From Methanoregulaceae archaeon (GTDB taxonomy: Bacteria; Armatimonadota; Fimbriimonadia; Fimbriimonadales; Fimbriimonadaceae), in NCBI GenBank assembly GCA_020850325.1, contig JADZEW010000013.1:1-64000 (forward strand): a stretch of DNA of 64,000 nt, given 5' to 3'. The notes under the pieces were generated by a model that saw only the letters and a program-made list of their open reading frames with translations, was not told the DNA's origin and searched no databases. Position numbers and translations under genes: made by a program. Shown one piece after another: positions 1 through 64,000 of the stretch (positions within the stretch are counted from its first letter, which is position 1; every line of letters begins with the position of its first letter).

Positions 1-135
1 CCCAAGATAGCGTTCGACTCCCGCCGCGGACGACGCGTGCACACTCTCGCTATGGGCCTCGATTAGCCCAAGGGGAATCGTGCCTTCCCGCGTCGTTCCC
101 GACTCGCAGTGTTTTACTAGGGGAGGACTCTGACA
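1..135. other. No gene recognised at left edge
   Basis: This stretch lies beyond the 3' end of the minus-strand DUF4139-like gene. A short stem (53-57 with 66-70) is visible. A TTCGACT heptamer near base 14 recalls a tRNA T-loop, but the flanking bases do not form the five-pair stem. No coding region or terminator with a T-run was seen. Confidence 0.4.
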
Positions 136-1641
136 TCACCGCAAGTACAGCTTGCTCGTGTACTTGACGTCACGCTGCTCGCCTGCTTTGAGATCGAGGG
201 TCCACACCAGCCGACTCGTCGGGTTCACTTCGCGTAGTCCCTTCGCGACCTTGGTGATCACCGGATTCGCATCGGACTCGGTGATCTCGCCTGTGATCGA
301 CTTGGTGATCCGCATCGTGACGGCCTGATTCTTGAAGTTTCGGATCGACAGGGTGCCCTGCAGAGTCACGAGATCATAAACGTTGCTCGTGTTCGGTATG
401 CGAAGCGCCCCACGCTCTCGCGTCAGTTCTTGCTCCGTGGCTTCCACGCGAATGTCCAGCGCTTTCGACATCTTGACCAGAAACTCGGCATCCGCCGGCG
501 TGTACATCAGCGTGTCTTGGCCCATCAGTTGGCCGTCTTTGTAGACGCTTGCGGGAGCCGTGGTGAGCGGCTGGCCGCTCGTATTCTTCAACTTGAGACT
601 GTGCCACACGTCGCTCGGACCATCCGGCATCGGCCGATACTCGCTGTTGTTGTAGACCGTGTCCGGCAGGTCAACCGTATAGAGGTGGGTGTAGTCGCTC
701 TTCGCCGTGAAGAGGATGTAGAACGCTCGGTCGCTCTTCTTGAGCGTCACGCCTGAACGCTTGTAGAAGAACAAGTCCTCGGCGAGGTCGGTCGACGAAA
801 AGCCGGGGGCAAAGCCCCCACCGAAATCGGCGGCGGGGGCCGCGTTCTGCGTCATGACTTCGCGTCGGCCGGCGAAAGAATCGCGTGGGATACCCACGGA
901 TCCGAGGAACTGAGTGAACTGGTCAACGCTCTGGCCGCTAAGCAGCGGCTCCATCACCGTCGCCCACGGTACGTTCGGGAAGCCTGTTACCAGCCGGAGC
1001 TCTGCGTTACTGAAATCACCGAGGTCGTTCAGCACGGTGGCCTTCGAGGTCATCGATAGGGTCTTATCGTCGCTGATGTCGAACGCATAGGCAGGCGACC
1101 ACGTCATGCCGCGTTCAAGCCCATAGAGCATGATCTCGCCGGTTCCCCGCGTCTTGAACCGCATCACGCGTTCCTTGGACTTGCGGCTCATCGACGTCAC
1201 GGGTCCATCGGTGACCGTCAGCATGCGGACTTCTCCGCGAGGCACCGTCGAGATCTGGCCCTTGCGGTCCAGGATCAGCGTATCGCCCGCCACGTGCATT
1301 AGTTTCCCTTGCAGGATGCCAAGGCTCACCGTTTGAAGCGTCACCATCTTGCCGACATTCCACTGGAGGAACTCGTCGAAGGAACTTGGCTTTGCGCTGG
1401 TGGTCTTGTCGACCTGCGTGGTCACCACCTCTTCGATCTTGAGGTCTCCCGTCGTCGTGATCCAGAAGCTGCCGAGCGCCGCCTGCGGGATGTCGGCGAT
1501 CGTCGTGCCGTCGCCTCGAACGGAGACCTTGCGGACGACCATGGCGTAGCCGTTCTTGAACAGCGCGGCGGACTCGATCTTGGTGGATGCGGCGGGTGCC
1601 TGGGCGAAAACGCCGGACAACGCGAGAGTAGCGAGGATCAT
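136..1641 (-). CDS. Secreted DUF4139-like protein
   Basis: 501 aa. Residues 1-14 form a short hydrophobic signal peptide ending before AQAPAAS. Residues 165-230 resemble the core of DUF4139 proteins: a GTGEIMLYGLERGMTWSPAY segment, then strands and an LRLVTGFPNVPWA motif close to the family's L-S/T-G-P pattern. The rest is predicted beta-rich. A disordered Ala/Gly/Phe-rich stretch lies near residues 265-280. The role of this family is not established, and export to the periplasm or cell surface is inferred from the signal peptide. The gene is transcribed alone, with about 45 bp separating it from the next gene upstream. Confidence 0.7.
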   Translation of the reverse strand: MILATLALSGVFAQAPAASTKIESAALFKNGYAMVVRKVSVRGDGTTIADIPQAALGSFWITTTGDLKIEEVVTTQVDKTTSAKPSSFDEFLQWNVGKMVTLQTVSLGILQGKLMHVAGDTLILDRKGQISTVPRGEVRMLTVTDGPVTSMSRKSKERVMRFKTRGTGEIMLYGLERGMTWSPAYAFDISDDKTLSMTSKATVLNDLGDFSNAELRLVTGFPNVPWATVMEPLLSGQSVDQFTQFLGSVGIPRDSFAGRREVMTQNAAPAADFGGGFAPGFSSTDLAEDLFFYKRSGVTLKKSDRAFYILFTAKSDYTHLYTVDLPDTVYNNSEYRPMPDGPSDVWHSLKLKNTSGQPLTTAPASVYKDGQLMGQDTLMYTPADAEFLVKMSKALDIRVEATEQELTRERGALRIPNTSNVYDLVTLQGTLSIRNFKNQAVTMRITKSITGEITESDANPVITKVAKGLREVNPTSRLVWTLDLKAGEQRDVKYTSKLYLR

Positions 1642-1685
1642 CGCCGTTCTGACGGACGAGTAGTCGAGTTGGTTTCTCAGTCCTT

Positions 1686-2066
1686 CTAGGCTAGTCCATT
1701 AACCACGCGCTTGATGCCATTCTTGAGGTGCTCTTCGCCGAAGTTGATCAGCAATCCCAAGCGAAGATCAGCTAGCCTCAGGTGCGAAAGGAGGATCTTG
1801 TAGGCCACAGCCGGCACCAACTCAATGGACTTCAGTTCGACTTCCACACAACGCTCAACGACCAGATCGGCTCGGAAGCCATCCTCCAGTTTGTGACCCT
1901 TGTAGATCAGCGGGATGGCCTTCTGCCGCTCGACATGGAGTCCGGCAACCGTCAGTTCATAGAAGAGTGCGGTCTCGTAGACGGATTCCAGAAGTCCCGG
2001 GCCGAGCGTTGTGTGAACTTCAAAGGCTGCGTTCAAGACACGGGAGGCAACTTCGTTCTCGCGCAT
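1686..2066 (-). CDS. GxxExxY family protein
   Basis: 126 aa. The family signature is visible as GPGLLESVYE at residues 22-31. It is followed by an RQKAIPLIYKG strand and an FRADLVVE...VELKS stretch that matches the D-ExK core of PD-(D/E)xK nuclease-like folds. GxxExxY genes are small, widespread and patchily distributed. Their function is unknown, and they often sit next to repeated stem-forming DNA. Here the 5' flank (2106-2182) holds a long imperfect inverted repeat, so the gene may be part of a mobile or intervening-sequence-like unit. The start has no strong ribosome-binding site. Confidence 0.85.
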   Translation of the reverse strand: MRENEVASRVLNAAFEVHTTLGPGLLESVYETALFYELTVAGLHVERQKAIPLIYKGHKLEDGFRADLVVERCVEVELKSIELVPAVAYKILLSHLRLADLRLGLLINFGEEHLKNGIKRVVNGLA

Positions 2067-2105
2067 GGAACATCATGGCATCGAAACCACAACGGGTCTC
2101 AGAGT

Positions 2106-2182
2106 CCTCTGCGACCTTCGCGACCTCTGCGTGATGCTGAGGGTATCCAACCTCACGCAAAGGACGCGAAGTGACGCAAAGG
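2106..2182. repeat. Long imperfect inverted repeat upstream of GxxExxY gene
   Basis: The left arm (2106-2134) and right arm (2153-2182) are complementary apart from about four mismatches and a one-base bulge. They enclose an 18-base loop. Both arms are built from GCAGAGG/GCGAAGG-like words (CTCTGCG, TTCGCG, ACGCAAAGG). Words of this kind are a familiar companion of GxxExxY and four-helix-bundle genes in other bacteria. A transcript would form a hairpin of nearly 30 pairs. There is no T-run, so it is not a classical terminator. Confidence 0.75.
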
Positions 2183-2217
2183 AACAGTGGGGCTGTCCAA
2201 GGTCTCCCAGCAAGGTC

Positions 2218-3060
2218 TCAGTCCACCACGTCGACCGTGACCGCGGGAACCAGACCAATCCGCGCGCCTTCGCTGAGGAGCAGCTTGATCGCCCGCACAC
2301 CCTCGTCGCCCATGTCCAGGGTTCGCTGATTCACGTACATCCCTACGAACTCATCGCTCGTCGGAGTGTCCATTCCTCGCGCGAACTGCAAGGCGTACTC
2401 CAGAGCCTCGGATCGGTGGCCAAGCGAAGCCTGGATCGACTCGCGCATGCAACGGCTGACGTCCTTCACGATGTCCTCGCCGAGGTCCTTGCGCACCACA
2501 TTGACGCCAAGCGGCAGGGGCAGACCGTTCTTCGCGTTCCACCACTTACCCATGTCGGCGATGAGCGTCAGACCCTCGCGGCCGTAAGTCAGCTGGCCCT
2601 CGTGAATGATCAGGCCAGCTGCGAAGCGGCCCTCCTGAATCGCGGGAATGATCTCATCGAAAGGTACGACCTCGTACTTCGGCTTCACATCGGGACCAAA
2701 CTGATCTTCGAAGTACAGGTTCAGCTGGAGGAACGCCGAGGTCAGCAACCCCGGCACGGCAATCACCGTCTCGCGCAGCTCCTCGGCGGTCAGCGCTCGC
2801 GTGGCAACGATCATCGGGCCGTACTGCTCGCCAAAGCTGCCACCGTGGCGCAGAAGAGCGTATTTGTCCGCCACATACGCGAAGGCATGTACGGAGATGG
2901 CGGTGGATTCGAGCTTCCCTTCCATCGCCCACTCATTGAGCGTTTGGATGTCGCGCAGGATGTGTTCGAACTCGTGCTCGGTCTGGACGGGACCCTTGGC
3001 CAGGCCCCAAAACATGAATGCGTCGTCGCTGTCCGGCGAGTGTCCGAGTCGAATCTTCAT
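2218..3060 (-). CDS. mqnD: 1,4-dihydroxy-6-naphthoate synthase (MqnD)
   Basis: 280 aa. The enzyme converts cyclic de-hypoxanthine futalosine to 1,4-dihydroxy-6-naphthoate in the futalosine pathway to menaquinone. The N-terminus MKIRLGHSPDSDDAFMFWGL is characteristic of MqnD. The rest has the two-lobed periplasmic-binding-protein-like fold, with DIQTLNEWA, HEGQLTYG and PLPLGVNVVRKDL motifs. The reading frame is open 37 codons further upstream, but that extension runs into the GNAT gene region and has no family similarity, so the ATG at 3060 was chosen. No other mqn genes are in the window. The gene follows the collar-protein operon on the same strand after a 40 bp gap and may be co-transcribed. 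Confidence 0.92.
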   Translation of the reverse strand: MKIRLGHSPDSDDAFMFWGLAKGPVQTEHEFEHILRDIQTLNEWAMEGKLESTAISVHAFAYVADKYALLRHGGSFGEQYGPMIVATRALTAEELRETVIAVPGLLTSAFLQLNLYFEDQFGPDVKPKYEVVPFDEIIPAIQEGRFAAGLIIHEGQLTYGREGLTLIADMGKWWNAKNGLPLPLGVNVVRKDLGEDIVKDVSRCMRESIQASLGHRSEALEYALQFARGMDTPTSDEFVGMYVNQRTLDMGDEGVRAIKLLLSEGARIGLVPAVTVDVVD

Positions 3061-3100
3061 CGCCAAGAGGGTACCCGCCAGGGGGGGCTCTCGACCTTGT

Positions 3101-3568
3101 CTAAGCCGGCTGGCAGCGCATCCGGTAGTACATGCCGACCTCTTCCTCGATCTCGAATCCGAAGCGCTCATAGAGCCGCCGCGCTGGATTGTTCATTTCG
3201 ACGTGAAGCACAACCGGCTTCTGCAGCGCACGCGCTCGCTCCGCGAACCCACTGACCAGCAGAGTGCCGACCCCCTGACCCCGATAGTCAGGAAGCAGCG
3301 AGATATCGACAAGCCGAAGTTCGTCCGGCAGTTCGGCCGTGATCCACTCGCCGACATCGACCCCGTCTCGCACGATGATCCGATCCTCGCCCTCCGGATA
3401 GGCCCGAGCGTAGTGGCTCCGTTGGGCACGGAACTGCATCGCCAGCAGATTGGCCAGCGCCTCGCCGGATAGCCCGGCGGCCTCAAACTCAGGCGCACGT
3501 ACCGACACAAACACGGACTCGATGAACGGCCAGTCCGCGTCGGTCGCCGGACGAAGCTCTATGTTCAA
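3101..3568 (-). CDS. GNAT family N-acetyltransferase
   Basis: 155 aa. This is a typical GNAT acyl-CoA-dependent transferase. Residues 1-10 (MNIELRPATD) form the first strand. YRGQGVGTLL at 95-104 is motif A, the pyrophosphate-binding loop for acetyl-CoA, and NNPARRLYERFGFE near 128-141 is motif B. The substrate cannot be read from the sequence. The start codon overlaps the stop of the upstream Tat-exported protein gene by 4 bp (ATGA), so it is translationally coupled to the collar-protein operon. That coupling suggests it may modify a product of the operon, but this is inference. Confidence 0.85.
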   Translation of the reverse strand: MNIELRPATDADWPFIESVFVSVRAPEFEAAGLSGEALANLLAMQFRAQRSHYARAYPEGEDRIIVRDGVDVGEWITAELPDELRLVDISLLPDYRGQGVGTLLVSGFAERARALQKPVVLHVEMNNPARRLYERFGFEIEEEVGMYYRMRCQPA

Positions 3569-4116
3569 CTGCGGCTAATGCGAAGGATCACGTAGCCACG
3601 GCGAAGCGAGCCCTGACCGTTGATCACGGGCCCACCATCGGCGTTCTCATCGAGCGAGAAGCCGCGTAGGTTGCCAAAACTGAGCACGTAGACCCCTTCA
3701 GCAAGCTGGGCCGAAGAGACCACCAGATCGTGTTCGCCGTCGATTAACTGGAGCCGAAGGTGAAGACCCTCGCGGACATCCGCTTCAAACCGAACTCTGG
3801 TGGCACCCGAAGGCGGCGCGGTCCACGCCTTGAAGGCAACTTCTTCGCCTCCCGACGTTCGAACGACCTGATCGATTCCTCGTAGCCGCGTAGGACTGCC
3901 GTACACTTCGATCTCGATTTCTGCCTGGCCCATGGCGGCACCCGTGGCTCGGGTCGAGCGCGCCTCCACGAAGCGAGTCCCATCCCAGAGTAAGAGGGTG
4001 GGCACCACTAGAGGCTTAGTTGCCGACTGCGCAAGCTGCGGCAGGGCGCCGATCGCGGTCGCGCCAGCCACAGCGGCGGCACCTTTCAGAAACTGTCTTC
4101 GTGCGATGTTGTCCAT
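3565..4116 (-). CDS. Tat-exported protein in the collar-protein operon
   Basis: 183 aa. The N-terminus has a twin-arginine signal: ARRQFLKGAA at residues 5-14, a hydrophobic stretch to about 27, and a probable AQS cleavage site. The mature part is about 155 residues, predicted beta-rich, ends in YVILRISRS and shows no catalytic motif I recognise. It is the fifth gene of the operon, 6 bp after a collar gene, and overlaps the GNAT gene by 4 bp. Folded export by Tat next to phage-tail-like collar proteins suggests an extracytoplasmic partner, but the function is unknown. Confidence 0.7.
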   Translation of the reverse strand: MDNIARRQFLKGAAAVAGATAIGALPQLAQSATKPLVVPTLLLWDGTRFVEARSTRATGAAMGQAEIEIEVYGSPTRLRGIDQVVRTSGGEEVAFKAWTAPPSGATRVRFEADVREGLHLRLQLIDGEHDLVVSSAQLAEGVYVLSFGNLRGFSLDENADGGPVINGQGSLRRGYVILRISRS

Positions 4117-4122
4117 GGTGGC

Positions 4123-4635
4123 CTAGTCTCGAGATGGGTAAATGCCCTGAAGGGCGATACATGGAACCAGAGTGAGATACGGCTGGCGGTTTTCATGCGG
4201 TTGCGACTGGCCAGCCGACCCAATCGCGTTCGCGGCCGCTGAAGCATTCGCCGTGTCGCCGTACATGCTGCGTGCCGGTGCGCCGGTAAAGGGGTTGGCG
4301 AATACACCCTGCGTCGGGTTGTTGGTAGTGGCCCGCCCGTCGGTGCCATGCAAAGAGTGGGTGTGCGCAGGCAGTTCGTTGGGCGAGATCGTATGGCCTT
4401 CGGCCCCGTACTGCATCCCCATGAAATGTTGGCCTGACGTCCCGACTCCGACGCGGCCGCCAAAGTTGGGCAGCGCGAAGTTGACCTGGCCGTTCCCACC
4501 AAACTGAGTTCCGAGCAAGGAGAACAGAGCCTGGTTCTGGTTGATCGGCAGAAGCTGCCCCAGGCAGACCGCCCAACCTCGCGGTGCGAAGTTAAACGAC
4601 ATGATCCGGATTTCGGCAAGGAAGGGTTCAGCCAT
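4123..4635 (-). CDS. Tail-collar domain protein (MdpB-like), copy 1
   Basis: 170 aa. The N-terminal half is a phage tail-collar domain (residues 5-60) with FNFAPRGWAVCLGQLLPINQ, ALFSLLGTQFGGNG and FALPNFGGR motifs. A central LPAHTHSL holds the H-x-H pair found in T4 short-tail-fibre collar folds. The C-terminus ends in the family motif CIALQGIYPSRD. It lacks a signal peptide. It belongs to the group annotated as microcystin-dependent protein MdpB, whose function is unresolved. It is one of three tandem paralogues separated by 6-12 bp. Confidence 0.9.
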   Translation of the reverse strand: MAEPFLAEIRIMSFNFAPRGWAVCLGQLLPINQNQALFSLLGTQFGGNGQVNFALPNFGGRVGVGTSGQHFMGMQYGAEGHTISPNELPAHTHSLHGTDGRATTNNPTQGVFANPFTGAPARSMYGDTANASAAANAIGSAGQSQPHENRQPYLTLVPCIALQGIYPSRD

Positions 4636-4641
4636 GGTTGT

Positions 4642-5154
4642 TTAGGGCCGGGATGGGTATATCCCCTGAAGCGCGATGCAGTAGTTGACGACAAGGGTGG
4701 GCATGTTGTTGTTGTGCGGCTGCCCTCCGCCGGTTGGCCTCACGCTACCGTCACCGAGGGTGACGTTTGCCGGGGTGGCATATCCGGGACGGCTTGGGGT
4801 CGCCGGGAGCAGGTCAGTGGGATCGACGGAGGATCCAACGCTGCTTGAACCGGACAGACCATGGGTATGCGCGGGAATCTGCGCCGTCGTTAAGCTCAGA
4901 AACTCCAATCCGGCTTCTTCGCCCAAAACCCGATCTGACAGCCCCGGGCCTTGACCCGCGCCGACCGGAGTCCGGCCCTGAAGGTCGGGAAGGCCAAAGG
5001 TCGACTGGCCGTTACCGCCAAAGTTCGTACTCAAAAGGGAAAAGAGCGCTGTATTCTGCGAGATCGCCAAGATCTGTCCTTGGCAGATGGCCCAACCTCG
5101 CGGTGCGAAGTTGAACCCGAAAGGTCTGATTTCTCCAATGAAAGCTTCTGCCAT
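4642..5154 (-). CDS. Tail-collar domain protein (MdpB-like), copy 2
   Basis: 170 aa, the same length as its two neighbours. It shows GEIRPFGFNFAPRGWAICQG at the N-terminus, ALFSLLSTNFGGNG, then LPDLQGRTPVGAGQGPGL, and IPAHTHGL around residues 95-105. The C-terminal motif is CIALQGIYPSRP. The variable part between the HTH motif and the C-terminus (about 105-150) is Ser/Gly/Pro-rich and differs most between copies, as expected for a surface-exposed tip. The gene arose by tandem duplication and is co-directional with only 6 bp before the next copy. Confidence 0.9.
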   Translation of the reverse strand: MAEAFIGEIRPFGFNFAPRGWAICQGQILAISQNTALFSLLSTNFGGNGQSTFGLPDLQGRTPVGAGQGPGLSDRVLGEEAGLEFLSLTTAQIPAHTHGLSGSSSVGSSVDPTDLLPATPSRPGYATPANVTLGDGSVRPTGGGQPHNNNMPTLVVNYCIALQGIYPSRP

Positions 5155-5166
5155 GGTTTGTCCTGT

Positions 5167-5679
5167 TCAGTTAGGTGAAGGGTAGATGCCTTCGGTCGCG
5201 ATCACGTAGTTCAGCACGGTGTACGGCTGCATGTTCGTGTGAGGAGCGTTGCCTCCCGTCGAGCCGATACTCGCGGCGGGCATCGGAACCGCAGTCGCGG
5301 GAGTTCCGCCATACGGCTTCTGGTTCGCCAGCGTGGATTTCGCCAAGACCTTGGCCGAAGGTGTGGCCGAGGTGCCATCCGCGCTGCTCACTCCAAGGGA
5401 ATGCGTATGCGCGGGGATCTGCGCGGGAGTCAACGTGACCTCCTCAAGCCCTCCTTGCTCACCAAGCATGTAAGTGCTGTTGCGGCCAAGAACGTTGCGT
5501 CCCCGGAGGTCAGGCAGGGCAAACGTGGTATGCCCATCGCCTCCGTATGTCGTGCCGATCAGTTGAAACAAGGTTTCGTACGGACCGATCGGAAGCACCT
5601 GCCCGTGGCAAAAAAGCCAACCGAGCGGAGCAAAGTTGTAGGGTACGAGTTTGATTTCGCCAACGAAAGGTAAGGACAT
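5167..5679 (-). CDS. Tail-collar domain protein (MdpB-like), copy 3
   Basis: 170 aa. It has FVGEIKLVPYNFAPLGWLFC, GTTYGGDGHTTFALPDLRGR, IPAHTHSL and the C-terminal NYVIATEGIYPSPN. It is the most diverged of the three: APLGW replaces APRGW, and IATEGIYP replaces IALQGIYP. It is the first collar gene of the operon, directly after the DUF6916 gene with an 8 bp gap. The order DUF6916 then collar genes suggests that DUF6916 acts with the collar proteins. No export signal is seen. Confidence 0.9.
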   Translation of the reverse strand: MSLPFVGEIKLVPYNFAPLGWLFCHGQVLPIGPYETLFQLIGTTYGGDGHTTFALPDLRGRNVLGRNSTYMLGEQGGLEEVTLTPAQIPAHTHSLGVSSADGTSATPSAKVLAKSTLANQKPYGGTPATAVPMPAASIGSTGGNAPHTNMQPYTVLNYVIATEGIYPSPN

Positions 5680-5687
5680 AGTTCTTC

Positions 5688-5990
5688 TCAGTTAAAGATC
5701 GCCTCATATTGGCGCGCTTCAGTCGTGATGCCCACCGGCACCAGAAACAACTCGAACTGACCCAGCCCTGCGGATTCCAAGGCATGAGTTCCCTGGGGTA
5801 GAGGCACTTCAATTGGGCCATCGAACAAAAGGCTGAAGGGTACTGCACGTCCCGGATGTCCTTGCCCCACCGCCCGTGCTTCTCTCAGTACGAGAGCGGC
5901 CGATTCTGCGCGCAACTCAAACGAAGCGCCGACCCGGGATGCAAAGTCCTCAAGCTGCACCCGATCCAACTGGAGCCCGCCTTCGGTCAT
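5688..5990 (-). CDS. DUF6916 family protein
   Basis: About 100 aa from the ATG at 5990. The start QLDRVQLEDFASRVGASFEL and the C-terminal block with PLPQGTHALESAGLGQFELF then LVPVG fit DUF6916, a small beta-rich family found beside MdpB-like collar genes. The frame is open 10 codons further (ATG at 6020), but family length favours the shorter form. Neither start has a clear ribosome-binding site. It is the leading gene of the collar operon. The family function is unknown, and a small structural or chaperone-like role is only a guess. Confidence 0.75.
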   Translation of the reverse strand: MTEGGLQLDRVQLEDFASRVGASFELRAESAALVLREARAVGQGHPGRAVPFSLLFDGPIEVPLPQGTHALESAGLGQFELFLVPVGITTEARQYEAIFN

Positions 5991-6050
5991 GGTCCAGTCT
6001 AACACGCATTGCATCAGCATGGACTAGTAACTTTGCTGGGTTTAGCCCAA

Positions 6051-6899
6051 TCATGGGCGAAAGATGAAGCCGTGTCGCGCACCCGGAACAAAGCGGAGTC
6101 CGTCCGACACGTCCTTCCAACTGACTAAGTCGGCAGACTCGACGGCTCCCCAGCGGTTGTCCATGTACCGATCGTAGTACACCCGCAGCCGATCCCCGAG
6201 GTCCAAGATGGTCGGCCCCTCTGCCCAGTGCCCAACGTCGGTAATCCTTCTCTGCACCAGTGTCCAAGGGCCAAGGGGGTGCATCGCGGTCGCAACGAAC
6301 AGGCACTTGGCCGCCGTTGGTGCCTTCGTCTCGTCCTTCCCCACCATCACCCACTGGTTCTTCCACGGAATCATCGTGGCGTCGATGCAGTTGAAACCAG
6401 GGTCCCAGAGCAGTTTCGGGGGAGCGAACGCTTTCAGGTCCGGCGTGGTGGTGTAGTAGAAACGATGGTTCAGCGGTCGGCCTTGGCCGTCCTTGTCGCC
6501 ATCGAACCGCTCGGTCTTCGTGAACTTCCCTTCTACGGTACTCGACCAAAAGATGATCAGCTTGCCCGTCTTGGGATCGACGACGGCTTCTGGGGCCCAC
6601 ACGTTGAGGCTGCCGGGAACATCCTCCATCGCCGTCACGCGTTGGATCGGCGACCAAGTCTTCAGATCCTTGGTGGTAGCGAGGCCGAACTCCGTTGTCC
6701 ACCAGCCCGTGGTCCACACCATCACGGCTTGACCCTTGAACTTCACGATGGCCGGATCCCTCATGAGCATTCCCGGCAGCGGACTCAAGATTGAGGTCGC
6801 GTCGCTCGTCCATTGCCAACCATCCGCGGACTTGGCGAGATGTGCACCGGACTCTCCGTTACCCGTGAAGTAGAGAGCAAGCATGAGCAGGGACTCCAT
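6051..6899 (-). CDS. GH43-like five-bladed beta-propeller hydrolase
   Basis: About 282 aa from the ATG at 6899; a GTG at 6917 is an alternative. MRDPAIVKF near residues 48-56, NVWAPEAVVDP and the AEGPTIL motif sit where the general base, pKa-modulating and general acid carboxylates lie in GH43/GH117-like propellers. Repeated blades (FYYTTTPDLKAF, LFVATAMHPLGPW, RVYYDRYMDNRWG) each carry an aromatic strand. The N-terminus is weakly hydrophobic, so secretion is possible. The substrate is unknown. The gene lies just downstream of the hybrid kinase gene on the same strand. Confidence 0.7.
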   Translation of the reverse strand: MESLLMLALYFTGNGESGAHLAKSADGWQWTSDATSILSPLPGMLMRDPAIVKFKGQAVMVWTTGWWTTEFGLATTKDLKTWSPIQRVTAMEDVPGSLNVWAPEAVVDPKTGKLIIFWSSTVEGKFTKTERFDGDKDGQGRPLNHRFYYTTTPDLKAFAPPKLLWDPGFNCIDATMIPWKNQWVMVGKDETKAPTAAKCLFVATAMHPLGPWTLVQRRITDVGHWAEGPTILDLGDRLRVYYDRYMDNRWGAVESADLVSWKDVSDGLRFVPGARHGFIFRP

Positions 6900-6920
6900 G
6901 CTCGTCAGTTTAGCCACTGC

Positions 6921-9701
6921 TTAGGCGGCTCGACTCAGGTAACGGTTCATGAGATCGCCCAGCCGGTTCGTTGACTTTTCGAGCAGCACGAAACTCGGTG
7001 CCTTTCCTGAACTTGGGTTTCTTCCGTAGCCCTCCATCGCCTCACAAATCTTGGCGACGTCGTTGGCCCCAATCGAGCGACTTGCCCCTTTCAGCGAATG
7101 CGCTGCCTGGTTCAACTCCCCCCAGTCTTTTCGCTCGAGCGCGCCACGGATGCGGTCGAGGGCCGTAGGCAGTGTGCGGACGTACTCCTCAAGCACCTCA
7201 CGCATGAACTCCGGGTCACCACCGCAGGTTTGGCTCAGCTGCTCGAAGTCCCAATCAGGTTCACGCGGTTCGGACTTGATTGCCAAGCTCACTTCGTCCT
7301 CCGTAGTAAACAGCCACCGCTTCAGCATGCTCGTGATCTCCGCCGGTTTCACGGGCTTTGGCAGGTAGTCGTCCATGCCCGCTTCTAGGCATCGGTCACG
7401 GTCCCCGGACATTGCATTGGCGGTCATGGCGACGATGATGGTGTGACGTCCCGTGCCCTCGATCTCCCGGATTTTTGCCGTGGCTTCGAATCCATCCATG
7501 ATCGGCATCTGGACATCCATCAACACGAGGTCATAGTGATGGCCGTTCATCCGCTCAAGAGCTTGGCGTCCGTGGTCTGCAACGTCCACCGTACAGCCGA
7601 GCCGCCGTAAGAGCTGCGTGGCCACTTTCTGGTTGATCGGGTTGTCCTCGACCAGAAGAACTCGTATCCCCGTGAATTCAAGCTCGCCAATCGGCGATGC
7701 CGACGGCTGAACGGTTCTGGACCCCGCGATCACTCCGAGAAGCGCGTTGTAGAGCGCACTCTGACGTACCGGCTTGGTCAGCCCGGCGGCAAACCCCTTG
7801 CGTACAAGCTCGTCCTCGGAGAACCGTGCTCCTATCGAGGACAGAAGCACGATGGGAACATGCTTGAAGCGCTCATCCGCACGAATCACCCGCGTCGTTT
7901 GCTCACCATCCAGGTCGGGCATCTGCATGTCCATGATCACCAACTGGAACGCGTCACCGGCACCGTGACGAGCCGACAACTCCTCAATGCCCTGCTGGCC
8001 CGACGCCACACATGTGGCATCGGCACCCCAAGAGCGCAACTGCTCCCGCAAGATCTTTCGGTTGGTCTCGTTGTCATCGACGACGAGCACATGCAGGCCG
8101 CGCAGTTCTCGCGGCCGGACGGACTTTTGATGCTGGGATACGGGAAGCTTGATTCTTGCTGAGAATGTCGAGCCAACTCCGACCGCACTCTCAACCGTTA
8201 GCGTCCCATCCATCAGCTCGATGAGTTGCCGCGAGATGGTCAGTCCAAGGCCCGTGCCGCCAAACTTTCGAGTGGTGCTGCCGTCGGCTTGCGTGAAGCT
8301 TTCAAAGACTGCCTGTTGACGATCTGGAGGTATGCCGACGCCGGTGTCCTCCACCGAGAGGACAATCTCCGCACAGTCATGCTCAAACTTCGGCACCGCT
8401 GCTTCGATCACGATTTCCCCACGCTCTGTGAACTTGATGGCGTTGCTCACTAAATTCGAAAGAACCTGTCGAATACGGCCCGGATCACCGAGCAACTCGG
8501 CCGGCAGATTGTGGCTGATACTGACGACAACTTCCAAGTTCTTCTCGGCAGCTCGCTGCGAGAACAACTCCGCCACGTCTTCGATGATATCTCGAAGATC
8601 GAACGGGATCTCCTCAACCGTCATCTTCCCCGCTTCCGCCTTTGAGAAGTCGAGAAGGTCGTTGATGATCACAAGCAGATTGTCCGCACTTCTTCGAATA
8701 GTGCCCGCGTAGTCACGCTGGTCCTGACTTAACTCGGAATCGAGTAGGAGGTCAGCCATACCAATGACTCCGTTCATCGGCGTCCTAATCTCGTGGGAGA
8801 TGTTAGCAAGAAACTCCGTCTTTGCCCGACTTGCGGCTTCAGCAACTTGCGCCATTCGCTTCGCTTCGCTCAGCGCCAAATGAAGCTCATGGTTTGCGTC
8901 CGCAAGGGCTGCCTCCGCACGTTTGCGCTCGTTGACCTCACTCTCGAGCTGAGTCGTTCTCTCGATGACCCGCACTTCGAGCTGCTCATTCACCGTGCGC
9001 ATCTGCTGATCCCGTGCCTCAATCTCCGCGAGAAGTGCATTGAACTCGTCGGTCAGGACGCCGGTCTCGTCGTCGCTCTCACGTGGCACCCGCAGCGCAA
9101 AGTTTCGAGTCGTGCGCACGTCTTCCAGAGCGCGAACGAGGGCATGGATTGGGCGCACAATCAGCGGAAGGAGGCGTAACGCCGATGCCGTGGCAATCAG
9201 TGCCGCGACGGCCGAGATGGTCAGCAGAAGCGCAAGAAAGAAGCCTTGCCTGCGGTGCAATCCCTTTGTGTCCACCTCAAGCAATAGTCGCCCGACGATA
9301 CGCTCGGTCGATCGCACGGACACGACGACGCCAAAGCTGTCCCGAGTCTTTGTACTGCCCAAGGCGGGCATCGTCAAGGGGATGGTATCGTCCGATTCGG
9401 GCTTGCGGTAAGTCGCAAGCATCGAGCCCTCACGGTCATAGACCACGGCATTCCGCATGATGGGATCGATCGCGAGTCCTTGCAGGAGGTGGTTAAGGCG
9501 GCCAATTTTGCGCTCCGCGAGCGGAGTGGCCAGGCTGCCCGCCAGAATGTGCGCATGAGACATCGTCGACCGCTCCAGATCAGCGGACGAGATATCTCGA
9601 TCGACGAAGACGAAGGCGATGCCGGTGACAACGAGCGCAGTCAAGCTCGTTACAAACGCGATCAGAATTAGCTTCGCGCGAATGGTCAGTTTTTGCAGCA
9701 T
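6921..9701 (-). CDS. Hybrid sensor histidine kinase with two receivers and HPt
   Basis: 926 aa, BarA-like. TM1 is at about 10-32. It is followed by an extracytoplasmic sensor resembling CHASE8 (about 33-150), TM2 at 153-180, HAMP (180-235) and a coiled coil. HisKA carries the phospho-acceptor in NISHEIRTP (about 305-313). The HATPase_c domain has N, G1 and G2 boxes (SNAIKFTERG, DTGVGIP, GGTGLGLTIS). Receiver 1 (about 545-660) contains VIMDMQMPDLDG and receiver 2 (about 680-795) contains LVLMDVQMPIMDG. The C-terminal HPt carries AAHSLKGASRSIG. This order implies an internal His-Asp-His relay. No cognate output regulator is adjacent. A GGGAGAGG ribosome site precedes the ATG. Confidence 0.95.
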   Translation of the reverse strand: MLQKLTIRAKLILIAFVTSLTALVVTGIAFVFVDRDISSADLERSTMSHAHILAGSLATPLAERKIGRLNHLLQGLAIDPIMRNAVVYDREGSMLATYRKPESDDTIPLTMPALGSTKTRDSFGVVVSVRSTERIVGRLLLEVDTKGLHRRQGFFLALLLTISAVAALIATASALRLLPLIVRPIHALVRALEDVRTTRNFALRVPRESDDETGVLTDEFNALLAEIEARDQQMRTVNEQLEVRVIERTTQLESEVNERKRAEAALADANHELHLALSEAKRMAQVAEAASRAKTEFLANISHEIRTPMNGVIGMADLLLDSELSQDQRDYAGTIRRSADNLLVIINDLLDFSKAEAGKMTVEEIPFDLRDIIEDVAELFSQRAAEKNLEVVVSISHNLPAELLGDPGRIRQVLSNLVSNAIKFTERGEIVIEAAVPKFEHDCAEIVLSVEDTGVGIPPDRQQAVFESFTQADGSTTRKFGGTGLGLTISRQLIELMDGTLTVESAVGVGSTFSARIKLPVSQHQKSVRPRELRGLHVLVVDDNETNRKILREQLRSWGADATCVASGQQGIEELSARHGAGDAFQLVIMDMQMPDLDGEQTTRVIRADERFKHVPIVLLSSIGARFSEDELVRKGFAAGLTKPVRQSALYNALLGVIAGSRTVQPSASPIGELEFTGIRVLLVEDNPINQKVATQLLRRLGCTVDVADHGRQALERMNGHHYDLVLMDVQMPIMDGFEATAKIREIEGTGRHTIIVAMTANAMSGDRDRCLEAGMDDYLPKPVKPAEITSMLKRWLFTTEDEVSLAIKSEPREPDWDFEQLSQTCGGDPEFMREVLEEYVRTLPTALDRIRGALERKDWGELNQAAHSLKGASRSIGANDVAKICEAMEGYGRNPSSGKAPSFVLLEKSTNRLGDLMNRYLSRAA

Positions 9702-9747
9702 CGATGCCTCTCCCTAGGAGATTTATCGGCACCGCGTACACAAATCC

Positions 9748-12240
9748 CTATGGGTCAATCCGAAGGGTGCAGGTTCTCTTGATTCCATTGAGCTGAGCGA
9801 TGATCGTCCCGGTGTAGCTGTTGGCGACCGGTAACGTCGTCACCGGGAAGTTTGCTTGGTTGCTGCCGACCGGGACTGAGACGGTACTTGGCGTCGTTAG
9901 GACGCTCAGGTTATCGCTCAACGCCACCGCCATGACCGACTGCGCGAGCTTGGTTAACACGACCCGGCCGGTTGCCGAAGCGCCACCCTTGAGTTGCGTC
10001 GGAGTCACATTTACGCTGTGCAAAGCAACCACGTTGGTCACGGTGAGCTGCGTCGTTCGGGTCGCTCCATCGTACATGGCATACAAGGTCGAGAGCACAT
10101 TTGTGCTGACCACCGCAGTCAAGACGGTGAAGTTGCCGGTCGTTTGACCGGCTAGGATGCTGACCGAAGCTTGCGGAGCCGTCGCTGGCGAGTTGTCAGA
10201 GAGCACCACCGTCGCGCCGCCTCCCGAAGCCGCATTGCGCAACACCACCTGGCCGTTCACTGAGAGTCCGCCTGGAATCGAGTTCGGATACACCGCGAGT
10301 GCTCGGATGGGACAGGGATCGAGCGTCAAAGTGGCTACGCGCTTCGACGTGCCGATGGAGGCGACAACATTGAGCGTCACCGTGTAGTCGATCGTCCCGG
10401 TCGTGATGGGGAACGTGCCGACGGTACTCGCCGCCGGAATGGTCATCGTCGCCGGCAGATAGACGATCGACGCATTGACCGCGAGCTTCACAGCTTGCCC
10501 GCCCTCGGGTGCGGGCCGCGAAATCGTGACCGTACCCGTCGTTCCCGATCCACTCTTGATCCGGTTTGGGTTGATGACGAGCGAGTTCACGAGCATCGGC
10601 AACGGATCGACCCGCAAAGAGACCGCCTTCGAACTCGCTCCGAGGGTCGAGTTGATGCTCAGATGGGTCACCGACGACACTGCAGTGGTCGTTATGGGAA
10701 AGGTCCCAGACGTAGAGCCTGCGGGAATCTGCAGGTTCGCCGGCACTTGAGCTACGTTCGGGTTGCCACTGAAGAGCGACACGTTTGAGCCACTCGGACC
10801 TGCCTTGCCGTCCAAGATGATCGTGCCGGTTGCGGTGTTGCCGCCCACAACGGGATTCGGGCTCGCCAGGATGTTCCCGATGCCTGCGCGAAGCACCCCG
10901 ATGTTCACCGACTTAGCCTGCCCGTAGGCGCTCGCCGTTACCGTCACGGTCGTGTTGGTGTTGACCCCGGAAGTCGTGATCGGCATCGCGACGCTGTACT
11001 GCCCCGCGGGAATGTTAACCGAGGCTGGCACTTGAAGCGCACTGGGATTGGAACACACGAGCGTGACGACTTGTCCGCCTGCCGAGGCCGGGAACTCCAG
11101 CGTCACTGTGCCCTGGCCAGCGTTGCCCCCGACCAGAGCCTGCGGGCCGCTCACCGAGGCGACGGTTGGCTCGTAAGCGATGCGCTTGATCGTCCCGGTG
11201 TTCAGACTCACCACGTACATCGCACCATCTGGCCCGAGCGCGAAATCCACCGGGCTTGAAACACCCAGGAATGACCCGTTGCTGACGTAGCCGTTCCCTG
11301 CCGTTATTTGAACCCAGAACAGCTGGTTCAGCACATAGTCGCCAAACACGTAGCGGCTCTGGAACTCCACTGGCCAGCGATTGCCGACAAAGCCCCCTCC
11401 GGTAACCGAACGCGAGCCCCCATTGTGACTGTAGGCGTGGATGGGATGGATGAAGCCTGCTCCCCCGCTCGGACCCTCATGCAGGTTCCAGCCGTAGTTG
11501 CCGCCCGGGACACCGACATTGATCTCCTCCCAACTCGACTGGCCAACATCGGCAATGTACGGCACCAGCGTGCCCGGTCGAAACTGAAATCGGAACGGGT
11601 TCCGAAGGCCGTAAGCCCAGATTTCTCCGCGATTGCCTGTGCCAACAAACGGGTTGTCGGAAGGGATCGTCCCGTTGGAGTTGATCCGCAGGATCTTGCC
11701 CGCAATCGAAGTGAGGTTCTGAGAAAGCGCAGGAGTCGATCCGCCGTCGCCGGTGGCGATGTACAGCTTGCCGTCAAGCCCGAAGCGGATGCAACCCGCG
11801 TTGTGGTTCCCGGCATCGGACGGGATGTTGTCCAGCAAGATGGTCTCGCTGCCCGGCACAGCCACGTTGGCCAGTTCGGTGAATCTCGACACCCGGTTCT
11901 TTGGGGTGGGAGGCGCACTCAAGCTCAAGTTGTTCGTGGTGTAGTACACGTACACAAAGCGATTCGCCGCGAAGTTCGGATCCAGCGCCAAGCCCAGCAC
12001 GCCGCGCTCACTGTTCGTCGAACAGGAGATCGTTGTGAAGGTCGAGATGAGCGACCCGTTTTGGTACACCTTGATCGATCCTCCCTTCTCGCCGACAAAC
12101 ACTCGCCCGTCCGGGGCGAAGGCCATGCAGGTAGGAGCGTTCAGGCCGGTGATCGCATTGGTGGTGGCGAAGCCCTCTTGAGCTGGACTGAGGACCGCCC
12201 AAGAGGTGACCAGCAACGCCGCCAAGATGCACTTTCGCAT
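9748..12240 (-). CDS. Secreted PQQ-type sugar dehydrogenase-like propeller with Ig-like repeats
   Basis: 830 aa. Residues 1-20 are a signal peptide ending SPAQ. Residues 22-360 form a soluble aldose-dehydrogenase/HHIP-like six-bladed propeller: LNAPTCMAFAPDGRVFVGEK, ERGVLGLALDPNF, DAGNHNAGCIRFGLDGKLYI, IWAYGLRNPFRFQF and an NYGWNLHEG motif. In characterised relatives these residues contact PQQ and calcium. Residues 370-830 hold about five repeats of roughly 90 residues with a GGNxxxGTVTL start and a VPAS..IPAG middle, probably Ig-like stalk or adhesion domains. An extracellular dehydrogenase or carbohydrate-binding role is inferred. No PQQ synthesis genes are in the window. Confidence 0.8.
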   Translation of the reverse strand: MRKCILAALLVTSWAVLSPAQEGFATTNAITGLNAPTCMAFAPDGRVFVGEKGGSIKVYQNGSLISTFTTISCSTNSERGVLGLALDPNFAANRFVYVYYTTNNLSLSAPPTPKNRVSRFTELANVAVPGSETILLDNIPSDAGNHNAGCIRFGLDGKLYIATGDGGSTPALSQNLTSIAGKILRINSNGTIPSDNPFVGTGNRGEIWAYGLRNPFRFQFRPGTLVPYIADVGQSSWEEINVGVPGGNYGWNLHEGPSGGAGFIHPIHAYSHNGGSRSVTGGGFVGNRWPVEFQSRYVFGDYVLNQLFWVQITAGNGYVSNGSFLGVSSPVDFALGPDGAMYVVSLNTGTIKRIAYEPTVASVSGPQALVGGNAGQGTVTLEFPASAGGQVVTLVCSNPSALQVPASVNIPAGQYSVAMPITTSGVNTNTTVTVTASAYGQAKSVNIGVLRAGIGNILASPNPVVGGNTATGTIILDGKAGPSGSNVSLFSGNPNVAQVPANLQIPAGSTSGTFPITTTAVSSVTHLSINSTLGASSKAVSLRVDPLPMLVNSLVINPNRIKSGSGTTGTVTISRPAPEGGQAVKLAVNASIVYLPATMTIPAASTVGTFPITTGTIDYTVTLNVVASIGTSKRVATLTLDPCPIRALAVYPNSIPGGLSVNGQVVLRNAASGGGATVVLSDNSPATAPQASVSILAGQTTGNFTVLTAVVSTNVLSTLYAMYDGATRTTQLTVTNVVALHSVNVTPTQLKGGASATGRVVLTKLAQSVMAVALSDNLSVLTTPSTVSVPVGSNQANFPVTTLPVANSYTGTIIAQLNGIKRTCTLRIDP

Positions 12241-12271
12241 CCCTATATGATAAAGGCAACTGCCGCGAATG

Positions 12272-13273
12272 TCAAGACAAATCGAGCAAAGGAAACTCGC
12301 GGACTTCGGCCTCGATCGGCCCAGCCTGGGTCTGGACAGTCACGAGTTCGCCATCGAAAGCGGCTTCGCGGCGAATCATCGCCCCGGCGATGAACCCAAA
12401 CTGCGGGGAGAACTCTGAGGAAGTGACCGTCCCTGCGTCCTCCCGCTCCCGGTGAGACACGCGATTTCCCGCCGCCATCGGCTGGTCGGAGATGAGCGCC
12501 ATCCAGGTTCGGTTGGTGTGGCCCCGGCTGTGAATACGCATGAGAACCTCTTGCCCGGTGTAGCAACCCTTCTGGTAGCTCACGTGCTTTGACTCGAACC
12601 AAGGTCCAAGCTCAGGAGGCAGCACGCGCGCATCGATATCCTCGCCAAAACGAGGGATGCCAGCTTCCAATCGGGCGATGTTGAACGCCCGTTCGTCGAT
12701 CGGTGCGAACGCGCTCTCGAGGGCCTTCCACGCCTCCTCGGCTTCGTTCGGGACGAGAAGGTCCCAACCGCCGAGGCCCGTTCGATTGGAACGCAAACAG
12801 ATCACTTCGACGCCCTTGAACTGCGAGACGCTGGCATCGAGGTGCGGGAGTTCGAGATGCTCTCGAAGTTGAGCGGTCGCATAGGGACCCTGCAGGCACA
12901 CCAGGCGGTAAGCCGGAGTCAGGTCGCGAGCGACCACATCCTCCATGATGATCATGTGGTCGAGTCGATGCTGGAACGCTGAACTCGCCGCTCGATGCAT
13001 TCGGATCAGGTAGCGATCGTCGACGGACCACAGGTCCCCCACGGCTTCCGTCTGGCCAGTGGGCGAACACAGGCAGAACGCCATCGATCCCCCCGGCTGC
13101 AAGTTCCGCATGTCATTGGTGATCTGACCCTGAAGCCACGCCTTGCGGTCCTCACCGGTCAGTTCATAAAGAGCCGAGTTTCTTAGCTCGTACCGCCCGC
13201 AGCCACCGCGAAGCAGTTCATAACCTTCAGCGGTTGAAGGCGAAATGGGATCTTGGACTAAGCGATCAGACAT
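12272..13273 (-). CDS. ygfZ: YgfZ/GcvT-fold folate-binding protein
   Basis: 333 aa. YgfZ proteins bind tetrahydrofolate and help maintain or repair certain iron-sulfur enzymes. The diagnostic motif KGCYTGQE is at residues 235-242, with the conserved cysteine. The N-terminal half has ELTGEDRKAWLQGQITNDM, as in GcvT-fold proteins. The C-terminal barrel segment follows residue 255. It is a single gene on the minus strand, divergent from the DUF2993 gene with a 76 bp gap that must hold both promoters. Confidence 0.88.
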   Translation of the reverse strand: MSDRLVQDPISPSTAEGYELLRGGCGRYELRNSALYELTGEDRKAWLQGQITNDMRNLQPGGSMAFCLCSPTGQTEAVGDLWSVDDRYLIRMHRAASSAFQHRLDHMIIMEDVVARDLTPAYRLVCLQGPYATAQLREHLELPHLDASVSQFKGVEVICLRSNRTGLGGWDLLVPNEAEEAWKALESAFAPIDERAFNIARLEAGIPRFGEDIDARVLPPELGPWFESKHVSYQKGCYTGQEVLMRIHSRGHTNRTWMALISDQPMAAGNRVSHREREDAGTVTSSEFSPQFGFIAGAMIRREAAFDGELVTVQTQAGPIEAEVREFPLLDLS

Positions 13274-13349
13274 GGATCGAACTCCAGCAGAAAGTTGATG
13301 TGGCGCAGAGCACCTGTGCTAGTCTACGATTCAGCGTGGAGTTTCGTTC

Positions 13350-14162
13350 GTGATAGGCTTTCTGTTAGCGACCCTCGGCCTCCTCGGGGGATGGGGCAAG
13401 ATCACCGTTAGGCAGTTTGAACTGTCCGCAGCGGCAGATATCCGATCGCAACTGACGGGCGAAAACGTCTTCGTGGACGTCAAGACCCTCCTGACGGGCG
13501 TCATCGATGGTCCGCAGGGTGATGTCCGCCGGGGCACCATTACCGCTCGGCACTTCTCGACGCCCGGATTGCCGCTCTACACCGAACCCTGGCGATCTCA
13601 ACGAGGCATCCTCCGCCACCTTCGTCTCGAACTCGACGACTTCTACTTGGGGAACCTGCGCATCGACAGCCTCCGCGCCGACATTCCCGACTGTCGTTAC
13701 GATTACCCCTTAGCGCTTCGCAAGCGGATCATCCGTCTCAGCCGCAGCGGCGTCGGCACCGGGAGAGTTGTGCTTCGCGCTGAAGACTTGGAAGCCTTCA
13801 TCCTTAAGAAGTTCCGCGAGATCAAGTCGGCCAGGGTGACCTTGGAGAATGACAAAGTCACGGTCGAAGGCGACGGTGAGTTCGTACTTCTTAGAACGCG
13901 ATTCCTGGTGATCGCGAAGCTTGCTTCACCCGACGGTTACACGCTCCAACTGGAGCACGCCCGCATCTTCTTCGACGATCGTCCGGCGGATGAGCTCTCG
14001 GGTCAGACGCTGTTGAAGGCGCTCAATCCCGTCGTCGATCTTCGAGCGGACCTGAAGCTGTACGACGCGATTCAGATCGAGGGCGTCGACATCGCGAATG
14101 GCAAGCTTAAAGCGTGGGGCAAGACCAAGATTCCTACCCTGCCAAACTCTATCAAGCCCTAG
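13350..14162 (+). CDS. LmeA/DUF2993-like lipid-binding protein
   Basis: 270 aa, GTG start. An N-terminal hydrophobic segment (residues 1-16) acts as signal or anchor. The following TVRQFELSAAADIRSQLTGE segment and long beta-rich body, with LRHLRLELDDFYLGNLRIDSL and paired-strand repeats, resemble DUF2993/LmeA proteins, which bind phospholipids at the envelope and have a TULIP-like fold. No catalytic motif is visible. The gene overlaps the convergent minus-strand gene by 4 bp at the stop codons. Confidence 0.65.
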   Translation: MIGFLLATLGLLGGWGKITVRQFELSAAADIRSQLTGENVFVDVKTLLTGVIDGPQGDVRRGTITARHFSTPGLPLYTEPWRSQRGILRHLRLELDDFYLGNLRIDSLRADIPDCRYDYPLALRKRIIRLSRSGVGTGRVVLRAEDLEAFILKKFREIKSARVTLENDKVTVEGDGEFVLLRTRFLVIAKLASPDGYTLQLEHARIFFDDRPADELSGQTLLKALNPVVDLRADLKLYDAIQIEGVDIANGKLKAWGKTKIPTLPNSIKP

Positions 14163-14839
14163 GGCTTCTTGCGTAAGTCCTCGACGTCAACTCCCTTTGG
14201 GGGCGTGGCATCGAACGTACGAGCCGGAAAGCGCTGTGCAAATAGGTAGGTGATCGCCTCGATCTCCATCGGATCTTGCGGCCGCTCGTACCACATCGGG
14301 AACATCACGTAGCTCGCCAAAGAACCTGGCCGATTGTCATAGGCAATCTCCTGAATCCAACCATCGCGAAGCGTCAAAGTCATGACCCCCAGGCTCTTGG
14401 TAGCGAACCGGATCCAGTTCCGGCCGGACTCAAAGTGCGGTTCGTCGGCAACCAGCCTCTTGTACGAATCACGTCCCTTCATGAACAGAAACAGGATCGC
14501 CGAAGACGGCCCGGGCGGATTCAGGCTCGGATGGGCATCGAGGAGTTCCGCGGTGTTTCGAAGCGACACGCGTCCGTCACCACCCGAAACTACCAAGAGC
14601 GTCTTCCCGTCCGATACGAGGGTCGTTCCGTCGCCCCAATACTCAGCGGAGTCCACCCGGAATCGACGTTGACCGGCGTAGCGAACGACCAACTCCGATC
14701 CGGCCTCTTGAGCCTCGTGCTTTGCTAACCGCCGTGACCGGCTGATCGAAATCTCGACATTGCGCAGCTTCGCATAACGATCGAACAGATCGTCCAGCTC
14801 TATCTGCGGCGGTACGGCCAATAAGGCAAAGGCGATCAT
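14159..14839 (-). CDS. Exported LolA-fold-like protein
   Basis: 226 aa. The N-terminus MIAFALLAVPPQIEL looks like a short signal peptide. The body has RNVEISISRSRR, RYAGQRRFRVDSAEYWGDG and TLVSDGKTLLVV segments. These resemble the curved antiparallel sheet of LolA/DUF2092-type lipoprotein-carrier proteins, in which a secreted lipid or polymer is sensed. The identification is structural by eye only. It is convergent with the DUF2993-like gene, so two possible lipid-handling envelope proteins are side by side. Confidence 0.45.
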   Translation of the reverse strand: MIAFALLAVPPQIELDDLFDRYAKLRNVEISISRSRRLAKHEAQEAGSELVVRYAGQRRFRVDSAEYWGDGTTLVSDGKTLLVVSGGDGRVSLRNTAELLDAHPSLNPPGPSSAILFLFMKGRDSYKRLVADEPHFESGRNWIRFATKSLGVMTLTLRDGWIQEIAYDNRPGSLASYVMFPMWYERPQDPMEIEAITYLFAQRFPARTFDATPPKGVDVEDLRKKP

Positions 14840-14863
14840 GTTTGCTGTAGGATACCGACCTCG

Positions 14864-16099
14864 TTATCGCTGTTTCGCCGCGTAGATCGATTCGAGGTGA
14901 TCGCAAAACTGCTCGCCGAGCTTCTTCCAGTCGAACTCCCGCTCGCCGAGGGCACGGGCGTTCTTGCCCTGCACTGCCAGCCGTGCGGGATCGTCGCGCA
15001 TCGCGATCAGCGCATCAGCCAACGCGGCGGGGTTCTCAGGTGGAACGGCTTGTCCCAGGTCGTGTTCCTTCACCATGTCGGTCATCCAGCCGGGATAGTT
15101 CACCAAGATGGGCAAACCGGAGGCCAAGTAGTCAAAGAACTTGTTCGGAGACGTCCCGTAATAGAAGCCGGGCACGTTAGCGAGACACATCAGGCCGGCA
15201 TCGGCTTGGGCACAAAGTCGAGCCAAATCGACCTTCGGAATGGCATCGTGGAACACACAGTTGTCGAGCCCTTCGTTCTGCGCCCGCTTCACCAGCATCG
15301 CCTTCTCGCCACCCTTACCAATGAAGACCAGCTTGACGTTCGTCACGCCCCGCTTCTTGAGTTCGGCGGCCGCATCGAGGATTGCGCCCAGCCCATTGGC
15401 TCGGCCATGGGTACCGGTGAAAAGCGCGACGAAGTCCCCTTCTTCAACTCCCGGCAACTCGAATCGCTTCGGCCCCTCAGCCGGTCGGAACGTGTCAAGA
15501 TCGCAGCCGTTTGGGATCATCGCCAGGGCTTCGCGCTTCATCCCACCCTTGACCATGCCATCGACAATGCCGGGCGAAAGGCCGACGCCGCCATCCGCCG
15601 CATGGTAGGCCGACTTCTCCAGCCAGTTCATGCCGGCGAGACCCACCGGGTTGCTATACCCCAGTGCCCTAGGCAGTTCCGGCCAGAGATCGCGTACTTC
15701 CAGCACGAACGGACGCTTGCCTCGGCTGCGTTTGGTAAAGATGCCGGGGATCGCAACCGTCAGCGGCGTCGAGGTGGCGAAAAGCAAGTCGTAGTCGTTC
15801 TGCTTTGCGAGAGCCACGGTAGCCTTCGCAAACTTTAACCACGACTTCAAGCGATCCATCGGGCCAAAGCTCTGGTCGTACGGGATCACAAACTCGATGA
15901 CATCGAAGTCCTCGACCCTTCCCCGCCGCATGCCATTCACCACTTCTCCGCTCAGTCCGGTGTCGCTCTGATTCCAGCTGGCACACGCGATGGTGACTTG
16001 GTGACCGCGGGCGGCAAGGGCCTTCGCCATATGATAGCTCCGCGTGCCAGTTGTGCCCTGCTTGGTCGAATAGTAGAAGTGGAAGTAGAGGATGCGCAT
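14864..16099 (-). CDS. Glycosyltransferase family 4 (WbuB-like)
   Basis: 411 aa. It is a GT-B-fold transferase probably adding a sugar to a surface polysaccharide. The N-terminus RILYFHFYYSTKQGTTGTRS and GHQVTIACAS are typical of the WbuB/FnlC-like GT4 group. The donor-nucleotide half has SPGIVDGMVKGG, IPNGCDLDTF, LFTGTHGRANGL and GTSPNKFFDYLASGLPILVN, which contains the E/D-x7-E-like region. It is cytoplasmic or membrane-associated. It lies 9 bp downstream of the heparinase-like gene on the same strand, an arrangement common in exopolysaccharide loci. Confidence 0.9.
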   Translation of the reverse strand: MRILYFHFYYSTKQGTTGTRSYHMAKALAARGHQVTIACASWNQSDTGLSGEVVNGMRRGRVEDFDVIEFVIPYDQSFGPMDRLKSWLKFAKATVALAKQNDYDLLFATSTPLTVAIPGIFTKRSRGKRPFVLEVRDLWPELPRALGYSNPVGLAGMNWLEKSAYHAADGGVGLSPGIVDGMVKGGMKREALAMIPNGCDLDTFRPAEGPKRFELPGVEEGDFVALFTGTHGRANGLGAILDAAAELKKRGVTNVKLVFIGKGGEKAMLVKRAQNEGLDNCVFHDAIPKVDLARLCAQADAGLMCLANVPGFYYGTSPNKFFDYLASGLPILVNYPGWMTDMVKEHDLGQAVPPENPAALADALIAMRDDPARLAVQGKNARALGEREFDWKKLGEQFCDHLESIYAAKQR

Positions 16100-16108
16100 T
16101 GTAGGGAT

Positions 16109-18064
16109 CTAGGTTGCGGAGACGCTGAAAGTGGAGACGATCGTGAGTTCTGATTTGATCGTGAACTCGACTTCGATCACGGTGCAGGCCGTAGACTCCC
16201 CGTAGGCCTCACTGACCAAAGTCGCAGGAGGGCTGCCGGTGAGGGTTGATCGGTTGCGCTCCATCTCGCCAACTTGAATGTCCAGACACAGCCCATCATC
16301 GCGCACCCAACGGGTCTCCTGCTCGATCCACGTGCCAGCCAAGTGCCATAGTAGCTTCGCGCTCCGTCCTTCTGAGCCCCGAAGAACATCGACCACCGTA
16401 ACTCCGATATCGCTCACGCCAATCGCCCGCTGATGCTGGACGCCCAGCCCTATCTGCTCATAGGCGTGTGACGTGCCACCCATTCCCGGGCCGCGTACAA
16501 AAATGGAACCGAACTCGGTCATGCCGTCCTCGTCGAGTTCGCTTCCCATGTCTAGATCTGCGTTGGTCCAGTGGGTGTACAAGAATCGGCTCGCGAGCGG
16601 CATCTGGTCATGGCCATCGACCATCACGGTGTTGTGGGCTGCCGTTGACTTGAAATGCTTGGACCAGTCATCGGGATCGTTATAACTGTAGGTTCCCGAA
16701 TCGATCGCGACCGGGTTGCCTTGGTGCCAGATATCAACGTGCAAGGCATCGGCTTGACCAGGACGCCCGTCGCTATACTTCGGAGCCCGCATGAACACCG
16801 AATACCCTTGCTCAGATAAGCGCGCATAACCGCCGGACAGCGCGAAATAGGAGGGTTCCGGTGATTCTGCTGCCTGAAGATTCTCTATGCGGATGCCTAA
16901 CCAAGCCAGTTCCTCGTCCCAAGAGCCCGGACCAAATGCACGTTCTTCGTCCATGAGAGCCATTCCGGCTTGGATGATCGGGCGGAAATCGAGATACTCA
17001 GCCTCTGACAGGGCGAGCGCATTCGCCCCGTCGTTCGCGCCATAGTTTGGAAGCCTACCGATATCTGGAGCGACCATGACTTCGTGCAGAAACTCCACTC
17101 CGTAGGACAACTGGTCTTCTGCCCGGCCCTCCAAGGTCGTGTCGTCTAATCGACGAGCGGCAAGCGCGGCCAGGAGGCACGCCCGCAGGGCGAGGCGTTG
17201 ATAAACGAACGAGTGTTGAACATAGCTGCCGTCAACGGCGAACTGCTCGAGGATGAGCCGCTCCAGGATGCGCTTGCCTTGCTGTCGCCAACGACGTGAA
17301 GAAGGGTGGTCCGGGAGGCAACAACCCGCAAGATAAAGCCCCGTTGCCTCGCTGGTTCCGTGGTTATTATGCTGGCCAATGGCATAGTCCATCGTCGGCT
17401 CGACCCGGTCGGCTAGCGCCGAAAGGGTGGAGGATATGAGCGTCTGAGACTCCGGCGACCGAAACACCGTGCCTGCAAACACGAGCGCCATCAGCCGAAG
17501 CGAACACTCTTGGCCGCAATACCAGTTGATGCCCTGATTCGGAGGATTCTGAGACCGCCAGTCCTGAAGAAGATCGAGAAATGCCCGCTCGTACTTTGAG
17601 GCCCCAGTTACCGCGAACGCCCGTCCGAGCGTCACCGCCCAATCGAAGCGCGACGCCTCCCAAATCCACTTGATGTCGCCCTGCCGTTCGTCGAAGTCGC
17701 GAATCTCAGTCCAGTGGACGATCGGCGTCTCATAACCGGTGAGAGGATTAGCACGCCAGGGGCCCCGTCGCTTCCAGTGCACCGAGAAGTAGCGGAGTTC
17801 CCCGCCGACGATGCGGTCAGCAGAATGGACAAGCTGTACGCGCGCTTCCTCGCCCATGACCTGTACAAGTTGGGCAGCACTGGGTAACGAGAACGGGGTC
17901 CGTAGCGTGGAGCCGCCAAACTCAGACCAAGCGCGGTGGGGCGTGAGCTTCTTGTAAGCCCCGCTGCGCAGCCGACGTCGGTGCTGGGCCACCAGCAGAA
18001 GTCGCCGGGGCCCGAGACGCAAGAGAGTCTTCGCGAGGGCGAGCTTCCGCTTCAGCACCCGCAA
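16109..18064 (-). CDS. Heparinase II/III-like polysaccharide lyase family protein
   Basis: 651 aa. Residues 1-350 form an alpha/alpha toroid: NQGINWYCGQECSLRLMALV, IGQHNNHGTSEATGLYLAG, and VDGSYVQHSFVYQRLALR, which holds the usual Asn/His/Tyr catalytic neighbourhood. Residues 395-650 form the beta-sandwich Hepar_II_III domain with DALHVDIWHQGNPVAIDSG, TYSYN and AAHNTVMVDG. Such proteins cleave or edit uronic-acid polymers. In polysaccharide loci they accompany glycosyltransferases, as here. No classic signal peptide is seen; the N-terminus is basic. Confidence 0.85.
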   Translation of the reverse strand: MRVLKRKLALAKTLLRLGPRRLLLVAQHRRRLRSGAYKKLTPHRAWSEFGGSTLRTPFSLPSAAQLVQVMGEEARVQLVHSADRIVGGELRYFSVHWKRRGPWRANPLTGYETPIVHWTEIRDFDERQGDIKWIWEASRFDWAVTLGRAFAVTGASKYERAFLDLLQDWRSQNPPNQGINWYCGQECSLRLMALVFAGTVFRSPESQTLISSTLSALADRVEPTMDYAIGQHNNHGTSEATGLYLAGCCLPDHPSSRRWRQQGKRILERLILEQFAVDGSYVQHSFVYQRLALRACLLAALAARRLDDTTLEGRAEDQLSYGVEFLHEVMVAPDIGRLPNYGANDGANALALSEAEYLDFRPIIQAGMALMDEERAFGPGSWDEELAWLGIRIENLQAAESPEPSYFALSGGYARLSEQGYSVFMRAPKYSDGRPGQADALHVDIWHQGNPVAIDSGTYSYNDPDDWSKHFKSTAAHNTVMVDGHDQMPLASRFLYTHWTNADLDMGSELDEDGMTEFGSIFVRGPGMGGTSHAYEQIGLGVQHQRAIGVSDIGVTVVDVLRGSEGRSAKLLWHLAGTWIEQETRWVRDDGLCLDIQVGEMERNRSTLTGSPPATLVSEAYGESTACTVIEVEFTIKSELTIVSTFSVSAT

Positions 18065-18082
18065 AGTGTACCGGCGAGTTGC

Positions 18083-18481
18083 TTACCGATAGGGATCGCG
18101 GCTCTTGCGCCAATGAATGAGGCCAATCACAAACATGGCAACCAGCGGAATCACGAAGCCTGCAATATGGCCGAGGAGCATCTTCTTGCCCCAGTCGCTC
18201 ACCTGGCTCATATAAAACGCATCGGTAAGGCACCACGACAGCGATCCACCCGAATACAACCCTAGGAGCAAGAAGAGCATCGCTGACCACTTCCAAGGCT
18301 TCGGCTTGTCTTCACGAACTTCGGCGAGCATGCCCAAGCCGAAGATCGTTACGCCGACGATCGTCATCAGGATCGGCACGTAGAGCGGTTCATGCCACTT
18401 CTGCGGCAAAGACTCACACGACAACAGAAAACCACCGAGTTCAACCATGAGCATCGCTATCCCTCGCAGATTTTGGGCCAT
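18083..18481 (-). CDS. Small four-helix integral membrane protein
   Basis: 132 aa. Four hydrophobic segments lie at about residues 6-22, 33-53, 66-86 and 100-122, with a charged C-terminal tail HWRKSRDPYR. No family was recognised. It lies 18 bp upstream of the heparinase-like gene on the same strand, so it is probably co-transcribed with the polysaccharide genes. Confidence 0.6.
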   Translation of the reverse strand: MAQNLRGIAMLMVELGGFLLSCESLPQKWHEPLYVPILMTIVGVTIFGLGMLAEVREDKPKPWKWSAMLFLLLGLYSGGSLSWCLTDAFYMSQVSDWGKKMLLGHIAGFVIPLVAMFVIGLIHWRKSRDPYR

Positions 18482-18531
18482 CGGGCAGGAAAAATGCCCG
18501 CATGTTTACCAGGATGCCCAAGGAACCTCGC

Positions 18532-19611
18532 TTATGCGCTGGGATAACTGCCCAGCACCACCGTCTCTAGGGCGAGTTCACGGAGCCGCTCGATCGCCCG
18601 CGCCATGTTGTCATCCAAGCGGTGCCCGACACAGTCAAGAAAGAACATGTATTCGAACTGCGCCCGCTGAGCGGGGCGAGACTCGATCATGAGTAGGTTC
18701 ACGCTTTCTGATTCCAACGCTCCCAGGGCCCGGTAGAGTTGGCCGGGCTGGTTGCGCAGGTTGAACATCAGACTCGTCTTATCACGCCCGGTTTGGGCGG
18801 GCTCGTTGAACCCAATCACCAAGAACCGGGTTTGATTCTGCGGGTTATCTTGAATGTGCTCGACAAGCACGGGAATGCCGACCGTCTCCGCGCCCAGGCG
18901 ATTTGCGATCGCCGCGCTCCGAGGGTCGTTCAGCGCCCGCTCCGCAGCGCGTGCGGTGGGCATGACTTCGACCACTTCTGCCTGGGGCAGGTTCTCGCGA
19001 AGCCATCGCCGGCATTGCAGCGCGGGCTGCGGGCCAGCATACACCCGCTCGATCTGCGCTAAGGTCTCGGCAACGCTGACCAACTGGTGGTCGATAGAGA
19101 TATAGCGCTCAGCACAAATCTTGGCGTTCGTCAACGGAAACATGTCGAGCGTCTCGGGAACCACCCCGGCCAGAGAGTTCTCGACCGGGACGACGCCGTA
19201 GTCCGCCGAACCGTGCTCGACCGCCATGAACACGTCGTGGATCGTATCGACTGGCATCAGATTCGAACTGGAGCCGAACGTCTGCGCCGCGGCAATGTTG
19301 GAAAATGTCCCCGGGGGGCCCCAGTAAGCAGCGCACAGGGGCTTCTCAAGCGCCCGTGCCGCTGAGATCACCTCGCGGAAAATGCTGCGGAGCTGATCGG
19401 GCAACAGCGGTCCGGCGTTGATCTCGCGAATGCGCTCGAAGACTTCACGCTCGCGTTCGGGGGTGAAGAACGGACGCTGATCTCGACCCTTGAGCTTTCC
19501 GATGGACTGGGCGAGTTCCGCCCGCCGGTTCAACAACTCGACGAGTTCGGAGTCCAGCTGGTCGATTTCGGCGCGTGCGGCAAGAAGAGGGTTATGGGCT
19601 TCCGGGTCCAT
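18532..19611 (-). CDS. pheA: Bifunctional chorismate mutase / prephenate dehydratase
   Basis: 359 aa. It makes phenylpyruvate from chorismate for phenylalanine synthesis. Residues 8-90 are an AroQ-type chorismate mutase (EIDQLDSELVELLNRRAELA, with Arg and Lys of the active site). Residues 95-270 are the prephenate dehydratase with GPPGTFSNIAA, YGVVPVENSLAGVV and the substrate motif NQTRFLVIG. The C-terminal ACT domain (about 280-355) includes KTSLMFNLRNQPGQLYRAL and ESRP, the usual phenylalanine feedback site. It diverges from cdaA, and the promoter must lie in the ~60 bp gap. Confidence 0.95.
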   Translation of the reverse strand: MDPEAHNPLLAARAEIDQLDSELVELLNRRAELAQSIGKLKGRDQRPFFTPEREREVFERIREINAGPLLPDQLRSIFREVISAARALEKPLCAAYWGPPGTFSNIAAAQTFGSSSNLMPVDTIHDVFMAVEHGSADYGVVPVENSLAGVVPETLDMFPLTNAKICAERYISIDHQLVSVAETLAQIERVYAGPQPALQCRRWLRENLPQAEVVEVMPTARAAERALNDPRSAAIANRLGAETVGIPVLVEHIQDNPQNQTRFLVIGFNEPAQTGRDKTSLMFNLRNQPGQLYRALGALESESVNLLMIESRPAQRAQFEYMFFLDCVGHRLDDNMARAIERLRELALETVVLGSYPSA

Positions 19612-19674
19612 GATGTGTCACATTTGCCGGCCCCGTTGCCGTCATCCTTCATTATTGCCGAGATTGCGGCTAAA

Positions 19675-20559
19675 ATGAACCTACCTCGGAGTGCCGTGAA
19701 CGACACGATCAAGCCCCTACTGGATCTCTTCCACGAGATGTCGTGGCGTAACGTCGTGTCCGTGATCGATATTCTGCTGGTGACCTACCTCGTTTATCGG
19801 CTGTTTTCGCTGGTACGAGGCACGCGAGCTATCCGTATTGTTGCCGGGATTGCGTTCTTTCTGGTGATCCTCTTCGTCAGCAAGTGGCTTCAGCTCGATA
19901 CGCTCCACTGGCTTCTTGAGAAAGGCACGCTCCTCGGCCCGGTGGCCTTGGTCATCTTGTTGCTGCCAGAACTGCGGCAGGCACTTGAGGGTTTTGGGCA
20001 GCTCGGTCTGTGGACGCAGAAACTAGTCGGCTCGGAGCGCACCGACGTCAAGGCCGAGACGGTGGAGAAGATCGTCGCGGCGGCCGCCGAGATGAGTTCG
20101 GCGCGGATCGGGGCCCTGATGGTGATCGAGCAAGCCAGCCCGATGATCGACGTGATCTCCAGCGGCGTTCCGCTGAACGCCAACCTCTCGACGCCCCTGC
20201 TGGTGTCGATCTTCTATGAAGGCAACCCGCTTCACGACGGTGCAACCGTCATCAAGGGGGACGAGATCATCGCCGCCGCCTGTCGCCTACCTCTCAGTGA
20301 AAACGCTAGGCTTGACCCCGCCCTGCACATGCGCCACCGAGCAGGTATCGGTGTCTCTGAGCAGCACGACTGTCTCGTCATTATTGTCAGCGAAGAGCGG
20401 GGCACCATCAGTGTCGTCAAGGATGGCCACCTGCGTCGAATGGCGGGCCATGTCGAACTTCGCGAAGTGCTGAATCATGAGCTTCGTTTGGTCAGCGAAG
20501 AGGAAACGGAGTCCGAGCCCAAACGACGGCTCTTTGCGAGAGGATCGAAACTACGATGA
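19675..20559 (+). CDS. cdaA: Diadenylate cyclase CdaA
   Basis: 294 aa from the ATG at 19675. The frame stays open upstream across the pheA start, but that part lacks family similarity. The enzyme condenses two ATP to c-di-AMP. Three transmembrane helices lie at about 27-45, 51-68 and 85-100. The DAC domain (110-270) has the catalytic DGA (188-190, in LHDGATVI) and RHRA (220-223) motifs. It is followed by cdaR with a 4 bp overlap, as in the classical cdaA-cdaR pair. No glmM follows. Confidence 0.95.
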   Translation: MNLPRSAVNDTIKPLLDLFHEMSWRNVVSVIDILLVTYLVYRLFSLVRGTRAIRIVAGIAFFLVILFVSKWLQLDTLHWLLEKGTLLGPVALVILLLPELRQALEGFGQLGLWTQKLVGSERTDVKAETVEKIVAAAAEMSSARIGALMVIEQASPMIDVISSGVPLNANLSTPLLVSIFYEGNPLHDGATVIKGDEIIAAACRLPLSENARLDPALHMRHRAGIGVSEQHDCLVIIVSEERGTISVVKDGHLRRMAGHVELREVLNHELRLVSEEETESEPKRRLFARGSKLR

Positions 20560-21530
20560 AGCGGCCTAACGTTGGTTTGATCGTCGCGTCGATGCTGGTC
20601 TCCGTATTGCTGTGGCTGCAGGTGCGATCCGAGGCCGCCCTGCAAACAACCCGCAAGATTGACCTGCCGCTCCGATACGTCAACCTGGACGAGGAGATGT
20701 ATGTGGTGAGGAATCTGCCCAAGTCGATTGCAGCGCAGGTCGAGGGCACCGCCGAGCAAATCGACCGCTTTACTTCGCTCAAAGCTGGGACGGTGGTCGC
20801 TACCGTCGACTTGAGCGATGCCAATCCCGAGATCACCACGTACCGCGTTCGATTACCCCGCTCCGAGGCTATTCAACGGACCGGAGCCGACTTGCGGGCC
20901 TTAAGCGACGATGTCTTCATCATCATTGAAGAAGTCGCGATCAAAGAGTCGAGCGTCACCATCGATCCCTACAACGCGCCCGCTGGGCTGATGTTCTCGA
21001 CAGCCGAGGTCTCTCCGGAGAAGGTTCGGCTTCGCGGTCCCATGGGGGACCTCGCCCGTGTTGATCAGGTCCGCGCGCGTTTCGACTTGTCTCAGGCGCC
21101 CGGAAGAGGGGTGACCGTACCGCTCGAGATTCTCGACAAGAACCAGCGGCCACTTGAAGCGGTGCGGGCTATCCCTCCCGAGGTATCCGTCGTCGCCCAG
21201 CTCGCCAAGGTCGCCCCCGCCAAGTCGATCATCGTTTCGGTGGTGTTTGCCGGCGGGAGCAAGCCCGCACCGGGATATCGGCTGGTCGAGTTCGAGGCCA
21301 TCCCGCCGATCGTGTCGGTCAGCGGCGAAATGAATCTTCTAACTGCCCTCAAGTCTCTAAACACCGAAGCCATCCGACTGGATGGACTGATGCAGCCGAC
21401 GACGATTCGCGTGAGATTGACGCCCCCGCGGGGTCTATCGTTGGACAAGAACACCGTCGATGTACGACTGAAGATCGAGAAGATCCCCGAGATCGACGGG
21501 CCGCCGGTCGTTGACGGCGACAATCCATGA
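20556..21530 (+). CDS. cdaR: CdaA regulator CdaR (YbbR-domain protein)
   Basis: 324 aa. One N-terminal transmembrane helix (about 5-22, VGLIVASMLVSVLLWLQV) is followed by three to four YbbR-like beta domains of about 80 residues (for example PKSIAAQVEGTAEQIDRF and PEKVRLRGPMGDLARVDQV). Together they form an extracytoplasmic arm. In Firmicutes CdaR binds CdaA and modulates c-di-AMP synthesis. ATGA overlaps at both ends show tight coupling with cdaA and with the GNAT gene. Confidence 0.92.
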   Translation: MKRPNVGLIVASMLVSVLLWLQVRSEAALQTTRKIDLPLRYVNLDEEMYVVRNLPKSIAAQVEGTAEQIDRFTSLKAGTVVATVDLSDANPEITTYRVRLPRSEAIQRTGADLRALSDDVFIIIEEVAIKESSVTIDPYNAPAGLMFSTAEVSPEKVRLRGPMGDLARVDQVRARFDLSQAPGRGVTVPLEILDKNQRPLEAVRAIPPEVSVVAQLAKVAPAKSIIVSVVFAGGSKPAPGYRLVEFEAIPPIVSVSGEMNLLTALKSLNTEAIRLDGLMQPTTIRVRLTPPRGLSLDKNTVDVRLKIEKIPEIDGPPVVDGDNP

Positions 21531-22300
21531 TCGTGATCCGCCCAATCAACGACGCTGAGGCTCCGGCATTCTTGGCTCTGCTGTGCCGAATCTTCAACCT
21601 CGACCCCGCGCGAGCGGAGAGCATCTTTTACTCAGAGCCCTTCTTCGACCTCGACCGAAAATGGGCGCTGTTTGAGGCGGGGCGTATCCGCAGCATTCTT
21701 ACCACCGTCCCACTCGTATTCGGAGATGGCCCCGCCTACGGCATCGCTGGGGTAGGCACGGACCTCGATCATCAAGGGCGTGGCTTCGGGGAAAGGCTCT
21801 TGCGCGCGGTGCTGAATCACGGCCGAGACTCCGGGGAGGAACGTGCGCTGCTGTTTGCCCACCGTCCCGAGCTTTATGAGCGCTGCGGTTTCGAAGTCCT
21901 GGACCACGTCATCCGGGCGCCGCTTGTGCCATCCAACACGGACAACAATGCACCGCTCCTTCCCTTCGAGGACGTCTCAACGTGTTATGAACAATGGGCG
22001 AATCGGTCGGTGCACCGACTTCAACGTCCTCCGCGACGCTGGCAGTTCTGGAAGTGGAACCTGCGCATCTGCAGTGAGGTGGCCGGTGGATATGTTTGCC
22101 AAGAAGGTGACACGGTTCGGGAGTGCATCTTTGATGTGCCCCTCGATGCCTGGCCGGTCTATCCGGGGGCCGAGTGGTTTGGCCTGCGATGCATGGCCGA
22201 GGAGATGCAGCTACCGGTTGGCGAGGCGAAGGAAGAGCTCATCTACATGGGATACGGCTTTTCTTCACCGCCGCGGATGTTCATGACAGATCAGTTCTGA
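21527..22300 (+). CDS. Eis-like GNAT acetyltransferase
   Basis: 257 aa, longer than a single GNAT domain. The N-terminal half has VGTDLDHQGRGFGERLLRAV, the acetyl-CoA loop, and HRPELYERCGFEVL, motif B. The C-terminal part (150-257) has RRWQFWKWNL and MAEEMQLPVGEAKEEL segments resembling the second GNAT/sterol-carrier regions of Eis-type enzymes. It is translationally coupled to cdaR by a 4 bp overlap in place of the usual glmM. The substrate is unknown. Confidence 0.8.
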   Translation: MIVIRPINDAEAPAFLALLCRIFNLDPARAESIFYSEPFFDLDRKWALFEAGRIRSILTTVPLVFGDGPAYGIAGVGTDLDHQGRGFGERLLRAVLNHGRDSGEERALLFAHRPELYERCGFEVLDHVIRAPLVPSNTDNNAPLLPFEDVSTCYEQWANRSVHRLQRPPRRWQFWKWNLRICSEVAGGYVCQEGDTVRECIFDVPLDAWPVYPGAEWFGLRCMAEEMQLPVGEAKEELIYMGYGFSSPPRMFMTDQF

Positions 22301-22370
22301 ACTGGCTTGCGGGTGCGGGCTTCGAGTCACAAGCAAGGCGAGTGACAATGCCGTGCACGGGCTCAGAGCC

Positions 22371-23126
22371 TCACTTTAACGGCCGGATCTCGATCTTCCG
22401 AAACTCGACTGGCGAACTTTCCGACTGAAGCGCGATCCATCCGCGTCTGAGCTTTAACTCACCCCCTGCCGCGGCGACGACCGCTTTGGCATCGGCGTCG
22501 TTGGGGTCGAGCTGCGCACCCGAGTACTGCATCACTTTCTCGCCGTTGATTCGGTGGATGATCTGCCCACCTGGCCAGACCTCGAGCTCGCACTTGACCC
22601 ACTGATCGCCATCGTAGGTCTTGGAGCTCGAACTGGTGCAGTGCTGCGTCCACAGCTTGTCTTGGTAGAAGATGTTCGTGCCCGGGGTGCAAATGTTGGC
22701 GGTCGGTCGGTCCCCGCCTCCCAGCCCGCCCAAGAACTGAAGCTCCAGGCTCACCGGGAAGTTCTGGTCCTTGGTCATCGTCTTCGGGTCTTGGCAGTGG
22801 AACATCACGCCGCTGTTCCGGTTGGCCCAGCCAGGGCCATCTTTGATCTGGGTGCCCGTGAAGCGATACTCGAGCCGAAGCACATAGCCTTGGAAGGGGC
22901 TCTTGTAGAACAGATGGCCGAATCGGCCCTTGAATTCGCCGTTGTACTGGTCATAGTTGACCTGGATCGCGCCGTTGCTGACACGGAAGGTGTCGCCGAA
23001 GTTTTCACCGTAGGCGTAGCCGGTGATCTTCGGCGTCCAGCCTTCGAGATTCTTGCCGTTAAAAAGGGGAGTCCACTCAGCGGCGGGCTGGGCAAGTACG
23101 GACAGGGCAAGGATGGCGGTGATCAT
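22371..23126 (-). CDS. Secreted DUF1080 (3-keto-disaccharide hydrolase-like) protein
   Basis: About 251 aa from the ATG at 23126, which gives a clean signal peptide ITAILALSVLAQPAAEW; an in-frame start lies 5 codons upstream. WTPLFNGKNLEGWTPK is the family's hallmark start. RNSGVMFHCQDP and SLELQFLGG are the conserved strands of its concanavalin-like sandwich, and IHRINGEKVMQYS and GWIALQSESSPVEFRKIEI close the domain. Some members hydrolyse 3-keto-glycosides, but activity here is not shown. It is a single gene. Confidence 0.9.
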   Translation of the reverse strand: MITAILALSVLAQPAAEWTPLFNGKNLEGWTPKITGYAYGENFGDTFRVSNGAIQVNYDQYNGEFKGRFGHLFYKSPFQGYVLRLEYRFTGTQIKDGPGWANRNSGVMFHCQDPKTMTKDQNFPVSLELQFLGGLGGGDRPTANICTPGTNIFYQDKLWTQHCTSSSSKTYDGDQWVKCELEVWPGGQIIHRINGEKVMQYSGAQLDPNDADAKAVVAAAGGELKLRRGWIALQSESSPVEFRKIEIRPLK

Positions 23127-23210
23127 GCCTGATTGTGGCACGGTGCACTCGGGAAGGCGCCGCTCGGTCGGTGCCGACCGAGCGTGAACTACGCTGCCTA
23201 TCTACTTTCG

Positions 23211-24284
23211 TCAGCGAACCCGATAAGTTGCCAGCTCGTCCATCGTCGCCGGGACCTTGATCTCGCCGGCGATGATCTTGTCCTGGACTTCCTTGATCTT
23301 CGCCAGATTCGCCTCGCCGATCGCGTCCTTCGTGAACTGCATCTCCGAGAGGCCGACGCCGTTTGACTTGAGGTCGTACACCTTCACGCCGGTATCCCAG
23401 CGGCCTTCCTTCAGATCGTTGATCGTCTGGAATACAGACTCGTCCACGCGCTTGATCATCGAGGTCAGGACGCGTCCCTCGGCCAGATAGTCCTGATCGC
23501 TGTCCACCCCGATCGCGTACTTCCCTTCTTCCTGCGCCGCGTTGATCACGCCGAGGCCACACTTACCAGCCGCGTGGTAGACGACATCGGCACCTTGGCC
23601 GTACAGGGTCTTCGCGTTCTGCTTGCCGAGGTCGACGTTGTTCCAGTCGCCGGTGTACTTCGCAGGAAGCACGACGATCGCCGGGTTGGCCGTCCGAGCA
23701 CCAGCCTCATAGCCCGCCTGGAACTTCTTGATCAGGTCGATCTCCTGACCACCGACGAAGCCGATCTTGCCTGTCTTCGTCATGAGCCCAGCCACGTAAC
23801 CGGCGAGGAAGCTGCCTTCTTCCTCCTTAAAGACGAGCGAACGAACGTTGGGCGAATCCACGGGCGCATCGACGATTGCAAACTTCACGTTCAGGTGCTT
23901 CGGCGCAACTTCGCTCATCGCCTTCTGCATATTGATGCCGATAGCGAAGATGAGATCGCAGCCGCTCTCAGCGAGCGTCTCTAGATTCGTCGCGTAGTCG
24001 CTCTCGCGGGCGCTGTCGACGGTCTTCGCGTCGATGCCCAGTTCTTTAATCGCTCGCTCCAGCCCGCGGTAGGCGCTGTCGTTAAACGACTTGTCGCCGC
24101 GTCCGCCGCTATCGAACACCAAGCCGATCTTCAGCATCTTCTCGGTCGGCGTGCCCGCCGTCCCGGAAGTACCGTTGTCGCCTGTCGCCTTCGATCCCGA
24201 ATCTCCACAACCAATCAACGCGAACGCAAACGCCGCTGCTACGATGCCACTCTTCCAACCGTTCAACTCTTTGAACCTCCTCAA
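23211..24284 (-). CDS. BMP-family (PnrA-like) substrate-binding lipoprotein
   Basis: 357 aa. A lipoprotein signal ends in ALIGC at residues 22-26. The mature part has the basic-membrane-protein fold: KIGLVFDSGGRGDKSFNDSA, YVAGLMTKTGKIGFVGG and AIGVDSDQDY. PnrA-type members bind purine nucleosides for an ABC importer. No permease or ATPase genes are adjacent, so the partner transporter is elsewhere. It diverges from the next gene with about 60 bp between them. Confidence 0.92.
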   Translation of the reverse strand: MRRFKELNGWKSGIVAAAFAFALIGCGDSGSKATGDNGTSGTAGTPTEKMLKIGLVFDSGGRGDKSFNDSAYRGLERAIKELGIDAKTVDSARESDYATNLETLAESGCDLIFAIGINMQKAMSEVAPKHLNVKFAIVDAPVDSPNVRSLVFKEEEGSFLAGYVAGLMTKTGKIGFVGGQEIDLIKKFQAGYEAGARTANPAIVVLPAKYTGDWNNVDLGKQNAKTLYGQGADVVYHAAGKCGLGVINAAQEEGKYAIGVDSDQDYLAEGRVLTSMIKRVDESVFQTINDLKEGRWDTGVKVYDLKSNGVGLSEMQFTKDAIGEANLAKIKEVQDKIIAGEIKVPATMDELATYRVR

Positions 24285-24345
24285 ACCGGGTAAACTGTCC
24301 CATTATGGCGCACCCTCAGTGCGTCACTCCCCGGAGTCCCGTTCC

Positions 24346-24978
24346 TTGATCACGATCCACCTTACGAAGCTCGAAACCGCCCTTGAACAGGTGCGGAAGT
24401 CCTACCCGAAGCTGCGTCCCACCGACGCCGCTTTGATCGCATCCGCCCTCTCGCTGGCCGGACGCCATGCCATCGCCCACTACGAGGGTGAAGAGTATGT
24501 GTGGCCCGAAGACTACGAACGGCTGGCCGCAGCGATGCGCAGCCAAGTAGATATGATCCAGGAGGGCATCGAGGTCGTCAAGCCGAAGAAGGGTGCGCCG
24601 GAAGAGGAGCCGATCACGATCAATGTGGGCCTCTCTCCGAACCTCAGTGCGGGCGAGAAGTCGCTCGACGGCTACGACAAGCTGAAGTCGGTGCTCAGCG
24701 ATGCCCTGCAGTCGGGGGTGGAGTTCCTCTACGCGCCGAGTGACATCGGTTGGCAGTGGGCGCTCGATCGCGTTAACTGGAGCACCGTGGCGGGCAAGGA
24801 AGTTTCGCGACGAATCAAGGTCAAGACCGGATTCACCGAGGGCGCCGTCGGCATCGAGCAGGGGGCCGCGGGCAGCAAGCGCCGAGCCGCCAAGGCGAAG
24901 GCCGCCGCCGTGGTTGTCGAGGAAGTCCCCGACGAGCCGGCCGAAGAAGTCGCGGAAGAGGCGGGCGAAGAAGCGTAA
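24346..24978 (+). CDS. Protein of unknown function with acidic Ala/Glu-rich tail
   Basis: About 210 aa from a TTG at 24346 preceded by GGAG nine bases upstream. A longer frame would run through the promoter and coding region of the divergent BMP gene and is rejected. The N-terminus ITIHLTKLETALEQVRKSYPKLRP and ALSLAGRHAIAHYEGEEYVW are helical. The middle is mixed. The last 40 residues are basic, then acidic and Ala/Glu-rich (RRAAKAKAAAVVV, then EEVPDEPAEEVAEEAGEEA), a likely disordered tail. I do not recognise the family. Confidence 0.65.
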   Translation: MITIHLTKLETALEQVRKSYPKLRPTDAALIASALSLAGRHAIAHYEGEEYVWPEDYERLAAAMRSQVDMIQEGIEVVKPKKGAPEEEPITINVGLSPNLSAGEKSLDGYDKLKSVLSDALQSGVEFLYAPSDIGWQWALDRVNWSTVAGKEVSRRIKVKTGFTEGAVGIEQGAAGSKRRAAKAKAAAVVVEEVPDEPAEEVAEEAGEEA

Positions 24979-24981
24979 ACG

Positions 24982-26286
24982 CTATTGCCGAACCGTCAGC
25001 GGGACGCGTGTTGGAGCTCCTGCGGGCGGTTCGGTCCACATCCCGTCCGCCTTTAGTAAGGCTATGAGCTCGCTGACCCCGTTTTCTTGCGGGATGCCGT
25101 GCTTCACGACCTCGCGCTTGCGGTAGAGCGTGATCTTCCCTCCCGCCGCGCCCACATAGCCGTAGTCCGCGTCGGCCATTTCGCCCGGCCCGTTCACGAT
25201 ACAACCCATGACCGCGATGTCCAGCCCAACCAAGTGGCGCGTCGCCTCACGCACTTCGTGAAGCACCGTCGGCAGGTTGAACTTCGTTCGCCCGCATGAG
25301 GGGCAGGCGATGTACTCCACCTTGGTCTTCCGAAGCCCCAGCGATTGCAGGATGTCATAGCAAACGGGAATCTCGTGGATCGGATCCTCCGAGAGCGAGA
25401 CCCGTATCGTGTCGCCGATTCCTTCCATCAGCAGCGTAGCGATGCCCGCGGTGGATTTGATGCGCGCGTATTCGCCGTCGCCCGCCTCGGTGACCCCTAG
25501 GTGCAACGGGTAAGCCATGCCTTCCTCGTCCATCCGCTTGACCATCAGCCGGTTCGCGGCAACCATGATCGGCACCCGGCTCGCCTTGGCGCTGATGTTA
25601 AGGTTGTAGAACTCGTGCTTCTCGCAGAGGCGCAGGTATTCGAGCGCGCTCTGCACCATCCCTTCCGGGGTGTCGCCGTAGGTCACCAACATGCGCTCCG
25701 AAAGCGAGCCGTGGTTTACGCCGATGCGCATGGCCCGACCGTGAGCCTTGCATGCCTCAATCACGGGCACAAAGCTCTCCTCGACGGCGGCGAGTTCTTC
25801 CGCCCACTCCGTCTCGCCGTAGGCTAGCTCAGCGCGGAGCTCGTCCACGCTGCGATCCTCGGACGTGCCGCGTAGATCGACATCCTCGTCGAAATCAACT
25901 TCCTGAGCCCGGCTGCCGTGGCGCTTAAAGACAAACAGCCCGGGATTGAGACGCACTTCATCGACGTGTTTGGCAGCTTCGACCGCGATCGCCGAACCTT
26001 GGTGATGAACATCAGCGGTTAGCGGAACCGGTCGATACCGCTCGATGACCTTGGCTCGAATCTCAGCTAGACACTGCGCTTCGCCAAGCGTTGGCGTGGT
26101 CACGCGGACCAGTTCACACCCCTCGCGGTGCAACGCGATGATCTGTTCGACGCAGGCGTCCACGTTGCGCGTCTCTTCGGTGATCATCGACTGGACGAGG
26201 ATCGGATGGTCGCCGCCCATCGCGACTGGGCCAACTTGGCAAACCCGCGTCCGGCGGCGTGGATACGTCACGTCGAGATTCATCAT
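24982..26286 (-). CDS. ispG: 4-hydroxy-3-methylbut-2-enyl-diphosphate synthase (IspG)
   Basis: 434 aa from the ATG at 26286; an in-frame ATG at 26349 is possible but its extension looks unlike the family. It converts MEcPP to HMBPP in the MEP isoprenoid pathway using a [4Fe-4S] cluster. [19 protein letters not shown] starts the TIM barrel, [13 protein letters not shown] is conserved, and the cluster ligands lie in CPSCGRTKF and CIVNGPGEM. An internal insert with acidic sequence ([18 protein letters not shown]) is present near residue 130. It converges closely with the preceding plus-strand gene. Confidence 0.95.
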
Positions 26287-26406
26287 CGTTTCTACGATCA
26301 TTGTGACATTCGGGGAGGCAACCGACCCACGCCGCTCGATTCGCGCCATGAATCGGCCGGCAAAAACGTATCATTATCAGACCCTGTGGAAGATCTTCAG
26401 TTGCCC

Positions 26407-27576
26407 ATGCCCGAACCGGTCCAGCGTTCACCACGCGTCGCGTATGCGTTGTTGGGGTTCGGCCTGCTTGCCCTGACCGTCCTGGCCTACTTTGCCTTTC
26501 GGGGTGCACCGACCCGGACCACGGCCATCGAGGGGACAGAGTTGGTCGCGACCGACGCTGGCGTCGTCTCGGCGGTCGCAGTGCAGGCGGGGCAAACCGT
26601 CAGCGCCGGTGATTTGATCTTGGCGTTCGACGATCAGGCCGAACAAGCTGAACTCGCGGCTGCGCAAGCCGCGTTGCAAGAACTGGCCAACGAGACCAAA
26701 GAATCCGATCTCGCAGTGGCAATCACGCCGCCAGAGGGCGTGACGGGGCGGATCGTGCCGATCGGTCCGCTTCCCGCCGGCCCCCCGGCCGGCACGCCTT
26801 CGGTCAAGCCCCTTCCCGCACCGAAAGGCACTCCGGAATCCCCACTCCCGGCCATCGGGACCCCTTCAAGGGGCTCAGTCTTAGAAGATGCTATCCGTGA
26901 CACGGAAGCGGAGCTTGCCGAGATTCGTACGAAGATGACCGAACTGGAGCACCAGATCGAGCAAGCCCGCATGGCTCAGGATGAAGCCGAGCGCAATGCG
27001 GCAGCCGCAAAGGTCATCGCCCAGCAGCGCAAGCAGCAAGCTGACAAGATGCGGATGCTCCTTCGCGAGGGTGCGGTTAGCCAGTTGGAAACTTCAAGGG
27101 CCGAGGTGCAATATGCCAGCGCCCAAGGCGGTTATGAGGCCGCCGAGGATATGGTCAACGAAGCCATAGACAAGGTCCGCGATCTCGAGGCAGAGCTTGC
27201 AAAGGGCGCGCTGACCCTCCCCACACTTGAGAAGTCGCTCGAGATCACGAAGAATGCCCTTAAGAACGCCCCCACCCCGCCGTTGGTCACTCCGCCGCAA
27301 ACTCCGGTTCGCGAAGTCGCAACAGCTCCGGTGCCCAAGCCAGCTCGAGTTCAGCCGACCCCTTTACCAAACCTTCCGGCCAAGGTTGAAGTGGACAAAG
27401 GTGGAATCCGTGAAGCCGACGAGCAGATGACAGCGGCCAAGGAACGAGTCGATAAGGCGGAGGCGGCAATCCTCGCCCGGCGGATTAGCGCCACGCGGGC
27501 AGGAACAATAGTCAAAGTGCTCGTCAAGCCCGGCGACTCGGTCCAAGCGGGGCAGGTCCTCGTCATCATCCGATAG
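26407..27576 (+). CDS. HlyD-like membrane protein with split lipoyl domain and coiled coil
   Basis: 389 aa from the ATG at 26407; a GTG at 26386 is an alternative. There is one transmembrane helix (VAYALLGFGLLALTVLAYFA). The first half of a biotinyl-lipoyl domain (VATDAGVVSAVAVQAGQTVS) is followed by Pro-rich linkers and about 150 residues of Ala/Glu/Lys/Gln-rich coiled coil. The second lipoyl half (ATRAGTIVKVLVKPGDSVQA) ends the protein. The beta-barrel and membrane-proximal domains of true efflux adaptors are missing. An export or envelope-bridging role is inferred. No ABC or RND partner is nearby. Confidence 0.7.
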   Translation: MPEPVQRSPRVAYALLGFGLLALTVLAYFAFRGAPTRTTAIEGTELVATDAGVVSAVAVQAGQTVSAGDLILAFDDQAEQAELAAAQAALQELANETKESDLAVAITPPEGVTGRIVPIGPLPAGPPAGTPSVKPLPAPKGTPESPLPAIGTPSRGSVLEDAIRDTEAELAEIRTKMTELEHQIEQARMAQDEAERNAAAAKVIAQQRKQQADKMRMLLREGAVSQLETSRAEVQYASAQGGYEAAEDMVNEAIDKVRDLEAELAKGALTLPTLEKSLEITKNALKNAPTPPLVTPPQTPVREVATAPVPKPARVQPTPLPNLPAKVEVDKGGIREADEQMTAAKERVDKAEAAILARRISATRAGTIVKVLVKPGDSVQAGQVLVIIR

Positions 27577-27578
27577 CA

Positions 27579-28223
27579 ATGCGAGAACTCAGCGTCGGTC
27601 AACTCGGCAGTCGTTCTCTTGTTTGGGAGCCCAAGGACATCGCGGGCCCGCTTCCCGCAATTCTCTTTCTGCATGGCCGAGGGGAGAGTGGAGCTGACCT
27701 AGAGAGCCTGGCCAACCACGGCTTGCTGAAGGCGGCTCAAGAACAGCCCGAGCTGTGGCCGTTTCTGATCATCGCCCCTCAAAAGCTCGACCCCAATCAG
27801 CTTTGGCCCGCGTATCGCTATCTCGTCGACGAGACCTTGGCGGAAGTGGAGCGGCGCTACGACATCCACCCGACGCAGCGATACTTGACCGGGCTCAGCC
27901 AGGGCGGTAACGGCACCTTTGAGCTAGCTCGACACCTGAGCTGGCGATTCGCCGCGATCGCTCCGATTTGCGGTTGGTGCGACCCCATCAAAGCAAAGTT
28001 TGAGTTGAGGGACACCCCGATTTGGGCGTTCCACGGGCTCGATGACACGGTGATTCTTCCCTCGGCCTCTCGCGTGGCGGTCGAGTTCATATGCCAGGGC
28101 GGCGGCGATGCGAGACTGACGGAGTATCCCGACGTAGGACATCATAGTTGGGAGCTGGCCTACGCTGATCCCGAGTTGCCAAGGTGGTTCTTGAGCCATC
28201 CTGCACCCGGCAAATCGGTCTAA
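27579..28223 (+). CDS. Alpha/beta hydrolase (phospholipase/carboxylesterase-like)
   Basis: 214 aa. It has ILFLHGRGESGADL, the HG oxyanion region, then the nucleophile elbow GLSQGGNGT (Ser near residue 109). An aspartate lies in AFHGLDDTV and a histidine in DVGHHSWELA, giving a complete catalytic triad. No signal peptide is seen. It begins 2 bp after the stop of the HlyD-like gene, so the two are one transcription unit. Confidence 0.88.
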   Translation: MRELSVGQLGSRSLVWEPKDIAGPLPAILFLHGRGESGADLESLANHGLLKAAQEQPELWPFLIIAPQKLDPNQLWPAYRYLVDETLAEVERRYDIHPTQRYLTGLSQGGNGTFELARHLSWRFAAIAPICGWCDPIKAKFELRDTPIWAFHGLDDTVILPSASRVAVEFICQGGGDARLTEYPDVGHHSWELAYADPELPRWFLSHPAPGKSV

Positions 28224-28280
28224 AACCGAGCCCAAACGGTACACTCTTGCCGCCGATCACCGGCGATCGAGGTCTCCGAT

Positions 28281-30245
28281 ATGTCCATTACCCCCGCTTC
28301 CCGTACGATCAACAAGCTTGAGTTCCTGCGCCTGATGATGGTCAGCCGCGAAGGTGACCGCCGAGAGGGCATTCTTCTCCGCCAGAGCAAAGGTTGGTTT
28401 CAAGTGGGTGGACTCGGGCACGAAGCGCTTGCTGCGCTGAATTACGTGTTGCGACCTGACGATTACATCTTCCCTTACTATCGAAGCCGCGCCCTCATGC
28501 TCGGACGGGGCCTTACGAACTACGAGCTCGCCCTCGCGTACTTCGCCAAGCGCGAGTCGAGCAGCGGCGGCCGACAGATGCCCGGCCACTACAGCAGCCG
28601 CGAGCACAACGTCTTCAGTGTGCCGACCCCGACCGGTGCGAACCTGCTCCCCGCTTGTGGCGTGGCGTGGGCGATGAAGCTCGAGGGGAAGGATTCGCTC
28701 GCCCTCGCAAGTATCGGCGATGCGGCTTCCCGCCAGGGTGAGTTCTACGAGGCGGCCGCGTTTGCGATTCAGGAGAAGCTGCCGGTCATCCTCATGATCG
28801 AGGACAACAAGTACGGCATCTCGACTCCGACGCACAAGTTCAATCCGATGCACCTGGAGCTGTTCGACAAGGCCCACGTCCTCCACTGCAACGGGCGTAC
28901 TCCCGACGCCGTGGTCGAAGCTGGCCAAATCGCCGCGGACCGGGCTCGATCGGGCGAAGGGCCGACCATTCTGTGGTGCGAACTCGACCGCTTGGGCAGC
29001 CACACCAGCTCGGACGACCACCGGGTCTATCGTCCGATCGAAGACATCGAGGAGATGCAGCACCGCGATCCGATCCGGCTCCTCGCCGAAGAGCTGATTG
29101 CCGCCGGCCAGTTGACGACGGAGCGTTTCACCCAGATGCAGGAGGAGGTGGCAGCCGAAGTCGATGCCGAGTATCAGCGCGCCGAAACTGCCGAAGATCC
29201 GAAGGCCGAAGAAGTGCTCGACCACAACTGGGGCGATGCGACGGTCGCTGCTGTACCGCCGATTCAAGCTGGCCGCCAGACCATGGTCGCCAGCATCAAT
29301 CAGACCTTCCGTCGCGCCCTCGAGGAGGACCCCAAGGTCATCTTCTTCGGCGAAGATATCGAAGACCCGAAGGGAGGCGTGTTCGGGATCACCAAGGGCC
29401 TTACCGATTCGTTCCCGAAGCAGGTGTTCAACGCGCCGCTCGCCGAAGCCACGATCACCGGTGTCGCGGTGGGCATGGCGATTTACGGCATGAAGCCCGT
29501 CTTCGAGCTTCAGTTCATCGACTTCATCAGCCCCGGCTGGAACCAGGTCGTCACCAACATGTCGACGCTCCGGTGGCGCACGTTCGGTGATTGGAAGTGC
29601 CCGCTCGTGATGTATGCGCCGATGGGTGCCTACCTGCCAGGGGGTTCGCTCTGGCACTCGATGTCGGGCGAGGGCTATCTCTGCCACACGCCGGGCATCC
29701 GGGTCGCGATCCCATCGACGCCGGAAGACGCGGCCGGCCTGTTCTGGTCGGCGATCCACGGCGACGATCCCACCTTCGTTCTCGTGCCGAAGCACATCTT
29801 CCGCAAGCAGATGGATGTCACGAAGGTCGAGCCGGTGCCATTCGGTAAGGCCCGAATCGTTCAACCCGGAACCGACGTGACGGTCGTGACCTACGGCAAC
29901 TGCGTGGAGCTCACCGAGGATGCGGTCGCTAAGCTCGGAGCCGAAGCTTCGGTCGAGATTATCGATCTTCGCTCGCTGGTTCCCTGCGACTACGACACGA
30001 TCACGGAGTCGGTGCGCAAGACGGGCCGAATGGTCGTCGTGTACGAGGACAACCGCACGGGTGGCTTTGGCCAGGCGGTGCTGAGCGAGATGATCGGCCG
30101 CCCCGAGCGGTGGAATCTCTTCCTCGCGCCTCCGCAGGTCGTTGCTCGCGAAGACGTGAGTATCGGCTACAACCCGGTGTACGAATACGCGGCGCTGCCG
30201 AGCATTGACGACGTGATCGCCGCGATCCGTACGACGCTGGCGTAG
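28281..30245 (+). CDS. Fused alpha/beta E1 component of a 2-oxoacid dehydrogenase
   Basis: 654 aa. Residues 1-310 are E1-alpha: GGRQMPGHYSS, GDAASRQGEFYEAA and EDNKYGIS form the thiamine-diphosphate/Mg motif (GD...N). Residues about 332-654 are E1-beta: FGEDIEDPKGGVFG, GVAVGMAIYGMKPVFELQF, MYAPMGAYLPGGSLWHS and RSLVPCDYDTI. Fusions like this occur in branched-chain 2-oxoacid or acetoin-type dehydrogenases. The substrate cannot be fixed. No E2 or E3 gene is adjacent, so the complex must be completed from elsewhere. Confidence 0.92.
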   Translation: MSITPASRTINKLEFLRLMMVSREGDRREGILLRQSKGWFQVGGLGHEALAALNYVLRPDDYIFPYYRSRALMLGRGLTNYELALAYFAKRESSSGGRQMPGHYSSREHNVFSVPTPTGANLLPACGVAWAMKLEGKDSLALASIGDAASRQGEFYEAAAFAIQEKLPVILMIEDNKYGISTPTHKFNPMHLELFDKAHVLHCNGRTPDAVVEAGQIAADRARSGEGPTILWCELDRLGSHTSSDDHRVYRPIEDIEEMQHRDPIRLLAEELIAAGQLTTERFTQMQEEVAAEVDAEYQRAETAEDPKAEEVLDHNWGDATVAAVPPIQAGRQTMVASINQTFRRALEEDPKVIFFGEDIEDPKGGVFGITKGLTDSFPKQVFNAPLAEATITGVAVGMAIYGMKPVFELQFIDFISPGWNQVVTNMSTLRWRTFGDWKCPLVMYAPMGAYLPGGSLWHSMSGEGYLCHTPGIRVAIPSTPEDAAGLFWSAIHGDDPTFVLVPKHIFRKQMDVTKVEPVPFGKARIVQPGTDVTVVTYGNCVELTEDAVAKLGAEASVEIIDLRSLVPCDYDTITESVRKTGRMVVVYEDNRTGGFGQAVLSEMIGRPERWNLFLAPPQVVAREDVSIGYNPVYEYAALPSIDDVIAAIRTTLA

Positions 30246-30267
30246 ACTGGATTCGGTCATCGTACTG

Positions 30268-30341
30268 CCCTGAGGGCGGCGGTTGCGTTGTCCCGCCGCG
30301 CACTACTATCCGTGGGGGCGATTCAACCCACGGCCTCAGGG
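30268..30341. ncRNA. Perfect three-way-junction structure, convergent intergenic
   Basis: 74 nt with 22 perfect Watson-Crick pairs in three nested stems. P1 is 30268-30275 with 30334-30341 (CCCTGAGG/CCTCAGGG). P2 is 30276-30282 with 30293-30299. P3 is 30310-30316 with 30327-30333. P1 abuts P2 and P3 directly, and the only junction strand is 10 nt between P2 and P3. It lies between the stop of the E1 gene and the stop of rsgA. There is no T-run on either strand, so it is not an ordinary terminator. The coding strand is unknown, and it may act in the 3' UTR. Confidence 0.5.
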
Positions 30342-30351
30342 AGAAGAGGGC

Positions 30352-31470
30352 TTACTCCAACAACCTCAGATACGCGTCGTACCGAGCACTCGAAATCTCC
30401 CCCGATTCCGCCGCCTCCCGCACCCCGCAACCGGGCTCCGCGAGATGCATGCAGTCTCGGAACCGGCAGCGACACTCTTCGAACTCGGGAAAGTAGTTCC
30501 GAAGCTCTTCTCGAGGCACGTTCCAGATACCAAAGCTCCGAATGCCCGGCGTGTCAATAAGCGCGCCTCCATCCGGTAGCCGAAAGAGATCGGATACCGT
30601 CGTCGTGTGGGTTCCCCGACCGTAGCCTTTCCAGACGTCACCCACTTGTTGGCCGATCTCCGGATACAAGGCATTCACCAGCGCCGACTTCCCTACGCCG
30701 GAGTGGCCCACGAACGCCGAGGTCTTGCGGGCAAGGTGATCTCGAAGAAGATCGATGCCCTCTCCGGTCAGCGTTGAGACGGGAAAGAACGGCACTCCGA
30801 TCGCTCGGTAGGGAGCCAAGATTTTGCCCGCCGCGCTCCGTTGTTCGGCATCGGCCAGGTCCATCTTGTTCAGTACGAGCGCCGCCTCGGCTCCGCCGTA
30901 CTGGATCGCAACCAGGTAGCGATCGATCAGCCGAGGATGTAGCGGCGGGGTGAGGATCGAGACGACGACCGCCACGACATCGACGTTCGCGACGATCACT
31001 TGCTCCGCTCCGGCATCCATGACCCGAGGTCGAGACAGGCGCGTGCGGCGCGGCTCGATGCCCGCAACCTCAAGCACCTCTTCTGAACGAGAGATCAGTC
31101 GTACACGGTCACCCACGACCGGGCGCTGCCGACGCACAAGCGCCTCAGCCTCGAGAGCCGTATCATCTCGGATCACGCGGCACTGCTGGGGTCCCGCCCA
31201 CACCACGACCCCCGAAAGGGTCGCCCGCTCAGCGATCGCCCGTTCCTGCTCCAAAATGCACATCATCCACGACTCGATCGAGTCGGGGCGGTGTCCATCT
31301 TCGGAGGGTCGACTTCGCTCGCTCTTGCGGGCCTGCTGGGCGAGTTTCTTGAGTCGGCGACGATCATTGACGTCAAGCGACTGGAGTTCAACATGAGAAT
31401 AGGTTTCGTTTGGCTTCAATTCGTTCGTGTGCGGAGGGCCGAGACGCCCTGCATGGGCATCGCACGGCAA
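30352..31470 (-). CDS. rsgA: Ribosome small-subunit GTPase RsgA
   Basis: 372 aa from a TTG; the true start is uncertain and could be downstream. RsgA helps mature the 30S subunit. An OB domain lies at about 86-140. The GTPase is circularly permuted: NKMD (G4, 201-204) precedes GHSGVGKS (G1, 255-262) and DTPG (G3, 307-310). The C-terminal zinc knuckle uses Cys333, Cys335, Cys340, His342 and Cys348 region residues (CRCRFRDCMHLAEPGC). The N-terminal ~80 residues form an extra charged extension. A 17-codon leader ORF lies upstream. Confidence 0.93.
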   Translation of the reverse strand: MPCDAHAGRLGPPHTNELKPNETYSHVELQSLDVNDRRRLKKLAQQARKSERSRPSEDGHRPDSIESWMMCILEQERAIAERATLSGVVVWAGPQQCRVIRDDTALEAEALVRRQRPVVGDRVRLISRSEEVLEVAGIEPRRTRLSRPRVMDAGAEQVIVANVDVVAVVVSILTPPLHPRLIDRYLVAIQYGGAEAALVLNKMDLADAEQRSAAGKILAPYRAIGVPFFPVSTLTGEGIDLLRDHLARKTSAFVGHSGVGKSALVNALYPEIGQQVGDVWKGYGRGTHTTTVSDLFRLPDGGALIDTPGIRSFGIWNVPREELRNYFPEFEECRCRFRDCMHLAEPGCGVREAAESGEISSARYDAYLRLLE

Positions 31471-31508
31471 AGCCTACCGTCGCCAGAAATCAAACGAATC
31501 CGCTAGCG

Positions 31509-31562
31509 TCAGATGCCAGCGACGGAGGGAGTCATACGAAGAACTTGATCTTGTTTTTGCAT
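31509..31562 (-). CDS. Possible 17-codon leader peptide upstream of rsgA
   Basis: The ATG at 31562 is preceded by a perfect GGAGGTGA Shine-Dalgarno (31569-31576) with 6 nt spacing, the best ribosome site in this part of the window. The ORF encodes a 17-residue peptide (MQKQDQVLRMTPSVAGI) and stops at 31509, about 40 nt before the first possible rsgA start. The peptide is too short to classify. It could be a regulatory leader ORF, or the site could mark a frameshifted true start of rsgA. Confidence 0.35.
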   Translation of the reverse strand: MQKQDQVLRMTPSVAGI

Positions 31563-31738
31563 GTTGTTTCACCTCCGAATCAGTTGCGCGAAGAGTTTCG
31601 CGCCAACGCGGCCAGCCGCGTGCTAACCATTGTACCAACTTCTTACGCAACCCCCCTAAAGGGAACCCGCCGAGCCCGAAGTGAGATAGGATAGACGAAG
31701 ACGAATCTGCGGATCGTCCACTGGAGGAGGAATTGCGT

Positions 31739-34279
31739 ATGTTGGGGATGCGAACCGCTCTTGGAGCGGCTCTCGGGGTCATGGCAGCCATGTCGTTCGC
31801 CCAAGCGAACTGGAAGGCTGTCCAGCGTTTTAACAACTCCTATCTGGGCCAGCATGTCTACAGCACATCGCTGACGCCCGGTTGGATCAACAAGACCGAC
31901 CAGTTCTGGTACTCGTGGCGCGATGCGTCCGGGGTGAAGTTCTGGCGCGTCGATCCTAAGGCGAAGAAGAAGGCGCCGCTCTTCGACAGCGTGCGGATGG
32001 CGGCGCTTCTTTCTGAAGTCAGCAAGAAGCCGTACGACACGACGAACTTGCCGATCACGACCGTCACGTTCGACGAGAAGAACGACAAGCTGATCCGGTT
32101 TGTGGTTGAGCAGGTGCGCTACGAGTACGACGCTGACAAGGACACGCTGAAGAGCCTTGGCCGAGTTGGTGCGGGAGAGGGTACGCCTCCGCCCCCGACC
32201 GGCGGGCAGGGTGGCGGGCGAGGTGGTTTCGGCGGCGGTCAAGGTGGCCAACGCGGCGACTTCCGCAACTACTCCCCCGACCGCAAGGCGTACGTCTACG
32301 CGCAGGAACACAACCTCTTCCTCGTCGAAGTCGTCGATGGCAAGGAGCAACCGCCCATTCAGCTGTCGAAGGATGGCGAGCGCGACTATAGCTTCGGCTC
32401 CCGCCAAGCTCAAGGGCAGCAACAGCAGCAGCAACAAGAGCAGCAGCAAGAACAGCAGCAGGAGCAACAGCAGCAGAACCAGCAGAGCCGAGAAACTCGC
32501 GTGCGGGCCAACGTCACCTGGTCCAAGGACTCGAAGAGGTTCTACGTGACCCGCTTCGACTCACGCAAGGTGAAGGAGTTGTTCCTGGTCAACTCGCTGA
32601 CTGAACCCCGGCCGAGCCTGCTGACCTACCGCTATGCGATGCCCGGTGAAGCCGAAGTGACGCAAAGCGAACTGTTCGTCTATGATCCGGCCAAGAAGGA
32701 GTTGACGAAGCTCCCCGTGGAGCGTTACAAGGATCAGCGCATTTCCGATCTTCACTGGCAAGACACCTCGAGCGATAAGCTGAGGTTCGTCCGCCGAGAT
32801 CGACTGCAGCGCAATCTTGAGTTCTGCGAGATGGACTTGACCACGAAGAAGGCTGAGGTGCTGCTCACCGAGAGCGTCAACAATGCGTTCCTCGAGGTTC
32901 AAAATGTCCGCTACGTCAAGCCGGGTGGCGATTTCATCTGGTTCTCCGAGCGCACCGGCTGGGGCCACTACTATCTGTATGGCAACGATGGCAAGCTCAA
33001 GCACCCGCTGACCTCTGGCCCGTGGCGCGCGAACAACATCGTCGATGTGGACGCGGATCAGGGTCAGATGTGGGTGGTCGGCACGGGCCGAGAGCCCAAC
33101 GAGAACCCCTACTACCGACATCTGTATCGGGTTGGACTCGACGCCAAAGGGCTAACCCTCCTCGATGCTGGCGACGCCGACAACTCGACAACCCTCTCGA
33201 CGACGAAGAAGTTCGCGGTCAACGTGCGCTCTCGCACCGACATGGCACCGGAAGCCGTCGTTCGTGACGATCGCGGCAACGTCATTCTCGAACTCGAGAA
33301 GACTGATCTGTCACGACTTTACGAGGCGGGCTGGAAGATGCCCGAGACCTTCCGGGTCAAGGCGGCGGACGGTATCAACGACATCTACGGCAACATGTGG
33401 AAGCCCTTCGACTTCGATCCGAAGAAGAAGTATCCCATCATTGCCTACGTCTATCCGGGACCGCAGACCGAAAGCGTGACGACCGGCTTCTCCGCGGTGA
33501 ACACGACGCAGCGATTGGCCCAACTCGGGTTTATCGTGATCCAGATCGGCAACCGTGGCGGAAACCCCGCGCGGTCCAATGCCTATCACAGCTTCGGCTA
33601 CTTCAACCTGCGGGACTACGGTCTGGCGGACAAGAAGGCGGGCATCGAGCAGCTCGCGGCTCGCCACCCGTGGATCGACATCGACCTCGTCGGTATCTAC
33701 GGCCACTCCGGTGGCGGATTCATGACCGCGGCGGCGATGCTCGTACCTCCGTACAACACCTTCTTCAAGGCGGGTGTCTCCAGCGCGGGCAACCACGACA
33801 ACAACGTGTACAACTCAAACTGGAGCGAGCAGCACCACGGACTCCGCGAAGTGGCCGTGACCGCGACCCAAACCGGCGGCGGAGCCAATACTGGGCGCAC
33901 CCCTCCTTCGGATGAGGTCATTCCGGGCTACGCGGGCTTCTTCGATGACGAAGAAGAGCCTCAGTTCCAAACCGGAACGGGAGCTACGCGCTTCGATATC
34001 AAGGTGCCGACCAACCATGAGGTGGCGGCCAACTTGAAGGGACGGCTCTTGCTGGTTCATGGCGACATGGACAACAACGTGCACCCCGCCGGCACCATCC
34101 GGTTGGTGAACGCCCTGATCAAGGCGAACAAGCGGTTCGAACTCGTGATGCTGCCGGGCCAAGCCCACGGCTTCGGAACGATGACGCCGTACTTCAACCA
34201 GAAAATGATGGAGTGGTTCGCGCGGTATCTCCTTGGAGATCGTGAACCCGCCGACGTCGATATGATCGTCGGTAACTAA
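31739..34279 (+). CDS. Secreted S9 (dipeptidyl/prolyl oligopeptidase) family peptidase
   Basis: 846 aa. GGAGGAGG at 31723-31730 sits 8 nt before the ATG at 31739, which favours it over the TTG 6 bases upstream. Residues 1-22 are a signal peptide ending SFAQA. Residues 30-540 form a DPP4-like beta-propeller, interrupted by a Gly-rich stretch (near 150-175) and a Gln/Glu tract (near 228-250). The C-terminal alpha/beta hydrolase has Ser in GHSGGGF, Asp in HGDMDNNVHP and His in GQAHGF. It probably cleaves peptides outside the cytoplasm. Confidence 0.93.
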   Translation: MLGMRTALGAALGVMAAMSFAQANWKAVQRFNNSYLGQHVYSTSLTPGWINKTDQFWYSWRDASGVKFWRVDPKAKKKAPLFDSVRMAALLSEVSKKPYDTTNLPITTVTFDEKNDKLIRFVVEQVRYEYDADKDTLKSLGRVGAGEGTPPPPTGGQGGGRGGFGGGQGGQRGDFRNYSPDRKAYVYAQEHNLFLVEVVDGKEQPPIQLSKDGERDYSFGSRQAQGQQQQQQQEQQQEQQQEQQQQNQQSRETRVRANVTWSKDSKRFYVTRFDSRKVKELFLVNSLTEPRPSLLTYRYAMPGEAEVTQSELFVYDPAKKELTKLPVERYKDQRISDLHWQDTSSDKLRFVRRDRLQRNLEFCEMDLTTKKAEVLLTESVNNAFLEVQNVRYVKPGGDFIWFSERTGWGHYYLYGNDGKLKHPLTSGPWRANNIVDVDADQGQMWVVGTGREPNENPYYRHLYRVGLDAKGLTLLDAGDADNSTTLSTTKKFAVNVRSRTDMAPEAVVRDDRGNVILELEKTDLSRLYEAGWKMPETFRVKAADGINDIYGNMWKPFDFDPKKKYPIIAYVYPGPQTESVTTGFSAVNTTQRLAQLGFIVIQIGNRGGNPARSNAYHSFGYFNLRDYGLADKKAGIEQLAARHPWIDIDLVGIYGHSGGGFMTAAAMLVPPYNTFFKAGVSSAGNHDNNVYNSNWSEQHHGLREVAVTATQTGGGANTGRTPPSDEVIPGYAGFFDDEEEPQFQTGTGATRFDIKVPTNHEVAANLKGRLLLVHGDMDNNVHPAGTIRLVNALIKANKRFELVMLPGQAHGFGTMTPYFNQKMMEWFARYLLGDREPADVDMIVGN

Positions 34280-34285
34280 GACCTT

Positions 34286-34319
34286 GTTGGGCCACCGGAT
34301 TCAGACCCGGTGGCCCAAC
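34286..34319. terminator. 13-bp perfect hairpin between convergent genes
   Basis: GTTGGGCCACCGG (34286-34298) pairs perfectly with 34307-34319 across an 8-base loop, directly between the stop of the S9 peptidase gene and the stop of the GH4 gene. There is no T-tract on either side. It could block 3' exonuclease or end transcription in both directions with help from Rho. Confidence 0.6.
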
Positions 34320-34322
34320 TAC

Positions 34323-35681
34323 TTACGCGCGGAGAAATGCGCCGAGATACTCTATCTCGGCCTCAACCATCCGGTCAAACAACTCGCTCAGTTCAGTCGG
34401 AGCGCAACACGCCGCACTGAGGGGATCCAGCATCAGCGCGTGCTTCGCCAGCTGCAAGTCGCGCTGGATGCAGGCGTCGGCGGCTAGGTCGAACATTCGC
34501 ATGTTCCAATCGCAAATCGCCGCCATCGGCTTGGGCAGTCGTCCGAAGCGCGTCGGCTGAACGCCATTGTAGTTCACGAGGCAAGCCACTTCGACGCATC
34601 CATCCTGGGGCAGATTCTCGATGCACCCCTCGTTGGCTACGTTCCCGTAGATGGTAATCGGCGCGTTCTTCTCTATCGCCTCGATGATCCAGGCCCCGTA
34701 TTCGAGGCTGCGCTCGCTGTTGATCTCTTTGGTACCGGCAATCATGTCTCGGCGCGCCTGGTCCTGCTCCATCCGCCACCGCGGCCAGTTGTTGGCGTAG
34801 AAGCTCTCCTCACCCCGATAGCCCGTGTCGGTGTACTGTTCGATGAGCGCCTTGCTGGTTCGGTAGTACGGCAGATACTCGCTCAAGTGGCCGCTCGATT
34901 CGGTGATGAATGCCCCAAAGTGGAGCATCATGTCGCTGCGGACGGGTTCTGCCCTTGCAAACCCGCTGCTGCGATCTCTCGCTTGGGCCATCAGATGCGG
35001 ATAGAGCGATTGTCCGTCGGGTCCGTTGAACTCGGTGAACCACGCTAGATGGTTGATTCCCGCGCACTGCCATTGAACCTGCTCGTACGGCACGTCTGTG
35101 TATCCGGCGAGCATCCGGCTGGTGCCTTGCACGCTGTGGCAGAGCCCTACCACCTTCATTTTCGTTGCTCGATGCGCGGCGAGGCACATCACGTTCATCG
35201 GGTTCGTGTAGTTCAGCACTTGTGCGTTCGGACATAGCCGCTCCGCATCGCGGAGAATCTCCAGCCACACCGGTACCGTCCGCAGTGCCTTGAACAGGCC
35301 ACCCGGGCCTATGGTGTCCCCGATGTTCTGGCTGATCCCATACTCCAGCGGCAGGTCGTTGTCGATGCGGACGCACTCAAGACCGCTGACCTCGATCGAG
35401 TTGATTAAATAGTCGGACCCCGGCAGAAGTTCGAGGCGATCGACCGACGCGCGAATCTTCCAGCGCTCTGCTTGACCGGTGACTTCGAGGGTCTTCTGCA
35501 TGAGCTCGGCGGCAAGGGCAAGCCGATCCCCATCAACATCCACCAGCCGAAGCTCTCCGCCTTGATTCCCCGGGATCAGCAAGACATCTTTGAGCACGGA
35601 GTTGGTGAAGAAACTGCCCGCGCCGAGCATGGTCACGTTGAGGGGTCGCGGCATTGCGCCGGGGAGTCCGGTTCCGGTCAT
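34323..35681 (-). CDS. Glycoside hydrolase family 4 (alpha-glucosidase/galacturonase-like)
   Basis: 452 aa. GH4 enzymes use NAD+ and a divalent metal in an oxidation-elimination mechanism. A Rossmann motif LNVTMLGAGSFFTNSVLKD lies at residues 14-32 and VDVDGDRL ends strand 2. The metal ligands Cys and His are in GLCHSVQGT (near 178-186) and AGINHLAWF (near 207-215), and NYTNPMNV is conserved. The CHSVQGT type is typical of MelA-like rather than phospho-glucosidase members. No transporter is adjacent. Confidence 0.9.
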   Translation of the reverse strand: MTGTGLPGAMPRPLNVTMLGAGSFFTNSVLKDVLLIPGNQGGELRLVDVDGDRLALAAELMQKTLEVTGQAERWKIRASVDRLELLPGSDYLINSIEVSGLECVRIDNDLPLEYGISQNIGDTIGPGGLFKALRTVPVWLEILRDAERLCPNAQVLNYTNPMNVMCLAAHRATKMKVVGLCHSVQGTSRMLAGYTDVPYEQVQWQCAGINHLAWFTEFNGPDGQSLYPHLMAQARDRSSGFARAEPVRSDMMLHFGAFITESSGHLSEYLPYYRTSKALIEQYTDTGYRGEESFYANNWPRWRMEQDQARRDMIAGTKEINSERSLEYGAWIIEAIEKNAPITIYGNVANEGCIENLPQDGCVEVACLVNYNGVQPTRFGRLPKPMAAICDWNMRMFDLAADACIQRDLQLAKHALMLDPLSAACCAPTELSELFDRMVEAEIEYLGAFLRA

Positions 35682-35746
35682 GAGGCTATTGTGCGTAAGT
35701 TCGCACGCCGACTGCTCTCGCCGTCGACACGTAGATTTCGCAAGTC

Positions 35747-36190
35747 GTGACCACGCTTCAGAACGAGATGTACTCTGCCACGCTGATCCTCGCGATCGGG
35801 TGCGTCATCATGGCCGGGGCCGGATGGTGGTGCCAGAAAGTGCGCTACCCCGCCTTTCGGTCATGGTCTGCCGAGTCGTTTCTTCGAAACCACCAGCGTC
35901 ATACCCTTCAAATCTCGCCGATTGTCATTCCGGGGATGTTGCTCCAGATGGCTGGGACGACATGGTTGGCAACGCTTCCCGATGTCTTGCTTGGGCTCAA
36001 GGTGTTGCACATCGCGCTCTGTTTAGCGAGCATAGGACCCACGCTGCTGGTCAGCGGGCCGATCCACGGTCGGCTCTCCGCCGGCAAGGATGCCGAGCTC
36101 ATCGAGAAGTTGATTCGCAGCAACAGGCCGCGCACGGTGGTCTGGTCATTTCAGGCGGTGGCTTGTCCCGCGCTCTTCGTATTCCAGTGA
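35747..36190 (+). CDS. Small integral membrane protein
   Basis: 147 aa. Four hydrophobic segments lie at about 8-27, 54-74, 79-101 and 130-147. A basic loop RNHQRHTLQ and a charged stretch HGRLSAGKDAELIEKLIRSNR sit between them. The layout resembles small DUF1772-like membrane proteins, but I could not confirm a family. It is transcribed divergently from the GH4 gene. Confidence 0.6.
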   Translation: MTTLQNEMYSATLILAIGCVIMAGAGWWCQKVRYPAFRSWSAESFLRNHQRHTLQISPIVIPGMLLQMAGTTWLATLPDVLLGLKVLHIALCLASIGPTLLVSGPIHGRLSAGKDAELIEKLIRSNRPRTVVWSFQAVACPALFVFQ

Positions 36191-36197
36191 AGTTGTG

Positions 36198-36224
36198 GCT
36201 CCAACCGTAGACTTGGGTTGGAGC
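36198..36224 (+). terminator. 9-bp perfect hairpin after membrane-protein gene
   Basis: GCTCCAACC (36198-36206) pairs with GGTTGGAGC (36216-36224), 8 nt after the stop of the plus-strand gene. No T-run follows. It may end the plus-strand message or form the 3' boundary of the minus-strand structured RNA region. Confidence 0.5.
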
Positions 36225-36523
36225 GTGGTCGCTCTTTGGCGGGATTATGGGTTCCCCGCATTGTCCGCCCGACCCGGATTGCTCCGTAGCCAGGCAAGCG
36301 CCTCAGCCGCCGACTTTTTCGAGAGGTTCGGCTCCCTCCTACATACCGCGTTGTTATGCCGTCTTCGCCCGGCCGAGGGCTGCTACCCCCGTTAAGCACC
36401 CGCTAAGGCGCAACCACGCTATTCCGACTGTACGCCGAGGACCTTGCGAGATCCTCCGCGCTCCTCCCTGGCCGAAGCCGGAGGAAACAGGCTGCTTTCA
36501 CACGATATGGGCCGCTCTTTCGC

Positions 36524-36599
36524 TGGGTAAACGTAGGGGATTTGAACCCCTGACATTCCACTTATGAGGCGGATGCTCTACCAACTGAGCTAACATTCA
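36524..36599 (-). tRNA. tRNA-Met(CAU)-like
   Basis: 76 nt including an encoded CCA. The D-arm GCTC/GAGC, the anticodon stem TCCGC/GTGGA with loop CTCATAA (anticodon CAU at 36564-36566), a five-base variable loop and the T-arm AGGGG-TTCAAAT-CCCCT all fold. The acceptor stem is weak: U1-A72, a G-U and a U-G wobble, and discriminator C73. It lacks the three G-C anticodon-stem pairs of initiator tRNA, so it is elongator Met or, after lysidine modification, Ile(CAU). It lies inside the noncoding structured region. Confidence 0.85.
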
Positions 36600-37115
36600 A
36601 TCGCCCGAACGACACGCGCGGCCTGGCGTTCCATGCCTTGTTAGGCACCGAATGCGCCGCACCGTTCTGCCCTTCCCCGAACCGCGGGTACCAGACGGTC
36701 AACCCGGACAACGTCCTCTCGGAGACCGAGAAGCCGCAACCCGTGCGACTGGAGCGAAGCTCTTCCGGCGGTACGGTCGAACCTCATCTCCCACTCTTCG
36801 GCTTTCACCCTTGGGCCTATTCGCGGGAGTTTTGCGGGTGCGAACCCGCGCGGACCTCAGCACTTGCCGTCGGCCCTACACTCCGGCATTCAGGTTCAGC
36901 GACCGACAAGATCGGTCGCCTGAGAAGCCTCGGCTTGCATGGTGGTCCTGACTCGCGCCAGGCGACCGGGATGGGCACCCGATCCTCTCACGACGTTACC
37001 GCCGCTTACCCCTTGCCTGGGCCATGCCCCAGGTCGTCACCCTCTCCGGTAGGCCGGTTAGGACAACGATTTCGTTCGACGGAACCTGGGTCGAGGATGT
37101 TCCCAAAGAAAGGCA

Positions 37116-37150
37116 AGAAAAAGCGGGCAGGGTGTTGTCCACCCCGCCCG
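37116..37150 (-). terminator. Intrinsic terminator of the pilin-like operon
   Basis: On the minus strand, CGGGC and CACCC (37146-37150, 37140-37144) pair with 37124-37128 and 37130-37134 around one mismatch. This is followed by a CTTTTTCTT tract (37116-37122). It lies 18 bp after the stop of the last gene of the cluster and separates it from the structured RNA region. Confidence 0.85.
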
Positions 37151-37167
37151 ACAGCCTCCTCGACGGA

Positions 37168-37623
37168 CTAGAAGTTCTGGTTTGTCGGCATGTTTGGCGC
37201 ATCCGGCAAAGACTTGTTTGCCCACATGCGGAATACTGCGAACAGGCCGAAGACGGCGACCAAGATCAGTCCTCCGCCGAAGATGCGGCCCCAGTTCGGT
37301 CGTCCGCGATGGGCGAGATCACGAGACGCCTCCTGGATGGCCGCCGCCCCCTTCCTGCTCGATTCCGACGACGGGCCGCCGGTATTGGCGCCCCTCACCG
37401 CTGATGCCGCGTCGCCGTCGCCGGTAATCGAGGGCACCACCAAGTTTTCTGTTCGCGTAGGCGTGCTGCCCACTTCTCCCATCATCGCCCCCGTCTGCTC
37501 ACTCGCTCGCTGTTCCTGAGTCTTCTCAGGCGTGACGACAAGGGGCCGCGTGTCGTTGATTGGCGCAGGAGAAAGTGCGGCAACAAGCAACAGAGCAATC
37601 ACTGGAATCCATCGTCTGGTCAT
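37168..37623 (-). CDS. Small exported/anchored protein of the pilin cluster
   Basis: 151 aa from the ATG at 37623; the longer open frame overlaps the PilX-like gene. The N-terminal signal is RRWIPVIALLLVAALSPAP. A Ser/Thr/Glu-rich linker follows, and a second hydrophobic helix lies near residues 115-133 (WGRIFGGGLILVAVFGLFAV). The tail is short. It starts 4 bp after the PilX-like stop, so it is part of that operon. It may be a pilus-assembly accessory or membrane anchor, but no family was recognised. Confidence 0.65.
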   Translation of the reverse strand: MTRRWIPVIALLLVAALSPAPINDTRPLVVTPEKTQEQRASEQTGAMMGEVGSTPTRTENLVVPSITGDGDAASAVRGANTGGPSSESSRKGAAAIQEASRDLAHRGRPNWGRIFGGGLILVAVFGLFAVFRMWANKSLPDAPNMPTNQNF

Positions 37624-37627
37624 CTTC

Positions 37628-39490
37628 TTAGTAACCTCCGGTCGAGAATCCGCGGTCCTGCCACGTGCTGCGGAACAGCGTCGGCGAGCGCGGTAGGTCA
37701 ATGTCGATGAGCGGCTTTTGGTCAGCCGTTCGCTCACGGATTCGATTGTCGTAGTTCATCTTCATCGGCAGGCTGTACACGACCATCGCTTCGTCTTTCG
37801 AAATGATCGAGCCATTGAACTGCACGCCGCCGCCACCGGTACCGATGTTTCCGCCGCCGACGAAGTTGGTGTAAAGGACCGCGTCGATGACGTTCACGCC
37901 CTCGGCGACGCTGTTCATGTAGGCATCTGAGAACGTCGACTGGTAGCGCATCTTGCCGGTGTAGTCAATCTGCTTGGCGTCAAACGGGGGAATCCAGTTG
38001 CCAAGGTCGTCGTAGCGCCCCTTGGTGAAAGGAGGCGTCATGTACTTCAGCGGATACGTGTTCGTGAACTGTGTGGTGTTGCCCATGATCACCGAACCAC
38101 GCGCGGCAAGCCCGAGAATGTCCTTCTTCTCGTTTGCGTTATCGATAGACTGTGGGTCGTTGCCACGAAAGTCGGGCCCCGTCGTGTATCGAATCGAGCC
38201 CACGATGTGCACGTTGCGACCCGCGTAGATGGTCCCCTGTCCCTGAACATGGCCCTTGATGAGACAGTCCTGGGTAAAGGTCACCGGGCCCTGGATCTTG
38301 ATCGGCTTAGCGGCCGTTCCGACGAGGGCTGCAGAACCGGTAACCACTCCGTTGGTATCAATCCGCTGATACGCTCCCAACGTACTGTTCCAAACTTCGA
38401 CCTTGGCACCTTGGCCGTATCGCGGATTGGGTGTGCCGTCGCCGTACGTCGGCTTGTCATCAACCCAGTTCTCACTCAGGTTGATGTACCGATTAATGTC
38501 CGAGAGATCGGGCATGATGATCTCTTCTGTCGGCCGGGTGTCGAGGACGTCGACCGTGGCAGTTTGTCCTGACGATGTCCGCGTCCAGCCTTTGAGTCCA
38601 GTCGCGTCGCCGATGATCGCACCCGAAGTGCGGTCGCCGACGATAGAACCCTCGGTGTCGAACACGAAGTCGCGCCAGAGCTCGTACTCGGGGCTTCCTT
38701 TGGCGCCGTGAACTGCCGGGTTGTAGGCTTGGCGCATACGGGCATCCGTAGCGGATGAGGTTGCATACGTTGCGTTCGTTTGCTTGACCGGCGGGGTATT
38801 CACGAGGCCAATCGCCGCGGGCGTGAGTTTATCGTTGCTCGAAGCGAACACCGATCCGTTGATCGTTGGAGAGCCGTTCAGGAAGCTGAAGTTGCCATTC
38901 GCCCGCATGTCGCCGTTGACGATCAGGTTGGTTTGATTAAATCCATCCATCCAGCCGTAGTTGTTGACGAAGTAGGTGTAGTCAAAGACCTCCGAACGGC
39001 GGAGCGAGAATCGCGCCATCACATCGACGACTTTGCGCGGCTCACCCGCGTCGAGCGTCCCATTGCTGTTGCGATCGATCCAACCAACGGCACGTACCGT
39101 CACGAATCGGGTGTAGGTGTCGGTCCCGGGCATCGCGAAGTTCACAACGCTTGCCGCGTATGCTCCCACGTTGGGCAGCGTGCCCGAAAGGGCGGCCTGT
39201 GGGTTGGCGACCGACGCACCCGCGCATGCGTCTTCCATATCTTCAAAGCTCTGCGTCACCTTGAAGTTGCGCCAGAGGTTTCGAAGGAGCTCCTGCACGC
39301 CTGCTTCTGCGATGTGCGTCGTTTGGATTTCTTGGACCTGGCGCTGGGCGATACGCAAGTTCGAGCTGGAGGTATCGACATACGATGCTGCCGCCATGGA
39401 CAGCAGGATCATTACTCCCAGGACGGGCACCATGGCCGCCCCTTTCCGCCCCTTGTTCTTTCTGCGTTGCGCGTTCTTCATAGGGTTCAC
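37628..39490 (-). CDS. PilX-like large minor pilin
   Basis: 620 aa, GTG start overlapping the previous stop; an ATG lies 3 codons in. The N-terminus GRKGAAMVPVLGVMILLSMAA followed by a long helix (NLRIAQRQVQEIQTTHIAEAGVQELLR) matches PilX_N/pilus tip proteins. About 450 residues of beta-rich sequence follow with repeated short strands (GPVTFTQDCLIKGHVQGQG, GRNVHIVGSI), suggesting a right-handed beta-helix or similar. The size is far above a normal pilin, so it may be an exposed tip adhesin. This role is inferred. Confidence 0.75.
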   Translation of the reverse strand: MNPMKNAQRRKNKGRKGAAMVPVLGVMILLSMAAASYVDTSSSNLRIAQRQVQEIQTTHIAEAGVQELLRNLWRNFKVTQSFEDMEDACAGASVANPQAALSGTLPNVGAYAASVVNFAMPGTDTYTRFVTVRAVGWIDRNSNGTLDAGEPRKVVDVMARFSLRRSEVFDYTYFVNNYGWMDGFNQTNLIVNGDMRANGNFSFLNGSPTINGSVFASSNDKLTPAAIGLVNTPPVKQTNATYATSSATDARMRQAYNPAVHGAKGSPEYELWRDFVFDTEGSIVGDRTSGAIIGDATGLKGWTRTSSGQTATVDVLDTRPTEEIIMPDLSDINRYINLSENWVDDKPTYGDGTPNPRYGQGAKVEVWNSTLGAYQRIDTNGVVTGSAALVGTAAKPIKIQGPVTFTQDCLIKGHVQGQGTIYAGRNVHIVGSIRYTTGPDFRGNDPQSIDNANEKKDILGLAARGSVIMGNTTQFTNTYPLKYMTPPFTKGRYDDLGNWIPPFDAKQIDYTGKMRYQSTFSDAYMNSVAEGVNVIDAVLYTNFVGGGNIGTGGGGVQFNGSIISKDEAMVVYSLPMKMNYDNRIRERTADQKPLIDIDLPRSPTLFRSTWQDRGFSTGGY

Positions 39491-40077
39491 CGAATCAAGT
39501 CAGGGATATTGCGAAGGAAAATGGTTTCACGGCCTCGGCTGCTCACTTGATAGCTCTTAACCGCGTTCTTTTGGATCGCCAGTTGAACCGTCACTTGGCG
39601 AGTGATCGTCCCCGCCCCGGCCGTGAAGATCTGATAGGACGAGGCTCCGTTGGTCGAGATCGGATCAGTCAAAATGACCCCACTCGCCAATCGACGGCGA
39701 TTGCTGCCGATCACCAAGTCCAAGTTCGAGCCGACTCGCTCGATCCTACGATTGACCCCATCCCACACCGGCGGCACGGTGTAGTTTCCGTCTCCATCAA
39801 CGACCGGCATGCGATACGTTACGCCCATGCCACCAGCATCGACGGTAACGGCCATTGCCTGGCGAAGCTCAGAGCTAATCCGGCGGATCGCGCGTTGTGC
39901 GCTCGATTCGGCATCCATCGATCCACCGCCGCGGATCCAAGCTCCTGAGCCGCTGAGTAGTGCCGCAAAGGCGCCTGTAAGCACCATGACACTGAACACC
40001 GCCGCGGTGACGACTTCAACAAGGGTCGCACCTCGTCGTCGCCGGGCAGTTCTGAGCTGAGGCTGAAGGTGTTTCAT
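39487..40077 (-). CDS. PilW-like minor prepilin
   Basis: 196 aa. A prepilin cleavage site is seen as RRRGATLVEVV, with Glu at +5 after the Gly, and a hydrophobic helix VTAAVFSVMVLTGAFAALLS follows. The remaining beta-rich domain includes a heptad-like RRISSELRQAM. It is translationally coupled (ATGA) with the PilV-like gene before it and the PilX-like gene after it, the usual minor-pilin order. Confidence 0.85.
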   Translation of the reverse strand: MKHLQPQLRTARRRRGATLVEVVTAAVFSVMVLTGAFAALLSGSGAWIRGGGSMDAESSAQRAIRRISSELRQAMAVTVDAGGMGVTYRMPVVDGDGNYTVPPVWDGVNRRIERVGSNLDLVIGSNRRRLASGVILTDPISTNGASSYQIFTAGAGTITRQVTVQLAIQKNAVKSYQVSSRGRETIFLRNIPDLIR

Positions 40078-40514
40078 AGGTTTGCGATGAGCGTGGCCAG
40101 ACGAGCGGTGCGCGTCGTCCCACGGTCGTTGTAGGTCACTTCGACAGTGACACGGCGAAGATCGATCTCGAGCTGTTCGATGCGCAGGCGTCCGACTCCA
40201 TTGGGCAGAACATTGGCCGGATTGTCAAAGACCGCAGAATCTGCGTTCGTGAAACTGTAGGTGTTGGTTGCGACTGGCGTAACGTTGTCGATCAAACCGA
40301 AGAACGCGAGCTGCGAGGGAACCACGTTGGGATACCCGACGCCCCGAATCGCCTCAAGCTGCTTTTGAGCGAGGCCGGTTGCTTTGGTTAACAGATCCGA
40401 CTTCTCTCGCGAGGCCGTGGCAATAGGCATCGTCGCGCCGACGATCATGGCGCACAAGACCACAAGAAAGACGGCAATCAAGACCTCGATTAAGGAAAAT
40501 CCGCGACGTTTCAT
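40074..40514 (-). CDS. PilV-like minor prepilin
   Basis: 146 aa from the ATG at 40514, which has GGGAG four bases upstream; the frame is open further but without similarity. RRGFSLIEVLIAVFLVVLCAM is a textbook prepilin leader and helix. The rest has KATGLAQKQLEAIRG and a C-terminal sheet with Arg/Thr-rich strands. It is processed by a prepilin peptidase not present here. It is first of the three coupled minor-pilin genes. Confidence 0.88.
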   Translation of the reverse strand: MKRRGFSLIEVLIAVFLVVLCAMIVGATMPIATASREKSDLLTKATGLAQKQLEAIRGVGYPNVVPSQLAFFGLIDNVTPVATNTYSFTNADSAVFDNPANVLPNGVGRLRIEQLEIDLRRVTVEVTYNDRGTTRTARLATLIANL

Positions 40515-40620
40515 GACACTCCCAGGTTTGTTGTTCCGCACGGGCGGCTCTGAATCACGGGGGCCTTGCAAAACCTGTTGCATCTACCAGGTCCACGGCT
40601 AAAGACCGCGGAGATCGACC

Positions 40621-40661
40621 CAAAAACGAAGAGGGGGTGGGCAACCTGTGCCCACCCCCTC
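40621..40661 (-). terminator. Strong intrinsic terminator of the major pilin gene
   Basis: A 12-bp perfect stem (40631-40642 with 40650-40661, GAGGGGGTGGGC/GCCCACCCCCTC) with a 7-base loop is followed on the minus strand by TTCGTTTTTG. It separates the major pilin from the minor-pilin genes, so the latter need their own promoter or read-through. Confidence 0.92.
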
Positions 40662-40678
40662 AAACGATGCTCGTTACC

Positions 40679-41020
40679 TTACGGCAGAGCGTGGCCGGCG
40701 ACCGTACAGGTCGGGTTCGCATTGACGGCGGCGATGGTATAGGTACCAGCAGCCGGGCAAGCGGGCCAGGACTTCATGTACGTCGGCATCAGGTCACCCT
40801 GAACCGGCGTAGCATTGTTGGCCTGGTTGGTCTCCATCGCCCATTGCTCCTTTGCCGCTTCGATCTGGCGCAGGTTGGCAATACAGGTGCGAGTTCGGCT
40901 CGTGTTACGAGCCTGAATGAAGTTGGGCACGGCGATCGCCAGCAAGATGCCGATGATCAACACGACGATCATGATTTCGACGAGGGTAAAACCCTTGTTC
41001 TTCCTTCGAATGCGGTTCAT
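40679..41020 (-). CDS. Type IV pilin-like major pseudopilin
   Basis: 113 aa from the ATG at 41020 with a GGAGG-like site upstream. RRKNKGFTLVEIMIVVLIIG is a canonical class III signal, followed by LLAIAVPNFIQARNTSR. The C-terminal domain is short with two cysteines (CPAAGTYTIAAVNANPTC) that could form the closing disulphide loop. Small size and a private strong terminator suggest abundant expression as a major pilin or GspG/ComGC-like subunit. Confidence 0.9.
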   Translation of the reverse strand: MNRIRRKNKGFTLVEIMIVVLIIGILLAIAVPNFIQARNTSRTRTCIANLRQIEAAKEQWAMETNQANNATPVQGDLMPTYMKSWPACPAAGTYTIAAVNANPTCTVAGHALP

Positions 41021-41266
41021 GTAGCTCTTCGTCCTCCGACGTTGCAAGGTTTGCGGTCTTGCTGGTTGTCTTCCTTCCACTCCTTATGCTGAGAAGGACT
41101 GGCAAATCTACGGGGATTCACCGATTCCTGCTCTGGAGTATCTCTCCGACCGTAACCTCGGCAACACCATTCAAGATTGTCGGCATGTCGAGTCCTGCAT
41201 CCTCAGTGTTTGAGATCAACCAACTCGACTTTCATGAAGTGGCCGATCCTACGATAGAATGGGCGC

Positions 41267-42850
41267 ATGCGGATCGCGCAGCTATCCTTGGTTCTATTGA
41301 TGCTGGCTGGGTGCGCCAAGCGCGATCACCAAGCGGACCAGTTTCAACCCGATCCAAGCGAACTTGTCGCCGCGATCAGCATCAACCCCGCCACCCTCGA
41401 CCCGGCCCTCTCGCAAGACACGATCACCAACGATCTCATGCTCCATGTCTTCGAGGGGCTCGTCGGATGGTCGCCGGACAGCAAGATCGTGCCGAAGCTT
41501 GCCGAGACGTGGCTCATCTCGCCCGATGGGCTGACGTACACCTTTCTCCTACGAGAAGCGAAGTTCCACAACGGTGAGCCCGTGACGGCGGTCGATGTTC
41601 TGGCGAGCTGGGAGCGGGCGGCTCGAAAGGAAGTGGCTTCACCGGTCGTCGAAAACTACCTCGGTGACATCGAGGGCATGAAGGAGCTCATCGTGGGCAA
41701 AGCCGACCACCTCAGCGGGGTGGAAGTCGTGAAGGACCGGGTACTCCGAGTTCGATTGGTGGCAGCGCGGGCGTCGTTCCTAGGAAAGCTCACCTATCCG
41801 ACGGCAGCGGTACTCCCCGCAGGAACCGGCCTCGTGCGAGACGTCGCACACATGATCGGCACCGGACCCTACCGGATGGTTTCGTACACACCCGAAGCTG
41901 AGATCAAGCTCGCCCGGTTCGACGACCACTACGAAGCACCGCCGGCCATCGAGCGGCTGACCTACCGAGTCATCAAGGACCCCCAAACCCGGCTGGGCCA
42001 GTTCCGGACCGGCCGACTCGACTGGACCGGCCTGAGCCAGCAGGACTACCTCGGATTGCAGGGCGATCCCAACATCCTCTTCGCCGCCCGCCCGGCGACC
42101 TTCTATGCCGGCATGAACGGCACGGTCTACCCGCCCTTCGCCGATCGGCGGGTTCGCCAAGCGTTCAACCACGCGATCGACCGGAAGCGATTGGTCGAAG
42201 ACGTCCTTGGCGACTTGGGCGTGCCCGCAGAGGGCATTCTGCCCGACGCCGTTCCCCAGCTCAAGCGAAAAAAGCCCACACTCGAATACGACCCGGCGCG
42301 CGCCAAGCAGCTGCTTCGCGAAGCCGGGTGGGAGGGCAAGCTCCCGCCGCTCGATCTTTGGGTGTCCGACTCGCAGGGCGACCGCCGCCGGTCCGCGGAG
42401 TTGGTCGTCTCCATGCTTCGCGAACACCTCGACGTGCCCGTACAGATGCGGCTCGTCGAGGCTTCCGTCGTCATCCAGAAAGCGACCCGACGCGAACTGG
42501 GGTTCTTCTTCGGCAGCTGGTACGCCGACTATCTGGACCCCGAGAACTTTCTCTCGGTGCTGCTGAGCAGCTACGGGCAGAACCGGACGAACTGGGACAA
42601 CGCCGAGTTCACGCGACTTTGCCGAGCGGCGGACGCGATGCCCGACGGCGCGGCGAGGCTCCAGGCGTACGCCAAAGCCGAGGACATCGCGCTTGTCGAT
42701 GCCCCGTGGATTCCGCTCTACCATCCCCGCGAGGCCGTCGGCATGCGCCCGGGATTGACCGGGCTGCAGTCCAACGCGTTTGGCCTGCTGCCGCCCACGG
42801 GTGTCCGCCGGGCGGCTACTTCCCCTCCGCTGCCCGGAAGATCGCGTTGA
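41267..42850 (+). CDS. Oligopeptide ABC transporter substrate-binding lipoprotein
   Basis: 527 aa. The lipobox LMLAGC ends at about residue 16. It is family 5 extracellular solute-binding protein (OppA/DppA type): PATLDPALSQDTITNDLMLHVFEGLV, LAETWLISPDGLTYTFLLRE, MIGTGPYRMVSY, DRRVRQAFNHAIDRKRLVEDV and FFFGSWYADYLDPENFLSVLL. It binds peptides or other small ligands for an importer not encoded here. Its last 35 bp overlap the end of the convergent M14 gene, so its C-terminal tail (PPLPGRSR) may be poorly conserved. Confidence 0.92.
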   Translation: MRIAQLSLVLLMLAGCAKRDHQADQFQPDPSELVAAISINPATLDPALSQDTITNDLMLHVFEGLVGWSPDSKIVPKLAETWLISPDGLTYTFLLREAKFHNGEPVTAVDVLASWERAARKEVASPVVENYLGDIEGMKELIVGKADHLSGVEVVKDRVLRVRLVAARASFLGKLTYPTAAVLPAGTGLVRDVAHMIGTGPYRMVSYTPEAEIKLARFDDHYEAPPAIERLTYRVIKDPQTRLGQFRTGRLDWTGLSQQDYLGLQGDPNILFAARPATFYAGMNGTVYPPFADRRVRQAFNHAIDRKRLVEDVLGDLGVPAEGILPDAVPQLKRKKPTLEYDPARAKQLLREAGWEGKLPPLDLWVSDSQGDRRRSAELVVSMLREHLDVPVQMRLVEASVVIQKATRRELGFFFGSWYADYLDPENFLSVLLSSYGQNRTNWDNAEFTRLCRAADAMPDGAARLQAYAKAEDIALVDAPWIPLYHPREAVGMRPGLTGLQSNAFGLLPPTGVRRAATSPPLPGRSR

Positions 42851-45449
42851 ACAGCAGCTTGAACGTCCCGTGCGGTTGGGCGCGGAACAGAATCTCCGGC
42901 CCATAGAGCACGACCCTTCCCTTGCCCAGCGGCACATCGACGATCGCGGCTCGATCTTTGAGAATCTCCTGACCCCAGGCCCAGCCCGAGCGCAGCGGCT
43001 TGTCCGAGTTGAAGAAGGCGACAACCTTGGCGTCGGGGTTAGTCACGCGGAACACGGGCGAGTTGTCGAACATCGCGTCGAACTCCTCGGGCATGCCGGC
43101 GGTGATCGGGCTCTCGTTGGCCTTGAGTCGCAGGACCGAGCCGGGGATGAAGAACTTCGTGTTCGGCAAGGCGGCCCCGTTTTCGTCGACAAGCGCGCTT
43201 TCAACCGGTAACTTGAATTGCCGAGCCGCGTTTAGGGCGCTGGATCCGATGCAAAGCAGATGGCCACCGTTCTCGGCGAACTTGCGCAGCTCGGCGATGG
43301 TTCGGGACGTGATGGCACCAGCTCGGCGGCGGTAGAGGAATGGGATCGTGGGGTCGTCGGCAATCGAGGATTGGGCACCGCCACCTTGCCCACCTTGTCC
43401 GCCTCCGCCACCTGAGGCTCCACCGGGGATCGCGCCATCCGGGAAGATGATGCAGTCGTACTTAGAGTTCAGGTCGCCGCGGTCGAGATCGGGCGGGTAG
43501 ACGACTTCGAAGTCGAAGGCGAACTGCTCGAGGACAAGCCGCGTCCAGCCGGATTCCATGCTCCCGCCGTAGCGATCCCAAAGGGCAACCCGGGGGCGCC
43601 TCGACACAACCGTTCCGCCTTCAGGTAGTTGACTTCGCCGACCGACGCTGCCGTACTTTGTCAGCGCGGCGAGCATCGCCTTCTCTCCCACCTTCTGGAT
43701 GTAGTAGTCAGAACCCACTCTGGTAACCGTTCCTCCCTCCTTGATTGTTGAGTTGATCACGAGCGCAGCAGCGTTAGCGGCCGAATTCAGTTTGTAGATC
43801 GGGTCACGCGGCCCCGAGTAGTGGAACTGTTGGTAAATCTCCGGTACAGATCTTGTCTTCAACTCCACTGGCTCCAACACCCGATGGAACACCACGCCCA
43901 TTTGATAGGCCAGCGTGTAGCCCGCGTTGTCGTAGGGCCGGATCGGAGGGCCGCCGGGATACTGGAAGTCGTTCGGGTGATCTTGCGGCTCGAACATGTC
44001 GAGGATGTGCGGGCGGAACGCCTGATCGCAGCGGACGACGTAGGAGCCGGCGGGAATGCTCTGCCCCTCACCCCCTGGGAGAACGGTGTCCTCTTGCAGC
44101 TCTTCGACCTCGATCCCGCATTGCATCAGTTTCTCGATGAACTTCATCGCCGTCGGGAAGTCGGGCTGATCGCGGGGGATCACGTACATCCTGGCATCGC
44201 GCAGTTCCGGCTTCTTCAGCGCATCTGCGCCGTGCTCCTCCAGCCGCGATGGGTACCGCGTCCAGTTGTCGCGCTGGCCCCGCTCGATCGAGTTGCGTCC
44301 CGCCCGGTAGAAGTCGAACAGCAGACGCTCGCGGTAGCGCGAGGCGTAGTCGAGAATCGCCATATTCGCGGAGATCTCATACTCCAGCGAGTCGCGCAAG
44401 TGCCACATGCGACCGGACTCGACCGGAAACGGCACATCGGTCGTGGGAATCTGGAACCGCCCGACATGCGGCAGCGGCGCCGGCGCGGGGTTGCCCCACG
44501 TCTCCGTGAGGATGCCGATCATGTTGTGGAAGTAAGTGGTCGTGCGCAGGCCGCCATTCCACCACGTGGAGTACAGCGTCGAGTTGCGCATCGCCGTGCC
44601 CCGCTTCCCTTCCGAGATCATCCGCTGGTGCATATGCGTTCCCACCAAGTCGGTCCCGATCGCGATCATCGGATCGAAGTGGTAGTTGAACGGGTTGCGG
44701 AAGGGCGGCACGAACATGATCGTTCCCGCCGGCGCGCTCTGGTGGTGGTTGTAAACGACCTGCGGATACCAACGCTGATACAGTTGGTGGTTCATGTTCC
44801 GCGTCTCGGCGAGGTTGTTCGCATAGAAATCGCGGTTGTTGTCGTGCCCGGCATACTTCTGATACATCACGGGCAGGTTGGCGAGGCTCCGCGACTTCGG
44901 ATCGCTCTTGCGCATGTACCAATCGGCGACCAAGTCATGGCCGTCGGGGTTGGCGTGGACGAGCAGGATGATGCAGTCCTTGAGAATGCGCTTCGTCTCT
45001 TTGTCGTTGCTCGTAACCAGGCGGTACGCGGTCTCGATGAGGTGCTGGGCAACGAGGGTTTCGTTCGCGTGCAGTCCTCCGTCGATCCAAATGACCGCTT
45101 TCTGCTTCCCGGCGAAGTTGCGCGCGTCGGCGTCGTCTTTAAAGTCCTTCGCGCGAGCCAGTCGCTCGCTGGCGCGGCGATAGGTTTCGAGATTGCGTCG
45201 GTTGCCGGGGTCGGTGATGATCGCCATCATCTGCTCTCGGCCCTCTTCGGTCTTGCCGATGCTCTGCAGGGTGATGCGGTTGCTCTTGGCGGCGAGCGTC
45301 TCCCAGTAGCCCACGAGCTGGCGGTAGTTCGCAAGGTGGTAGTCCTGGCAGACGTCGAAGCCGAGGTAGTCCTTCGGCGTGGGGATCTTCTGGCCGAACG
45401 CCGATGTCACGGCGAGAGCGGCGATGAGGCACACGGGCAGGCGACGCAT
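42816..45449 (-). CDS. Secreted M14-family zinc carboxypeptidase
   Basis: 877 aa from the ATG at 45449; a TTG lies 9 codons upstream. The signal peptide is LPVCLIAALAVTSAFGQ. The peptidase domain (about 25-430) has the zinc motif in GGLHANETLV (H-x-x-E), the third zinc ligand region VVYNHHQSAP and catalytic-Glu candidate ILTETWG. The C-terminal half (430-877) contains a GATase1-like or glutamine-amidotransferase-fold region and a Gly-rich loop (GGASGGGGGQGG). It probably degrades extracellular peptides, in keeping with the neighbouring peptide-binding lipoprotein. Confidence 0.88.
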   Translation of the reverse strand: MRRLPVCLIAALAVTSAFGQKIPTPKDYLGFDVCQDYHLANYRQLVGYWETLAAKSNRITLQSIGKTEEGREQMMAIITDPGNRRNLETYRRASERLARAKDFKDDADARNFAGKQKAVIWIDGGLHANETLVAQHLIETAYRLVTSNDKETKRILKDCIILLVHANPDGHDLVADWYMRKSDPKSRSLANLPVMYQKYAGHDNNRDFYANNLAETRNMNHQLYQRWYPQVVYNHHQSAPAGTIMFVPPFRNPFNYHFDPMIAIGTDLVGTHMHQRMISEGKRGTAMRNSTLYSTWWNGGLRTTTYFHNMIGILTETWGNPAPAPLPHVGRFQIPTTDVPFPVESGRMWHLRDSLEYEISANMAILDYASRYRERLLFDFYRAGRNSIERGQRDNWTRYPSRLEEHGADALKKPELRDARMYVIPRDQPDFPTAMKFIEKLMQCGIEVEELQEDTVLPGGEGQSIPAGSYVVRCDQAFRPHILDMFEPQDHPNDFQYPGGPPIRPYDNAGYTLAYQMGVVFHRVLEPVELKTRSVPEIYQQFHYSGPRDPIYKLNSAANAAALVINSTIKEGGTVTRVGSDYYIQKVGEKAMLAALTKYGSVGRRSQLPEGGTVVSRRPRVALWDRYGGSMESGWTRLVLEQFAFDFEVVYPPDLDRGDLNSKYDCIIFPDGAIPGGASGGGGGQGGQGGGAQSSIADDPTIPFLYRRRAGAITSRTIAELRKFAENGGHLLCIGSSALNAARQFKLPVESALVDENGAALPNTKFFIPGSVLRLKANESPITAGMPEEFDAMFDNSPVFRVTNPDAKVVAFFNSDKPLRSGWAWGQEILKDRAAIVDVPLGKGRVVLYGPEILFRAQPHGTFKLLFNAIFRAAEGK

Positions 45450-45491
45450 GCCGCGGGTTTTACCTTGGCTTACCAATTCTTGAGTAGCCCC

Positions 45492-45520
45492 TTGTCCATT
45501 TAACGGGGACCCTGTATAAT
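45492..45520 (+). promoter_or_regulatory. Sigma-70 promoter of PEP-CTERM gene, leaderless
   Basis: TTGTCC (45492-45497) and a perfect TATAAT (45515-45520) are separated by exactly 17 bp. Transcription should begin about 45527. The ATG is at 45530, so the message would have almost no 5' untranslated region and no ribosome-binding site. Confidence 0.75.
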
Positions 45521-45529
45521 TCTGATGCT

Positions 45530-46237
45530 ATGAAATCAACTCATTTGTACTCTTTGATGTTGGTAACAACCTTGCCGAGTCTTGCCGCTGCTGGGTTCAA
45601 TGTTACGAGTTTTGATCGGACGTTTTGGGGTGCACCGGATACCACGCTGGGGGTGAACGGATACACGATCGAGGATTTTGAGGACGTCAATCTCATCAGT
45701 GGTTTCCAGGTCTCGGTTGCATCGCCGAACGGCAATCTCGCGCAGACGAGCACCCTGCCCAACACGTTCAAGCCGTCCGACGATGTGTTTGGGAACGCCT
45801 TCACCCTCGGCGGTGGCGGTGTTTGGGATGGCCAGCACGGCATCATCAACACTCGTACGAACCAGACATTCCACTACGGCGATTCCGGAAGTTGGGGAAC
45901 GGTGACCTTCCACTTTAACGCCGGTGCATCCAGCATCGGTTTTAGCATCCAGCAGATGGACCGCGACGCCTTCTTGATCGTGAATGGCACTTCGATTGGC
46001 ACCGTCTTCGGCCTAGCCCCGAACTTCATGGGAAGCAATGGTCGGCAAGGCTACCTGCGACTCGATGCCACGGGCACCGATGTCATCCAGTCTGTCGCGA
46101 TCATGGATGCTTTCGGCGGGGGCGATGGATACATGTTCGATCATGTCGCCTTTTCGCCAGTGCCTGAACCCGCAACGATGACCGCGATCTCCGTTGGAGC
46201 GCTTGCTTTGCTCCGGCGACAACGCGCCCGACGTTGA
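45530..46237 (+). CDS. PEP-CTERM secreted protein 1
   Basis: 235 aa. Signal peptide LYSLMLVTTLPSLAAAG. The body is about 180 residues, beta-rich, with GDSGSWGTVTFHFNAGASSIGFS, resembling lectin/jelly-roll domains of PEP-CTERM proteins. The tail is VPEPATMTAISVGALALLRRQRARR: PEP motif, hydrophobic helix and Arg cluster. Such tails are processed by an exosortase, absent from this window, and proteins are sent to the surface or extracellular matrix. The message appears leaderless. Confidence 0.9.
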   Translation: MKSTHLYSLMLVTTLPSLAAAGFNVTSFDRTFWGAPDTTLGVNGYTIEDFEDVNLISGFQVSVASPNGNLAQTSTLPNTFKPSDDVFGNAFTLGGGGVWDGQHGIINTRTNQTFHYGDSGSWGTVTFHFNAGASSIGFSIQQMDRDAFLIVNGTSIGTVFGLAPNFMGSNGRQGYLRLDATGTDVIQSVAIMDAFGGGDGYMFDHVAFSPVPEPATMTAISVGALALLRRQRARR

Positions 46238-46981
46238 TCAATGTGCTGAGTTAGCCTCAGCGGGTAGATGGGAGGCATCGCCCTGCCCGATTTGGCTCGC
46301 GAACTGTTTCTTCCTTCGACCTTCCCGGTAGGCAACGGTCTTCTCGACGTCGCCCCGGATATCTGGTGTTCGACAACCTTTTGTTGCGTGGATGACCTCG
46401 ACGTTGCCGATCCTATCCGCAGCGGCCAGCACGGATTCGCGCACCGACTCGCGCAACCCGAACGCGATCATCGCGCCAAGCATCGAATAACGGGTGCGGT
46501 TTGGGCGGGTGTGAATCTCGCGCTCGACCTGGTCCACCAAGTCTAGGATCTCGGCGTCCGACAGAGCCGCCGTCTCTCCGTTGTGAGCAAGGATGCTCCA
46601 CGAGAGTTGGCTGTGCCACTCCCGCGGGTCGTCCTTCCACGTGCGGAAAAACTCGAGGTGATGCGGCGATTTGGCGACGGCGGCAGCGAGGGCAAGCCCC
46701 AAGCCGTAGTTATCAACCCGCTCAAGCCAGATTCCGACCATCTCAACGTTCCAAGCATCGGGGTCGGCGATCAGCGGTGCCAAAGCTCGCGCGTCGGAAA
46801 TGTCGGTATTCCACAACTGCTGGGCCAAGGCGTGGTCCTTCTTGATGCGCTTCTGGATCTTGTAGAGGTCGGCGTACTTGACGCCGAGCACCTCACCCGT
46901 AGCCCCGTGATTGCGGTACGTCTTGGCAGAAGACTCGCAACTCAGCGAGCGGAGTTCATCGATGGTCTCGGCAAGCGTCAT
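46238..46981 (-). CDS. AlkD-like DNA alkylation repair family protein
   Basis: 247 aa from the ATG at 46981. All-helical HEAT-like repeat protein: GVKYADLYKIQKRIKKDHALAQQLW, DARALAPLIADPDAW, then WLERVDNYGLGLALAAAV and FFRTWKDDPREWHSQLSWSIL. AlkD homologues excise bulky or cationic alkylated bases, but some family members lack activity; the catalytic Asp/Trp/Arg set was not confirmed. The C-terminus is Arg/Lys-rich (EGRRKKQFAS). Its stop codon abuts the convergent PEP-CTERM gene. Confidence 0.8.
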   Translation of the reverse strand: MTLAETIDELRSLSCESSAKTYRNHGATGEVLGVKYADLYKIQKRIKKDHALAQQLWNTDISDARALAPLIADPDAWNVEMVGIWLERVDNYGLGLALAAAVAKSPHHLEFFRTWKDDPREWHSQLSWSILAHNGETAALSDAEILDLVDQVEREIHTRPNRTRYSMLGAMIAFGLRESVRESVLAAADRIGNVEVIHATKGCRTPDIRGDVEKTVAYREGRRKKQFASQIGQGDASHLPAEANSAH

Positions 46982-46990
46982 ACGCGCATT

Positions 46991-47032
46991 ATGCAAGAAG
47001 AAGCCCCACGACGGAAACCGTCGCGGGGGCTT
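46991..47032 (-). terminator. Hairpin upstream of the AlkD-like gene
   Basis: AAGCCCCxCGACGG (47001-47014) pairs with 47018-47032 apart from one mismatch and a bulge. On the minus strand CTTCTTCTTGC follows. It lies just before the AlkD-like start, so it may be a back-up terminator of the PEP-CTERM gene or a leader structure. Confidence 0.6.
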
Positions 47033-47052
47033 GCTAGAGACATGGAGGAACA

Positions 47053-47087
47053 CGGGACAAAGCAGCCTGAGTCTCTTCTCAGGCTGC
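47053..47087 (-). terminator. Intrinsic terminator of PEP-CTERM gene 2
   Basis: A 10-bp perfect stem (47062-47071 with 47078-47087) with a 6-base loop, followed on the minus strand by TTTGTCCC. It lies 30 bp after the stop of the gene. Confidence 0.8.
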
Positions 47088-47116
47088 CAATCCGTCCCAG
47101 GCTGAGGGCTTGCGCC

Positions 47117-47794
47117 TTAGTTCTTGCGGCGTCGACGAGCGAGCGCGGCCACACCGAGGCCGAGGATGGCCATCGTAGCCGGCTCCGGAACAGCCGTACC
47201 TTCGACGAGCACGTTATCGACACGGTTGGTACCCGCCGACGCGACAGTGCCCAGGCCGATCGAAACGGTGGAAGTGTTCGTCAGTCGAAGGAACACGCTG
47301 GCCTGATTGTCAATCGCAGTCGCTTGGCTCAGGTCGAGCATGAACCTGTAAGCCGGGCTAGAAGTGGTGGTATTCCAGGCCGCGTTGGGGGCACCACCAT
47401 TAAGCAGCACCTCATACACCGAGCCGAAGTTAGTGAAGTTGGTTCCGTCCGTGCTGTACTGAACTTGGAAGTCTCGCGGACCGGTGCTGCTGCCCGTCTG
47501 ATCCCAGGCGAACATGATGTTCTGCAGTCCTGCAGTGGAGAACGCGAACTGGTAGTAGTCACCGACCGACCAACCGTTGGAGCTGAACGACTCAAGGGAG
47601 CCATTGCCTGCAGGGTTGCTGTAAACCGCTGCCGTGCTGGAATGGAAGCCGGTCGCGAAGCCCGTGCCGACCTCAGCCGCATGGGGTCCGGCATTCGTAG
47701 GAACGGACACTTCAAACGTCCAGTTGGCGATAACATTAGCTTGCGAAGCAGCGACAGCGCCAAACAACGCAACGATCATTAGGGATTTCTTCAT
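47117..47794 (-). CDS. PEP-CTERM secreted protein 2
   Basis: 225 aa from the ATG at 47794, which has AGAGGA six bases upstream. Signal KKSLMIVALFGAVAASQANV. The mature part has YYQFAFSTAGLQNIMFAWDQ, DFQVQYSTDGTNFTNFG and FLRLTNTSTVSIGLGT strands, a pattern common in PEP-CTERM proteins with a discoidin/LamG-like sandwich. The tail VPEPATMAILGLGVAALARRRRKN carries motif, helix and basic end. A TATACT -10-like box lies near 47829-47834 on the minus strand. Confidence 0.92.
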   Translation of the reverse strand: MKKSLMIVALFGAVAASQANVIANWTFEVSVPTNAGPHAAEVGTGFATGFHSSTAAVYSNPAGNGSLESFSSNGWSVGDYYQFAFSTAGLQNIMFAWDQTGSSTGPRDFQVQYSTDGTNFTNFGSVYEVLLNGGAPNAAWNTTTSSPAYRFMLDLSQATAIDNQASVFLRLTNTSTVSIGLGTVASAGTNRVDNVLVEGTAVPEPATMAILGLGVAALARRRRKN

Positions 47795-47979
47795 AGTTCC
47801 TCTCACGCCCAGCCTGGGCGACACAACAAAGTATATCTGTCCGGGCGAGATTCTCCGATCTCAAGGGACATGATCGGGGCCTCTCTTAACATGAATCTGG
47901 CACAAATACTGGTAAATGCGCGAGCGGCCAGCTCGCCGATCAAGCCGTGTTCGAGCTCTGCGACCCATAATCAAACTTC

Positions 47980-50547
47980 ATGAAGCATCCCAAGTGCGTC
48001 CACTCGTTCGAAGTCGTCGACGAGCTTCCCGAGTTGTTGCGGCCTCTGCGCATGCTCGCGTCCAACTTCCGTTGGACTTGGCACCACCCCACTCGGGAGC
48101 TCTTTCGAGCCGTGGACCGCAACCTCTGGGAAGCGGTCGAGCACAATCCGTTGCAGTTCCTGGCCCGGGTCAGCAAGGATCGGCTGAATGCCCTCGCTGA
48201 GGACCCGGTTTTTCTTGCCCAGTTGAAGACCTGCGCCGATGACCTCGATGCCTACCTGACTGGGCCGACCTGGTACTCCCAGCAGCCCCATCACGATCCG
48301 ACAACCTGCATCGCCTACTTCTGTGCCGAGTTCGGCATCAGCGAGGCGCTCCCGATCTACTCGGGCGGACTTGGTGTCCTTGCCGGCGATCATCTCAAGG
48401 CGGCTTCAGATTTGGGCTTGCCTTTGGTCGGCGTCGGACTGCTCTACGCCCGGGGCTACTTCCGCCAGTTTCTCAGCCCAGACGGATGGCAACAGGAGCA
48501 CTATCCCCACCTCGACTTCTACGAACTGCCGCTGCAACTCGTGCGGCAGGAGAATGGAAGCCCGCTTCGCGTGGAGGTCGAGTTCCCAGACCGAATCGTC
48601 ACCTGCCAAATCTGGAGAACCGAAGTCGGCCGGATCCCCCTGTATCTCCTCGATTCGAACGTTCTCGAAAACGCGCCCCACGACCAGAGCATCACCGACA
48701 CGCTCTACGGTGGCGACGACGAGATGCGCATTAGGCAGGAGCTCATCCTTGGGGTGGGCGGCATGCGAGCGCTCACCGCACTCGGGATCGAACCCACGGT
48801 CTGCCACATGAACGAGGGTCATGCCGCGTTCCTCACGATCGAACGGATCCGGCAGTACATGGCGAAGCACGGTTGCGACTTCCGCACCGCTCGCCAAGTC
48901 ATCGTCAACGGCAATGTCTTCACAACCCATACCCCGGTTCCCGCCGGATTCGACCTGTTCCGGATCGAGCTGCTCGAGCCTCACACGCGCAAACTGGTTG
49001 AAGGGACGGGCTTGACTTTCAGCGACTTCGTCCGCATGGGGCGCCTTGATCCTCACAATGAGGCCGAGGCGTTCAACATGGCGGTGCTCGCGATGGGCAA
49101 CGCAAACTTCGTGAACGGCGTCTCCGAACTTCACGCCAAGGTCACCCGTGAGATGTTCCACTCACGGTGGCCCGACCATCCCGAAGATGAAGTGCCTATC
49201 GAGGCGGTCACCAACGGCATCCACACCACCACGTGGACCTGCGCGCGCATGACCGAGCTCTTCGACACCTATCTCGGTTCCGAGTGGCGCACCGACCCTG
49301 CGAACCCGGCCGTGTGGCAGAGGATCTACGAGGTTCCGGATGCCGAGCTCTGGGCGATACGCGACAACCAACGCGGCGACCTGGTGCGCTTTGTCCGGAG
49401 ATACCTAAGAGATATCGCGAGCCGGCGGGGCATGGGCCGGGCGACTTTTGGGCACATGGAGTCGGTTCTTGACCCGCGCATCCTCACGATCGGCTTTGCC
49501 CGACGGTTCGCAACCTACAAGCGAGCCACCCTCATGCTTACTGACCGGGAGCGCTTGAAGCAGATGCTCTTCCACCCGGAGCGTCCGGTGCAGATCGTGA
49601 TCGCCGGGAAGAGCCATCCCCGAGACGACGGCGGCAAGCGGCTCATCCAAGAGCTGAATCAGTTCATCACCGCTGAGGGCGGACGAACGCGCATGGTGTT
49701 CCTCGAGGACTACGACATGCGCATCGCCAGAATGCTCGTGCAAGGCGTGGACGTGTGGCTAAACAACCCGCGGCGACCGATGGAAGCCTCAGGCACCAGC
49801 GGAATGAAAGTTGTCCCGAACGGTGGTCTCAACTGTTCCGTGCTCGACGGCTGGTGGGACGAAGGCTACGCCCCTGGGCTCGGGTGGGCAATCGGGGACC
49901 GCCTCGATCTGCCCGACCATATGCAGCAAGATTGGTTGGACAGCCGCACGTTGTACCACCTCATCGAGACCGACATCGCGCCGACGTTCTACCATCGCGT
50001 CGACGGGGCGATCCCTTATGGCTGGGTCGACATGATCAAGAAGTCGATTGCCGCCCACGCGTGGCGATTCTCGACATCGAGGATGGTCCGCGATTATGCC
50101 GAGAAGGGCTATTTGCCCGCGGACGCCAGGTATCGCAAGCTCGACGCTGACGGTCAGCAGGAAGCCCGGGCCATTCTGGCCTGGCGAGATCGGGTTCGCC
50201 AGGCGTGGCCGAAGATCAAGGTGGTGTCAGTTGAGGACGATGCCGGCGCCGCCAATGTGGTTGGACGCGAGGTCACCGTTCGTGCGGTCGTCGACATCGA
50301 CGGACTCAACACGGAGGACATTGTGGTTGAGGCACTCGTCGGAAAGGTCGGCTCGACTCGCGATCTCTACCTTGATCGAATCGTGCCGCTCAGCCCGGTG
50401 GAATCGGCGGGGGCCGGGGTCGTGTACTCGGCCAAAGTCGCGCTGGATCAACCGGGCAATCGCGGCTACACGATCCGCGTGCGACCCCATCACGACAGCG
50501 TGCCGGTGGACCATGAACTCCCGCTCGTGCGCTGGGAAAAGGTGTAG
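47980..50547 (+). CDS. glgP: Alpha-glucan (glycogen/maltodextrin) phosphorylase
   Basis: 855 aa. It releases glucose 1-phosphate from alpha-1,4-glucans using pyridoxal phosphate. It starts with a DUF3417 N-terminal domain (ELLRPLRMLASNFRWTWHHPTREL). IAYFCAEFGISEALPIYSGGLGVL is the phosphorylase core. The PLP lysine lies in EASGTSGMK (Lys610), and GLNCSVLDGWWDEG follows. A C-terminal beta-domain (about 760-855) has a VREV...VRVRPHH pattern. This is the long GlgP type of Actinobacteria and Thermotoga rather than the E. coli type. No other glycogen genes are near. Confidence 0.95.
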   Translation: MKHPKCVHSFEVVDELPELLRPLRMLASNFRWTWHHPTRELFRAVDRNLWEAVEHNPLQFLARVSKDRLNALAEDPVFLAQLKTCADDLDAYLTGPTWYSQQPHHDPTTCIAYFCAEFGISEALPIYSGGLGVLAGDHLKAASDLGLPLVGVGLLYARGYFRQFLSPDGWQQEHYPHLDFYELPLQLVRQENGSPLRVEVEFPDRIVTCQIWRTEVGRIPLYLLDSNVLENAPHDQSITDTLYGGDDEMRIRQELILGVGGMRALTALGIEPTVCHMNEGHAAFLTIERIRQYMAKHGCDFRTARQVIVNGNVFTTHTPVPAGFDLFRIELLEPHTRKLVEGTGLTFSDFVRMGRLDPHNEAEAFNMAVLAMGNANFVNGVSELHAKVTREMFHSRWPDHPEDEVPIEAVTNGIHTTTWTCARMTELFDTYLGSEWRTDPANPAVWQRIYEVPDAELWAIRDNQRGDLVRFVRRYLRDIASRRGMGRATFGHMESVLDPRILTIGFARRFATYKRATLMLTDRERLKQMLFHPERPVQIVIAGKSHPRDDGGKRLIQELNQFITAEGGRTRMVFLEDYDMRIARMLVQGVDVWLNNPRRPMEASGTSGMKVVPNGGLNCSVLDGWWDEGYAPGLGWAIGDRLDLPDHMQQDWLDSRTLYHLIETDIAPTFYHRVDGAIPYGWVDMIKKSIAAHAWRFSTSRMVRDYAEKGYLPADARYRKLDADGQQEARAILAWRDRVRQAWPKIKVVSVEDDAGAANVVGREVTVRAVVDIDGLNTEDIVVEALVGKVGSTRDLYLDRIVPLSPVESAGAGVVYSAKVALDQPGNRGYTIRVRPHHDSVPVDHELPLVRWEKV

Positions 50548-50568
50548 GTCGCTCGAGCGAAGCGTGGC

Positions 50569-50596
50569 TGAGGGGTAGTCGCAAAACTACCCCTCA
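50569..50596. terminator. 11-bp perfect hairpin between convergent genes
   Basis: TGAGGGGTAGT (50569-50579) pairs with ACTACCCCTCA (50586-50596) across CGCAAA, between glgP and the SnoaL-like gene. There is no T-tract. It resembles the hairpin at 34286 in position and lack of T-run. Confidence 0.6.
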
Positions 50597-50603
50597 ATGC
50601 CGC

Positions 50604-50954
50604 TTACATTGAGTAGAAGAAGCGCTCTTCGGTGATCCGGCCATCCTTGACCGTGTAGACCCCGACCTCTTCCATCACGTACCGGGTTCCCGATTCTTTC
50701 TCGGTGACGTCCATGTTGTAGATCACCGCGAACTGGTCGCCGTGAGGAAACGGTCCCTTGGCGTTGCCGCTGTGGGTCTCCATGGTCTGTTCCCACCACT
50801 CGTTCTTGGCGTTGATAGCGTCCATCCCCTTGTACTCTTTGCCGTCGGACTCGACGCTCAGAATGTCGTTCGAGTAAAGGTTCTGATAGATCGGGCCGAA
50901 CTCGCCCTTGTTGAAATGCTCGACCAGTTGCTGGCCTACTTCGTGTGCGGTCAT
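50604..50954 (-). CDS. SnoaL-like (NTF2-fold) protein
   Basis: 116 aa from the ATG at 50954, with GGGAGG nine bases upstream. HEVGQQLVEHFNKGEFGPIYQNLY and FAVIYNMDVTEKESGTRYVMEEVGVYTVKDGRI are typical of the NTF2/SnoaL cone-shaped fold. The function of stand-alone members is usually unknown, and no catalytic residues are evident. Confidence 0.85.
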   Translation of the reverse strand: MTAHEVGQQLVEHFNKGEFGPIYQNLYSNDILSVESDGKEYKGMDAINAKNEWWEQTMETHSGNAKGPFPHGDQFAVIYNMDVTEKESGTRYVMEEVGVYTVKDGRITEERFFYSM

Positions 50955-51075
50955 GTCACTTGCCTCCCGGGGCATGCCCCTGCAGAAATACTAGCACCCG
51001 AATGTTACGGTTCGAATGTGGGATGTCGAAAGACCTATGCGGCATTCCACACTCGACAATCTACAGCCGCTACCC

Positions 51076-51618
51076 TCAGACTCTCGGCACTTCCCTCTCC
51101 GAAGCACCCTCCAGCTCGAAATACTCACCGTGCTTGACCCCGGCAACGCCCGCCACCAGGCTCGAAGGAAACGCCTCAACCTTCGTGTTCAGATCTCGAA
51201 CGCACGCGTTGTAATACTGCCGCGCTCTTGCCAGCTTGGTCTCGGTCTCGGATAGTTCTCGCTGGAGATTGAGAAAGTTGTCGCTCGATCGCAGCTCGGG
51301 ATACTGCTCCGCCAGGAACAGCGCCCGATGCACCGCCGTGCCCAGCTGCCCCTCGGCATCCGCCCGCTCCGGTAGAGACCTCGCTTCCATCGCATGGCTC
51401 CGCGCGGTAGAGATCGCCTCGAACAGCGTCGCCTCGTGCGAGGCATAAGCCTTCACTGCAGTCACCAAGTTCGGGATCAGCTCCGCCCGGCGCTTCAGAT
51501 ACACGTCTACGTCGGCCCAGGCATTCTTGGTCAGCTGCCGCATGCGGATCAGGCCGTTGTAGAGAACAACGAATCCTCCAAACCCGGCAACGGCGAGGCC
51601 AACGAGCAGGTACTCCAT
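51076..51618 (-). CDS. LemA family protein
   Basis: 180 aa. One N-terminal transmembrane helix (YLLVGLAVAGFGGFVVLYN) is followed by LTKNAWADVDVYLKRRAELIPNLVTAVKAYASHE and RQYYNACVRDLNTKVEAFPSSLVAG, the LemA signatures. It forms a long helical bundle outside or at the membrane. Its function is unknown in most bacteria. No htpX or TPM-domain partner gene is adjacent. Confidence 0.93.
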   Translation of the reverse strand: MEYLLVGLAVAGFGGFVVLYNGLIRMRQLTKNAWADVDVYLKRRAELIPNLVTAVKAYASHEATLFEAISTARSHAMEARSLPERADAEGQLGTAVHRALFLAEQYPELRSSDNFLNLQRELSETETKLARARQYYNACVRDLNTKVEAFPSSLVAGVAGVKHGEYFELEGASEREVPRV

Positions 51619-51680
51619 GCCTCAGTATGACGATTTCACGCCTGTGGTTTATAGTGACGGTGAGGGGAGAGACCCGTATT

Positions 51681-52250
51681 ATGAAAAGTGCATTAACATC
51701 GTTGATGGTCCTGAGCGTTGTCCAGGTTGCGACAGCTCAAATCAATGTGGCGGCATCTGCAAACGGCGGAGTCGCCACGCAGAGCTCGCTCTGGTCAGCC
51801 GGATCGACCGCCGACAAAGCGAACGACGGAAACCGGGACGCGCGCTGGTCGATGAACTCGATTCAACACACCAACTTTGAGCTGGGCGCATGGTGGAGAG
51901 TTGCTTTTAGCGGCGCGTACGCGATCGACGAAATCAATCTCTGGAATCGCGATGACGGCCTGTCGACCCGGATCAACCTGTTCAATGTCGAGCTCTTTCA
52001 CAACGGCAATGTCGTATGGAGTTCGCTCAATAATGTGTTCGTCGATGACATCAACGATGGCTTAACCACAACGATTGGCATGCGCTTCCTTCCTGGCAGT
52101 GTGGTTGCCGACTCCATGCGGGTCCAGCTGGCTCAGTCGAACTACCTACACATGGCGGAAGTTGAGGCGTACAGCCCGGTTCCTGAACCGGCTACGATGG
52201 CCGCGTTGGGCATGGGAGTGGTTGCACTCCTTCGACGTCGCCGACGCTGA
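51681..52250 (+). CDS. PEP-CTERM protein 3 with F5/8 type C-like domain
   Basis: 189 aa from the ATG at 51681, preceded by a GAGGGGAGAG site; the frame is open 18 codons further. Signal SALTSLMVLSVVQVATAQ. The domain (25-160) reads NVAASANGGVATQSSLWSAG, ANDGNRDARW and WWRVAFSGAYAIDEINLWNR, a discoidin-like (F5/8 type C) carbohydrate- or surface-binding sandwich. The tail is VPEPATMAALGMGVVALLRRRRR. It is probably anchored to or shed into the surface matrix. Confidence 0.9.
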   Translation: MKSALTSLMVLSVVQVATAQINVAASANGGVATQSSLWSAGSTADKANDGNRDARWSMNSIQHTNFELGAWWRVAFSGAYAIDEINLWNRDDGLSTRINLFNVELFHNGNVVWSSLNNVFVDDINDGLTTTIGMRFLPGSVVADSMRVQLAQSNYLHMAEVEAYSPVPEPATMAALGMGVVALLRRRRR

Positions 52251-52390
52251 AGCACGTCAGACTCACGGTCGGCAGGCGGCTCGGAACTTACCTCACGGAA
52301 GGTAAACTTTCGAGCAACTGCGACTCCCTCCTGCGCCAATGACGTCGTCTCCTGGGTGCGCAATCCTATTAAGGAGATTCAGCTTCGCTT

Positions 52391-55090
<2,700 letters not shown>

Positions 55091-55348
55091 GTCTGGGATT
55101 GGCCTGGGCCGGCTCGAATCCGTTCGTGCTGGCCCGGGTTTATGGCTCCCGCTCACGGCTGCGCATCAACTCTACTCCTCCGGGGTCGTGAACCTGAGTT
55201 CCCGCAATTGTGCGAGTTTGACCCAGGACGGGAACTGCCTCGCGAGCAGCCGTGTTGCATTAGTCACAAGCTCAGATTCCTCCAAGAAACATCGAGCCTC
55301 CTCCCCCTCCAAAGCCCCGACCCCCCTCAGTCGGGGCTTTTCAAATTG
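55091..55348. other. Intergenic region between ppdK and translin gene
   Basis: This contains an imperfect GC-rich hairpin (about 55102-55137, GGCCTGGGCCGGC with GCTGGCCCGGG, then TTTATGG), which could end the ppdK message, and the bidirectional terminator at 55312-55341. No ORF or RNA family was recognised in the remaining ~170 bases. Confidence 0.4.
55312..55341. terminator. Bidirectional intrinsic terminator
   Basis: AAGCCCCGAC (55312-55321) pairs perfectly with GTCGGGGCTT (55330-55339) across an 8-base C-rich loop. TTTTC follows on the plus strand and TTTGG on the minus strand. It serves ppdK and the convergent translin operon. Confidence 0.85.
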
Positions 55349-55972
55349 TCACAGCCGCTCGCGGGTCGCGCGAAGCTCGGCGACAAGTTCCTGCTGACTC
55401 TTCGTGGTCGTAAGGTCGCTGCGAGTCCGCTCGATCACCGCGCGTAGAGCATCGCAGGTCCGACGCAGGCCGTGGGTCATCGAGTCGCTGTAATCAAAGG
55501 TGATCAGTTCCTCGTAGATTGTCTCCATTTGGCCGAGAATCCACGCCGCTTCATCAAGGCGTCCCGCTCTCATCTCGTCGAGCGCGAAGCGCCGGCACTC
55601 CGACGCCGCCTCTCCCATGCCGTTCAGGTACGTCATGATGCCGACGCCGAGATCATCGGGCCCGGGAATCGCGTTTCGGTGGACAATCGCGAACACCGCA
55701 TGGGCCTCGACCATTTCCTTCTCGGCATCGTGAAGGTAGCCGGCGTAAAAGAGCGATCCGTGCGGACGCAAAACGTCACGCGCCTCCTGCGAAACGCGTC
55801 GCGTCTCGGCCAACAACTTCTCGGCCTCGGCAAACTGATGACGATGGATGTGGCGGATACTCCGCGCAGACGCTTGCGTCAGGGTTCGACACTTCGCCAA
55901 CCCCTGCTCGCGAGCCTCGTGCATACGCTGCGCCTCGGCGCGCAGCGCCTCAGAAATCTCTTCCCAGTTCAT
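55349..55972 (-). CDS. Translin family protein
   Basis: 207 aa. All-helical translin fold: ASARSIRHIHRHQFAEAEKLL near 34-54, FYAGYLHDAEKEMVEAHAVFAI, GVGIMTYLNGMGEAASECRR and SMTHGLRRTCDALRAVIERTRSD. Translins bind single-stranded nucleic acids. Bacterial and archaeal forms are little studied, and catalytic residues of the TRAX subunit were not identified. It overlaps radC by 4 bp and ends the three-gene operon. Confidence 0.85.
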   Translation of the reverse strand: MNWEEISEALRAEAQRMHEAREQGLAKCRTLTQASARSIRHIHRHQFAEAEKLLAETRRVSQEARDVLRPHGSLFYAGYLHDAEKEMVEAHAVFAIVHRNAIPGPDDLGVGIMTYLNGMGEAASECRRFALDEMRAGRLDEAAWILGQMETIYEELITFDYSDSMTHGLRRTCDALRAVIERTRSDLTTTKSQQELVAELRATRERL

Positions 55973-56613
55973 TGAATGACCCCCATTTCTCGTAACGAAA
56001 CAAATCGGCGCTCGCCCAAGATCACGTGGTCGAGCAGTCGAATGTCGAGCATGTCCCCAACCTCCTTGAGCCGCTTCGTTACGTTGATATCTTCCGGGCT
56101 TGGTGTCGGGTCGCCGCTCGGATGATTGTGGGCGACAATCATGCTCACCGCACCCTCTCGAATCGCTTCTCGGAATACTTCGCGCGGCCCAACCAGCGAC
56201 GCGTTCACCGTACCGATGTGGATGGTCACCGCCCGCAAGACAAACGCCTTGGAGTCGAGGTAGACGGCCACGAAGTGTTCGCGCTTCTCGGGTCGCAGGT
56301 GATCGAACATGGCGGCAATGTCCTCGGGTGACTCAATGATGTCGCGATGCCCCTTGCCCGCCCCGCCTGTGCGCCTGCCAAGTTCGATCAGTGCTTGGGC
56401 CCGGGTCGCCTCAAAGACCGTCAATCCTGCACGATCGCGCAACGTCTCAGTAGTGAGTTCGGCCAAATGGTTGATGCCCCCCAGTAACTGGAACACCTCT
56501 CGCGCCGCGACATCGCTGACGTCCTCTTCTCGACGCGCCAGACCCACCGCGAGGAGATCGATTGGCGCCGCGGCCGCGACTCCCGAGTCCCGCACCCGTT
56601 CAAATGCGTTCAT
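55969..56613 (-). CDS. radC: RadC family JAB-domain protein
   Basis: 214 aa. Residues 1-85 hold a helix-hairpin-helix-like region. The C-terminal JAMM/MPN domain has HFVAVYLDSKAFVLRAVTIHIG and VAHNHPSGDPTPSPEDI, giving the HxH-x7-D metal set with an upstream Glu. RadC is annotated as a DNA repair protein, but its role is uncertain; many are metalloproteases or isopeptidases. It overlaps the DUF6941 gene and the translin gene by 4 bp each. Confidence 0.93.
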   Translation of the reverse strand: MNAFERVRDSGVAAAAPIDLLAVGLARREEDVSDVAAREVFQLLGGINHLAELTTETLRDRAGLTVFEATRAQALIELGRRTGGAGKGHRDIIESPEDIAAMFDHLRPEKREHFVAVYLDSKAFVLRAVTIHIGTVNASLVGPREVFREAIREGAVSMIVAHNHPSGDPTPSPEDINVTKRLKEVGDMLDIRLLDHVILGERRFVSLREMGVIQ

Positions 56614-57008
56614 GCCGTTTCGGGGGGCGTCAGCTGGACCAGCTCGATCCCGTGCTCGGCGACCTGCTCGCCGTTGTAGAAGATGTTGACTTGGTAGTTG
56701 CCGGGGGCGACGAAAGTCAAATCTCGGATGCAGTGAAGCTGATGGAGCGTTTGCTTCGGGCCATTGATCTCCAGGCTCCCGCGAATCTCGGCCAGCACCT
56801 TTCCGTCCGGATCGATGACCGTGACGAGGATCTCCTGGGTCGTGCCCTCGTCTTCGTTGTCGGTTTCAATGCCATTGACGACGTAGAGCTCCCGATGTAG
56901 GGCGGGAAACTGGTAGGCGTAGAGACGATCGGTGATTCCGGCCACATTGGGCTTGCCGTCCCCGGTGACATTGGCATAATCGGCCACGAGCGCATAACGA
57001 AGTCGCAT
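56610..57008 (-). CDS. DUF6941-like protein
   Basis: 132 aa. ALVADYANVTGDGKPNVAGITDRLY and EILVTVIDPDGKVLAEIRGSLEI fit the DUF6941 pattern: a small beta-sandwich with a Asp near the start and a DPDG turn. It is cytoplasmic with no signal peptide. It leads the RadC-translin operon, all joined by ATGA overlaps, and diverges from infC. The function is unknown. Confidence 0.65.
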   Translation of the reverse strand: MRLRYALVADYANVTGDGKPNVAGITDRLYAYQFPALHRELYVVNGIETDNEDEGTTQEILVTVIDPDGKVLAEIRGSLEINGPKQTLHQLHCIRDLTFVAPGNYQVNIFYNGEQVAEHGIELVQLTPPETA

Positions 57009-57093
57009 GGTTCGGCAAGGTTACCGCCTCGCTGAATCGGGCCGAAGAGTGAGAACATCGTGCAACTCCAGCCCCCGCCTCAATCGTCCGAGA

Positions 57094-57099
57094 TATACT
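57094..57099 (+). promoter_or_regulatory. Possible -10 box for infC operon
   Basis: TATACT lies 44 bases before the infC AUA start. No convincing -35 was found. A short stem (GCGC...GCGC, about 57107-57126) follows in the leader and may take part in translational control. Confidence 0.35.
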
Positions 57100-57142
57100 G
57101 TGAATAGTGCGCGGGGTTTGTCGCGCCTAGAGGTGACTGAAG

Positions 57143-57778
57143 ATAAGGAAGTTCCGAAGAGATACCCGACCGGATCCCGGCCCCCCGGTCAATGATCGTG
57201 TCCTGCGTTTTCGAGACGTTCGTGTCATTGGGGCAGATGGCGAACAACTCGGCGTGATCCCCAGTCGTGAAGCGCTGACCATCGCCCGCGAGCATGGTCT
57301 CGACCTTGTGATGGTTGCGCCCAACGCCCAGCCACCGGTGTGCCGAATCATCGATTACGGCAAGTACAAGTACGAAACCGGCAAGCAGACGAAGGAGAAC
57401 AAGCGCAAAACCCAAGACGTAAAGGGTATAAAGATCAGTCCGAGGATTGCGGAACACGACATCCAGACGGCACTGAAGAAGGCCATCGGCTTCCTAGAAG
57501 ACGGTGACAAGGTGAAAATCACCTGCCAGTTCAGAGCCCGTGAAGTCACCCACCCTGAACTCGGCCGAAAGCGGCTCGACCTGATGGCGGAACGCGTGGC
57601 GGACATCGCCGTCGTGGAACGCGCACCGTCGATGGAAGGCCGTTTGATGACGATGGTGCTCGCACCCAAGCCATCGACAGGAAAAAAGAATGTCAAAGCT
57701 GAAGACAAACAAGACCGCGGCGAAGCGATTCAAGATCACGGGCTCGGGGAAGATAACCCGCCGGCGGAGCCACAATAA
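57143..57778 (+). CDS. infC: Translation initiation factor IF-3, AUA start
   Basis: 211 aa. The frame between a TGA at 57134 and the conserved [20 protein letters not shown] has no ATG, GTG or TTG. ATA at 57143 lies 7 bases after GAGGTG (57130-57135), so AUA is the likely start. The IF3 N-domain is followed by the linker lysines ([18 protein letters not shown]) and C-domain ([26 protein letters not shown]). The last 30 codons form a tail read through the start of rpmI in another frame. Rare starts in infC permit autoregulation by IF-3. Confidence 0.9.
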
Positions 57779-57887
57779 CCACCAGTTCTTGCACAAGAGC
57801 GGTGCGCAAAAGCGACGTCTGGAAGAAGAACCGACCCTGTTCAAGGGCGAAAAGAACCGCGTGAAGCGGATGCTTGGCCTAGCTTAG
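57690..57887 (+). CDS. rpmI: 50S ribosomal protein L35
   Basis: 65 aa. [21 protein letters not shown] is the L35 signature, and [25 protein letters not shown] closes it. AGGAAAA precedes the ATG. The first 89 bases lie inside infC in a different frame, so translation must re-initiate or start internally. Confidence 0.96.
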
Positions 57888-57960
57888 CGTTCTGCTCCCA
57901 CTCTACCGCTACCGCCCACATTGGGCTGGGAACCGGTCACGACCGTAAACGAGGAAAACA

Positions 57961-58308
57961 ATGGCAAGAATCAAACGTGGCCTGATGCGCCACAAGCGTC
58001 ACAAGAAGATCATCAAGAAGGCGTCCGGCTATTTCGGGCGCAAGAAGAACGTCTTCAGCCGTGCTCACGAGCAGGTGATGAAGTCGGGACAATACGCGTT
58101 CCGCGACCGCCGTGCCAAGAAGCGCGATTTCCGCCGGCTTTGGATCAGCCGAATCAGCGCCGCCTGCGACCAGTGCGACGTCAAGTACAACCAGCTCATC
58201 CACGGACTGACCGACAAAGGCATTCAGGTCAACCGAAAGATGCTCAGCGAACTTGCGATCCACGACATGGATGCGTTCCGCGCGCTCGTCAAGCAAGCCA
58301 CGGCGTAA
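57961..58308 (+). CDS. rplT: 50S ribosomal protein L20
   Basis: 115 aa, usual length. ARIKRGLMRHKRHKKIIKKA and YAFRDRRAKKRDFRRLWISR are diagnostic of L20. It has a GAGGAAA ribosome site. The 73-base gap after rpmI is predicted to fold and may be the L20 autoregulatory site known from other bacteria, but this was not tested. The operon ends at a strong terminator. Confidence 0.97.
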   Translation: MARIKRGLMRHKRHKKIIKKASGYFGRKKNVFSRAHEQVMKSGQYAFRDRRAKKRDFRRLWISRISAACDQCDVKYNQLIHGLTDKGIQVNRKMLSELAIHDMDAFRALVKQATA

Positions 58309-58321
58309 GATCGGCTTCAGC

Positions 58322-58357
58322 AAGCCCCTCGGTCGTTCGATCGAGGGGCTTTTTTTC
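58322..58357 (+). terminator. Intrinsic terminator of infC-rpmI-rplT
   Basis: AAGCCCCTCG (58322-58331) pairs with CGAGGGGCTT (58342-58351), followed by a run of T to 58357. It lies 14 bases after the rplT stop. Confidence 0.95.
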
Positions 58358-58427
58358 TTCTCACGTTGGCCATTGGGCATCTAGGACCTAGAGAACTCCG
58401 TCTAGGTGCCACAATCTCCCTATTGCC

Positions 58428-59870
58428 ATGTTCGGACTCCACCGCGAGATGCTCATCGACGGACACTTCGTCGGTGGCCCCTGTGACCAAGCCGTCGGCA
58501 AGCTCGTTGTCCGAAACCCATACGACGGCCAGGTCATTGGCACTGCCGCCGAGGGGGGGTGGTCCGAAGCCAACACGGCTCTCGCCGCCGCCCAAGATGC
58601 CTTCCAGAGGCAGGACTTCCCTTCCGAGGCCCGCCGAGCCTTGCTCATCCGCATTGCCGACCTCGTGGAAGAGCGCGCCGAAGAACTCGCCGAGGTCCTC
58701 GTCTACGAAATCGGCAAGCCGATCACGTGGGCTCGCGGCGAAGTCACCCGCACCGCCGTCACCTTTCGGCTGGCCGCTGATGCCGTCGAACTCATGCGTC
58801 CCGAGCCAGTCGAGCTTCCCTACGACGCTCGCGCGAAGGACTACGAAGCCCACGTCGCCCGATTCCCGATCGGCGTCGTGCTCGCCATCGTCCCCTACAA
58901 CTGGCCCTACAACCTCACCGCCCACAAGATCGCGCCCGCCCTCGCCGCCGGCAACACCGTGGTGGTTAAGCCAAGCAGCCTCGCTCCGCTCAGCACGCTT
59001 TCGCTCATCCGGCTGATCCACGAGGCCGGGTGCCCTCCGGGCTGGGTGAATGCCGTGGTCGTTCCCTCCGCGATTGCCCAGAAGATGGCCCTCGACTCGC
59101 GAGTCGCCAAAATCAGCTTCACCGGCTCGCCCGCCGTAGGATGGATGCTGAAGGAAAAGCTGCCCTACAAGCGCGTGACCCTCGAACTCGGCGGCGATGC
59201 CGCCGCCATCGTGGCCGAGGATGCCGACCTCGATTGGGCCATCCCACGCATCGCCGCCGGAGCCTACGGCTACGCCGGCCAGGTGTGCATCTCCGTCCAA
59301 CATGTGTGGGCGGACCGCTCTCGCTACGACGAAGTCAAGTCCAGGCTCATCGAGGCGACAAAGGACTGCCCTACCGGAGACCCCCGCGATGAGCGCATGG
59401 TCTGCGGCCCGCTCATCTCATCGACCGAGGCCGAACGCGTCATGCATTGGATTGCCGAAGCCTGCAGCCAAGGCGCTACTCTCCTAGCCGGTGGAGGCAG
59501 GAGCGGCAACATCGTCGAGCCGACCCTCCTCGAGAACGTCCCCAACGCCAGCAAACTGGGTTGCGAGGAGGTCTTCGGCCCGGTACTCACCCTTCGGCCC
59601 TACAACGACATCGCCGAGCCGATCGCCCACATCAACGCAAGCCCCTTCGGCATCCACACCGGCGTGTTCACCCAGAACGACCTCCTGGCGCGGCGCGCCT
59701 TCCAAGAGCTTGACGTTGGCGGAGTAGTGATCGACGACTTTCCGACGCTCCGCTTTGACGTTCTTCCCTACGGCGGCGTAAGAAAGAGCGGGTTCGGCCG
59801 CGAGGGAGTTCGCTATGCTCTCGAAGAGATGACCGAGTTGCGTTCTCTTGTACGCCGACGTCCGAGCTAG
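58428..59870 (+). CDS. NAD(P)-dependent aldehyde dehydrogenase
   Basis: 480 aa; an ATG at 58449 is an alternative start. VPYNWPYN, ELGGDAAAIV with the general-base Glu, and GYAGQVCISVQHVW with the catalytic Cys are the ALDH active-site motifs. FTGSPAVGWML is the cofactor loop and FGREGVRYALEEMTE the C-terminus. The QVCISVQ form is seen in glycolaldehyde, lactaldehyde and non-phosphorylating glyceraldehyde-3-phosphate dehydrogenases. The substrate is not fixed. It ends 6 bp before the PBP2 gene. Confidence 0.92.
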   Translation: MFGLHREMLIDGHFVGGPCDQAVGKLVVRNPYDGQVIGTAAEGGWSEANTALAAAQDAFQRQDFPSEARRALLIRIADLVEERAEELAEVLVYEIGKPITWARGEVTRTAVTFRLAADAVELMRPEPVELPYDARAKDYEAHVARFPIGVVLAIVPYNWPYNLTAHKIAPALAAGNTVVVKPSSLAPLSTLSLIRLIHEAGCPPGWVNAVVVPSAIAQKMALDSRVAKISFTGSPAVGWMLKEKLPYKRVTLELGGDAAAIVAEDADLDWAIPRIAAGAYGYAGQVCISVQHVWADRSRYDEVKSRLIEATKDCPTGDPRDERMVCGPLISSTEAERVMHWIAEACSQGATLLAGGGRSGNIVEPTLLENVPNASKLGCEEVFGPVLTLRPYNDIAEPIAHINASPFGIHTGVFTQNDLLARRAFQELDVGGVVIDDFPTLRFDVLPYGGVRKSGFGREGVRYALEEMTELRSLVRRRPS

Positions 59871-59876
59871 TCGACC

Positions 59877-61721
59877 ATGTCCGTCATCCATGCCCCCCAC
59901 AAGCCCGAGCTCGATGCCCGCCAGGGCATGTTCTTGGCGGCGACCAGCGGCGTGTTGCTCATCTTCCTCATTCGGCTCTGGTACCTCCAAGTTGTCAGCG
60001 CGGACGACTACCTGCTGGCCGCGGACAAGTATCGGCGAAGCACCGTCGAGACCCTCGCCCCGCGCGGACTGATCTATGACCGCCAGAGCAACCTGATCGC
60101 CGGGGTCCGACCCGAACTCGTGGTTACGGCCATTCCGAATGAGATCAAGAAGAAACCGTGGGTGATCGACAAGGTCGCGGGCATGCTCGACGCCGACCCC
60201 AAGAAGCTCATGGAGAAGGTCGAGGACGCGACCGCTCGGCCCTATCTCCCTTCCCCCATCTATGTCGGCGCGAAGATCGACGTCGCGTCTCGGATCGCCG
60301 AGGCGGGCGAGTTCCTGCCGGGGATCGGTGTGGTCACGATGCCCATGCGGCACTACCCGAACACCCGCGACCTGGCCCATCTGCTCGGCTACGTGTGGAC
60401 GCCCGATCCGAACGACGTCAAGCGTTTTGAGGAGAACGAGTGGTCGCTGCCCGCATACGTGGGCAAACAGGGCATCGAGTGGTCGCTGGAGAACTACCTC
60501 ATGGGCAAGCCGGGAACTGAGACGGTCGAAGTCGACGCTCGACGTCGTCCGGTTCGCGTGGCCGGACGCGAGAACCCGACCCCCGGCGATCGACTGATCC
60601 TCACCATCGACCGCGACCTGCAGAAGTTCGCCAACGAGCAGCTTGCCGAGGCGCAAGAGCGGATCGGCTCGACCAAAGGTAGCGCCATCGTCGCCCTCGA
60701 CCCCACAACGGGCGAGGTGTTGTGCCTCGCCAGCCACCCCACCTACGACACCAACCTCTTCCGGGGGGGCATCTCGCGCGCCGACTTCAAGGCGTTGCAG
60801 GAGAACCCCGCCAACCCGATGTGGAACCGGGCGATCGCCGGCCAATACTCGCCGGGTTCCACCTTCAAGATTATCACGACCATTGCCGCCGCGCAGGCCG
60901 GCATTTGGGACCCCAACCGAGCCGTCATCTGCCGGGGCTACTACGAGATCGGCAACCGCAAAGTCAAGTGTCTCGGCAATCACGGCGCGGTCACCTTCCG
61001 CACGGCGTTCACCAAGTCGTGCAACGCCTACTTCAGCGACTTCGGACTCCGATCGAAGCGCCAGGGACTCATCGACGCCTCCGAGGCCGCCGGGCTCCAT
61101 CAGCGCACCGGCATCGAGCTTCGCGGCGAAGCCACCGGCACCTTGCCGACCGATGATTGGATCCGCCGCGTCCAGCGCAAGAAGCCCGGCGAGAAGATCG
61201 AGTGGTATCCGGGCATGACCGTGAACATGGGCATCGGCCAGGGCGAAGTCAACGCCACGCCGCTGCAGATGGCCAACGTCGCCGCTCTGGTGGCGAATAG
61301 TGGCGTGAACTACCGCCCCCACCTCTTGAAGGCGCGCATCACGCCGGATGGCCGCGTTGACACGCCTCCCGAGGAACTCCACCGCGTCGACGTGGACCCG
61401 CGGGTTTGGAGCGAGCTCCGTTCCGCCATGGTGAACGTTATCGAAACCGGGACCGCTCGCGTGGCCCAAATCCCCGGCGTTCGATGGGGCGGAAAGACCG
61501 GTTCGACCGAGAGCACGGGCAAAAAACTCACCCACAGCTGGTTTGTCGGATTCGCTCCGGCGGACAACCCTCGCATCGCCATCGCGATCGTTCTCGAGGA
61601 AGCTGGCCACGGCTCCGACTTCGCCGCACCGCTCGCCGCCCGCATCGTCTCGCGATTCCTGAAGGGTGCGCCCAAAACCCCTTCCGCAGCCGTTGACAAG
61701 CCCGCCGCTCCTAGTCCATAA
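59877..61721 (+). CDS. mrdA: Penicillin-binding protein 2 (elongation transpeptidase)
   Basis: 614 aa. One transmembrane helix lies at about 20-38 and a PBP dimerisation domain at 50-230 (TLAPRGLIYDRQSN). The transpeptidase domain has SPGSTFK (SxxK), KSCNAYF (SxN) and GGKTGSTE (KTG). MNMGIGQGEV-like region NMGIGQGEVNATPLQMA is typical of PBP2. It cross-links peptidoglycan with RodA during elongation. No rodA or mreBCD is adjacent. The C-terminal tail is Pro/Ala-rich. Confidence 0.93.
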   Translation: MSVIHAPHKPELDARQGMFLAATSGVLLIFLIRLWYLQVVSADDYLLAADKYRRSTVETLAPRGLIYDRQSNLIAGVRPELVVTAIPNEIKKKPWVIDKVAGMLDADPKKLMEKVEDATARPYLPSPIYVGAKIDVASRIAEAGEFLPGIGVVTMPMRHYPNTRDLAHLLGYVWTPDPNDVKRFEENEWSLPAYVGKQGIEWSLENYLMGKPGTETVEVDARRRPVRVAGRENPTPGDRLILTIDRDLQKFANEQLAEAQERIGSTKGSAIVALDPTTGEVLCLASHPTYDTNLFRGGISRADFKALQENPANPMWNRAIAGQYSPGSTFKIITTIAAAQAGIWDPNRAVICRGYYEIGNRKVKCLGNHGAVTFRTAFTKSCNAYFSDFGLRSKRQGLIDASEAAGLHQRTGIELRGEATGTLPTDDWIRRVQRKKPGEKIEWYPGMTVNMGIGQGEVNATPLQMANVAALVANSGVNYRPHLLKARITPDGRVDTPPEELHRVDVDPRVWSELRSAMVNVIETGTARVAQIPGVRWGGKTGSTESTGKKLTHSWFVGFAPADNPRIAIAIVLEEAGHGSDFAAPLAARIVSRFLKGAPKTPSAAVDKPAAPSP

Positions 61722-61748
61722 TTAGCAGTCCTATCACGGGACTGCTAA
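61722..61748 (+). promoter_or_regulatory. CIRCE-type HrcA operator before groES
   Basis: A perfect inverted repeat TTAGCAGTC-N9-GACTGCTAA begins one base after the PBP2 stop and 27 bases before groES. The consensus half-site is TTAGCACTC. Here the seventh base is changed symmetrically in both halves, keeping the palindrome. It should repress groESL through HrcA when unfolded protein is scarce. Confidence 0.85.
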
Positions 61749-61775
61749 CACTCGACACAAAGGAGCGCTAATCGA

Positions 61776-62066
61776 ATGAGCAATCTCAAGCCCCTCGGCG
61801 ACAAAGTCGTCGTTCAACTGATTGAATCCGAAGACAAGACCGCGTCGGGCATCTACTTGCCAGACTCGGCGAAGAAGAAGCCTCAGACCGGCACGGTCAT
61901 CGCGACCGGCAACGGCCGCGTGCTCGACAACGGCGAGCGCAACACGCTCACCGTCCAGGTCGGCGACACGGTGCTGTTCAGCAAGTACGGCGGCAACGAA
62001 GTCACGATCGACGGCGAGGACTACACGATCCTCGACGAAGAGCAGATTTACGCTGTGATCGGCTAA
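61776..62066 (+). CDS. groES: Co-chaperonin GroES
   Basis: 96 aa. [33 protein letters not shown], then [24 protein letters not shown], the mobile loop and barrel of GroES. AAAGGAGCG precedes the ATG. It caps GroEL for protein folding. It is separated from groEL by an inserted small gene and 490 bases. Confidence 0.97.
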
Positions 62067-62076
62067 GGCCGAGCGA

Positions 62077-64000
<1,924 letters not shown>

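What the first reader, a model, noticed from the sequence alone, without database searches (positions are those of the whole stretch)
36198..37110. Candidate giant ornate noncoding RNA with a tRNA inside it
Seen: ~900 nt with no credible protein gene, at least seven stable local stems, a minus-strand tRNA-Met(CAU)-like gene about two thirds along, a strong terminator of the previous operon just upstream, and a 9-bp hairpin at the far end. One stem (36437-36456) closes fully only on the minus strand, through a U-G wobble, and a cUUCGg tetraloop also appears only there. Established: GOLLD and ROOL are 500-900 nt bacterial and phage RNAs that often neighbour or contain tRNAs. Inference: this may be a new or divergent member of that class, here without phage genes around it.
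Basis: partly seen in the sequence, partly recalled or inferred. Interest (0 to 1): 0.85.

Follow-up and report, generated by a model that had tools for sequence, protein, structure and literature searches.

The report
Chromosomal GOLLD RNA carrying tRNA mimic
This stretch encodes an ~870-base folded RNA related to GOLLD, a phage RNA known to assemble into hollow cages, but here it sits among ordinary bacterial genes and carries a tRNA-shaped domain in the part that should face the cage interior.

Summary
The finding is real. A GOLLD-family RNA runs on the MINUS strand from ~37070 to ~36198. Rfam GOLLD (RF02032) matches 36667-36203 end to end (86.4 bits, E 9e-23) but under the 150-bit gathering score, so default annotation misses it. 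The tRNA-Met(CAU)-like element (36599-36524) lies in GOLLD's variable linker, which faces the cage interior in the published structure. Eight of 113 genomes of the class (Fimbriimonadaceae, Armatimonadota) carry a chromosomal homologue; a ninth, phage-type GOLLD lies beside endolysin and tail-fibre genes. Structure is strongly supported: 106 covarying pairs against 21+-4 in shuffled alignments. Flanks checked hold ordinary genes, and RNA divergence tracks RpoA divergence, so the RNA looks resident. All nine linkers hold a tRNA-shaped element, yet anticodons differ and several copies lost the T-loop, D-loop GG, U33 or 7-nt anticodon loop: a tRNA mimic more than a translating tRNA. Five of eight copies have an ECF-sigma-like GGAAC-N17-CGTC box upstream. 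Cage formation and function are inferred, not shown. tRNAs and pseudo-tRNAs inside GOLLD were already known; the chromosomal, possibly stress-regulated lineage is the new part.

The parts
36198..37070 (-). GOLLD-family RNA, about 870 nt; 5' end inferred ~7 nt after the promoter-like -10 box, 3' end at the terminal hairpin
   Evidence: RF02032 full-length match; conserved over its length in 8 loci; 5' end inferred, no transcript data
37076..37103 (-). ECF-sigma-like promoter GGAAC-N17-CGTC(GA)
   Evidence: Strict match in 5 of 8 homologues; 99 matches in 3.5 Mb, both strands; kept in the congener while surrounding sequence drifted; sigma class inferred
36668..37034 (-). 5' domain (cap domain of GOLLD)
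   Evidence: 55 covarying pairs vs 11.6+-2.9 in shuffles; model R1 matches phage GOLLD 5' domains
36203..36667 (-). 3' domain, Rfam GOLLD model positions 1-416
   Evidence: 86.4 bits, E 9e-23
36524..36599 (-). tRNA-Met(CAU)-like element in the GOLLD linker, CCA-like end encoded
   Evidence: ARAGORN, Rfam tRNA 62.6 bits, sits in the linker insertion of the GOLLD alignment
36437..36456 (-). Conserved hairpin with CUCGCAAG loop, probably P20/L20 of GOLLD
   Evidence: Loop identical in 6 of 7 full-length homologues, one variant; closes with a U-G pair on the minus strand only
36396..36411 (-). Hairpin, probably L21a, with self-complementary GC (AU in two homologues) in the loop
   Evidence: assignment to bridge B8 by model order, suggestive only
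36374..36393 (-). Hairpin, probably L21b, with GC (CG in one homologue) in the loop
   Evidence: suggestive only
36198..36224 (-). 3'-terminal 9-bp hairpin of the RNA
   Evidence: Folds at -15.5 kcal/mol; paired in the consensus; followed by a T-run in homologue L006
37117..37150 (-). Intrinsic terminator of the upstream pseudopilin operon, not part of the RNA
   Evidence: G+C-rich stem plus T5, -24.4 kcal/mol

Best explanation
A divergent, chromosomally encoded GOLLD RNA. It is transcribed from the minus strand, probably from an ECF-sigma promoter under some stress, as an ~870-nt RNA whose 5' (cap) and 3' (ring) domains fold and multimerise into a hollow RNA cage as shown for GOLLD env-38. 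The linker that faces the cage interior carries a tRNA-shaped domain. That domain is kept for its shape rather than for decoding, and most likely serves as tethered bait or cargo holding a tRNA-binding partner (ribosome, EF-Tu, synthetase or tRNA nuclease). Shown here: family membership, strand, both domains, tRNA slot, covariation, chromosomal location, slow evolution. Inferred: ECF control, cage assembly, role of the tRNA-like domain.
For: Membership: RF02032 1-416 at 86.4 bits, E 9e-23. Eight chromosomal copies plus one phage-type copy among 113 genomes of the class. Covariation: 106 compensated pairs vs 21+-4, energy z -26 in the RNA sense. 5' domain homologous to phage GOLLDs. Chromosomal setting: neighbours are glycosidases, peptidases, transporters, rpoA/rplQ. 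Constraint: 95% identity to the congener's RNA vs 81-86% in flanking DNA; RNA identity tracks RpoA identity, r 0.92 including the congeneric pair. tRNA-like element in all nine linkers, degenerate in most. Host already has three CAU tRNAs; closest host tRNA only 68% identical. Cage and interior linker: published cryo-EM of GOLLD (PMC12286853).
Against: No transcript or structure data for this RNA. Rfam score is below the curated cut-off. Oligomerisation evidence here is limited to self-complementary dinucleotides in two loops (GC/AU and GC/CG), which is suggestive at best. ECF box strict in only 5 of 8 copies and chosen after seeing the sequences. The window's own tRNA looks nearly canonical, so a decoding role cannot be excluded for this copy.
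Confidence: 0.68

Rival explanations
1. A true tRNA-Met gene embedded in a GOLLD transcript: the RNA is a long precursor from which RNase P and RNase Z release a working tRNA, and GOLLD is a carrier or delivery vehicle.
For: The window's element has intact D, anticodon and T loops and an encoded CCA-like end; its score is within the range of host tRNAs.
Against: Homologues change anticodon (Met, Ile-AAU, Cys, Ile-GAU, Pro) and lose T-loop, D-loop GG, U33 or loop size; the congener at 95% identity has an 8-nt anticodon loop and A.A at 1-72; host has its own three CAU tRNAs; in Mycobacterium no expression of the GOLLD pseudo-tRNA was detected (PMC6582537).
Confidence: 0.12
2. A leftover gene of a decayed prophage, with no present function in the cell.
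For: GOLLD is typically phage or prophage borne; distribution in the family is patchy (8 of 113 genomes).
Against: Strong compensatory change across genera, RNA better conserved than flanking genes between congeners, divergence follows RpoA, no other phage genes nearby in the loci checked.
Confidence: 0.1
3. Host-domesticated antiphage or anti-nuclease decoy: the tRNA-like domain is cut or bound instead of cellular tRNAs during attack (a special case of the best explanation).
For: tRNA-shaped fold kept with relaxed anticodon; GOLLD relatives are phage-borne or lie in tRNA clusters.
Against: No defence genes seen next to it; anticodon loops too variable for one anticodon nuclease; untested.
Confidence: 0.15

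Closest known systems
GOLLD RNA (RF02032; env-38 14-mer nanocage, PMC12286853)
   Same: Same 3' domain end to end, homologous 5' domain, similar total length (~870 vs 833 nt), linker in the same place, conserved CGCAA loop
   Different: Scores below Rfam's cut-off; encoded among ordinary chromosomal genes; ECF-like promoter; cage not demonstrated for this copy
Mycobacterial GOLLD with an internal pseudo-tRNA (PMC6582537)
   Same: A tRNA-like gene inside the GOLLD RNA that need not be a working tRNA
   Different: Mycobacterial copies lie in horizontally acquired tRNA clusters with an HNH gene; these do not
Phage GOLLDs in IMG/VR (L163, L166, L172)
   Same: tRNA-like element in the same linker slot and related 5' domain
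   Different: On viral contigs; other phage GOLLDs (L155, L160) lack the tRNA
ROOL RNA
   Same: Works alike according to the literature: giant RNA cage with interior linker, often near tRNAs
   Different: No ROOL match on either strand at E<=5; different architecture

Membership tests
GOLLD RNA (RF02032) | 3' domain matches the covariance model over its whole length | tested here: met
   Positions 1-416, 86.4 bits, E 9e-23
GOLLD RNA (RF02032) | Score above Rfam gathering threshold (150 bits) | tested here: not met
   86.4 bits; the relatives in the class score 79-118 bits. This is a curation threshold, not a biological feature; the cryo-EM study itself collected GOLLDs at 1e-5
GOLLD RNA (RF02032) | Two-domain architecture with a 5' domain of ~400 nt | tested here: met
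   5' domain present, covarying and homologous to phage GOLLD 5' domains
GOLLD RNA (RF02032) | Variable linker, sometimes holding a tRNA | tested here: met
   tRNA at 36599-36524 in the linker
GOLLD RNA (RF02032) | Phage, prophage or tRNA-array location (usual, not defining) | tested here: not met
   Neighbouring genes cellular; no phage structural genes in the flanks tested
GOLLD RNA (RF02032) | Self-complementary kissing loops L21a/L21b | tested here: inconclusive
   GC or AU in L21a, GC or CG in L21b across seven copies; few independent changes
GOLLD RNA (RF02032) | Forms a 14-mer cage | not testable with these tools
   Needs mass photometry or cryo-EM
ROOL / OLE / HEARO | Match to the respective Rfam model | tested here: not met
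   No match at E<=5 on either strand
Functional tRNA-Met | Canonical loops and conserved anticodon among homologues | tested here: not met
   Window copy near canonical, homologues not

The most novel reading that the evidence does not exclude
Bacteria of the Fimbriimonadaceae have domesticated a phage RNA nanocage as a resident, stress-regulated gene, and its interior cargo is a covalently tethered tRNA mimic kept for shape, used to trap a tRNA-binding factor.
Probability: 0.3. Interest if true: 0.85.

Novelty: new variant of a known kind. Interest (0 to 1): 0.62.

Why it matters
GOLLD is one of the few natural RNAs shown to build a cage, and what goes inside is unknown. A chromosomal lineage that always carries a tRNA-shaped domain in the interior-facing linker, with the decoding features often lost, gives a concrete and testable answer. 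It also suggests that GOLLD can be a cellular gene rather than only phage equipment, and that Rfam's cut-off hides such copies.

Tried and rejected
Integron attC-like reading of the GTTAGGC motifs (early thought from the sequence): dropped, these are parts of covarying GOLLD stems. Protein-coding reading: no family matches. Mobile RNA unit: suspected because flanks differ between genera, but the congener has it at the same locus and RNA divergence follows RpoA. The motif patterns for IMG/VR and GTDB contigs returned mostly chance hits; only one new copy (L092) came from them. The search of five unrelated genomes found no GOLLD and says nothing about absence. blastn against phages matches only the tRNA part in the rows listed.

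Full report
OBSERVATION. The interval holds no recognisable protein gene and one tRNA gene on the minus strand, 36599-36524, anticodon CAU. The minus strand folds better than every shuffle (z -3.6), the plus strand does not (z -1.0).

IDENTITY. With Rfam's default thresholds only the tRNA is reported. With an E-value threshold, GOLLD (RF02032) matches 36667-36203 (-) over the entire model, 86.4 bits, E 9e-23. The alignment keeps conserved GOLLD motifs (GCGAAAG, GAAAG, CUCGCAAG, GGGAA..AUAAUCCC), and the tRNA lies in the model's variable linker. Nothing for ROOL, OLE or HEARO appeared at E<=5.

RELATIVES. Searching the class (113 genomes) gave eight full-length hits of 79-118 bits, all in the same family. 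Named matching records are Fimbriimonadaceae (L061, L085, L092); one matching record (L053) is titled Chthonomonas sp. UBA2362. A further, truncated copy lies in the window's congener G001 (the record of L092). A model of the 5' domain found the eight chromosomal copies again. Seven chromosomal copies share 62-80% identity over ~840 nt, and L092 is 95% identical to the window; the phage-region copy L008 (G082) is at 44-49%.

STRUCTURE. RNAalifold on eight chromosomal copies predicts 236 pairs, 117 with double changes. With the tRNA slot removed, seven full-length copies give 106 covarying pairs against 21+-4 (maximum 31) in column-shuffled alignments, energy z -26; the opposite strand gives z -17. 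The 5' domain alone has 55 covarying pairs against 11.6+-2.9. The 5' model R1, searched in 358 kb of mostly viral loci, hits L008 (7e-7; the same place again in L013), L166 (9e-6), L172 (9e-4) and L163 (0.02), each upstream of a GOLLD 3' domain, and otherwise only one weak hit (E 4.8). Two hairpins in the position of L21a and L21b keep self-complementary dinucleotides (GC or AU; GC or CG), as reported for the symmetric kissing loops of the GOLLD cage (PMC12286853); with so few changes this is only suggestive.

LOCATION AND HISTORY. The window copy lies between a small unannotated + strand ORF and a pseudopilin operon. Other copies are next to metallophosphatase/peptidase, Na+/H+ antiporter/Ada, DeoC/SulP (6 kb from rplQ-rpoA), CorA/sulfatase and similar genes. 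The copies on short contigs (L010, L012) could be judged only partly. In contrast L008 lies between endolysin and tail-fibre genes. The congener has the RNA at the same locus, 95% identical where flanks are 81-86%. RNA identity follows RpoA identity (r 0.92, inflated by the one congeneric pair). Neighbourhoods differ between genera. The simplest reading is old residence with losses and rearrangements, though old transfers cannot be excluded.

PROMOTER. GGAAC-N17-CGTC lies 58-90 nt before the first conserved stem in L006, L007, L010, L011 and L092. The pattern with N16-17 occurs 99 times in 3.5 Mb counting both strands, no more than its reversed control, so about 0.001-0.002 per 100-nt window. 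Between window and congener the boxes are kept while the spacer and upstream sequence changed. The genome has about 20 sigma region-4 (PF08281) proteins. That this is an ECF promoter is inference from the consensus form, and the motif was chosen after seeing the sequences.

THE tRNA ELEMENT. All nine linkers hold a cloverleaf-shaped element. tRNA scores: window 62.6, L011 60.2, L009 56.8, L010 52.6, L092 50.9, L005 43.4, L006 33.6; L012 and L008 not found at E<=1. Arms are kept while loops decay: L012 has a GCAA loop on a perfect T stem and lacks U33; L005 and L092 have 8-nt anticodon loops; L010 and L011 lack the D-loop GG and normal T-loop; L008 has a 6-nt anticodon loop (arms parsed by hand). 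The element diverges faster than the rest of the RNA. Among the tRNA genes fetched from the host genome ARAGORN, three with CAU; the closest is 68% identical to the GOLLD element. Prior work reports a pseudo-tRNA inside mycobacterial GOLLD (PMC6582537) and tRNAs sometimes in the GOLLD linker (PMC12286853), so the presence of the element is known, whereas its constant presence with loss of decoding features in a chromosomal lineage is what this comparison adds.

MECHANISM. By homology to the solved 14-mer, the linker faces the cage interior. I propose a cage displaying up to 14 tRNA mimics inwards, made under stress, that binds a tRNA-recognising partner; ribosomes are said to bind GOLLD in pull-downs (PMC12286853). 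The steps from cage to partner are inference.

LIMITS. No expression data; metagenome-assembled genomes; eight chromosomal sequences; the cryo-EM study collected 806 GOLLDs at 1e-5 and may already include some of these genomes in its supplement, which I could not read. Its main text does not mention Armatimonadota or chromosomal copies.

Noticed in passing
L145:1537-1802 (+), L146:5745-6046 (-), L147:11886-12127 (-): Three viral contigs carry a ~240-300-nt intergenic sequence inside tRNA arrays that shares GACGGCAAGTGCTGAGGT with the GOLLD 5' domain and has repeated CUUAGCGG hairpins like the window's L21a. No Rfam match there in the two contigs scanned (L145, L147), no phage-collection match for L146; weak structure support from three sequences (z -3.4). 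Possibly an undescribed small RNA.
   Followed up: partly
G082:C5:412450-412922 (L008/L013): A phage-type GOLLD (118 bits) in the same bacterial family, between endolysin and tail-fibre genes, also with a degenerate tRNA-like linker element.
   Followed up: partly
L092/G001 C101 and C111, L010, L012: Several copies of this RNA sit at contig ends or on very short contigs; in G001 the assembly breaks inside it. Strong structure or repeats may disrupt assembly and hide copies from genome surveys.
   Followed up: no
G000:C19:7960-8020 (L255): A partial, degenerate tRNA-like sequence (39 bits) near a contig end of the window's genome; looks like a tRNA fragment, no second GOLLD was found in this genome.
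   Followed up: partly
window 37168-41080: Minus-strand operon with two N-methylation-motif pseudopilins and larger uncharacterised proteins, ending in a strong terminator just before the RNA.
   Followed up: no
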